Source of the DNA: Betaproteobacteria bacterium | GTDB taxonomy: Bacteria; Pseudomonadota; Gammaproteobacteria; Burkholderiales; SG8-39 | NCBI GenBank assembly: GCA_016868105.1 | Contig: VGIA01000015.1 | Location: forward strand, 1 to 35,577 | Length of the DNA: 35,577 nt | Direction: 5' to 3' | Shown here: one piece after another, positions 1 through 35,577 of the stretch | Layout of the letters: each line of letters starts with the position of its first letter | How positions within the stretch are numbered: the stretch's first letter is position 1 | Notes under the pieces: model-generated | Told to the model about the DNA's origin: nothing | Seen by the model: the letters and a program-made list of their open reading frames with translations, nothing else | Databases searched by the model: none | Made by a program: the position numbers and the translations under genes

Positions 1-207
1 TTCGCTGTCGCCGTAGCCGCGCAGGTCGGGGACGACGAGGCGGTAGTGCGCGGCAAGGCGCGGCGCCACCTTGTGCCACAGCAGGTGCGTCTGCGGGTAA
101 CCATGCAGCAGGAGCACCGGATCGCCGGCGCCGCCGTGCAGGACGTTCAGCGCGACGCCGTTGGCGCGGATGCGCTGCCGCCCGAAGCCGGGAAACCAAT
201 TCGCCAT
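1..207 (-). CDS. alpha/beta hydrolase, haloacetate-dehalogenase-like (partial, 3' end outside window)
   Basis: The first 69 codons are present and the gene runs off the left edge. The protein starts MANWFPGFGRQRI and shows two alpha/beta-hydrolase landmarks: an HGYPQT oxyanion-hole segment at about residues 37-42 and VPDLRGYGDS near the cut end, the strand and turn that normally precede the nucleophile elbow. HGYPQT followed by DLRGYGDS is typical of the fluoroacetate/haloacetate dehalogenase and epoxide-hydrolase branch. The catalytic Asp or Ser lies outside the window, so the reaction cannot be decided. The start is the ATG at 205-207 with a CGGAG-like ribosome site about ten bases upstream. 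The 228 bp on its upstream side separate it from dctM, so it is probably its own transcription unit. Confidence 0.8.
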   Translation of the reverse strand, partial: MANWFPGFGRQRIRANGVALNVLHGGAGDPVLLLHGYPQTHLLWHKVAPRLAAHYRLVVPDLRGYGDSE

Positions 208-345
208 GGATGCGCTCCGATAGAGATGTGACCGATGTCTTACGCCGGGACCATTCTTACTTTACTGCACCCTTGCTGGCGGCGCGAGGATGAGGCTCGT
301 TCCTGAGCGTACCGCGCGAATAGGAAAATCGGCTCTTTGCACAAT

Positions 346-355
346 CCTGATCAGG
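346..355. repeat. CCTGATCAGG palindrome in the 208-435 intergenic gap
   Basis: The perfect 10-bp palindrome CCTGATCAGG lies between dctM and the alpha/beta hydrolase. The same 10-mer occurs twice more, as the two arms of the hairpin after ftcD (34236-34261), also outside coding sequence except for the ftcD stop. It could be a small binding site or chance. There is no stem with a T-run here, so I do not call a terminator. Nothing else recognisable is seen in 208-435. Confidence 0.3.
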
Positions 356-435
356 GATGGCGGGATAGCAAATTCCTTCCTGCCGGCTGCATGCTGGCGA
401 ACCGCCTGAGCGCGAGCGGCTGGATCAGGACCGCG

Positions 436-1728
436 TCATTTCAGCCAGCCGATCGGCGCGAGCGCGAGCCTGGGCCAGGCAAGCAGAAGCGCGACGCAGA
501 GCACGTTGGCGGCAAGGAACGGCATCACGCCGGCGAAGATCGTGCGCAAGGGAACCTCGGGCAAGGCCGTCTTCACGGTGAACACGTTCATGCCGACCGG
601 CGGCGTGAGCATGCCGATTTCGATCATCATGACGACGAACACGCCAAACAGGAGCAGGTTGACGCCCATCGGCTGGACGATCGCGGCGAACACCGGGGCG
701 GTCAGGATCATCAGGCTGAGCGACTCCATCAGGCAGCCCAGCACAAGGTAGATGATCGCGATCGCCACCAGCACGCCGGTCGCCGACAGGTTCATCGACT
801 CGATCCAGTCGACCAGTGTGGCGGTCATGCCCGAGAGCGCGATGAAATTCGCGAACGTCATCGCGCCGAAGACAACGACGAAGATCATCGCCGTGGTGCG
901 CGCAGCCTCCACCAGGCAGCCGATGAACCCGGTCCAGCCGAGCTTGCGGCGCGCAAGCGCGATGAAAAACGCGCCCGCGGCGCCGATCGAGGCCGACTCG
1001 GTGGTCGTGAAGATGCCGCCGTAGAGACCGCCGAACACGCCGCAAAAGAGCAGCAGGGTCGTCCAGGTCGACTTCAGGGCGCCAAACTTCTCGGCCAGGC
1101 TGCGGCGCGGGCCGCGCGGGCCCAGTCCGGGGCGCACAAGCACCGTCAGCCAGATCGCCAGCATGAAGAGCAGGGTCAGCGCGAGGCCGGGGCCGATCGT
1201 GGCGATGAACAGCAGCCGGATGTCCTGGTCGACCAGAATGCCGTAGATGATCAGCGGCACCGAGGGCGGGATCAGCACCGCGAGCACGCCCGCCGAGGCG
1301 ACGCAGCCGGTAGACAGGCTGTCGTGGTAGTTGAGGCGCCGCATCGGCGGGATCGCCACCTTGCTCATCGTCGCGGCCGCGGCGAGCGAGCTGCCCGATA
1401 TCGCGCCGAACAGCGCGCTGGAGGCGATCGTGGCCTGCGCAAGGCCCCCTTTCAGCTGGCCGAGCCAGGCGTTCGCGGCATCGTATAGCTCCTCGGAGAT
1501 GTCGGCACGAAACACGAACACGCCCATCAGCACGAACATCGGCAGCACGGACAGGCCATAGTTGGCGGAGTTGTCGATCACCAGCTGGGCGATCATCGCC
1601 AGCGCGGGTTCGATGCCGCGCGCCGCCGCGAAGCCGACGGCGCCGACGATCAGCATCGCGAAGCCGAGCGGCACTCCGACGAATGCCAGCGCGAGCGTGG
1701 CGAGAATTCCGGCGAGCGCGACGCTCAT
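436..1728 (-). CDS. dctM: TRAP transporter large permease (DctM family)
   Basis: This is the large membrane subunit of a tripartite ATP-independent periplasmic transporter, which moves the receptor-delivered solute with Na+ or H+. The 430-residue product begins MSVALAGILATLALAFVGVPLGFAML and is hydrophobic throughout, about a dozen membrane segments, the usual size for DctM. Typical family segments include YGLSVLPMFVLMGVFVFRADISEELYDAANAWLG and a C-terminal PPVGMNVFTVK. The ORF track extends the frame to 620 aa, but the extra N-terminus is Arg/Pro-rich read-through of dctQ. The true start is the ATG at 1726-1728, which overlaps the dctQ stop as ATGA. It is the last gene of dctP-dctQ-dctM. Confidence 0.93.
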   Translation of the reverse strand: MSVALAGILATLALAFVGVPLGFAMLIVGAVGFAAARGIEPALAMIAQLVIDNSANYGLSVLPMFVLMGVFVFRADISEELYDAANAWLGQLKGGLAQATIASSALFGAISGSSLAAAATMSKVAIPPMRRLNYHDSLSTGCVASAGVLAVLIPPSVPLIIYGILVDQDIRLLFIATIGPGLALTLLFMLAIWLTVLVRPGLGPRGPRRSLAEKFGALKSTWTTLLLFCGVFGGLYGGIFTTTESASIGAAGAFFIALARRKLGWTGFIGCLVEAARTTAMIFVVVFGAMTFANFIALSGMTATLVDWIESMNLSATGVLVAIAIIYLVLGCLMESLSLMILTAPVFAAIVQPMGVNLLLFGVFVVMMIEIGMLTPPVGMNVFTVKTALPEVPLRTIFAGVMPFLAANVLCVALLLAWPRLALAPIGWLK

Positions 1729-2222
1729 TGACGCAGGGCGCGCCGGATCTGCAGCGCAATGATGAGGCAGGTGCCGGCGGCGCAGGCGCACATCGCCCAG
1801 GCGAGCGGCGCCATCGGCAGCCCGACCACGATGGTCTTGTTGCCCGTCTGCGCGTAGACGCCGGCCTGCAGGTGAAGCTGCCATGCGATCACCGCGCAGC
1901 CGGCGAGACTCGCCGTATCGACCAGCACCCGCTGCGCCCGGAGCGCGCCGCCCCGCAGGACCCCCTCGACGAGGCTTACCGAGATGTGTCCGCGGTGGCG
2001 CGTGACGAGCGGCAGCGCGGCGAAGATCGTCAGCGCCATCAGGAACTGCACGATCTCGGCCGAGCCCTGAACCGGCTTGGCGAACAGATACCGGGCGAAG
2101 ACGTCGAGGAAGGTGAGCGCGGCGATGAAAAAAAGCGGCGCCGCGCAGGCGTACCCCAGCACGCGGTCGAGCACGTCGGGTCCGCCCGGCGCGGCGGGCG
2201 GGCGCCCGGCCTCGACGCTCAC
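1725..2222 (-). CDS. dctQ: TRAP transporter small permease (DctQ family)
   Basis: This is the small membrane subunit of the TRAP transporter, 165 residues with four predicted hydrophobic segments. The first is LGYACAAPLFFIAALTFLDVFARYLF, whose F-x-D-V-x-x-R-Y-x-F pattern is characteristic of DctQ. The segment GHISVSLV in the middle is also family-typical. The start is a GTG at 2220-2222 that overlaps the dctP stop (GTGA), and its own stop overlaps the dctM start (ATGA), so all three TRAP genes are translationally coupled. Confidence 0.9.
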   Translation of the reverse strand: MSVEAGRPPAAPGGPDVLDRVLGYACAAPLFFIAALTFLDVFARYLFAKPVQGSAEIVQFLMALTIFAALPLVTRHRGHISVSLVEGVLRGGALRAQRVLVDTASLAGCAVIAWQLHLQAGVYAQTGNKTIVVGLPMAPLAWAMCACAAGTCLIIALQIRRALRQ

Positions 2223-3229
2223 GGCGCCTTCTTGGACTCTTCGCGATAGAAGGCGAGCGCCGCCTTGCCGTCGACGCCGAGTTTCTGCGCGTCGGCAAGC
2301 CAGGCCTGCTCGAGCGGCTGCGCTATTCTCCTCAGCTCCGCGACGAAGTCATCGGATGCCATCGCGATCCTGACGCCCTTGCTGACGGCCTCCTTGCGCG
2401 CGTTGTCCTCCAGCTCGTTGTAGGGCGCGAGGTACTTCGCGAAGCCGCCACCCGCCATTCTGGTGATGATGTCGCGGTCCTGCTGCGGGATCGACTGCCA
2501 CTTCTTCTTGTTGATGAACATCGCGAAGCTGGGCACGCTCAGGTTGCCGGGCAAGTCGGTGACCGATTTCGCGTACTGCAGCGTGTGGAACGCCGCCGCG
2601 TCCATCACCGAATAGCCCGAGAACGCGTCCACGGTGCCGGAGGAAATCACCTCGTGGCTGCGCACCGCGGGCTGGGCAACGACCGCCGCGCCCGCCAACT
2701 CGAGCACCCTGGCCGGGATCCCGGGCAGCCCGTACATCTTCAGGCCCTTGAGGTCCTTCAGCGACCGGATCGGCTCCTTCATCGAGAACGTGGTGCCCGG
2801 CAGGGCGGCGAACAGCGTCAGCAGGTGCACGTCCTTGTATTCGTCCGCCGTGGCGAAGAACTTCTCGTGCGTCAGCCACAGCGCGCGCGAGTTGCTCACC
2901 GGGTTGGTCGAACCCCAGGGAAGATGCGCCACCTGCGCAAGCTTCACCCGGTCGGCGAGGAAACCGTGGAACTGGTAGGCGGCGTCCATGACTCCCTTCA
3001 CCGTGCTGTCGTACTGCTGGGGCGGCGCGGCGAGGCTGCTCGGCGGCACTTCGAACCTCACCCGGCCGCCGGTCGCCTTGGTCACATCGGCGAGCCATAG
3101 GTTCAGGATCAGGGTGTTGAAGGGATGCTTGGGCTGGATAAAGCTGTTAAAGAGCACCTTCGTCTCCTGCGCCTGGGCAACGGGGACGAGCGCGGCCAGG
3201 GCCGCGGCGACTGCGAGCTTGCGGAGCAT
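2219..3229 (-). CDS. dctP: TRAP transporter substrate-binding protein (DctP family)
   Basis: This is the periplasmic receptor that captures the solute for DctQM. The product has 336 residues. I start at the second Met (MLRKLAVAAALAALVPVAQAQ) because it gives a clean Sec signal peptide with an AQA-Q cleavage site and is preceded by GGAGGAAAAC; the track start adds MGLFVQQRRKT. Family landmarks are HPFNTLILNLWLADV near the N-terminus, LKDLKGLKMYGLPG at about 148-160, and a following SSGTVDAFSGYS. In most DctP proteins a ligand-carboxylate Arg sits where Y156 is seen here, so the ligand may not be a standard carboxylate. The substrate cannot be named. It is first in dctPQM and lies 96 bp downstream of the hydrolase gene. 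Confidence 0.92.
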   Translation of the reverse strand: MLRKLAVAAALAALVPVAQAQETKVLFNSFIQPKHPFNTLILNLWLADVTKATGGRVRFEVPPSSLAAPPQQYDSTVKGVMDAAYQFHGFLADRVKLAQVAHLPWGSTNPVSNSRALWLTHEKFFATADEYKDVHLLTLFAALPGTTFSMKEPIRSLKDLKGLKMYGLPGIPARVLELAGAAVVAQPAVRSHEVISSGTVDAFSGYSVMDAAAFHTLQYAKSVTDLPGNLSVPSFAMFINKKKWQSIPQQDRDIITRMAGGGFAKYLAPYNELEDNARKEAVSKGVRIAMASDDFVAELRRIAQPLEQAWLADAQKLGVDGKAALAFYREESKKAP

Positions 3230-3244
3230 CGTTTTCCTCCTCTG

Positions 3245-3256
3245 TTGTACGAACAA
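3245..3256. promoter_or_regulatory. possible operator upstream of dctP (TTGTACGAACAA)
   Basis: A 12-bp near-palindrome, TTGT-ACGA-ACAA, lies 15 bases upstream of the dctP start codon in the 96-bp gap after the CocE-type gene. Short TTGTnnnnACAA elements are typical of GntR-type operators, which often control TRAP genes, but no GntR gene is in the window and the element could be chance. Confidence 0.25.
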
Positions 3257-3325
3257 TCCCACGAATCCGGCGGCGCGTCCAGATCAGGCGGTGCACGCCG
3301 ACCTCGTGCGACCATGCGGCGGCCT

Positions 3326-5155
3326 TCAGTCGGAAGACGCGCGCAGGGGCAGTTCGAGGCGCGAACCGCCCTCGCCGCCGCAGGCGAACTCGAGCCTCGG
3401 CGGCCTGCCATGCGGTACCGGCGGGAAGTGCAACGCGTCGGCGCCGGCGATCGCCACGCGCAGGCGGCTGCCGGCAGCGAATCGCCACGACACCGGCAGC
3501 AGAGCAATCTCCAACGTGGCGGACTGGCCGGGCACCAGGGGCTGGGCGGCGGCCCGCGTGCAGGGGTGGAAGGTCCAGTCGCCACGGTAGTGGGCCGGCC
3601 GCGACGCGGTCTGCCGGTGCAGGGCGCGCAGGAAACCTTCGGTTACGTAGCGGCTGGCGCCGTCGACCTCCACCTCGGCAAGGTAGACGAACACGGCGGC
3701 ATCGGCCTCGCTGGAAGTCAGCACCAGCCGCGCGATGGCGTGGCCGCTCAGCTCCATCGCGCAGGCGAAGGGCGGGGTGTCGAAGCACAGCAGCCCCAGC
3801 TCCCGTTGGGGCCAGTCGCCGTACAGGACCGTCACGTCCCGCAACCCCAGCCGCTCCCAGCGCGTCTGGCGGCCGCTGGTGTGGGTGAAGTCGACCTGCA
3901 GCACTCGGATCGCGGGCTGGGCATCGGGCCGCTCCGTGAGCCCGTCCGCCGACAGGTGCAGCGTGGTGCAGCGCGGCAGCGGCGGCCAGCTCGCAGCCTC
4001 GGCCCAGGCCTCGTGGTGCACGCTGAAGTAATGCACCGGACTTTCCCGGTCCAGGCCTGTAGCCAAGCCCATCAGGTAATGGTCAAAGAAGCGGATCACT
4101 TCCGCGAACAGGTTGAACTCGGGCGCTTGGGCGTCGCGCCAAGGTGAGCCGTTGGTGCGGGCGCCATGGTCCCAGGGCCCCAGCAACAGGTGATGGCGGT
4201 CGCGGTTGACGGTGAGGAAACGGCTGATGGTGGCGTTGGAGTAGCCCGATCCGTCGTACCAGCCCGAGACCGACAGCAGGGCCACCTCGGGCCGGATGCG
4301 TTCGAGGTAGTGACCCGGGCTGCAGATGTCCAGCGTCAGCGACGGGTTGTGTGCCAGGCCTTCGCCGCGGTAGAAGTACTCGCCGGCGGCGTCGCGCAGG
4401 TTGAAGCTCTGGCGGTGCTCGCGCATGGCCCGCTGCAGCACGTGTCCCTGGGGGTCGTCGTCCACCGGCTCGGGGCCCAGCAGGCGGCGGTCGCTGAAGT
4501 AGGCGTACTGACGCAAGGCTTCGGTGCGGTCGTGGTCCAGGGCCACGATGCAATCGTTGTAGTCCTCGACCCACACGCGCGACAGCATGCCCCCGGGGTA
4601 GAGCTGGTCGGTATAGATGTCGTTGATCGCGAACAGCGGCGCCACCGCCTTCACGGCGGGGTGGCCGGTGCTCGCCAGGAAGACCGCGGCTGCGCCGGGG
4701 TAAGAAATGCCCGTCGCGCCCACTCGCCCGTCGGACCAGGGCTGGTCGACGATCCACTGCACGATCTCGCCGTAGTCGTCGCGCTCCTTGGGCGAGCGGA
4801 ACGAATCGCGGTGGCCGAAGCTCGCACCGGTGCCGCGCACGTCCATCACCAGCAGCGCGTAACCGCGCGGCACGAAGGCGTCGCGGTAGCGGAAGGCCAT
4901 GGGCGAGTTCTCGGCCGCCGGGTCGGAGGTGCGGAAGCGCCGGTAGTAGGGCGTGGCGATGACGACGGTGGGAAAGCGGTGTGGTGCGCCCCCGCCCTGG
5001 GGCAGGTAGACGTCCACCGCGATGCGCACGCCGTCGCGCATGCCGAGGTACACCGAGAAGGGCCGTGCCGGCAGCGTGTGCGGGGCCGGGCGCCCCGCCA
5101 GGTAGGCGCCCGGGGGCACGCGCCAGGCGGCGCTGTCGTGGTCGCGGTCGGACAT
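3326..5155 (-). CDS. CocE/NonD family serine hydrolase (X-Pro dipeptidyl-peptidase S15 type)
   Basis: This is a 609-residue hydrolase of the CocE/S15 family, whose members cleave esters or amides (cocaine esterase, alpha-amino-acid ester hydrolase, X-Pro peptidases). It shows DGVRIAVDVYLP near residue 41, RGTGASFG near 107, and the nucleophile elbow GATGISYPGA with Ser151. The likely catalytic Asp is D301 in GWYDGSG and the His is H330 in GPWDHG. The C-terminal third fits the jelly-roll domain. The track start at 5215 is a TTG with no support; I use the ATG at 5153-5155, with GAGG six bases upstream. No signal peptide is seen, so it is probably cytoplasmic. It is transcribed divergently from the TetR gene and shares its operator region, so it is likely a target of that regulator. 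Confidence 0.88.
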   Translation of the reverse strand: MSDRDHDSAAWRVPPGAYLAGRPAPHTLPARPFSVYLGMRDGVRIAVDVYLPQGGGAPHRFPTVVIATPYYRRFRTSDPAAENSPMAFRYRDAFVPRGYALLVMDVRGTGASFGHRDSFRSPKERDDYGEIVQWIVDQPWSDGRVGATGISYPGAAAVFLASTGHPAVKAVAPLFAINDIYTDQLYPGGMLSRVWVEDYNDCIVALDHDRTEALRQYAYFSDRRLLGPEPVDDDPQGHVLQRAMREHRQSFNLRDAAGEYFYRGEGLAHNPSLTLDICSPGHYLERIRPEVALLSVSGWYDGSGYSNATISRFLTVNRDRHHLLLGPWDHGARTNGSPWRDAQAPEFNLFAEVIRFFDHYLMGLATGLDRESPVHYFSVHHEAWAEAASWPPLPRCTTLHLSADGLTERPDAQPAIRVLQVDFTHTSGRQTRWERLGLRDVTVLYGDWPQRELGLLCFDTPPFACAMELSGHAIARLVLTSSEADAAVFVYLAEVEVDGASRYVTEGFLRALHRQTASRPAHYRGDWTFHPCTRAAAQPLVPGQSATLEIALLPVSWRFAAGSRLRVAIAGADALHFPPVPHGRPPRLEFACGGEGGSRLELPLRASSD

Positions 5156-5236
5156 GGCAGGCCTCGTCGTCAGCGGTGCAGTTCCTGCACCTGTTCGAAC
5201 CGGGATTGTCCTCAAGAGGGTGTGGGGTCCGCAATG

Positions 5237-5266
5237 TTACCAACCGGCTGACCGGTTTGTTATGAT
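5237..5266 (+). promoter_or_regulatory. putative TetR operator embedded in the tetR promoter
   Basis: The palindrome AACCGG-CTGA-CCGGTT (5242-5257) with imperfect flanking symmetry (ACCAACCGG / CCGGTTTGTT) lies in the 126-bp divergent gap between the CocE-type gene and tetR. It sits between a plausible -35 TTACCA (5237-5242) and -10 TATGAT (5261-5266) separated by 18 bp, pointing at tetR. A repressor bound here would block tetR and possibly the divergent hydrolase gene. The promoter boxes are read by eye. The leader to the ATG at 5282 would be only about ten bases. Confidence 0.55.
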
Positions 5267-5281
5267 TGACGACCCTAGCTC

Positions 5282-5986
5282 ATGGCTCCTGCCACCGCCA
5301 TTGCTTCTGGCGCCCTGCGCCGAACTGGTCCACGCCGAACGCAAAGCGAGCGCAGCGGCGACACGCAGCGCCGCTTGTGCCAGGCCGCGGTGGAGCTGTT
5401 GTCCGAGGTGGGCTACGAACGGCTGACCACCGCCCACATCGCCCAGCGGGCCGGCGTCTCCAAGGGGGCGCAGGCACACCACTACTCCTGCAAGGACGAC
5501 ATGCTGGTGGCGGCCTTCGAGCATCTTCTGATGCAGTGGGAGGAACGGCGCGAGGCCTACGCGCGAACGCTGGGCAACGGCGCCCGGATGGAAGACCTGC
5601 TCACCAACATGTGGCGGCAGGTGTTCGGGCGCCCCGACTACCTGGCCTCGCTCGAAGTGATGCTGGCCGCACGCCACCACCCCTCCCTGCGTGAACGTCT
5701 GCAGGCGTTGCTGCAGACGTGGACCGCGGCGCGGGACGCCACCTTCAACGAGATCGTGCCGCTCGCCGATCCCGAGGAACTGGCCACCTTCATGCAGATC
5801 AACTTCTGCGTCCTGCGGGGCCTGGCCGTCTATAAGGGCTTGGCCGAGGACCGCGCGCTGCCCCAGCGCGTACTGGACATGTGGGTGCGCATCGCCGAAG
5901 CCTTCGTGGACGGTCGCACGAGCCCCGCGGCCAGCAGTGGTACCACGCCCGCGAAACGCCAACCCAAGAGGAAACCCAAACCATGA
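5282..5986 (+). CDS. TetR/AcrR family transcriptional regulator
   Basis: A 234-residue TetR-family regulator. The N-terminal DNA-binding domain reads TQRRLCQAAVELLSEVGYERLTTAHIAQRAGVSKGAQAHHYSCKDDML (about residues 28-75), a clear three-helix TetR domain with the turn ending in the HHYxCKDDM helix. The rest is a helical ligand-binding domain, followed by a basic low-complexity tail (TSPAASSGTTPAKRQPKRKPKP). There is no strong ribosome site before the ATG. The stop overlaps the start of the next gene (ATGA at 5983-5986), so it is co-transcribed with the peptide-type importer. It probably controls its own operon and the divergent CocE-type hydrolase through the palindrome at 5242-5257. The inducer is unknown, possibly the imported substrate. 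Confidence 0.9.
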   Translation: MAPATAIASGALRRTGPRRTQSERSGDTQRRLCQAAVELLSEVGYERLTTAHIAQRAGVSKGAQAHHYSCKDDMLVAAFEHLLMQWEERREAYARTLGNGARMEDLLTNMWRQVFGRPDYLASLEVMLAARHHPSLRERLQALLQTWTAARDATFNEIVPLADPEELATFMQINFCVLRGLAVYKGLAEDRALPQRVLDMWVRIAEAFVDGRTSPAASSGTTPAKRQPKRKPKP

Positions 5987-7569
5987 CGACATTGACTCGA
6001 CGTCGCCTGCTCGGCGCCGGAGCAGCCGCAACCGCCGGCCTGTTCGGCCTGCCGCTCGAGGCGCTGGCCCAGGCCGCCCGTGGTGGCGTGCTGGTCATCG
6101 GCACCACACAGAAGCCGCGCCACCTCAACTCGGCAGTGCAAAGCGGCATTGCCACCATGGCACCGGCGGCGCAGCTGTTCGCCTCACCGTTGCGCATGGA
6201 TGCGCAGTGGAAGCCGCAGCCCTACCTGGCCGAACGCTGGGAACTGTCGCCCGACAACCGCAGCGTCACGCTCTTCCTGCGCAAGGACGCGGTGTTCCAT
6301 GACGGCCGGCCCGTCACCGCCGAGGATGTCAAGTTCAGCCTCGAGGCGATCCGCGACAACCATCCCTTCACGTCGATGTACGGGCCGCTCAACGCAGTGA
6401 CCATTCCGGACCGGCACACCGCGGTGGTCCGTCTGGCCGAGCCCCACCCGGCGCTGCTGCTGGCCATGTCGACCTCGCTCACACCCATCATTCCGGCGCA
6501 CGTGTTTGCCGGTGGTGACCTGAAGGTGCACCCCCGCAATGCCTCGCCGGTGGGCTCCGGGCCGTTCAAGCTGGTGGAATTCAAGCCCGGCGAACACCTG
6601 GTGCTGGAACGGTTCGACCGCTTCTTCCTGAAGAACCTGCCCCGTCTGGACCGGCTCATCTTCAAGGAGTACAAGGACCCGGGCAGCCTGGTGCTGGCTT
6701 TCGAGGCTGGCGAGATCGACGCCGCGCCGCAGCTCACCGGGCTGGAACTGGCCCGGGCGCGCCGGGTCGCCGGAGCCCAGGTCATCGACAAGGCTGCCCC
6801 CGCGGTGGGGCCGTTGGTCTGGCTGGCCTTCAACCTCAAGAACCCCAAGCTGACCGACAAGCGCGTGCGCCAGGCGATCTCCTTCGCCATCGACCGCGAG
6901 TTCGTCGTCAAGGGCCTGGCGGGCGGTACGGTGCAGCGCTCCACCGGGCCGATCGCGAGCGGCAGCCCCTTCTACAGCGCCGAGGTCGAGCGCTACGACC
7001 ACAACCCCGGCAAGGCCCTGCAGTTGCTGGACGCCGCGGGCCTGAAGCCCGGCGCAGACGGCAACCGGTTCACGCTCGAGATCGACTGCCCGCCCGGCTT
7101 TGCGGCGCTGACCGCGATCCAGGAGTACCTGAGGCCTGCGCTGGCCAAGGTGGGCATTGCGGTCACCGTGCGCAATTCGCCGGACTTCCCGACCTGGGCC
7201 CGGCGTGTTGCCGGACAGCAGTTCGAGGCCACGATGGACGGCGTGTGGAACTGGGGCGATCCCGTCATCGGGGTGCATCGCACCTGGCTCAGCTCGAACA
7301 TCAGGCCCGGGGTGATCTGGTCCAACACGCAGAGCTACTCCAGCCCCAAGGTCGACGAGCTGCTGGCGGCAGCAGCAAGGGAAATGAACCTGGCCCGTCG
7401 CACGGCTCTGTACAAGGAGTTCCAAAAGATCGTCGTCGACGACTGCCCGGTGGCCTTCGTCATCGAGTCGACCTGGGGTGAAGCCTGGGGTCGAAAGGTC
7501 GATAACCCGCCCCGGGGGATCTGGGGAAACATCGACTCGCTGGCCGAAGTGGGCATGCGCAAGGCTTGA
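5983..7569 (+). CDS. ABC transporter substrate-binding protein, family 5 (peptide/nickel type)
   Basis: This is a periplasmic receptor of the SBP_bac_5 family, 528 residues, normal for peptide, opine or nickel receptors. It starts MTTLTRRRLLGAGAAATAGLFGLPLEALAQA, a signal with twin arginines (RRRLLG) that suggests Tat export. Family features are LSPDNRSVTLFLRKDAVFHDGRPVTAEDVKFSLE (about residues 87-120), the later VRQAISFAIDRE, and a C-terminal TWGEAWGRKVDN. The ORF track adds 34 upstream codons that belong to another frame of tetR; the ATG at 5983 has AAGAGGAAA upstream. It is first of the importer genes; the permeases and ATPases follow after two enzyme genes. Confidence 0.92.
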   Translation: MTTLTRRRLLGAGAAATAGLFGLPLEALAQAARGGVLVIGTTQKPRHLNSAVQSGIATMAPAAQLFASPLRMDAQWKPQPYLAERWELSPDNRSVTLFLRKDAVFHDGRPVTAEDVKFSLEAIRDNHPFTSMYGPLNAVTIPDRHTAVVRLAEPHPALLLAMSTSLTPIIPAHVFAGGDLKVHPRNASPVGSGPFKLVEFKPGEHLVLERFDRFFLKNLPRLDRLIFKEYKDPGSLVLAFEAGEIDAAPQLTGLELARARRVAGAQVIDKAAPAVGPLVWLAFNLKNPKLTDKRVRQAISFAIDREFVVKGLAGGTVQRSTGPIASGSPFYSAEVERYDHNPGKALQLLDAAGLKPGADGNRFTLEIDCPPGFAALTAIQEYLRPALAKVGIAVTVRNSPDFPTWARRVAGQQFEATMDGVWNWGDPVIGVHRTWLSSNIRPGVIWSNTQSYSSPKVDELLAAAAREMNLARRTALYKEFQKIVVDDCPVAFVIESTWGEAWGRKVDNPPRGIWGNIDSLAEVGMRKA

Positions 7570-7575
7570 ACGACC

Positions 7576-8766
7576 ATGCCGCAGCTGTCCCACGCCGTCC
7601 GCGATCACCGCTGGTCCAGGGCGTACGCCCTGATGGACCAGATGCGGGTCGATGCCTTCGTCTTCACCGGCGGCGACTTCTTCCAGTTCGTCTCCAATTA
7701 CCACACCGACGTGCAGGTGTGGGAACGGCCGATCTACGCCGTGCTGCCGCGCAATGGCACGCCATTCCTGGTGATGAACGAGCTCTCGATGAGCCATGTG
7801 CGGTTTTCTCTGGAGTCCGGCAAGCTGTGGATCACCGACATCAGCTTCTGGGCCGAGCACCCGCGCGTGAAGCAGCGCCTGCCCTTGGCAACGCAGCTCC
7901 CCGAACTGCTGGCCGACCGGCTGCGTGAGGCCGGTCTGTCGCGCTCGCGGATCGCGCTCGAAGGGGGGAACGCGCCGCTCACCGCCGCCATGCGCCTCCT
8001 GCCCGAGGCCAGCTTTCGACCGTCCACTTCGGAAGCCAGGTCACTGCGCTGGCAGAAGCACGCGGAGGAACTGGACCTGATGCAGCAGCTGGCCTCCACG
8101 GCCGACTGGCTGCAGGAGCGGTACCGAGAAAACATCCGTCCGGGTCGCCTGGTGCAGGAGCTCGACTTCGCCATGGCCGCCCTGTGGGTCGAGGAGGCGG
8201 CTCGCCGCTTTCCCGGCGAGCAGTTCGAGGTGATCCGGACCTGGTCGCTCAGCGGCCCTGCCTCCGCTTCCCCCCATGGAGACGGGCGTTCGTGCGGAGC
8301 ACGCATCGAGGCGGGGCATGGCTTGGTCAACATCCTCATTCCGCGCCTGAACGGGCTCGCGATCGAGAACGAGCGCACCTACTTCGTGGGCAAGCCCAGC
8401 AGCGAGCAGGCGCGCCTGTGGACGGTCGCTCGCGATGCCACCGACGCCGCGATCTCGGCCGCGGTGAGCGGCCGTCCGGTCTGCGGCATCGACGCCGCGG
8501 CCGCCGCCGTGATCGAGCGCGCCGGATGCGGGCACCTCGTGCTTCACCGGGCGGGTCACGCCATCGGCGTGCAGCACCACGAGTACCCGGAGGACATGGC
8601 CTTCAACCACCGGCCGCTGCTGGACAACGAGGTGTACTCCGCCGAGCCGGGCCTCTATGCCTGGGGCATCGGCGGCTTCCGACTCGACGACACCGTGGTG
8701 GTCGGCCCGCAGCCTCGCGTGCTGACCCATACACCCAAGACCCTGGCCTGGGCCTCGATCGACTGA
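7576..8766 (+). CDS. M24-family (creatinase/prolidase fold) hydrolase with degraded metal site
   Basis: A 396-residue protein with the two-domain layout of creatinase, Xaa-Pro aminopeptidase and related M24 enzymes. The N-terminal creatinase-like domain covers about 1-155 and a pita-bread domain covers about 160-396. C-terminal landmarks are RAGHAIGVQHHEYPED (H328), YSAEPGLYAWGIGGFRLDD (E357) and VVVGPQPRVLT. The five metal ligands of M24 metallopeptidases are D, D, H, E, E. Here the first Asp is Asn (N252 in LVNILIPRLNG), the second falls in IENERTY (E264/N265/E266), and the last Glu is Asp (D371). It may therefore use a metal-independent creatinase-like mechanism, or bind metal differently. 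It lies 6 bp after the receptor gene and is part of the TetR operon. The substrate is unknown; a peptide or amidine-like compound from the importer fits. Confidence 0.85.
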   Translation: MPQLSHAVRDHRWSRAYALMDQMRVDAFVFTGGDFFQFVSNYHTDVQVWERPIYAVLPRNGTPFLVMNELSMSHVRFSLESGKLWITDISFWAEHPRVKQRLPLATQLPELLADRLREAGLSRSRIALEGGNAPLTAAMRLLPEASFRPSTSEARSLRWQKHAEELDLMQQLASTADWLQERYRENIRPGRLVQELDFAMAALWVEEAARRFPGEQFEVIRTWSLSGPASASPHGDGRSCGARIEAGHGLVNILIPRLNGLAIENERTYFVGKPSSEQARLWTVARDATDAAISAAVSGRPVCGIDAAAAAVIERAGCGHLVLHRAGHAIGVQHHEYPEDMAFNHRPLLDNEVYSAEPGLYAWGIGGFRLDDTVVVGPQPRVLTHTPKTLAWASID

Positions 8767-8787
8767 GAGCTCAAGAGTCTTTCACCT

Positions 8788-10518
8788 ATGTCCGCCGCAC
8801 GCCCGTATCGCTACAGCCACGCCGGCTGCGCCGTCTGTGCGCTGCAGGACTCGAACCTGTCGGCACACGAAGCGGTGCGAACATTGGTTGCCCTGGGCTC
8901 GGATGCCCAGGCGGCCAACGAGGGACATGCGTCGGCCGCCCCCTCCGCACCCGGGGCGGGCGACGAGATCGCGGCACTCCTCACCGCCGGGGGGGCCGCC
9001 ATCCCGGCCGATTCGCCTCGCCTCGGTGGTGGAGGCGGCGGGCCGCGCATCGGCCGCCGGCTGCTCATCCGGGGGGCGACGGTGATCGACGGCACCGGTG
9101 CGCCGCCGATCGGGCCGATGGACATCGCCGTCGAGGGTGCTCGCATTGTCGAGGCGCGTGTGGTGGGCCATCCGCATGCGCCGATCACGATGCCGCGGCC
9201 GGCGCCGGGCGACTTGGAGATCGATGCCAGCGACTGCTACGTGCTGCCCGGCTTCGTCGATTCGCACGTGCACATCGGCTTCCCGCAGCAGGCCAAGCAC
9301 GGGCCGGTGGCTCCCACTGAATACGTCTACAAGCTCTGGCTGGCCCACGGCGTCACGTCCGTCAGAGAGGTGGGCAGCGTCAATGGTTTGCGTTGGACCA
9401 TCGAGCAGGCGCGACAGGCAGGCTCCGGCGAGATTGCAGCGCCGCACATCACGCCCTATGCACTGTTCCCGCTGCCGGAGTACTTCCACAAGACACCCGA
9501 GCAGGCGCGCGCCTGGGTGCAGTCCGTGGCCAGTGTCGGCGCGAGGGGCGTCAAGTTTCTCGGCGCCCAACCCGGCACCATGCAGGCGGCGCTGGACGAG
9601 GCACGCAAGCTCGGCCTGCGCACCGCCTGTCATCACGCGCAGATGTCGGTAGCGCGCATGAACGTGCTGGACACCGCCGGTTGGGGCTTGTCGAGCATGG
9701 AGCACTGGTATGGCCTGCCCGAAGCACTGTTCACCGACCGCACGGTGCAGGACTACCCCAGCGACTACAACTACAACAACGAGCAGGACCGCTTCGGCGA
9801 GGCCGGGCGCCTGTGGCTGCAAGGCGCCGAACCTGGCAGCGCGCGCTGGCGCGGGGTGCTGGAGCGTTTGCTGCAGCTGGACTTCACGCTCGTACCGACC
9901 TTTGTTGCCTACGAGGCGGCGCGCGACGAGCAGCGTGCACGGCGGCTGGAGTGGCACGACGCCTACACATGGCCAGGCGTCTGGGAGTTCTTCCAGCCGA
10001 ACCGCGACGCCCATGGCTCGTTCCACTTCTACTGGACCACGCAGCACGAGATTGCATGGCGGCGCAACTACCAGCGCTGGATGGCGTTCGTGAACGACTA
10101 CAAGAACCTGGGCGGTCGGGTGTGCGTCGGCAGCGACTCGGGCTTCATCTACAACCTCTACGGGTTCGGCCTGGTGCGCGAACTCGAGCTGCTGCAAGAG
10201 GCCGGATTTCACCCGCTGGAGGCCGTCCGCGCGGCGACGCTCAAGGGCGCCCAGTTGCTGGGGCGCGAGCATGAGGTCGGCAGCATCGAAGTGGGCAAGC
10301 GGGCCGACCTGGTGGTGCTGGACCGCAACCCGCTCGTCAACACCAAGGCGCTGTACGGAACCGGGGCGGTGTGGCTCAACGACGAGTCGCGCCAGGTCGA
10401 ACGCACCGGCGGCGTGCGCTACACCGTTGTCGGCGGTGCCGTACACGATGCCCGGGCCTTGCTGGCCGAGGTGCGAGCGATCGTCGCCTCAGAGAAGGAT
10501 CGGCGTGGGGCGCTGTAA
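8788..10518 (+). CDS. amidohydrolase family protein (imidazolonepropionase/prolidase-like)
   Basis: A 576-residue metal-dependent amidohydrolase. The core begins near residue 90 (RRLLIRGATVIDGTGAPP) and carries the first metal pair in GFVDSHVHIGF, a candidate carbamylated Lys in GVKFLGAQPGT, His residues in RTACHHAQMS and SSMEHWYGLPE, and the catalytic Asp in VCVGSDSGF. It closes with the typical GSIEVGKRADLVVLDRNPL. Such enzymes hydrolyse cyclic amides or dipeptides; the substrate is not identifiable. About 88 residues precede the core, including CAVCALQD and an Ala/Pro/Gly-rich stretch ending GGGGGG, with no signal peptide. It lies 21 bp after the M24 gene and before the permeases. Confidence 0.87.
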   Translation: MSAARPYRYSHAGCAVCALQDSNLSAHEAVRTLVALGSDAQAANEGHASAAPSAPGAGDEIAALLTAGGAAIPADSPRLGGGGGGPRIGRRLLIRGATVIDGTGAPPIGPMDIAVEGARIVEARVVGHPHAPITMPRPAPGDLEIDASDCYVLPGFVDSHVHIGFPQQAKHGPVAPTEYVYKLWLAHGVTSVREVGSVNGLRWTIEQARQAGSGEIAAPHITPYALFPLPEYFHKTPEQARAWVQSVASVGARGVKFLGAQPGTMQAALDEARKLGLRTACHHAQMSVARMNVLDTAGWGLSSMEHWYGLPEALFTDRTVQDYPSDYNYNNEQDRFGEAGRLWLQGAEPGSARWRGVLERLLQLDFTLVPTFVAYEAARDEQRARRLEWHDAYTWPGVWEFFQPNRDAHGSFHFYWTTQHEIAWRRNYQRWMAFVNDYKNLGGRVCVGSDSGFIYNLYGFGLVRELELLQEAGFHPLEAVRAATLKGAQLLGREHEVGSIEVGKRADLVVLDRNPLVNTKALYGTGAVWLNDESRQVERTGGVRYTVVGGAVHDARALLAEVRAIVASEKDRRGAL

Positions 10519-10584
10519 CGCCACCCCTGAAGCCAGCGCCCTCCAGGCGACCCAGCAATCGCGGCTGTCCCATTGACCGTCGGC

Positions 10585-11565
10585 ATGCAGCGAACGCTTG
10601 TCACCGTACTTCGCCGCCTGGCCCTGGCGGTGGGCCTGGTGCTGGCGGTGCTGGCCGTCAACTTCACGCTGATCCACGCCGCGCCGGGTGATCCGGCGCT
10701 CGTCATCGCCGGCGAGATGGGCGGCGCGGACGAGGCGACGATGGCCACCATCCGCAAGACCTACGGGCTGGACCGGCCGCTGCACGAGCAGTTCTTCACC
10801 TACCTCGGCAAGAGCGTGCGCGGCGATCTGGGCACCAGCTACACCTACAACCGGCCGGTGATCGATCTGATCCTCGGCCGCCTGGGCCCAACCGTGCTGT
10901 TGGTGCTGACGGCGCTCTTGTGTGCCATCGTCATCGGCACCGGCCTGGGCGTGCTGGCCTCGCGCCGGCCGGACAGCTTCGGCAGCGGCGTGGTCACCGT
11001 GTTTTCGCTCGTCGGTTACGCGATGCCGGTGTTCTGGACCGGCATCCTGCTCGTCATCCTGTTCGGCAAGGTGTGGCCGGTGATGCCGATCGCCGGCATG
11101 CGCGACGTGCGCGCCTTCGGCGCCGGGCCCTGGCAAGCGGCGTTGGACGTCGCGCACCACCTGGTGCTGCCGGCGGCCACCCTGGCCATCGTGTACCTGG
11201 CGCAATACAGCCGGCTCTCGCGCGCCAGCATGCTCGAGGTGCTGGGCAGCGACTACATCCGCACCGCGCGCGCCAAGGGCCTCTCCGACGCGGTGGTGAC
11301 CTTCAAGCACGCGCTGCGCAACGCGCTGATGCCCATCGTCACCATCGCGGGGTTGCAGTTCGGCAACCTGATCAGCGGCGCGGTGCTGGTGGAGACGGTA
11401 TTCTCGTGGCCGGGGCTGGGCACGCTGGCGCTGGATGCCATCCTCGGGCGCGACTACCCCACGCTCCTGGGCGTGCTGACCTTCTCGGCCATCCTGGTGA
11501 TCGTGGCTAACCTGATCACCGACTTGAGCTACCGCTGGATCGACCCGCGGTTGCGTGGGCGATGA
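10585..11565 (+). CDS. peptide-type ABC transporter permease (DppB-like)
   Basis: This is the first inner-membrane subunit of the family-5 ABC importer, 326 residues and about six membrane segments. The N-terminus TVLRRLALAVGLVLAVLAVNFTLIHAAPGDPA is the DppB/OppB hallmark, and the ATPase-contacting EAA loop reads SDYIRTARAKGLSDAVVTFKHALRNALMPIV. The track begins at a TTG (10573); I choose the ATG at 10585 (MQRTLVTVL), where the family alignment starts. It overlaps the next permease by four bases (ATGA at 11562). Confidence 0.92.
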   Translation: MQRTLVTVLRRLALAVGLVLAVLAVNFTLIHAAPGDPALVIAGEMGGADEATMATIRKTYGLDRPLHEQFFTYLGKSVRGDLGTSYTYNRPVIDLILGRLGPTVLLVLTALLCAIVIGTGLGVLASRRPDSFGSGVVTVFSLVGYAMPVFWTGILLVILFGKVWPVMPIAGMRDVRAFGAGPWQAALDVAHHLVLPAATLAIVYLAQYSRLSRASMLEVLGSDYIRTARAKGLSDAVVTFKHALRNALMPIVTIAGLQFGNLISGAVLVETVFSWPGLGTLALDAILGRDYPTLLGVLTFSAILVIVANLITDLSYRWIDPRLRGR

Positions 11566-12419
11566 GCACCGAAGCGCTCTCTCCATGGCGCGAGGCCTGG
11601 CGCGTCTTCAGCAGCAACAAGGCGGCGGTGCTGGGCTTGCTGATGCTCGCAGTCGTGGCAGCGACGATGGTGTTCGGCCCGGGCCTGTACGGGGTGTCCG
11701 CGTTCGACATCGCCGGCGCGCCTTTCACGGCGCCCTTTACCGACCCGAAGTTGTGGCTCGGCACCGATTACCTCGGCCGCGACGTGCTGGCCGGCGTGCT
11801 GATCGGCGGGCGCGCCACGGTGCTGGTGGGGCTCTCGGCGGCGGCGGTGGCGGTGACGATCGGCGTCACCATCGGCGCGCTGGCCGGCTACTTCGGCGGT
11901 TGGGTCGATCTGGCGCTGTCGCGCGTGACCGAACTGTTCCAGGTGTTGCCGGCGCTGCTGTTCGCGATGGTGCTGGTGACGCTGTTCCGGCCTTCGCTGA
12001 CGGTGGTGGTGTTCGCGATCGGCGTCGTGGCTTGGACCGGTACCGCACGCCTGGCGCGCGCCGAGTTCCTGCGCCTCACGCACCTGGAGTTCGCCAATGC
12101 GGCGCGCGCCTTGGGCGCCGGGCACCTGCGGCTGATGCTGCGCGAGATCCTGCCCAACGCGCTGCCGCCGCTGATCGTCTCGGCCACGCTGATCGTCGGT
12201 GCCGCGATCCTGTTCGAGGCCGGCTTGAGCTTCCTCGGCCTTTCGGACCCCAACGTGATGAGCTGGGGGCTGATGATCGGCAGCAACCGCCGCAACATCC
12301 TCGAGTGCTGGTGGGCAGTGACCTTCCCCGGTGCGATGATCTTCGCCACCGTGCTCGCGGTGAGCCTGATCGGCGACGGGCTCAACGATGCCCTCAACCC
12401 GAAGCTGCATCTGCGGTGA
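11562..12419 (+). CDS. peptide-type ABC transporter permease (DppC-like)
   Basis: This is the second permease of the importer, 285 residues. The N-terminus SPWREAWRVFSSNKAAVLGLLMLAVVA is the OppC/DppC N-terminal domain. A following LGTDYLGRDVLAGVLIGGRATVLVGL is strongly conserved in DppC, and the EAA loop reads TARLARAEFLRLTHLEFANAARALGAG. The C-terminus GDGLNDALNPKLHLR is the usual DppC ending. The start overlaps the DppB-like stop. Confidence 0.93.
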   Translation: MSTEALSPWREAWRVFSSNKAAVLGLLMLAVVAATMVFGPGLYGVSAFDIAGAPFTAPFTDPKLWLGTDYLGRDVLAGVLIGGRATVLVGLSAAAVAVTIGVTIGALAGYFGGWVDLALSRVTELFQVLPALLFAMVLVTLFRPSLTVVVFAIGVVAWTGTARLARAEFLRLTHLEFANAARALGAGHLRLMLREILPNALPPLIVSATLIVGAAILFEAGLSFLGLSDPNVMSWGLMIGSNRRNILECWWAVTFPGAMIFATVLAVSLIGDGLNDALNPKLHLR

Positions 12420-12440
12420 TCCCTTCGAGATGAACGCCCA

Positions 12441-13412
12441 ATGAGCCTGCTCGCCGTCGAAGACCTGAGCGTCGAGTTCCGCACCCGGCGCGGTGTGGCC
12501 CGGGTGCTCGATCGCGTGAGCCTCGGCATCGAGCGCGGCCAGACGCTCGGTGTGGTGGGCGAGTCCGGTTGCGGCAAGAGCGTCACGGCGCTGGCCATGC
12601 TGCGGCTGATCGCCTCGCCACCGGGCCGCATCACCGGCGGGCGCGTGCACTTCGACGGCCGCGACCTGCTGGCGCTGAGCGAAGACGAGATGCGCCAGGT
12701 GCGCGGCAACCGCGTCTCGATGATCTTCCAGGAGCCGATGACGAGCCTGAACCCGGCCTACACCGTGGGCGACCAGATCGCCGAGAGCGTGCGGCTGCAC
12801 CAGGGCCTGACGCGCCGCGAGGCGATCGAGCGCGCGGCGCAGATGCTGGACGCGGTGAGCATCCCCGACCCGGCCAGGCGCGTGCACGAGTACCCGCACC
12901 AGTTCAGCGGCGGTATGCGCCAGCGCGTGATGATCGCGATGGCGCTCGCCTGCCAGCCCGACCTGCTGGTGGCCGACGAGCCGACCACGGCGCTGGACGT
13001 GACGGTGCAGGCGCAGATCTTCGATCTCATCTCTGAGCTGCGCGAGAAGACCGGCACCGCGGTGATGCTGATCACGCACGACATGGGCGCCGTGGCCGAG
13101 ATGACCGACCGCGTGGCCGTGATGTACGCCGGCCACGTGGTGGAGAGCGCCGCGGTGGCCGACGTGCTGCGCGAGCCGCTGCACCCCTACACACGCGGCC
13201 TGATCGCCTGCGCGCCTGGTGCGCGCACCGTGGCGCCGGGGCAGCTGCTCGACGAGATCCCGGGCACCGTGCCCTCGCTCGTGGAGCGTGGTGCGGGCTG
13301 CCTGTTCGCCGAGCGCTGCGCGCACGTGCAGCCGCGCTGCCGCGCCGAGCTGCCGCCGCACAGCGAACCCGCCCCAGGCCGTACGGTGATGTGCTGGCTG
13401 CACACGCAGTGA
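12441..13412 (+). CDS. peptide-type ABC transporter ATP-binding protein (DppD-like)
   Basis: This is one of the two ATPases of the importer, 323 residues. It has Walker [10 protein letters not shown] (about 40-48), signature FSGGMRQRV, Walker [14 protein letters not shown] and switch His in LITHDMG. The C-terminal [14 protein letters not shown] belongs to the oligopeptide/dipeptide extension. It begins 21 bp after the DppC-like gene. Confidence 0.93.
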
Positions 13413-13437
13413 GGATCAGCGAAACAGCGAGCAGATC

Positions 13438-14433
13438 ATGAGCGACTCCCTGCTCGCGGTGCACGACCTCAAGGTCCACTTCCCGGTGGGCGGCGGGCTC
13501 TTCGGCGCCAGGGCTTTCGTCAAGGCGGTGGATGGCGTGAGCTTCGACATCCGGCGCGGCAGCACCTTCGGCATCGTCGGCGAGAGCGGCTCGGGCAAGA
13601 GCACCACGGCGCTGGCGGTGATGCGCCTGGTGCCCATCACCGCCGGGCAGGTCCACCTTGGCGCGGCCGACATCGGCGCGCTGCAGGGCGAGGCGCTGCG
13701 GCGCGAGCGGCGGCGCTTCCAGATGGTGTTCCAGGATCCGTACGCCTCGCTCAACCCGCGCAAGCGCGCCGGTGACGCGGTGCTGGACGCGCTGAACCTG
13801 ATGGAGGTGGGCGCACCGGCCGAGCGCCCCGCGCAGGCCGAGCGGCTGTTCACGCAGACCGGGCTCAAGGCCGAGCAGATGCAGCTCTTTCCGCACCAGT
13901 TCAGCGGCGGCCAGCGCCAGCGCATCGTGCTGGCGCGGGCATTGGCGGCGCGCCCCGAGCTCGTGGTGTGCGACGAGCCGGTGTCGGCGCTGGACGTGGC
14001 GATCCAGGCCCAGATGCTCAACCTGATGCTGAAGCTCCAGCGCGAGTTCGGCCTGACGTACCTCTTCATCAGCCACGACCTGGGCGTGGTGCGCCACATG
14101 TGCGACGAGGTGGCGGTGATGTACCTGGGCCGCATCGTCGAACAGGCCTCGCGCGAGTCGCTGTTCGAGCGGCCCTTGCATCCCTACACGCGCGCGCTGT
14201 GGTCGGCCGCGCCGAGCTTCGACCCGGGTGCGCGTTCGCGCGCGCATCGAATCCGCTTGCAAGGCGATCCGCCCAGCCCGCGCAACATCCCGCCCGGCTG
14301 CCGCTTCGCCGGGCGCTGCCCGCATGCCCAGGATGCCTGCCGCAGTGCCGAGCCCGAGTTGCGCGCCGTCGGCCCCGAGCACTGGGTGGCCTGCCACCGC
14401 GTCGACGATGCGGGCGAGGCCCGCTACGGCTGA
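13438..14433 (+). CDS. peptide-type ABC transporter ATP-binding protein (DppF-like)
   Basis: This is the second ATPase, 331 residues, with Walker A GESGSGKSTT, signature FSGGQRQRI, Walker B LVVCDEPVSALDV and switch His in FISHDLG. The C-terminal CRFAGRCPHAQDAC is the usual Cys-containing extension of the DppD/DppF group. It is the last gene of the TetR operon, and its stop is 8 bp from the stop of the convergent HDAC-like gene. Confidence 0.93.
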   Translation: MSDSLLAVHDLKVHFPVGGGLFGARAFVKAVDGVSFDIRRGSTFGIVGESGSGKSTTALAVMRLVPITAGQVHLGAADIGALQGEALRRERRRFQMVFQDPYASLNPRKRAGDAVLDALNLMEVGAPAERPAQAERLFTQTGLKAEQMQLFPHQFSGGQRQRIVLARALAARPELVVCDEPVSALDVAIQAQMLNLMLKLQREFGLTYLFISHDLGVVRHMCDEVAVMYLGRIVEQASRESLFERPLHPYTRALWSAAPSFDPGARSRAHRIRLQGDPPSPRNIPPGCRFAGRCPHAQDACRSAEPELRAVGPEHWVACHRVDDAGEARYG

Positions 14434-14441
14434 GGCGCGCG

Positions 14442-15536
14442 TCAGACCTCCGCCGCGCGTCGCGCCGCCTCGACGGCGGCCTCCTGGTGCGCGAGCAGGC
14501 CGCGGTGCGGAATGGTCGCGAACAGCTCCGCCACCGGGTTCGGCACCCCGCTCGACATCCCGGATAGCGCCTCGAACACCGGCAGGCCGAGGAACGGAAC
14601 GGTGGAGGCGGAGTAGCCGCCCTCCTGGCAGAGCACCAGCCTGCCCTGGCAGAGCGACCGAGCCGCCGCCGCGATGGTCTCGGCCATCCAGCGGAAGTCC
14701 TCCGGCCCGAGCATCATGCGCGACAGCGGATCCTGGAAGCCTGCATCGTAGCCGCAGGGCACCACGATCAGCTCGGGCCGGAAGCGCTCCAGCGCAGGCA
14801 GGATCACGCGCTCGAACGCGGCGCGGTAGGCCGCCCCGGTGCAGCCGGGCGGCAGCGGAATGTTGAGGTTGGTTCCAGCGCCGCGGCCCTCGCCGCGCTC
14901 GGCCACCGAGCCGGTGTGGCGCGGAAACGTGCCGTCCTGGTGCAGCGACACGGTGAGCGCGCGCGGGTCGTTCCAGAACACCGCCTGCGCGCCGTTGCCG
15001 TGATGCACGTCCCAGTCGACCAGGGCGATGCGGGCGAGGCCATGCTGCTCCAGCGCGTGCAAGGCGCCTATCGCCGCGTTGGAAAAAACGCAGAAGCCCA
15101 TGCCGGCGTCGGCCGTGGCGTGATGGCCGGAGGGGCGCACGAACGCATAGGCGTTGTCGACCCGCCGCGCCAGCACCGCGTCGATGGCGGCGATCACGCC
15201 GCCGGCGGCGAGCGCGGCGATGGCGTATCCGCCCGCGCCGATGCGCGCCATGGGGCCCACCTCGCCCCCGCCAGCCGCTGATGCCTCGCGCACCCGCGCG
15301 AGATACCCGCGCGTATGCACCCTGGCGAGCTGTCCATGGGTCGCCTCGCGCGCCTCGATCGGATGGAGCTTCGCCGTGAACCCGCTCGCGTCCAGCAGCG
15401 CCTTGAGCCGGCGCTTGGGCTCGGCGGAATCAACCGGCTCGCCGGGCGGCACCCAGGGGCCGGCCGGGAGCACGCCGGCGCCTGCGCCGGGATCGTGGCG
15501 CCAGTAGCTCTCGTGCCAGACGAGGCCTGTCGTCAT
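14442..15536 (-). CDS. histone deacetylase / acetylpolyamine amidohydrolase family protein
   Basis: This is a 364-residue zinc deacetylase of the arginase/deacetylase fold. Active-site landmarks are RPSGHHA (H138, H139), DWDVHHGNG (zinc ligands D176 and H178), CGYDAGFQDPL (third zinc ligand D264) and QEGGYS with the catalytic-type Tyr. Bacterial relatives deacetylate acetylpolyamines or other acetamides. It lies 21 bp downstream of an omega-aminotransferase in the same direction; removing an acetyl group and then transaminating the freed amine is the classic acetylpolyamine route, which supports that role by inference. The substrate is not proven. Confidence 0.88.
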   Translation of the reverse strand: MTTGLVWHESYWRHDPGAGAGVLPAGPWVPPGEPVDSAEPKRRLKALLDASGFTAKLHPIEAREATHGQLARVHTRGYLARVREASAAGGGEVGPMARIGAGGYAIAALAAGGVIAAIDAVLARRVDNAYAFVRPSGHHATADAGMGFCVFSNAAIGALHALEQHGLARIALVDWDVHHGNGAQAVFWNDPRALTVSLHQDGTFPRHTGSVAERGEGRGAGTNLNIPLPPGCTGAAYRAAFERVILPALERFRPELIVVPCGYDAGFQDPLSRMMLGPEDFRWMAETIAAAARSLCQGRLVLCQEGGYSASTVPFLGLPVFEALSGMSSGVPNPVAELFATIPHRGLLAHQEAAVEAARRAAEV

Positions 15537-15557
15537 GCGGTGGCGCGCGCCCTGCGC

Positions 15558-16931
15558 TCAGCGCCGGTCGTGCAGGCAGAGCGCGGCATCCAGGGCGGCG
15601 ACGCACTCATCGGCATGCGCGCGCGTGAACACCAGCGCCGGCGAGATGATCGCGCGATGGCCCATCACCCGCACCAGCACGCCGGCTTCGCGGAGCGCCT
15701 TCTCGACCGCGACGCAGAACGCATGGCCCGGCGGGTACGGATCCTTCGAGCTGCGATCCTGCACAAGCTCCAGCACCAGCATCAGGCCGATGCCGCGCAC
15801 GTCGCCGACCGAAGGGTGGCGCCGGAGCGTCTGCAGGCGCTCGAGCAGGTAGGCTCCGGTCGAGGCGGCATTCTCCGGCAGCTTCTCTTCGTCGACCACG
15901 CGCAGGTTGGCGAGCGCCGCGGCGCACGCGAGCGGGTGACCGGAATAGGTAAAGCCGTGCATGATCGCGGCGTGCGGCGACGCCTTCTCCCAGGCGGCGG
16001 CGACGCGCTCGTTCACCACCGTCGCGCCAAGCGGCACGTACGCCGAATTGATTCCCTTTGCCAGGCTCATGAGGTCGGGCGCCACGCCCCACTGGCGCAC
16101 GCCGAACATTTTCCCGGTGCGGCCGAATCCGGTGACCACCTCGTCGGCAATGAGCAGGATGTCGTACTTGTCGCACAGCGTCCTCAGCCGCGGCCAGTAA
16201 TCCGGCGGCGGCACGATGAGCCCGCCGGCACCCTGCACGGGCTCCGCGATGAACGCGGCGACGGTGTCCGGCGTCTGGTGCAGGATCTCGCGCTCGAGCA
16301 GCGTGGTGCAGATCTCCGACAGCCTGGCCGGATCGTCGGTGAACGGGTTGCGGTAAAGGTACGGCCCCTCGACCTGTAAGAAGCCCGGCATTAGCGGCTC
16401 GTAGCTCTTGCGCCAGACCGGGTTGCCGCTCGCCGACATGCCGCCGAAGTGAACGCCATGGTAGGCATTGCGCAGCGACACGATCTTCGTCTTGTCGGCG
16501 CGGCCCTGCAGCTTCCAGTACTGGCGCGCGAGCTTGATGGCGGTCTCGTTCGCGTCCGAGCCGCCGGAGGAATAGATCACGCGAACCATGCGCTCCGGGG
16601 TGAGCAGCGCGACCAGCCGCGCCGACAACTCGATCGAGGGCGGGTTGGAATAGCCGCCAAAGCTCGAGTAGTAGGCAATCCGATCGAGCTGCTCGTGGAT
16701 CGCGCGCTTCAACGCCGGGTGGTTGTGCCCGACGTTCACGCACCACAGGCCAGCGGTGCAGTCGAGGTACTTCCTGCCCTCGAGGTCCCAGACGTGCACG
16801 CCGTCGCCGCGCGCGATGACCAGGGGCGGCGCGGCGCGCGACGCCTTGGGGTCGATCATCGGATGCCAGAGGTGGCGTGCGTTGTAGTCGGCCACCGGAA
16901 ACCCGGCGGCGCGCGTATCTTCAGAGCCCAT
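15558..16931 (-). CDS. class-III (omega) aminotransferase, PLP-dependent
   Basis: This is a 457-residue aminotransferase of fold type I, class III. It has the N-terminal HLWHPMIDP, GLWCVNVGHNHP, the cofactor-phosphate segment SSGGSDANETAIKLAR (about 121-136), IADEVVTGFGRTG (D263 to the pyridine N) and the PLP lysine K292 in SLAKGINSAYVPLGA. The pattern fits beta-alanine/pyruvate, putrescine or other diamine:pyruvate aminotransferases. The track start (MLHKGVNAMGS) includes the sequence that forms the AAAGGGG ribosome site for the ATG at 16929-16931, so I use the latter. It is probably first in a two-gene operon with the acetylpolyamine-type deacetylase. Confidence 0.9.
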   Translation of the reverse strand: MGSEDTRAAGFPVADYNARHLWHPMIDPKASRAAPPLVIARGDGVHVWDLEGRKYLDCTAGLWCVNVGHNHPALKRAIHEQLDRIAYYSSFGGYSNPPSIELSARLVALLTPERMVRVIYSSGGSDANETAIKLARQYWKLQGRADKTKIVSLRNAYHGVHFGGMSASGNPVWRKSYEPLMPGFLQVEGPYLYRNPFTDDPARLSEICTTLLEREILHQTPDTVAAFIAEPVQGAGGLIVPPPDYWPRLRTLCDKYDILLIADEVVTGFGRTGKMFGVRQWGVAPDLMSLAKGINSAYVPLGATVVNERVAAAWEKASPHAAIMHGFTYSGHPLACAAALANLRVVDEEKLPENAASTGAYLLERLQTLRRHPSVGDVRGIGLMLVLELVQDRSSKDPYPPGHAFCVAVEKALREAGVLVRVMGHRAIISPALVFTRAHADECVAALDAALCLHDRR

Positions 16932-17017
16932 GGCATTTACCCCTTTATGAAGCATAGCTTAGATTGCGCGGCGTCGCGGCGCCGCAGGCGCTGAGTGCGC
17001 GGGCCGGGGCGGCCCGA

Positions 17018-18370
17018 TCAGCTCGAGGGCCTCGCCATGTCGGCCCTGGTCGCCGGCACCGAGTAGGTCGCGTCGGGGTGCTTGGGCAGCGCGTCCTCCC
17101 ATTTGCGGTACTTCGCGCGCAGCGCGGCGAGCCGCCCCGGTTGCAGCCTGCCGAGGTTGGCGCGCTCGCGCTCGTCCCTCGCGAGGTTGAACAGGAACTC
17201 CTCGCCCTCGACCGACAGGTACTTCCAGTCCCCCGCGCGCAGCGCCTTCTGGTCGCGGAACAGCATCTTCCAGTACAGCTCGCGGCGGAAGGTCTGCGCC
17301 GGGTTCTGCAGCACCGGCAGCAGGTTCCTGCCGTCGAGCGGGTAGTCGCGGTGCGGCCTGACGCCGGCCGCGGCAAGGAAGGTCGCCACCCAGTCCATCG
17401 TGACCGCGTGCTGCGCGGTCGTGCCGCCGGCCCTCACCAGCGCCGGCCAGCGCACGATGTAGGGGACCCGGATGCCGCCTTCCAGCAGGTCCATCTTCTT
17501 GCCGACCAGCGGCCAGGTGTCGGAGAAGCGCTCACCGCCGTTGTCGCTGGTGAACACCACCAGGGTGTTGCGCTCGACGCGGGCCGCGCGCAGCGCCCGC
17601 ATGATCCGGCCGATGCCCTCGTCCATCTGGCGGATCATCGTCAGGTAGGTCGCCAGCGATCCGCCGTCGAAGTGGTAGAGCCTGCCGATGCGGCGCGCCG
17701 CCGCCGCGTCGCCGCGCGTCTCCCACGGCCAGTGCGGCGCGTTGTAGTGCACCGACAGCAGGAACGGCTGCTGCTGCTTGCGCTCGATGAAATCCACCGC
17801 GCGCGCGGTGATCAGGTCGGTGAGGTAGCCCCTGGCGTGGCTCTCGCGCTCGCCATCCCACAGGTCGTGGACGCCGGCGGTGTCCTTGTGGGTGAAGTAG
17901 CCCAGCCCGCCCGACAGCGCGCCGAAGAACTCCTGGTAGCCGCTCTTCAGCGGCCCGAAATGCGGCGGGAAGCCGAGGTGCCACTTCCCGGCGAGCGCGG
18001 TCGCGTAGCCCGCCTCGCCGAGCAGCGAGGGCAGCGTCGGGTGCGCCGGCGGCAGGCCGAGCAGCGGGTTGCCGCGCGCACCTGCGCTGCGGATCGGCTC
18101 GTCAGCGCCGCCGCGCAGCCGGTGCTGCCAGCGCCCGGTCATCAGCGCGAAGCGGGTGGGCGAGCACACCGAGGAGTTGGCGTAGCCCTGAGTGAAGCGC
18201 AGGCCCTGCGCCGCCATCCGGTCGAGCGACGGCGAAGGGCTGCCCGCCTTGCCGCGGCCGGCGGTGCCGACGATGCCGCGGCCGCCGTAGCAGCCGAGGT
18301 CGGCATAGCCGAGGTCGTCGGCCATGATGAAGACGAAATTCGGACGCGGTGCAGGCGTTCGCCCGCTCAT
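17018..18370 (-). CDS. sulfatase (type I, formylglycine-dependent)
   Basis: This is a 450-residue arylsulfatase-like enzyme that hydrolyses a sulfate ester. The N-terminus RPNFVFIMADDLGYADLG contains metal ligands D18/D19. C69 in NSSVCSPTRFALMTGR is the Cys of the CxPxR motif that is oxidised to formylglycine. TSDNGG and GKWHLGFPPHFGPLKSGYQEFFG are further family segments. There is no signal peptide, unlike many arylsulfatases, so it should work in the cytoplasm. Its start overlaps the stop of a Bug-type receptor gene (ATGA), suggesting the receptor brings in the sulfate ester. No formylglycine-generating enzyme is encoded in this window. Confidence 0.9.
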   Translation of the reverse strand: MSGRTPAPRPNFVFIMADDLGYADLGCYGGRGIVGTAGRGKAGSPSPSLDRMAAQGLRFTQGYANSSVCSPTRFALMTGRWQHRLRGGADEPIRSAGARGNPLLGLPPAHPTLPSLLGEAGYATALAGKWHLGFPPHFGPLKSGYQEFFGALSGGLGYFTHKDTAGVHDLWDGERESHARGYLTDLITARAVDFIERKQQQPFLLSVHYNAPHWPWETRGDAAAARRIGRLYHFDGGSLATYLTMIRQMDEGIGRIMRALRAARVERNTLVVFTSDNGGERFSDTWPLVGKKMDLLEGGIRVPYIVRWPALVRAGGTTAQHAVTMDWVATFLAAAGVRPHRDYPLDGRNLLPVLQNPAQTFRRELYWKMLFRDQKALRAGDWKYLSVEGEEFLFNLARDERERANLGRLQPGRLAALRAKYRKWEDALPKHPDATYSVPATRADMARPSS

Positions 18371-19356
18371 TCGCCTCGCACCCCGGTTTCACGGATCACC
18401 CTGCCCCAGGCGGCGTGCCCGTCGCGGATCATCGCGGCGAACTGCTCCGGCGTGCCGCCGATCGGGAACATGCGCGCGGACCTCAGCGCGGCGGCGACCT
18501 TGTCGTCCCTGAGCGCCTTCAGGGTGTCGCCGTTGATGCGCGCGATCGCCTCCTTCGGCGTGCCGGCCGGCACCAGCAAGCCGTACCAGGACGGCTGGCT
18601 CTTCGCGTCGAAGCCCTCGACGCCCTGCGCCGCGAGGCTGCGCACGCCGGGCAGCACGTCGACGCTGTCGGCCAGGTAGACCGCGAGCGCCTTCAACTTG
18701 CCCGCCTTCACGTGCGGCACCGTCACGGTGACCGGCGTGAACATCACCTGGGTCTCGCCCGCGAGCACGCTGCGCACCGCGTCGGCGTTGCCCTTGTAAG
18801 GCACGTGCGTCATCTGCGCGCCGGTGCGCCTGGCGAAGTACTCCGCAGTCAGGTGGCCGGGAGAGGCCATGCCGGCGGAGGCGTAGTTCAGCCTGCCCGG
18901 ATTCGCTTTTGCGTAGGCGACCAGCTCCGCGACGCTGCCCGCCTGCACCGACGGATGCGCGATCAGCACCGAGTCGAACGACGCCAGCGCGACCACCGGC
19001 GCGAGATCCTTCAGCGGGTCGTAGGCAAGCCTGGCGTACAGATGGGGATTGCTGGTGACGATGCTGTAGACGGTGAGCAGGATCGTGTGCCCGTCCGGCG
19101 CCGCGCGCGCGACCTCGGCGGCGCCGATGCCGCCCGCCGCGCCGGGCCTGTTCTCGACGATGACCGGGACGCCGAACGAAGCGCCGAGCTGCTCGGACAG
19201 GGTGCGGCCGAGAACGTCAAGCGGGCCGCCCGGCGGGAACGGGTTGACCAGCCTGACGGTTTTCGACGGGAACTGCTGCGCCGGGGCGGACCCCGGCCAG
19301 CCGCTCGCCAGCAGGGCAAGGAATGGGCCGAGTGACAGCAGCGCGCGCAGTTTCAT
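18367..19356 (-). CDS. tripartite tricarboxylate transporter receptor (Bug/TctC family)
   Basis: This is a periplasmic receptor of the Bug family, 329 residues. The signal peptide is MKLRALLSLGPFLALLASGWPGSAPAQQ, followed by the family opening FPSKTVRLVNPFPPGGPLDVLGRTLSEQL and VIVENRPGAAGGIGAAEVARAAPDGHT. Mid-protein MTHVPYKGNADAVRSVLAGETQVMF is also diagnostic. The track's 414-aa version starts 85 codons too early; the ATG at 19354-19356 has GGGAGG upstream. No TctA/TctB membrane genes are nearby, which is normal for Burkholderiales, where orphan Bug receptors are numerous. It is coupled to the sulfatase gene. Confidence 0.93.
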   Translation of the reverse strand: MKLRALLSLGPFLALLASGWPGSAPAQQFPSKTVRLVNPFPPGGPLDVLGRTLSEQLGASFGVPVIVENRPGAAGGIGAAEVARAAPDGHTILLTVYSIVTSNPHLYARLAYDPLKDLAPVVALASFDSVLIAHPSVQAGSVAELVAYAKANPGRLNYASAGMASPGHLTAEYFARRTGAQMTHVPYKGNADAVRSVLAGETQVMFTPVTVTVPHVKAGKLKALAVYLADSVDVLPGVRSLAAQGVEGFDAKSQPSWYGLLVPAGTPKEAIARINGDTLKALRDDKVAAALRSARMFPIGGTPEQFAAMIRDGHAAWGRVIRETGVRGE

Positions 19357-19436
19357 GGGGCCTCCCGATGTCGCCGCGAAGCGCGGCCGGTTGCGGACGA
19401 TCGCCCCGAGGATACCGCAGGGCGGGCCTATTGGGC

Positions 19437-21061
19437 TCAGAGGCCCAGCCCGTGCCGTTCCTTCGCCGCAAGGGCGGTAGGATAGCCCGCATCCGCCAGC
19501 CGCAGAACGCCAAGACCGGTATCGCAGTCGAGAACGCGCTGCAGGCGGACCGCCGCGCCCTCGGTGCCCTCGGCGACGAGCGTGACGCCAGCGCTCTGCC
19601 CGTAATCGCACAGCTGGTGAATGGTGACGAGGTCAGCGCCCGCCGCTCCGTTGAGCAACGCGTTCAGGATCGGCCAGTCCGCGATCGCGTCCGATCCGTC
19701 CTTCATGTTCTCGGTCTCGCGGTAGGGCATGGCCGCCGACGCCGCGTCCAGGTGGTCGCGCGAGAAGGCGATCGGCCCGCTCAGCTCGCCCTTGGCGACC
19801 ATCGCGTTGACCAGCAGGGCGAGCCGGCTGCGCTCGCCGTGCCCAAGCCAGCCGATGCGCGCCGGCAAGCCCTGGAACTTGACCAGCTCCCGCGCCTTGC
19901 GGATCCAGGCGCAGACCTGTTCATTGCCGGGGAACTCACGCAGGATCAGGTCGTCGATGGCATGGATGTCGGCGGCATTGCCGGTGATCGCCATCCAGCG
20001 GAACGGCCCTATGCCTTCGCAGAAATACGGCCGGATGAACAGGTCGACGAACGAAGGCACCTCGAAGGCGCCCCTGGCCCCTCCGCCCACGGTGGCGCGG
20101 TTGCGCAGGTTGTTGCCGTACTCGAACACCACCGAGCCGCGGCGCTGGAACTCGGCCATCGCCTCGATGTGGATACGCATCGCTTCGTACACCAGCGGCT
20201 TCACGCTTTCCGGTTCGTTAGCCCACAGGCGCCGCGTCTCCTCCAGCGGCAGCGAGGCCGGGATGTACCCGCCCACCGGCTCGGTCGAAGTCTGGTCGGT
20301 GACCACGTCCGGGGTCAGCCTGCGCTTCAGCAACTCGGGCAGCACGTCTGCGCAATTGCCGACCAGGCCGACCGAGACCGGTTCTGCCTTGTCCCTCGCC
20401 GAGAGCACCAGCTTGAGCGCGGCATCGAGATCCCGCGCCATGTGCTGGCAGTAGCCGGTATCGATCCGGCGCTGGATCTTCGCCGCGTCGGCTTCCACCA
20501 CCAGCGTCGCGGCGCCGGCCATGTAGCCGGCCAGCGGCTGCGCGCCGCCCATGCCGCCGCAACCGCCGGTCACGAGCCAACGGCCGTTCAGCGTGCCGCC
20601 AAAATGCTTGCGCGCGCACGCCATGAAAGTCTCGTAGGTGCCCTGCACGATGCCCTGGCTGCCGATGTACTGCCAGGCGCCGGCGGTGAACCCCGGAACG
20701 ATCGTCAGTCCCTTGCGGGAGAACTCCTCCACCCGGTCATCGCTCGACCAGGCGGGAACCAGGTTGCCGTTGGCCATCACCACCAGCGGCCCGTCGCCGC
20801 GCGTGGTGAAGATGCCGATCGGCTTGCCCGACTGCATCACCAGCGTCTGCCCGACTTCGAGGCGCTTGAGCGCATCGACGATGCGTTCGTAGGCGTCCCA
20901 GTCGCGCGCCGCCTTGGCCACCGACATGTACACCACCAGCGCATCCGGGTTCTCGGCGTTCTCGAGGTTGTTCTCCAGCAGGCGAAGGATCGCTTCCTGC
21001 CTCCAGCCCTTGCAACGCAGTTCACTGCCGCGCTGGGCCTTCACCGGCCTTGGTCCTGCCG

Positions 21062-21065
<4 letters not shown>
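19437..21065 (-). CDS. divergent urocanate hydratase-like protein (signature Cys lost)
   Basis: A 542-residue member of the urocanase family and a clear paralogue of the second hydratase at 29198. It keeps the NAD-binding segment [18 protein letters not shown] (about 167-184), [35 protein letters not shown] and FQGLPARI. It differs at substrate-side positions. The signature [10 protein letters not shown] is [10 protein letters not shown], with Gly405 at the active-site Cys position. The loop [18 protein letters not shown] is replaced by the shorter TIHQLCDYGQSAGV (about 481-494). [11 protein letters not shown] is STEPVGGYIP, and YGGIGKAAR is YMSVAKAAR. I infer an NAD-dependent hydratase for a modified urocanate, such as thio- or S-methyl-thiourocanate; this is not shown. 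It is the last gene of the left arm and overlaps the livF-type stop (ATGA). The track's 608-aa version has a false N-terminus. Confidence 0.85.
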
Positions 21066-21767
<702 letters not shown>

Positions 21768-21775
<8 letters not shown>

Positions 21776-22517
21776 GGGCGGCCTGCACGCCGAGATAGGC
21801 ATCGCGCACGTCCTTGCGCGCCATGACTTCGCGCGGCTCGCCTTCGGCGAGGATCGCGCCGTTGTGCAGCACGAGCAGGCGGCCCGCGATGCGCGTCACT
21901 TCGCCCAGGTTGTGCTCGACCAGCACGATGGTCGTGCCCTCGGCATTGAGCTGCACGATGAGGTCTGCGAAACGCGCCGCCTCGGTGTAGTTCAGGCCGG
22001 CCAGCGGTTCGTCGAGCATCAGCAGGCGCGGCTCGAGGGCCAGCGCGCGCGCCACCTGCATGCGCTTCAGGTAACCCAGCGGCACGCTGTGGGCCGGCTT
22101 GTCGGCGGCATCCGCAATGCCAAGCCGCTCGAGCAGCGCGAGCGCCCGCTGGCGCGCCGGCCAGACCTCCACGCTCGCCAGCGCGCGCCAAGGCCGGCGC
22201 GTCACCTCGCTCGCCGCGGCAACCATGACGTTCTCCAGCAGGGTCATTTCCCGGAACGGCCGCACGATCTGGTGCGTGAGCACGAATCCGAGCTGGGCGC
22301 GGCGGTGGATGGGCACGCGGGTCACATCCTTGCCTTCGAAGCGCACGCTGCCCGCCTCCGGCGCCAGCACCCCGGTGAGCAGGCGCAGGAGCGTCGTCTT
22401 CCCGGCGCCGTTGGGGCCGATCAGCCCCGCTAGTTCGCCTCGCTCGACGCGCAGGTTCACGCCGTTGACGGCCCGAACGCCGCCGAACGCAATGCCGAGG
22501 CCGACGCCTTCGAGCAT
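21768..22517 (-). CDS. livG: branched-chain amino acid-type ABC transporter ATP-binding protein (LivG-like)
   Basis: A 249-residue LivG-type ATPase: MLEGVGLGIAFGGVRAVNGVNL, Walker A GPNGAGKTTLL, the LivG-specific FVLTHQIVRPFREMTLLENVMVAA, Walker B LLMLDEPLAGLN and switch His in LVEHNLGEV. The signature motif is unusual: VPLGYLKRMQVARALA stands where most ABC ATPases have LSGGQ and LivG has YGEQRRLEIARA. The Gly is kept but the Gln is not. The 808-aa track ORF fuses this frame with read-through of livM/livH; the real start is the ATG at 22515-22517. Confidence 0.92.
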
Positions 22518-22519
22518 GC

Positions 22520-23359
22520 TCAGGCGAGCCTGCGTCCGGTGACGCGATGCACCAGTCCGGCCAGCCCCTCGGGGCTGAAGCGCATCACCAGCAGCAGCAA
22601 TCCGCCATAGACCAGCAGCTTGTAGTCGTTGATGAAGCGAAACATCTCCGGCATCAGCGTGAGCAGCACCGCCCCGGCGACCACCCCCAGCGTGGAGCCG
22701 ATGCCGCCCACCACGACCATCGCCAGGATGGTCACCGACTGCACGAAATTGAACGCGTCCGGCACCACCAGCTGGGTCATGTGCGCGTAGATGCCGCCGG
22801 CGAGTCCCGCCGCCGCGGTGCCGATGAAGAACGCCGCGATCTTGTATCCCGACACGTCGACGCCGATGCTGCGCGCCGCATCCTCGTCCTGGGCGACGGC
22901 GCCGAACGCCCGGCCCATCCAGCTGCGCCGCACGTGCAGGCTGAGCAGCAGCACCGCCACCGCGCCGCCGATGGCCAACGCCGCGTAGCCCCATTTGTCG
23001 AGCGGCGACGGAATCTTGGCGATGCCCATCTCGGCGCCCAGCCAGGCCTGCTTGCGCACCGCGCCGAGGAACAGGAAACCGACGCCCATGGTCACGATGG
23101 CAAGGAAATCCTCGCGCACGCGCAGCGCGGCGAATCCGGTGACGATGCCGAAACCCCCCGCCACCAGCATGCCGACCGCCACCGAGACCCCCATCGGCAG
23201 TCCCGCCACGGAGCACAGCGCGGCAGCGTAGGCGCCAAGCCCGTAGAACGCGGCATGGCCGAGGCTCACCTGACCGCAGAACCCGCTGATCAGGTTGAGG
23301 CTGAGCGCGAGGATCACGTTGAGGCCGGCGAAGGTGGCGACCGAAAGGTAGTAGTCCAT
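22520..23359 (-). CDS. livM: branched-chain amino acid-type ABC transporter permease (LivM-like)
   Basis: A 279-residue membrane subunit with the LivM opening NVILALSLNLISGFCGQVSLGHAAFYGLGAYAAAL, the cytoplasmic VRRSWMGRAFGAVAQDEDAARSIGVDVSGYKIAAFFIGTAAAGLAGGIYAH, and VVVGGIGSTLGVVAGAV. These are all family-conserved, and the protein has about eight hydrophobic segments. It is separated by 2-3 bases from its neighbours on both sides. Confidence 0.93.
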   Translation of the reverse strand: MDYYLSVATFAGLNVILALSLNLISGFCGQVSLGHAAFYGLGAYAAALCSVAGLPMGVSVAVGMLVAGGFGIVTGFAALRVREDFLAIVTMGVGFLFLGAVRKQAWLGAEMGIAKIPSPLDKWGYAALAIGGAVAVLLLSLHVRRSWMGRAFGAVAQDEDAARSIGVDVSGYKIAAFFIGTAAAGLAGGIYAHMTQLVVPDAFNFVQSVTILAMVVVGGIGSTLGVVAGAVLLTLMPEMFRFINDYKLLVYGGLLLLVMRFSPEGLAGLVHRVTGRRLA

Positions 23360-23362
23360 GCC

Positions 23363-24229
23363 TCAGCGCGCCTTGCCGAGCAGGCCCTGGGGCCGGATCA
23401 TCAGCACCAGGATCAGGAACAGGAACGCGATGGCGTCCCGGTCCAACAGCTTGCCCAGATACACGGTGCCGAAGCTCTCCACGACGCCCAACAGCAGGCT
23501 CGCCAGCAACGTGCCCGGCACGTTGCCCAGCCCGCCCAGCACGATGATCGCCAGTCCCTTGTAGCTGATCACGCTGCCCATCCCCGGTTCGACGAGGTTG
23601 TTGAGCAGGCCGACCAGCACGCCGGCGACCCCGGCGAGCACCGAGGCGATGAAGAAGCTCGTATGCCGCACGCCCGAGACGCCGACGCCGAAACTCTCGG
23701 CGATCGACGGATCGGAAACCGTGGCCCTCCAGGCCACCCCTGCGCGGGTGCGGGTGGCGAACAGCGCAAACAGCGACAGCAGCACCACTGCCGCAACCGC
23801 GATCCAGACCTGCACCAGGTTCAGGCTCAGGCCGCCAAAACCCACCGCGGTCGTGAACCAGGTGTTCTTGGCGAACGACAACCCGTAGGGTCCGAAGAGC
23901 AGCCGGAAGCCGTCTTCCATCGCGATCAGCAGGCCGATCGAGGCCACCAGCGCCACGAACGGGGGCTTGTCGAGGATCGGCCGGTAGATGAACCGGTAGA
24001 CCAGTGGCCCCAGCAGGCCGGCGGCCAGCGCGGCCGCGACGAACGCGCCGGCCAGGCTGCCGGTGTGGTTGGCCACCAGCAGCCCGACATACGCGCCGAG
24101 CGTGAACACCGTCGCCTGCGCCACGTGCAGGATGCGCAGCAGGCCATACACCAGCGTCAGCCCGAGCGCCATCATGGCGTAGGTACAGCCCCACACCAGC
24201 CCGACCAGCAGCAGTTCGAGGTAGAACAC
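23363..24229 (-). CDS. livH: branched-chain amino acid-type ABC transporter permease (LivH-like)
   Basis: A 288-residue membrane subunit with the LivH N-terminus GCTYAMMALGLTLVYGLLRILHVAQATVFTLGAYVGLL. The conserved core is AGVAWRATVSDPSIAESFGVGVSGVRHTSFFIASVLAGVAGVLVG, followed by GSVISYKGLAIIVLGGLGNVPGTLLASLLLGV. It ends MIRPQGLLGKAR, as usual for the family. It lies 21 bp after the receptor gene. Confidence 0.93.
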   Translation of the reverse strand: MFYLELLLVGLVWGCTYAMMALGLTLVYGLLRILHVAQATVFTLGAYVGLLVANHTGSLAGAFVAAALAAGLLGPLVYRFIYRPILDKPPFVALVASIGLLIAMEDGFRLLFGPYGLSFAKNTWFTTAVGFGGLSLNLVQVWIAVAAVVLLSLFALFATRTRAGVAWRATVSDPSIAESFGVGVSGVRHTSFFIASVLAGVAGVLVGLLNNLVEPGMGSVISYKGLAIIVLGGLGNVPGTLLASLLLGVVESFGTVYLGKLLDRDAIAFLFLILVLMIRPQGLLGKAR

Positions 24230-24250
24230 GGCGGCTGACCGGGCTTGCCT

Positions 24251-25402
24251 TTACTTGGTCGGGGGCGCGAGCAGCACCGGATCGTCGATGGTGGCGAAGT
24301 GACGGAACTTTCCGCCCCTGATCACCTGGATCTGCGCCGCCTTGTAGACCTCGCCGAGCTCGTTGAACGAAATGCGCCCGGTGGCCACCTCGAAGTCCTT
24401 CAGGCCGGAGATCGCGGCGCGGATCCTGGCGCCATCATCGACGCCGCCCCTGCGCAGGCCTTCGGCGACCACGTACAGGGCGGTATGCGTGCTGGCCGCC
24501 ACCATGTCCGCCGGAACCTTGAACTTGGTCTCGAAGTCCGCGATGAACCGGCGCATCGGCGCTGCGCTGCTGTCGCGGTCGAGCGACGTGGTGATCATCA
24601 CGCCCTCCGCAGCGTCCTTGGCGATGGCGATGAAGTTGTGGGTGTCGAAGCCCTCGGTGCCGATGATCGGCACCGTGACCCCGCCGGCGCGCAACTGCGC
24701 CACCAGCGGCCCGCCGTTGAAGAAGTATCCGGAAACGTACAGCGCCTCGGGGTCGTCCTTCTTCACGCTGGCGACGATCGAGCCGAACTGCCGGTCGCCC
24801 ATCGCATAGGTGTGCTCTGCGGCGATCTGGATGCCGAACCTGCCCGCCACCTCCTTGAATCCTGCCGACAGCGCCTGGCCGAAGTCGTTGTTCAGCGTGA
24901 CCAGGGTCACTTTCTTCTTCTTCAGGTTGTCGCCGATCAGCTTGGCCGCGGCGCGCCCCTGCACCTCACCCATGAAGGAGGTGCGGAAGACGTAGTTCCC
25001 GGCGCGCGTGATGTCGGGGTGGATGGCGTAGGCCGATACGTAAGGCACCTTCGCCTGGTGGAACACGCCGGCGGCGGCACGCGTCGGACCCGAGTAACTG
25101 CCCGAGACCACCACCCTGAGGCCGTCGCCGATGAACTTGTTGGCCAGGGGCAGCGCCTGGTCGGGCCGCGCCTGGTCGTCCTGGATCACCAGTTCCAGCC
25201 GGCGTCCGTTGACGCCGCCCGCAGCGTTGATCTGCTCGACGGCGAGCTCGGCGCCCTGCACCGCGGACTTGCCATCCGCCGCGGCAAAGCCGGTCAGCGG
25301 CGCGTGAAAGCCGATGCGGATGTTCTGGGCGGCCGCGGGTGCGGCGAACGCCGCTGCGACCAAGGCAGTGAAGATCAGTCTGCTGCTGGACTTGATGGAC
25401 AT
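24251..25402 (-). CDS. branched-chain amino acid-type ABC transporter substrate-binding protein (LivK-like)
   Basis: A 383-residue periplasmic receptor of the Peripla_BP_6 family. It has the signal peptide MSIKSSSRLIFTALVAAAFAAPAAAQ, then IRIGFHAPLTGFAAADGKSAVQGAELAVEQINAAGGVNGRRLELVIQDDQARPDQA, a standard opening. GSYSGPTRAAAGVFHQAKVPYVSAYAIHPDITRAGNYVFRT follows. AAGGAG lies upstream of the ATG. It feeds LivHMGF. The placement between hutI and the urocanase-like gene suggests it binds histidine or a modified histidine/urocanate; this is context only. Confidence 0.92.
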   Translation of the reverse strand: MSIKSSSRLIFTALVAAAFAAPAAAQNIRIGFHAPLTGFAAADGKSAVQGAELAVEQINAAGGVNGRRLELVIQDDQARPDQALPLANKFIGDGLRVVVSGSYSGPTRAAAGVFHQAKVPYVSAYAIHPDITRAGNYVFRTSFMGEVQGRAAAKLIGDNLKKKKVTLVTLNNDFGQALSAGFKEVAGRFGIQIAAEHTYAMGDRQFGSIVASVKKDDPEALYVSGYFFNGGPLVAQLRAGGVTVPIIGTEGFDTHNFIAIAKDAAEGVMITTSLDRDSSAAPMRRFIADFETKFKVPADMVAASTHTALYVVAEGLRRGGVDDGARIRAAISGLKDFEVATGRISFNELGEVYKAAQIQVIRGGKFRHFATIDDPVLLAPPTK

Positions 25403-25429
25403 TGCGAGTCTCCTTCAGGGTTGGTCGGA

Positions 25430-26731
25430 TCAGGACGCCAGGCGTCCGTGTTGCACCTTGATGCTGCCGTTGGCGATCACCGTGTCGGCAAGATTGACGC
25501 CGAACCGGTTGATCACCATGCCGTGGTTGGCGACGTTCCAGATGACGAGGTCGGCGCGCTTTCCTGCCTCGATGCTACCGCGATCATGCGACAAGTCCAG
25601 CGCGCGTGCCGCATTCAGCGTGCACATGTTCCAGATTTCCGCGTAGCCGAGGCGGAACAAGCGCGCCGCGAGCGCCATCACCATCTGCATCGACGGCGTC
25701 GGGCAGCTGCCGGGGTTGTAGTCGGTCGACAGGGCGGCCACCACGCCCGCCTCGAGCGCCCGGCGCACCACCATCGGCAGGAACGGTTTCTCCGCCCCCT
25801 CCAGCGCCGAGCCGGCGAAACGCGGCGTCATTTCGCACAAGTGCAGGGTCACCCCCGGCAGGAACGTCGCCACCGTGCCAGCCTCGGCCATGGCGCGAAA
25901 CCCCTCGTCCGTCGTGTAATCCAGATGGTCCGCGCCCGAGGCCGAGAGCGCGGCCGCGGCGAGGCCGCCGCGGGCGTCGCCGTGCTGGTCGGCGTGCAGG
26001 CGGACCTTCATGCCAAGCGCGCGCGCCGCGTTGCCGACCCGCAGGCATTCGTCGTAGGTGAAACACAGGGGGTCGCAGGATACGTCGCAGTACTTCGCAA
26101 GCCCGCTTGCCGCCTGCAACGACGCCACCGCGGCATCGATGTATTCCTTGCGACGGTCGTCGTAGCCTTCGGGCAGCACGTGCAGCGGCAGGAACGTCGG
26201 GACCACGTCGACCGCATGGCGCAGGCCCGCGGTCAGCCGCAGCAGACGCAGTTCGCCCTCGCGGTCCAGCGCGTAGCCTGTCTTCGCCTCCAGCGTGGTG
26301 GTGCCATGCAGCAGCATGGTGTCGAGGTCGCTCATCGCCTGCTTCACCAGTGCCGCGTCCGAGGTCTGGCGGGTCCTCGACACCGTGAAGCGGATTCCGC
26401 CGTCGAGTCGCCGCGCCGGGGCGCGCTGGGTGACCTTCGCCTCGTACTCTTCGTGCCGCGTCCCGCCGAACAGAAGGTGGGAGTGAGGATCGACGAAACC
26501 GGGCGTCACCAGGCGCCCGGTTGCATCCAGCACCGTCGGCGCGCTCCAGGACTTCGCCACCTCTGCGCTCGAGCCCAGGGCAAGGATGCGGCCGCCGCCG
26601 ACCGCGACAGCGCCGTCGGCGATGATGTCCGTTTGCCGCAGCGCCTCGCCCCGCAGGCCTTCGGCCGGACCGCGGCAGGTCAGCAATTCCCCGGCCTGCA
26701 CGATCAGCAGGTCGGCATTGTGCTTTGCCAT
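25430..26731 (-). CDS. hutI: imidazolonepropionase (HutI family)
   Basis: A 433-residue amidohydrolase that opens the imidazolone ring to give N-formimidoyl-glutamate. It has the metal pair in VTPGFVDPHSHLLFGGTRHEEYE (H83, H85), GTTTLEAKTGYALDREGELRLLR, FLPLHVLPEGY, the metal His in RLHADQHGDARGG, GADHLDYTTDEG, LLPGVTLHLCE-like FLPGVTLHLCE, and the Asp in LSTDYNPGSCPTPS. All are in HutI order. It is somewhat divergent from typical HutI (TGYALD for SGYGLD, STDYNPGSC for ATDxNPGTS). It is the first gene of the left arm, divergent from iclR with 23 bp between start codons, and is the only hutI in the window, so it probably serves the canonical histidine pathway. No ribosome site is visible; the start codon lies inside the 43-bp palindrome. 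Confidence 0.8.
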   Translation of the reverse strand: MAKHNADLLIVQAGELLTCRGPAEGLRGEALRQTDIIADGAVAVGGGRILALGSSAEVAKSWSAPTVLDATGRLVTPGFVDPHSHLLFGGTRHEEYEAKVTQRAPARRLDGGIRFTVSRTRQTSDAALVKQAMSDLDTMLLHGTTTLEAKTGYALDREGELRLLRLTAGLRHAVDVVPTFLPLHVLPEGYDDRRKEYIDAAVASLQAASGLAKYCDVSCDPLCFTYDECLRVGNAARALGMKVRLHADQHGDARGGLAAAALSASGADHLDYTTDEGFRAMAEAGTVATFLPGVTLHLCEMTPRFAGSALEGAEKPFLPMVVRRALEAGVVAALSTDYNPGSCPTPSMQMVMALAARLFRLGYAEIWNMCTLNAARALDLSHDRGSIEAGKRADLVIWNVANHGMVINRFGVNLADTVIANGSIKVQHGRLAS

Positions 26732-26764
26732 AGAGTGGCATACTATTCCATTCTATGGCAAAGC
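26722..26764. promoter_or_regulatory. 43-bp near-perfect palindrome spanning the hutI and iclR start codons
   Basis: Two 21-base arms (26722-26742 and 26744-26764) match at 19 of 21 positions around a single central C. The outer part is GCTTTGCCATAGA / TCTATGGCAAAGC and the inner part is TGGCATA-C-TATTCCA. The inner 15 bases resemble the TGGAAA-type operators bound by IclR proteins. The palindrome contains the whole intergenic gap and both ATG codons, so both genes begin ATGGCAAAGC. Weak -10-like boxes (TACTAT one way, TAGTAT the other) lie 8-11 bases from each ATG, and neither gene has a visible Shine-Dalgarno sequence, which suggests leaderless or nearly leaderless messages. Confidence 0.75.
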
Positions 26765-27468
26765 GGCAAGGCGCCCCCCGCAAGCCTGCCCGTGCCGCGG
26801 AGCCCGGCCCGGTGCGCGCGGTGCAGCGGGCGTTTGACCTGCTGGCGCACCTTGGCGATGGCCAGCCCGCGCCTACGCTGTCGGCGCTGGCGCGCAGCAG
26901 CGGCCTTGCGGTGAGCACCGTGGCGCGCCTGCTCGCCGCGCTGGAGCACGCAGGCTTCGTCCACCGCGTTGGCGCGGGCTACGAACCGGGAACGCGCCTG
27001 GTGCAGATGGGACTGTCGGCGCTCAGACGGCTCGACGTGTTCGACCTTGCCGAACCGCACCTGCGGCGCCTCTGCGCCGCGAGCGGCGAGACGGCCAACC
27101 TGGCGACGCGGGCCGACGCCGAGCATGCGATCTACCTGCGTCAGGTGGTCAGCCCAAAGAGCATTCACCACGCCAGCTGGCTGGGCCGCATGCTTCCCGT
27201 GGCCCGGACGGCGGTCGGGCAGGCGCTTGCCGGCAACGTGAATGCCACCGGCTACATCGCGAGAAAGAACACGCTGGAACCCGACGTGACCGCGATCGCG
27301 GCTCCGATCCGGGGCGCGGCAGGCGAAATCGCCGCGGCGCTCAGCATCACCGGCCCCTCGTATCGCATCAGCGAGGCCGACATCCGGCGCTACGGCGCGC
27401 TGGTCGCGGAGGAAGCACGCCTTGCCTCCGAGGTGCTCGGCGCGCGCCTGCGCGCGGTGCAGCAATGA
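26755..27468 (+). CDS. IclR family transcriptional regulator
   Basis: A 237-residue IclR-type regulator. The winged helix-turn-helix covers about 18-80: VRAVQRAFDLLAHLGDGQPAPTLSALARSSGLAVSTVARLLAALEHAGFVHRVGAGYEPGTRL. The C-terminal effector domain includes ASGETANLATRADAEHAIYLRQV and VARTAVGQALAG. It is divergent from hutI and overlaps the ureohydrolase gene by four bases (ATGA), so it heads the right arm of the histidine island and probably controls both arms through the shared palindrome. Urocanate or a related imidazole is a natural effector candidate, but nothing in the sequence proves it. HutC, the usual hut repressor, is a GntR-type protein, so an IclR here is a departure from the textbook arrangement. 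Confidence 0.9.
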   Translation: MAKRQGAPRKPARAAEPGPVRAVQRAFDLLAHLGDGQPAPTLSALARSSGLAVSTVARLLAALEHAGFVHRVGAGYEPGTRLVQMGLSALRRLDVFDLAEPHLRRLCAASGETANLATRADAEHAIYLRQVVSPKSIHHASWLGRMLPVARTAVGQALAGNVNATGYIARKNTLEPDVTAIAAPIRGAAGEIAAALSITGPSYRISEADIRRYGALVAEEARLASEVLGARLRAVQQ

Positions 27469-28406
27469 AGCCCCTCGCTTTGCCGCCCGCAGGATCGAGC
27501 GTGGGGTTTCTTGCCTCCCCTTTCGTGCCGATCGAATCGCTAGCTGCAGACTTCGCCGTCCTGGGCATCGCGCACGGCGTGCCCTACCACGTGCGCAATC
27601 TCGCCGCCAGCGTGGCCGACGCGCCGCGTGCCGTGCGCGAACGCTCGGCGCGCTTTGGCCGCATGGCGACCCATCACGACTTCGACCTTGGCCGCGCGCT
27701 CGCGGACCCTGCGCCACCGCGGCTCGCCGACTGCGGCGACGTGCCCTGCGACCTGCGCGACCTGCCGGGCAGCGCCGCGCGCGCCACCCGCGCGGTTCGC
27801 GCCATCCTCGAGGCCGGCGCGATGCCGATCGTGCTGGGGGGCGACGACTCCATCACCGCGATCGCGCTGGGCGCCTTCGAAGGCCGCGGGCCCCTGCACG
27901 TGCTGCAGATCGACGCCCACCTCGACTACCGGGACGAGGTCGACGGCGTGCGCGACGGCTACTCCAGTCCCATGCGGCGAGCCGCGGAAATGCCCTGGGT
28001 CGAGCGCATCGTCCATTGCGGCACCCGCGGCGTCGGCAGCGCCCGCCCGGCCGACCTGCGGGACACCTTGGCGCGCGGCAACGCGATCGTGACGGCGAGC
28101 GAGGTGCGGCGGCACGGCATCGAGCGCGTGCTCGCGGAATTCCCGGAGGGTGGGCGGTACTACATCGCCTTCGACTGCGACGGCGTCGATCCGTCGGTCA
28201 TGCCGGGCACCAGCGCGCCGCTGCCCGGGGGGCTGTGCTATGACGACACCCGCGATCTGCTCACCGGGCTCGCGCGCCGCGGCAGCCTGGCTGGCATCAG
28301 CTTCGCGGAGCATTACCCCTCGCTCGACGTGAACGGCATCACCGCCCTCGCCATCGTGCGCCTCATCGTCAACCTCATCGCCATTGTCGGGAAACCACAA
28401 CCATGA
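27465..28406 (+). CDS. ureohydrolase (agmatinase/arginase/formimidoylglutamase family), GGDD variant
   Basis: A 313-residue binuclear-manganese hydrolase of the ureohydrolase fold. Metal motifs are VLGGDDSI (125-130), IDAHLDYRDE (D150, H152, D154) and AFDCDGVDPSVMPGTSAP (D237, D239). In the common form the first motif is GGDHS with His as ligand; here it is Asp128. YSSPMRRAAEMPW replaces the agmatinase SHGTPFRR. The context suggests formimidoylglutamate or another amidino compound. FTCD already handles formimidoylglutamate in this operon, so either the two are alternatives or this enzyme acts on another guanidino- or formimidoyl-type compound. It is coupled to iclR before and to the PhyH gene after (ATGA overlaps). 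Confidence 0.85.
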   Translation: MKPLALPPAGSSVGFLASPFVPIESLAADFAVLGIAHGVPYHVRNLAASVADAPRAVRERSARFGRMATHHDFDLGRALADPAPPRLADCGDVPCDLRDLPGSAARATRAVRAILEAGAMPIVLGGDDSITAIALGAFEGRGPLHVLQIDAHLDYRDEVDGVRDGYSSPMRRAAEMPWVERIVHCGTRGVGSARPADLRDTLARGNAIVTASEVRRHGIERVLAEFPEGGRYYIAFDCDGVDPSVMPGTSAPLPGGLCYDDTRDLLTGLARRGSLAGISFAEHYPSLDVNGITALAIVRLIVNLIAIVGKPQP

Positions 28407-29188
28407 CCGATGCCGACATCGAGCTGTTCCAGGCCGACGGAGCGATCGTGCTCCGCGGCGTGTTCCGCGACTGGGTCGAGCCCCTGCGTGCCGGCGTCGC
28501 GCGCAACCGGGCCTCGCCCAGTCCGCTGGAGCGCACGGTCAGGCCCGCCGACGGTTCGGCGGCGTTCTTCCAGGACTACTGCAACTGGCAGCGGATACCC
28601 GAGTACCGCGCGTTCGTCTTCGAGTCACCCGCCGCCGCCCTCGCTGCCCGCCTGATGCGTTCGAAGACAGCGCGCTTCTTTCACGAGCACGTGCTGGTCA
28701 AGGACCCGGGCACCAGCGTGGTCACCCCCTGGCACCAGGACCAGCCGTACTACTGCGTCGATGGCGGCCAGAGCGTGAGTCTGTGGATTGCGCTCGATCC
28801 GGTCGCGCGCGACACGGTGATGGAATGCGTCGCCGGTTCGCACCTCTGGGGCAAAGGCTTCAAGCCGATGCGATTCGACGGCACGCCGCTGTATCCGAAC
28901 GACAACCTCGAGGCGATCCCGGATATCGACGCCAGGCGTGGCGAGCTGCGCATCCTCGGCTGGGAGCTCGAGCCGGGCGACGCCATTGCCTTCACGTTCC
29001 GCACCGTCCACGGCGCCCCGGCCAACACCGCCTCGCGCCCCAGACGGGCGTTCTCTGCGCGCTGGGTCGGGGACGATGCGGTATTCGCCGTTCGCGCCGG
29101 GCGCACTTCGCCGCCGTTTCCCAACCTCAAGCTGCCGGCGGGCGCACCGCTCGATGCGCCTGAATTCCCCCTCGTCCATTCGCACTGA
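28403..29188 (+). CDS. phytanoyl-CoA dioxygenase (PhyH) family oxygenase
   Basis: A 261-residue Fe(II)/2-oxoglutarate-dependent oxygenase of the PhyH family. The iron triad is visible: H111 and D113 in TPWHQDQPYY, and H203 in FRTVHGAPAN. The 2-oxoglutarate-binding Arg is probably in the RPRRAFSARWVGDD stretch. VSLWIALDPVARDTVMECVAGSH is typical of the family. It is translationally coupled to the ureohydrolase gene and is followed after 9 bp by hutU. Oxygenases of this type are not part of the standard hut pathway. A hydroxylation that prepares a modified histidine is an inference. Confidence 0.87.
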   Translation: MTDADIELFQADGAIVLRGVFRDWVEPLRAGVARNRASPSPLERTVRPADGSAAFFQDYCNWQRIPEYRAFVFESPAAALAARLMRSKTARFFHEHVLVKDPGTSVVTPWHQDQPYYCVDGGQSVSLWIALDPVARDTVMECVAGSHLWGKGFKPMRFDGTPLYPNDNLEAIPDIDARRGELRILGWELEPGDAIAFTFRTVHGAPANTASRPRRAFSARWVGDDAVFAVRAGRTSPPFPNLKLPAGAPLDAPEFPLVHSH

Positions 29189-29197
29189 AGGATTTTC

Positions 29198-30861
<1,664 letters not shown>

Positions 30862-30865
<4 letters not shown>

Positions 30866-32319
30866 GCCACCTCGTCGGCCGCCAGCCGCTGTCGCTGCCC
30901 GTGCTGCGGCGCATCGCCGCGGACGGCATTCCGCTCTCGCTCGACCCGGCCTGCATACCCGGGCTGCAGGCCGCGGTCGCCGCCATCGAGCAGATCGTCG
31001 ACGCCGGCGCGCCGGCCTACGGCATCAACACCGGCTTTGGCAAGCTCGCACAGACCAAGATCGAGCGATCCGAACTCGAGCACCTGCAGGAAAACCTGGT
31101 GCTGTCCCACGCCGCCGGGGTCGGGCCGCCCCTGACGGACGACGCGGTGCGTCTCACCATCGCCCTGAAGGTGGCGAGCCTCGCCCGCGGCCGCTCCGGC
31201 GTGCGCCCCGAGGTGATCGACGCGCTGCTTGCCCTGTACAACCAGCGCCGCTACCCGCACATCCCGTCCAAGGGCTCGGTCGGTGCCTCAGGCGATCTGG
31301 CGCCCCTCGCCCACCTCGCGATGGCGCTGATGCCGATGCGATTCGCGCCGAAGGAAGGCCTGGCGCTGCTGAACGGCACGCAGGTCTCCACCGGGCTCGC
31401 CCTGAAGGGCCTGTTCGCCATCGAGAACGTGTTCGCCGCCGCGCTCGCGGCCGGTGCGCTGTCGGTGGACGCCGCGATGGGCAGCGACACGCCGTTCGAC
31501 GACCGCATCCATGAGCTGCGCGGGCACGCCGGCCAGCGCGACACCGCCGCCGCGTATCGCGCGCTGCTCGCCGGCAGCGAGATCCGCGCCTCGCACCTCA
31601 TGGGCGACGACCGCGTGCAGGACCCCTACTCGCTGCGCTGCCAGCCGCAGGTGATGGGCGCGTGCCTGGACGCGATGCGCAACGCCGCCGAGACCCTTCG
31701 CATCGAGGCCAACGGCGTCTCGGACAACCCGCTGGTGTTCGCCGAGACCCGCGAAGTGCTGTCCGGCGGCAACTTCCACGCCGAGCCGGTGGCGCTGGCG
31801 GCCGACGCGCTGGCGCTGGCCTGCGCCGAGATCGGCGCGCTCGCAGAGCGGCGCATCGCCTTGCTGATCGATGGCGCCATCAGCCGGCTGCCGCCGTTCA
31901 TCGTCGAGCATGGCGGGCTCAATTCCGGCTTCATGGTGGCGCAGGTCACCGCCGCGGCGCTCGCCAGCGAGAACAAGGCGCTGGCGCACCCGGCAAGCGT
32001 GGACAGCCTGCCGACCTCGGCGAACCAGGAGGACCACGTCAGCATGGCGACCTTCGCCGCGCGGCGCCTCGCCGACATGGCCGACAACAGCGCCGGCATC
32101 ATTGCCATCGAGTTGCTCGCCGCAGCGCAGGGCGTCGACTTCCGCCGGCCGCGGCGCACCTCGCCCGCGTTGCAGCAGGTGCACGCGGAGGTGCGCAGCG
32201 AGGTGCCTTTCTACGACAGGGACCGTCACTTCGCGCCCGACATCGAGGCGATCAAGGCGATGGTGCTCGCCGGCAGGTTCAACCGCCACGCGGGCACGCT
32301 GCTGCCTTCGGGGGGATGA
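30862..32319 (+). CDS. hutH: histidine ammonia-lyase
   Basis: This is a 485-residue lyase that removes ammonia from histidine to give urocanate. The MIO cofactor forms from A142-S143-G144 in [16 protein letters not shown]53 in [11 protein letters not shown] is the catalytic Tyr. H83 in VLSHAAGVG and [10 protein letters not shown] match true histidine lyases, so I see no sign of a switch to ergothionase or tyrosine/phenylalanine specificity. The track start at 30760 is too early; the ATG at 30862 overlaps the hutU stop. The 3' end overlaps a 35-codon ORF (ATGA). Confidence 0.95.
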
Positions 32320-32423
32320 TGGACCTGTTTCGCTTCAACGCGGGACGCTCGGCGGTCCACCCGCGCGTCCTGGCACTGCCGGGAACCCACCTCGATGCGC
32401 CAAGCGATCTGGAGAAACGATGA
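32316..32423 (+). pseudogene. 35-codon ORF, likely remnant of N-formylglutamate deformylase
   Basis: The ORF encodes [35 protein letters not shown]. It overlaps the hutH stop at its start and the ftcD start at its end (ATGA both times). Its order of features, LFRFnaGRSxV then LPGTHLdAPsDLexR, resembles the N-terminus of N-formylglutamate amidohydrolases (pattern F-x-x-G-x-x-P-L-L-V-S-x-P-H-x-G-T-x-I-P). The catalytic body is missing. The usual PHxGT is LPGT, so even the N-terminus would not be functional. That enzyme is the last step of the HutF/HutG route, which FTCD replaces, so a deletion fossil is plausible. It may instead be a chance coupling ORF. The resemblance is by eye. Confidence 0.5.
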
Positions 32424-34240
32424 ACAAGCTGGTGGAATGCGTACCGAATTTTTCCGAGGGCTGCGACCTGGCCGTGATCCGCGGCATCACCGCCGAGATC
32501 GAGGCCGTGCGCGGCGTCACGCTGCTGGATGTCGACCCTGGCGAGGACACCAACCGCACCGTGGTGACGTTCGTCGGCGCGCCCGAGGCGGTCCTCGAGG
32601 CCGCTTTCCGGGCCGGCCGGCGGGCGGCCGAACTCATCGACATGGCCAAGCACCACGGCAGCCATGCCCGCATGGGGGCAATGGATGTCTGCCCGTTCGT
32701 GCCGGTATCCGGCGTGACGATGCAGGATTGCGTGGCACTGGCTCGCGAGACCGGAAAGCGCATCGGCGAGCTCGGCATCCCGGTGTATCTGTACGAGCAT
32801 GCCGCGGCCACTGCGGCGCGGCGCAACCTTGCGGTGGTGCGCGCGGGGGAATACGAGGGCCTCGAGCGCAAGCTCGCCGACCCGGCGTGGCGGCCGGATT
32901 TCGGACCCGCGAAGCACAACTCCCGCACCGGCGCCTACATCATCGGCGCGCGCGAATTTCTCATCGCCTACAACGTCAACCTCGCCACCACCGACAAGCG
33001 CTACGCGGACGACATTGCCTACGCGCTGCGCGAGCGCGGCCGGCACCTGCGTCGCGGCAACACCTCGCCTTTCTACTACAAGGGCGAGGTGGTGAACTTC
33101 GGCAAGGACGCCTATCCCTGCGGCGCCTGCGAGTTGGTGGCGAAGGACTGGGCCTCTCTCGCCCGGCACTATCGCGAGGCGCATGGCCGCGACCTTGATG
33201 CGCGCTATGCCGCGCTCGGCTACAAAGCGGGGGACGTCGAGGGCAAGCCCGCCTACGCCGACGGCCGCTTCACGCACGTCAAGGCGGTCGGCTGGGTGGT
33301 CGAGAAGTACCAGCGCGCGCAGATTTCCATCAACCTCACCGACTTCACCGTCTCGCCGGCGCATGCCGTGCTGGAGGCGGCGCGCGAGGAGGCCGCGAGC
33401 CGTGGCATCGCCGTGACCGGTTCGGAGATCGTCGGCGTGGTGCCCTATGAGGCCATGCGGGAATCCGCTCGCTGGTACCTGCGGCGCATGCGCAAGTCCA
33501 CCGGGTTGCCGGTCGGCGACGTGATCGAGGCCGCGGTTCAGGCGATGGGCCTGCGCGACGTTGCGCCCTTCGAAGTCGATAAGAAGGTGCTCGGCATGCC
33601 GCGGAACAACGGCCAACTGGCGGCAAAGACCGTGGCTGCGTTCGTCGACGAAGTGTCCCGCGATACGCCGGCCCCCGGCGGCGGCTCGATCGCCGCGCTC
33701 GCGGGCTCCATCGGCGCGGCGCTCGCCGCGATGGTCGCCAACCTCACGGTCGGCAAGGCCCAGTTCGCCTCGCGCTACGACGAGCTCGATGCGCTCGCCC
33801 TCGAAGCGCAGCAGATCAAGGACCAGCTGATGGCCGCGGTGGACGAGGATACGCAGGCCTTCAACGGCGTGATGGACGCACTGCGCATGGCCAAGGACAC
33901 GCCCAACCAGAAAGCGGCGCGCACCGCGGCGCTCCAGGCCGGCTACCAGCGCGCCACCGAAGTGCCGGTGCAGACGGCACGGCACTGCCGCAGGGCGCTG
34001 GAACTGTGCCTGCGGGCGGCGCGCTGCGGCAACGAGGCGATGATTACCGACGCCGGCGTCGGCGCGCTGGTGTCGCTTGCCGGGGTGAAGGGCGCCGCCT
34101 ACAACGCGCGCATCAACCTGAAGTCGATCAAGGACGCGGACTACGTGAAGCGGACCGGCGACGAGATCGCCCGGCTGGTGGCGGAAAGCCGCGGGATCGC
34201 CGATGAGGTCGAGGCGGAAGTCGAGCGCGTGATGGCCTGA
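32420..34240 (+). CDS. ftcD: bifunctional glutamate formimidoyltransferase / formimidoyl-THF cyclodeaminase
   Basis: This is a 606-residue fusion enzyme. The N-terminal part transfers the formimidoyl group from formimidoylglutamate to tetrahydrofolate: MNKLVECVPNFSEG, VDPGEDTNRTVVTFVG, and AKHHGSHARMGAMDVCPFVP with catalytic-type H82. The C-terminal part, from about residue 400, removes ammonia to give methenyl-THF: FVDEVSRDTPAPGGGSIAALAGSIGAALAAMVANLT and a helical tail. A segment of about 75 residues (roughly 209-283) is inserted between RERGRHLRRG and FTHVKAVGW compared with the mammalian enzyme of about 540 residues, and it holds a C2H2-like motif. GGAGAAACG precedes the ATG. It ends the right arm and completes histidine to glutamate. 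Confidence 0.93.
   Translation: MNKLVECVPNFSEGCDLAVIRGITAEIEAVRGVTLLDVDPGEDTNRTVVTFVGAPEAVLEAAFRAGRRAAELIDMAKHHGSHARMGAMDVCPFVPVSGVTMQDCVALARETGKRIGELGIPVYLYEHAAATAARRNLAVVRAGEYEGLERKLADPAWRPDFGPAKHNSRTGAYIIGAREFLIAYNVNLATTDKRYADDIAYALRERGRHLRRGNTSPFYYKGEVVNFGKDAYPCGACELVAKDWASLARHYREAHGRDLDARYAALGYKAGDVEGKPAYADGRFTHVKAVGWVVEKYQRAQISINLTDFTVSPAHAVLEAAREEAASRGIAVTGSEIVGVVPYEAMRESARWYLRRMRKSTGLPVGDVIEAAVQAMGLRDVAPFEVDKKVLGMPRNNGQLAAKTVAAFVDEVSRDTPAPGGGSIAALAGSIGAALAAMVANLTVGKAQFASRYDELDALALEAQQIKDQLMAAVDEDTQAFNGVMDALRMAKDTPNQKAARTAALQAGYQRATEVPVQTARHCRRALELCLRAARCGNEAMITDAGVGALVSLAGVKGAAYNARINLKSIKDADYVKRTGDEIARLVAESRGIADEVEAEVERVMA
33113..33184 (+). other. C2H2 zinc-finger-like motif inside the FTCD insertion
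   Basis: Residues 232-255 of FTCD read Y-P-C-G-A-C-ELV-A-KDWAS-L-AR-H-YREA-H. The spacing is Y-x-C-x2-C-x12-H-x4-H, with Leu at the hydrophobic core position three before the first His. This is the classical C2H2 finger pattern, with Ala in place of the conserved Phe. The ligands would be C234, C237, H250 and H255. It could be a structural zinc site, a docking surface or a nucleic-acid-binding element. Confidence 0.6.
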
Positions 34241-34264
34241 TCAGGCGCAGGCCTGATCAGGGCC
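34234..34264 (+). terminator. inverted repeat at the end of the hut operon (possible terminator without T-run)
   Basis: CCTGATCAGGC (34236-34246), the loop GCAG, then GCCTGATCAGG (34251-34261) give an 11-bp perfect stem. The ftcD stop codon lies inside the first arm. No T-run follows, so it is not a standard intrinsic terminator; it could end transcription with help or protect the mRNA 3' end. Each arm is itself a palindrome. In the rest of the gap to the next gene (34265-34454) I see nothing recognisable. Confidence 0.45.
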
Positions 34265-34454
34265 GCCGCGATCCGTGAATGGCCCGAAGTCAGCCGGCTT
34301 TCCCTGAAGCTCTCGTCGTAGTCCCGGGAAACCTGCCTTTGACCACGCTGCTCACTGGGTGGCCCCGGGCACCGGCGGCATTCGGGTTCCGCAAGACGGT
34401 GGACCGGGCCACCGGGCTCGGTATGCCTTGCCGCAGGTGAAGTACCATCCCCGC

Positions 34455-35577
34455 ATGCCCCGCATACTCCCCTCGGTCTGCACCCTCGACTGCCCCGACA
34501 CCTGCAGCCTCGCGGTGACGGTGGCCGAGGACCGCATCGTGGCGGTGAAGGGCTCGAAGGCCAATCCCTACACCGCCGGCAAGCTCTGCGCCAAGGTCCC
34601 GGAGCAGTTCCCGGCCTTCGTGCACGGGCCCGGCAGGCTCACGACGCCGCTCCGGCGCAACGGCCAGAAAGGCGACCGCAGGTTCGAGCGCCTCTCCTGG
34701 TCCGCGGCGCTCGATGAAATCCACGCCCGCTTCCAGGCGGCGATCGCGAAGCACGGGCCGCAGTCGATCCTGCCGCTCAACTACGCCGGCCCGCATGGCG
34801 CGCTCGCGGGCGGTTCGATGGACCTCAGGTTCTTCCACCGGCTGGGCGCGAGCCTGCTCGATCGGCGGCCCCTGTGCGGCGGCATCCGCGGTGAGGCCTG
34901 GATGGGCACCTTCGGCGTGACGCCCGGGATGCCCCCTGAGCAGGCGGAGCACGCGAAGCTCATCGTCGCCTGGGGCAATAACGTCACCTGGTGCAACCTG
35001 CACCTGGCGCCGGTGATCAAGCGGGCGCGCAAGAAGGGCGCCAAGCTGGCGGTGGTGGACCCAAGGCGCACGGTGATCGCGGCGCAGGCGGACCTGCACT
35101 TGCCTGTGCGGCCGGGGACGGACGTGCTCCTTGCCTGGGCGATCGCGGCGGAGCTCGAGCGCTGCGGTGGGATCGACAAGGCGTTTGTCGCTAGCCACGT
35201 GGAAGGCCACGAAGACTTCATGGCGCTTGCCCGCCCCTGGACGATCGAGCGCGCGGCCGAGGCCTGCGGCGTGAGGGCGGCGGATGTGCGCACGCTCGCC
35301 CAGTGGTACCGCGATCTGTCGCCCGCCGCGATCAGCGTGGGCAACGGCCTGGAGCGGAACCAGAACGGCGGCAGCGGCATCCGCGCGGTGTTCGCGCTGC
35401 CCGCGCTCGCCGGCAAGTTCGGCGTCAGGGGCGGGGGCCTGGTCAACGGTGCGGGGAACGCCTTCCCCAAGACACCCGCCAAGCTCGCCCGGCCGGAGCT
35501 CGTTCCCCCGGGGACCCGGACGCTCAACATCATCGACGTCGGGCGGCACCTGAACGACGCCTCGCTTGCGCCGCCGA
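34455..35577 (+). CDS. molybdopterin-dependent oxidoreductase, 4Fe-4S containing (partial, 3' end outside window)
   Basis: At least 374 codons are present, absent from the ORF track because no stop occurs before the edge. The N-terminus SVCTLDCPDTCSLAV...KLCAK gives Cys9, Cys13, Cys17 and Cys45 (C-x3-C-x3-C-x27-C), the iron-sulfur motif of the DMSO-reductase/formate-dehydrogenase superfamily. Further family segments are RLTTPLRRNGQKGDRRFERLSWSAALDEI, LVVAWGNN-like LIVAWGNNVTWCNLHLAPVI, AKLAVVDPRRT, LPVRPGTDVLLAWAI and GNGLERNQNGGSGIRAVFALPALAGKFGVRGGG. No Tat signal is seen, so it is probably cytoplasmic. The substrate is not identifiable. It starts 214 bp after ftcD and need not belong to the hut unit. 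Confidence 0.9.
   Translation, partial: MPRILPSVCTLDCPDTCSLAVTVAEDRIVAVKGSKANPYTAGKLCAKVPEQFPAFVHGPGRLTTPLRRNGQKGDRRFERLSWSAALDEIHARFQAAIAKHGPQSILPLNYAGPHGALAGGSMDLRFFHRLGASLLDRRPLCGGIRGEAWMGTFGVTPGMPPEQAEHAKLIVAWGNNVTWCNLHLAPVIKRARKKGAKLAVVDPRRTVIAAQADLHLPVRPGTDVLLAWAIAAELERCGGIDKAFVASHVEGHEDFMALARPWTIERAAEACGVRAADVRTLAQWYRDLSPAAISVGNGLERNQNGGSGIRAVFALPALAGKFGVRGGGLVNGAGNAFPKTPAKLARPELVPPGTRTLNIIDVGRHLNDASLAPP

Follow-up and report, generated by a model that had tools for sequence, protein, structure and literature searches.

The window, the whole 35,577-nucleotide stretch of a Betaproteobacteria bacterium contig that was analysed, holds two genes of the urocanase family located 8 kb apart (Table 1). 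The forward-strand copy is a canonical HutU, as already recognized in a preliminary description of this DNA. The other, named UroP here, is the last gene of an operon comprising hutI-like and livKHMGF. The genes for an IclR-type regulator and an arginase-family hydrolase are divergent from this operon, with 23 bp between the starts of iclR and hutI-like. The start ATG of UroP overlaps the livF stop (GCATGACG) and is preceded by AAGGAG; because of this overlap, UroP is probably co-translated with the liv genes. Its codon-position base composition agrees with that of the neighboring genes. TctC, sulfatase, aminotransferase and HDAC-like genes found downstream of UroP were not conserved beside its three orthologues (loci L024, L025 and L026).

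Table 1. Positions of the two urocanase-family genes and of the UroP-associated genes in the window
Feature	Positions	Strand	Basis
UroP, urocanase-superfamily hydratase, short-loop (S-methylthiourocanate hydratase) clade	19437..21065	-	NCBIfam, PDB, tree, AlphaFold2
LivF ATPase; stop overlaps UroP start codon	21062..21802	-	Pfam ABC_tran
LivG ATPase, 5' end approximate	21768..22520	-	frame read; homologues in L024-L026, L167, L174
LivM permease	22520..23359	-	Pfam BPD_transp_2
LivH permease	23363..24229	-	Pfam BPD_transp_2
LivK periplasmic binding protein, hut-associated Liv subfamily	24251..25402	-	Pfam Peripla_BP_6
HutI-like imidazolonepropionase, rare subfamily, first UroP-operon gene	25430..26731	-	TIGR01224 333 bits, cut-off 298
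IclR-type regulator, divergent	26755..27468	+	Pfam HTH_IclR, IclR_C; kept in L024-L026, L106, L167, L174
Arginase/formimidoylglutamase-superfamily hydrolase	27465..28406	+	PDB relatives agmatinase, guanidinobutyrase, formimidoylglutamase
Canonical HutU, for comparison	29198..30865	+	hutU 928 bits

Several of the neighboring genes showed features of their own. The HutI-like protein was the sole HutI above the family cut-off in the window genome. The arginase-family hydrolase scored far below the cut-offs of the agmatinase and hutG models, and GGDDS replaces the metal-ligand motif GGDHS that is usual in its PDB relatives. GGDDS is common to L025, L026, L174 and L106, with relatives down to 50% identity; clades A and D of the UroP tree described below are among these loci. 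The best plasmid relatives of LivK were the LivK of the Agrobacterium UroP plasmid (45%) and that of the Thermus hut operon (42%), the next one standing at 32%. A gene for a PhyH-type dioxygenase (28403-29185, forward strand), unusual for a hut locus, lies between the arginase gene and hutU and also adjoins hutU in genomes G001 and G020. HutH (30862-32319, forward strand) has 24 residues fewer than its longest relatives at one loop. A damaged reading frame, considered on account of a split profile match, was dropped since this loop becomes shorter by degrees among congeners, which have 15 residues fewer there; from these alignments the gap is probably a loop shortening, not damage.

UroP has an open reading frame of 542 amino acids with all three Pfam urocanase domains and an unchanged NAD-binding motif. 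Codon 19851-19853 (GGC) encodes Gly405 at the position where urocanases have a cysteine. Residues 482-493, IHQLCDYGQSAG, encoded by 19587-19622, stand in place of the GGGVGMGYS loop of HutU and are four residues fewer in the alignment. These features had been described correctly before, save that the 13-letter loop string given then starts one codon earlier. Within this loop, residue 486 (19608-19610) is a cysteine (HQLCDYG), and the three orthologues have a glycine there. Comparison with these orthologues, which are 82-86% identical, yielded dN/dS values of about 0.19, 0.11 and 0.21, like the value of 0.20 for the canonical HutU of the window. Judged from its sequence, UroP is under purifying selection, an intact and functional paralogue with an altered substrate site. 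The loss of the canonical motifs is the single point in favor of a decaying, functionless HutU duplicate. The intact frame, the dN/dS values, the conservation of the operon in four genomes and a tree position outside HutU refuted this idea, to which we give practically no credence. The earlier view of a changed substrate site in place of decay was thereby confirmed.

The phylogeny suggested in the preliminary description, with urocanate, thiourocanate and S-methylthiourocanate hydratases, placed UroP with the S-methylthiourocanate hydratase. In the tree of 57 rows, HutU, the thiourocanate hydratases (with PDB entry 7ned) and a short-loop clade containing UroP and PDB entry 8q9v formed separate groups. 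The short-loop clade (support 100/99) was sister to the thiourocanate hydratases (100/98), with HutU apart. UroP and its three orthologues, from four genomes in all (G000, G061, G062 and G063), constitute clade A. Clade B consists of proteins from Pantoea, Agrobacterium, Bradyrhizobium and Lichenihabitans (60-63% identity) and clade C of 8q9v together with L003/L152 of genome G032. A protein encoded on a Paracoccus seriniphilus plasmid (L106) is referred to as clade D; its branch is long and its position in the UroP tree unsure. With the full alignment, a tree that forces clade A together with HutU was rejected (p-AU 0.0002). Upon removal of the diagnostic segments the same groups were recovered, and the union of clade A with HutU was only weakly disfavored (p-AU 0.084).

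Structural comparison pointed in the same direction. The PDB chains closest in sequence to UroP were 8q9v/8q9u (650 bits, 55% identity), ahead of 7ned and HutU. According to their PDB titles, these entries are Variovorax sp. RA8 S-methylthiourocanate hydratase. In fold as well, 8q9v/8q9u gave the best match to the AlphaFold2 model of UroP (pLDDT 90.0, pTM 0.90), with a TM score of 0.96. HutU (1uwk and others) shares the fold, the NAD+ motif and the catalytic frame with UroP at about 47-50% identity, but keeps the cysteine and GGGVGMGYS and belongs to a separate clade. Among the NCBIfam models, whose names we use for the family identities, NF058531 (S-methylthiourocanate hydratase) ranked first for UroP with 867 bits, followed by TuuH (thiourocanate hydratase) with 706 and hutU with 670. 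The cut-off of NF058531, 880 bits, was passed by the sister sequences L024 (896) and L026 (894), but missed by UroP and L025 (864). The HutU cut-off (TIGR01228, 375 bits) was exceeded by all three urocanase types and does not discriminate between them.

The aligned set provided sequence marks for each type. The cysteine and the long loop occurred together in 54 HutU-type proteins, while Gly or Ala occupied the cysteine position in 45 proteins of the thiourocanate hydratase type and in 18 short-loop proteins. The short-loop clade is marked by Y-M-S/N/A at positions 46-48, Gly100, Gly125, Gln132, Gly/Ala405, Arg449 and the loop shortened by four. UroP carries the marks of the S-methylthiourocanate hydratase, namely Gly/Ala in PARI[GA]W, the loop minus four and Arg449 (450 in 8q9v), and shares Met47, Gly100, Gly125 and Gln132 with 8q9v/8q9u. 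It differs from them by Phe115, Phe126 and Ala442, which are particular to clade A. The loss of the cysteine and of the loop noted earlier is thus no novelty: both occur throughout a clade that is already known and structurally solved, and thiourocanate hydratases have the cysteine change too. As a separate observation, an otherwise canonical HutU with a long loop in G032 (L022) has Leu in place of the signature cysteine (PARILW).

UroP could also be thought of as a thiourocanate hydratase belonging to the usual ergothioneine route, given that it shares Gly405, Gln132 and Gly125 with this sister clade. However, it reached 706 bits against a cut-off of 930 (NF058530), and it has PYRETE and lacks both PNIMTE and the long IHSGGGGYxGYMTSAG loop that were present in 45/45 thiourocanate-type proteins. 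Since the partner genes of that route were not found at cut-off in clade A genomes either, as detailed below, we judge this assignment improbable.

Gene neighborhoods set clade A apart from its relatives. The order arginase - IclR, divergent from HutI-like - LivKHMGF - UroP, was preserved in L025 and L026, and in L024 up to the contig end; HutI-like, arginase and IclR genes also adjoin UroP of clade D. In clade B loci, by contrast, an S-methyl-thiohydantoin desulfurase gene (formerly DUF917) is adjacent, usually along with a GST. For Agrobacterium and Lichenihabitans, the locus also contains ErtE (N-carbamyl-glutamate hydrolase) and ErtD (hydantoin-propionate hydrolase), and both are likewise present in the genome of Bradyrhizobium macuxiense. 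In clade C, a desulfurase gene lies next to the hydratase gene of L003/L152. Desulfurase, ErtD and ErtE, which form the ergothioneine sulfur route, are thus the typical company of the S-methylthiourocanate hydratase type. The desulfurase family was wholly absent from the four clade A genomes, and neither ErtD nor ErtE was found there at the family cut-off, whereas searches of the clade B positive controls W01, W02 and G428 all gave hits. No desulfurase, ErtD or ErtE was present on the whole Paracoccus seriniphilus plasmid. In Agrobacterium and Pantoea, the gene that immediately follows that of the clade B enzyme encodes a molybdopterin S/N-oxide reductase (L105:16635-18974 and L027:11620-13950), hinting at a sulfoxide substrate upstream.

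The HutI-like protein belongs to a rare subfamily. Its gene adjoins 5/5 UroP genes of clades A and D, strict matches occurred in 3/61 related genomes, and it formed a clade of its own with the HutI neighboring UroP in Paracoccus (support 99/97), the only plasmid match to it at E<1e-60. Genome G026 has HutI-like and no UroP. In G020, where HutI-like is also present, the contig stops inside livF, where uroP would come next, and UroP was found nowhere else in the genome. The Liv importer, IclR and arginase were dropped as UroP-specific partners in view of the UroP-free loci L167 and L174 and a Thermus plasmid. In a congener (G001), a near-identical Liv set (LivM 95%, LivH 90% at L167) is located beside canonical hutU/hutH, PhyH and IclR in the absence of UroP, and on the Thermus plasmid hutU-hutI-hutH follow Liv genes of the same subfamily. 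The LivFGMHK importer, named earlier as a transport partner, therefore does not point to a special substrate. Since the importer and other partners also occur at hut loci without UroP, UroP seems to have been added to a locus of hut type.

Two further observations concern urocanase genes in related genomes. In G062, right beside the UroP locus, we found a further divergent urocanase, P0002 (L150:3849-5813, reverse strand), which keeps the cysteine in PARVCYLG, has the loop IQANYSMGEAAHTG and GGMGANQPRA, and had a best NCBIfam score of 642, under the S-methyl cut-off. Its gene cluster also encodes a HutF, a MetE-like protein and a HutI that is itself divergent. In several genomes of this bacterial family, a MetE-like gene (cobalamin-independent methionine synthase family) adjoins canonical hutU as well, at L163:8395-9543, L165:468-1607, L166:2172-3332 and L170:5955-7637.

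The hut-like surroundings raise the question of whether UroP is an additional HutU that acts on plain, imported urocanate, or whether its substrate is some other modified urocanate, with the loci being hut loci and HutI-like their sole HutI. Every partner indeed occurs with canonical hut genes in relatives (Liv in G001 and Thermus; arginase, HutI-like and Liv in G020). In addition, 8q9v was crystallized with imidazolone propionate and 7ned with urocanate, so that plain urocanate can at least bind. The equally constrained canonical HutU 8 kb away, however, speaks against this reading, as does the canonical HutI retained beside HutI-like in G062 and G026. Loss of the cysteine and the clade A-specific Phe115, Phe126 and Ala442 point to a substrate other than urocanate. 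UroP has neither the signature cysteine nor a GGGVGMGYS-type loop and lies outside the HutU clade. We regard this possibility as unlikely.

Hydration of an N-methylated urocanate would account for the absence of the desulfurase from clade A genomes: HutI-like and a formimidoylglutamase-like hydrolase suit a route free of sulfur chemistry, which would lead to glutamate and N-methylformamide. Bacterial breakdown of Ntau-methylhistidine, the catabolism concerned, is published (cited in PMC11432326). But UroP nests in a branch whose characterized members use 2-thio-substituted urocanates, and the open cysteine position, shared with the thiourocanate hydratases, fits a group at C2, not an N-methyl group. 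A second lyase, moreover, was not found in clade A genomes. This proposal seems rather unlikely to us.

With modest confidence we favor the view that UroP depends on NAD+ to hydrate a C2-substituted urocanate, S-methylthiourocanate being the most likely candidate, and that it was added on to a variant histidine-utilisation locus, its product probably being handled by HutI-like and then by the arginase-family hydrolase. Of the earlier proposal of a new, modified urocanate substrate, the class of (S-methyl-)thiourocanates stands as the best candidate, by the match to 8q9v/8q9u and the tree, but the type of enzyme is not new. The partner genes give an S-methyl substrate no support, given that desulfurase, ErtD and ErtE are missing at cut-off. 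With these partners absent and the NF058531 cut-off missed, we do not file UroP as a confirmed S-methylthiourocanate hydratase; most likely it works like one. No ergothionase-like lyase was detected in clade A genomes, which have one HAL-fold gene each, a canonical HutH, or none; G062 carries UroP, HutI-like, arginase, IclR and Liv without any HutH. The substrate would thus be imported and not made inside from ergothioneine.

Mechanistically, UroP would leave the urocanase mechanism, NAD+ and the general catalytic frame unchanged, with the small Gly405 and the shortened loop presumably making room for the C2 group. Hydration by the established urocanase reaction would convert a C2-substituted urocanate to a 2-substituted imidazolone propionate, of which HutI-like would open the ring to an N-(substituted amidino)glutamate. 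The arginase-family hydrolase would then cut the amidine to release glutamate, in the S-methyl case together with S-methyl thiocarbamate. Ring opening and amidine cleavage would in this way replace desulfuration. As a tentative and rather speculative extension, a second, desulfurase-free route may exist in Betaproteobacteria and on the Paracoccus plasmid: UroP would hydrate imported S-methylthiourocanate, HutI-like would open the 2-methylthio-imidazolone, and the GGDDS hydrolase would cut the isothiourea to glutamate and S-methyl thiocarbamate, the sulfur leaving with the carbon.

In conclusion, the enzyme type of UroP is already known, and it is the subclade and the pathway neighborhood that constitute a new setting. 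By default, homologues of urocanase receive the name HutU; the residue following PARI, the loop length and the neighbor genes tell the three urocanase types apart. With clade A, the breakdown of histidine derivatives modified by sulfur would reach genomes without known desulfurase genes, and the locus of this clade offers a testable three-enzyme route consisting of UroP, HutI-like and the arginase-family hydrolase.
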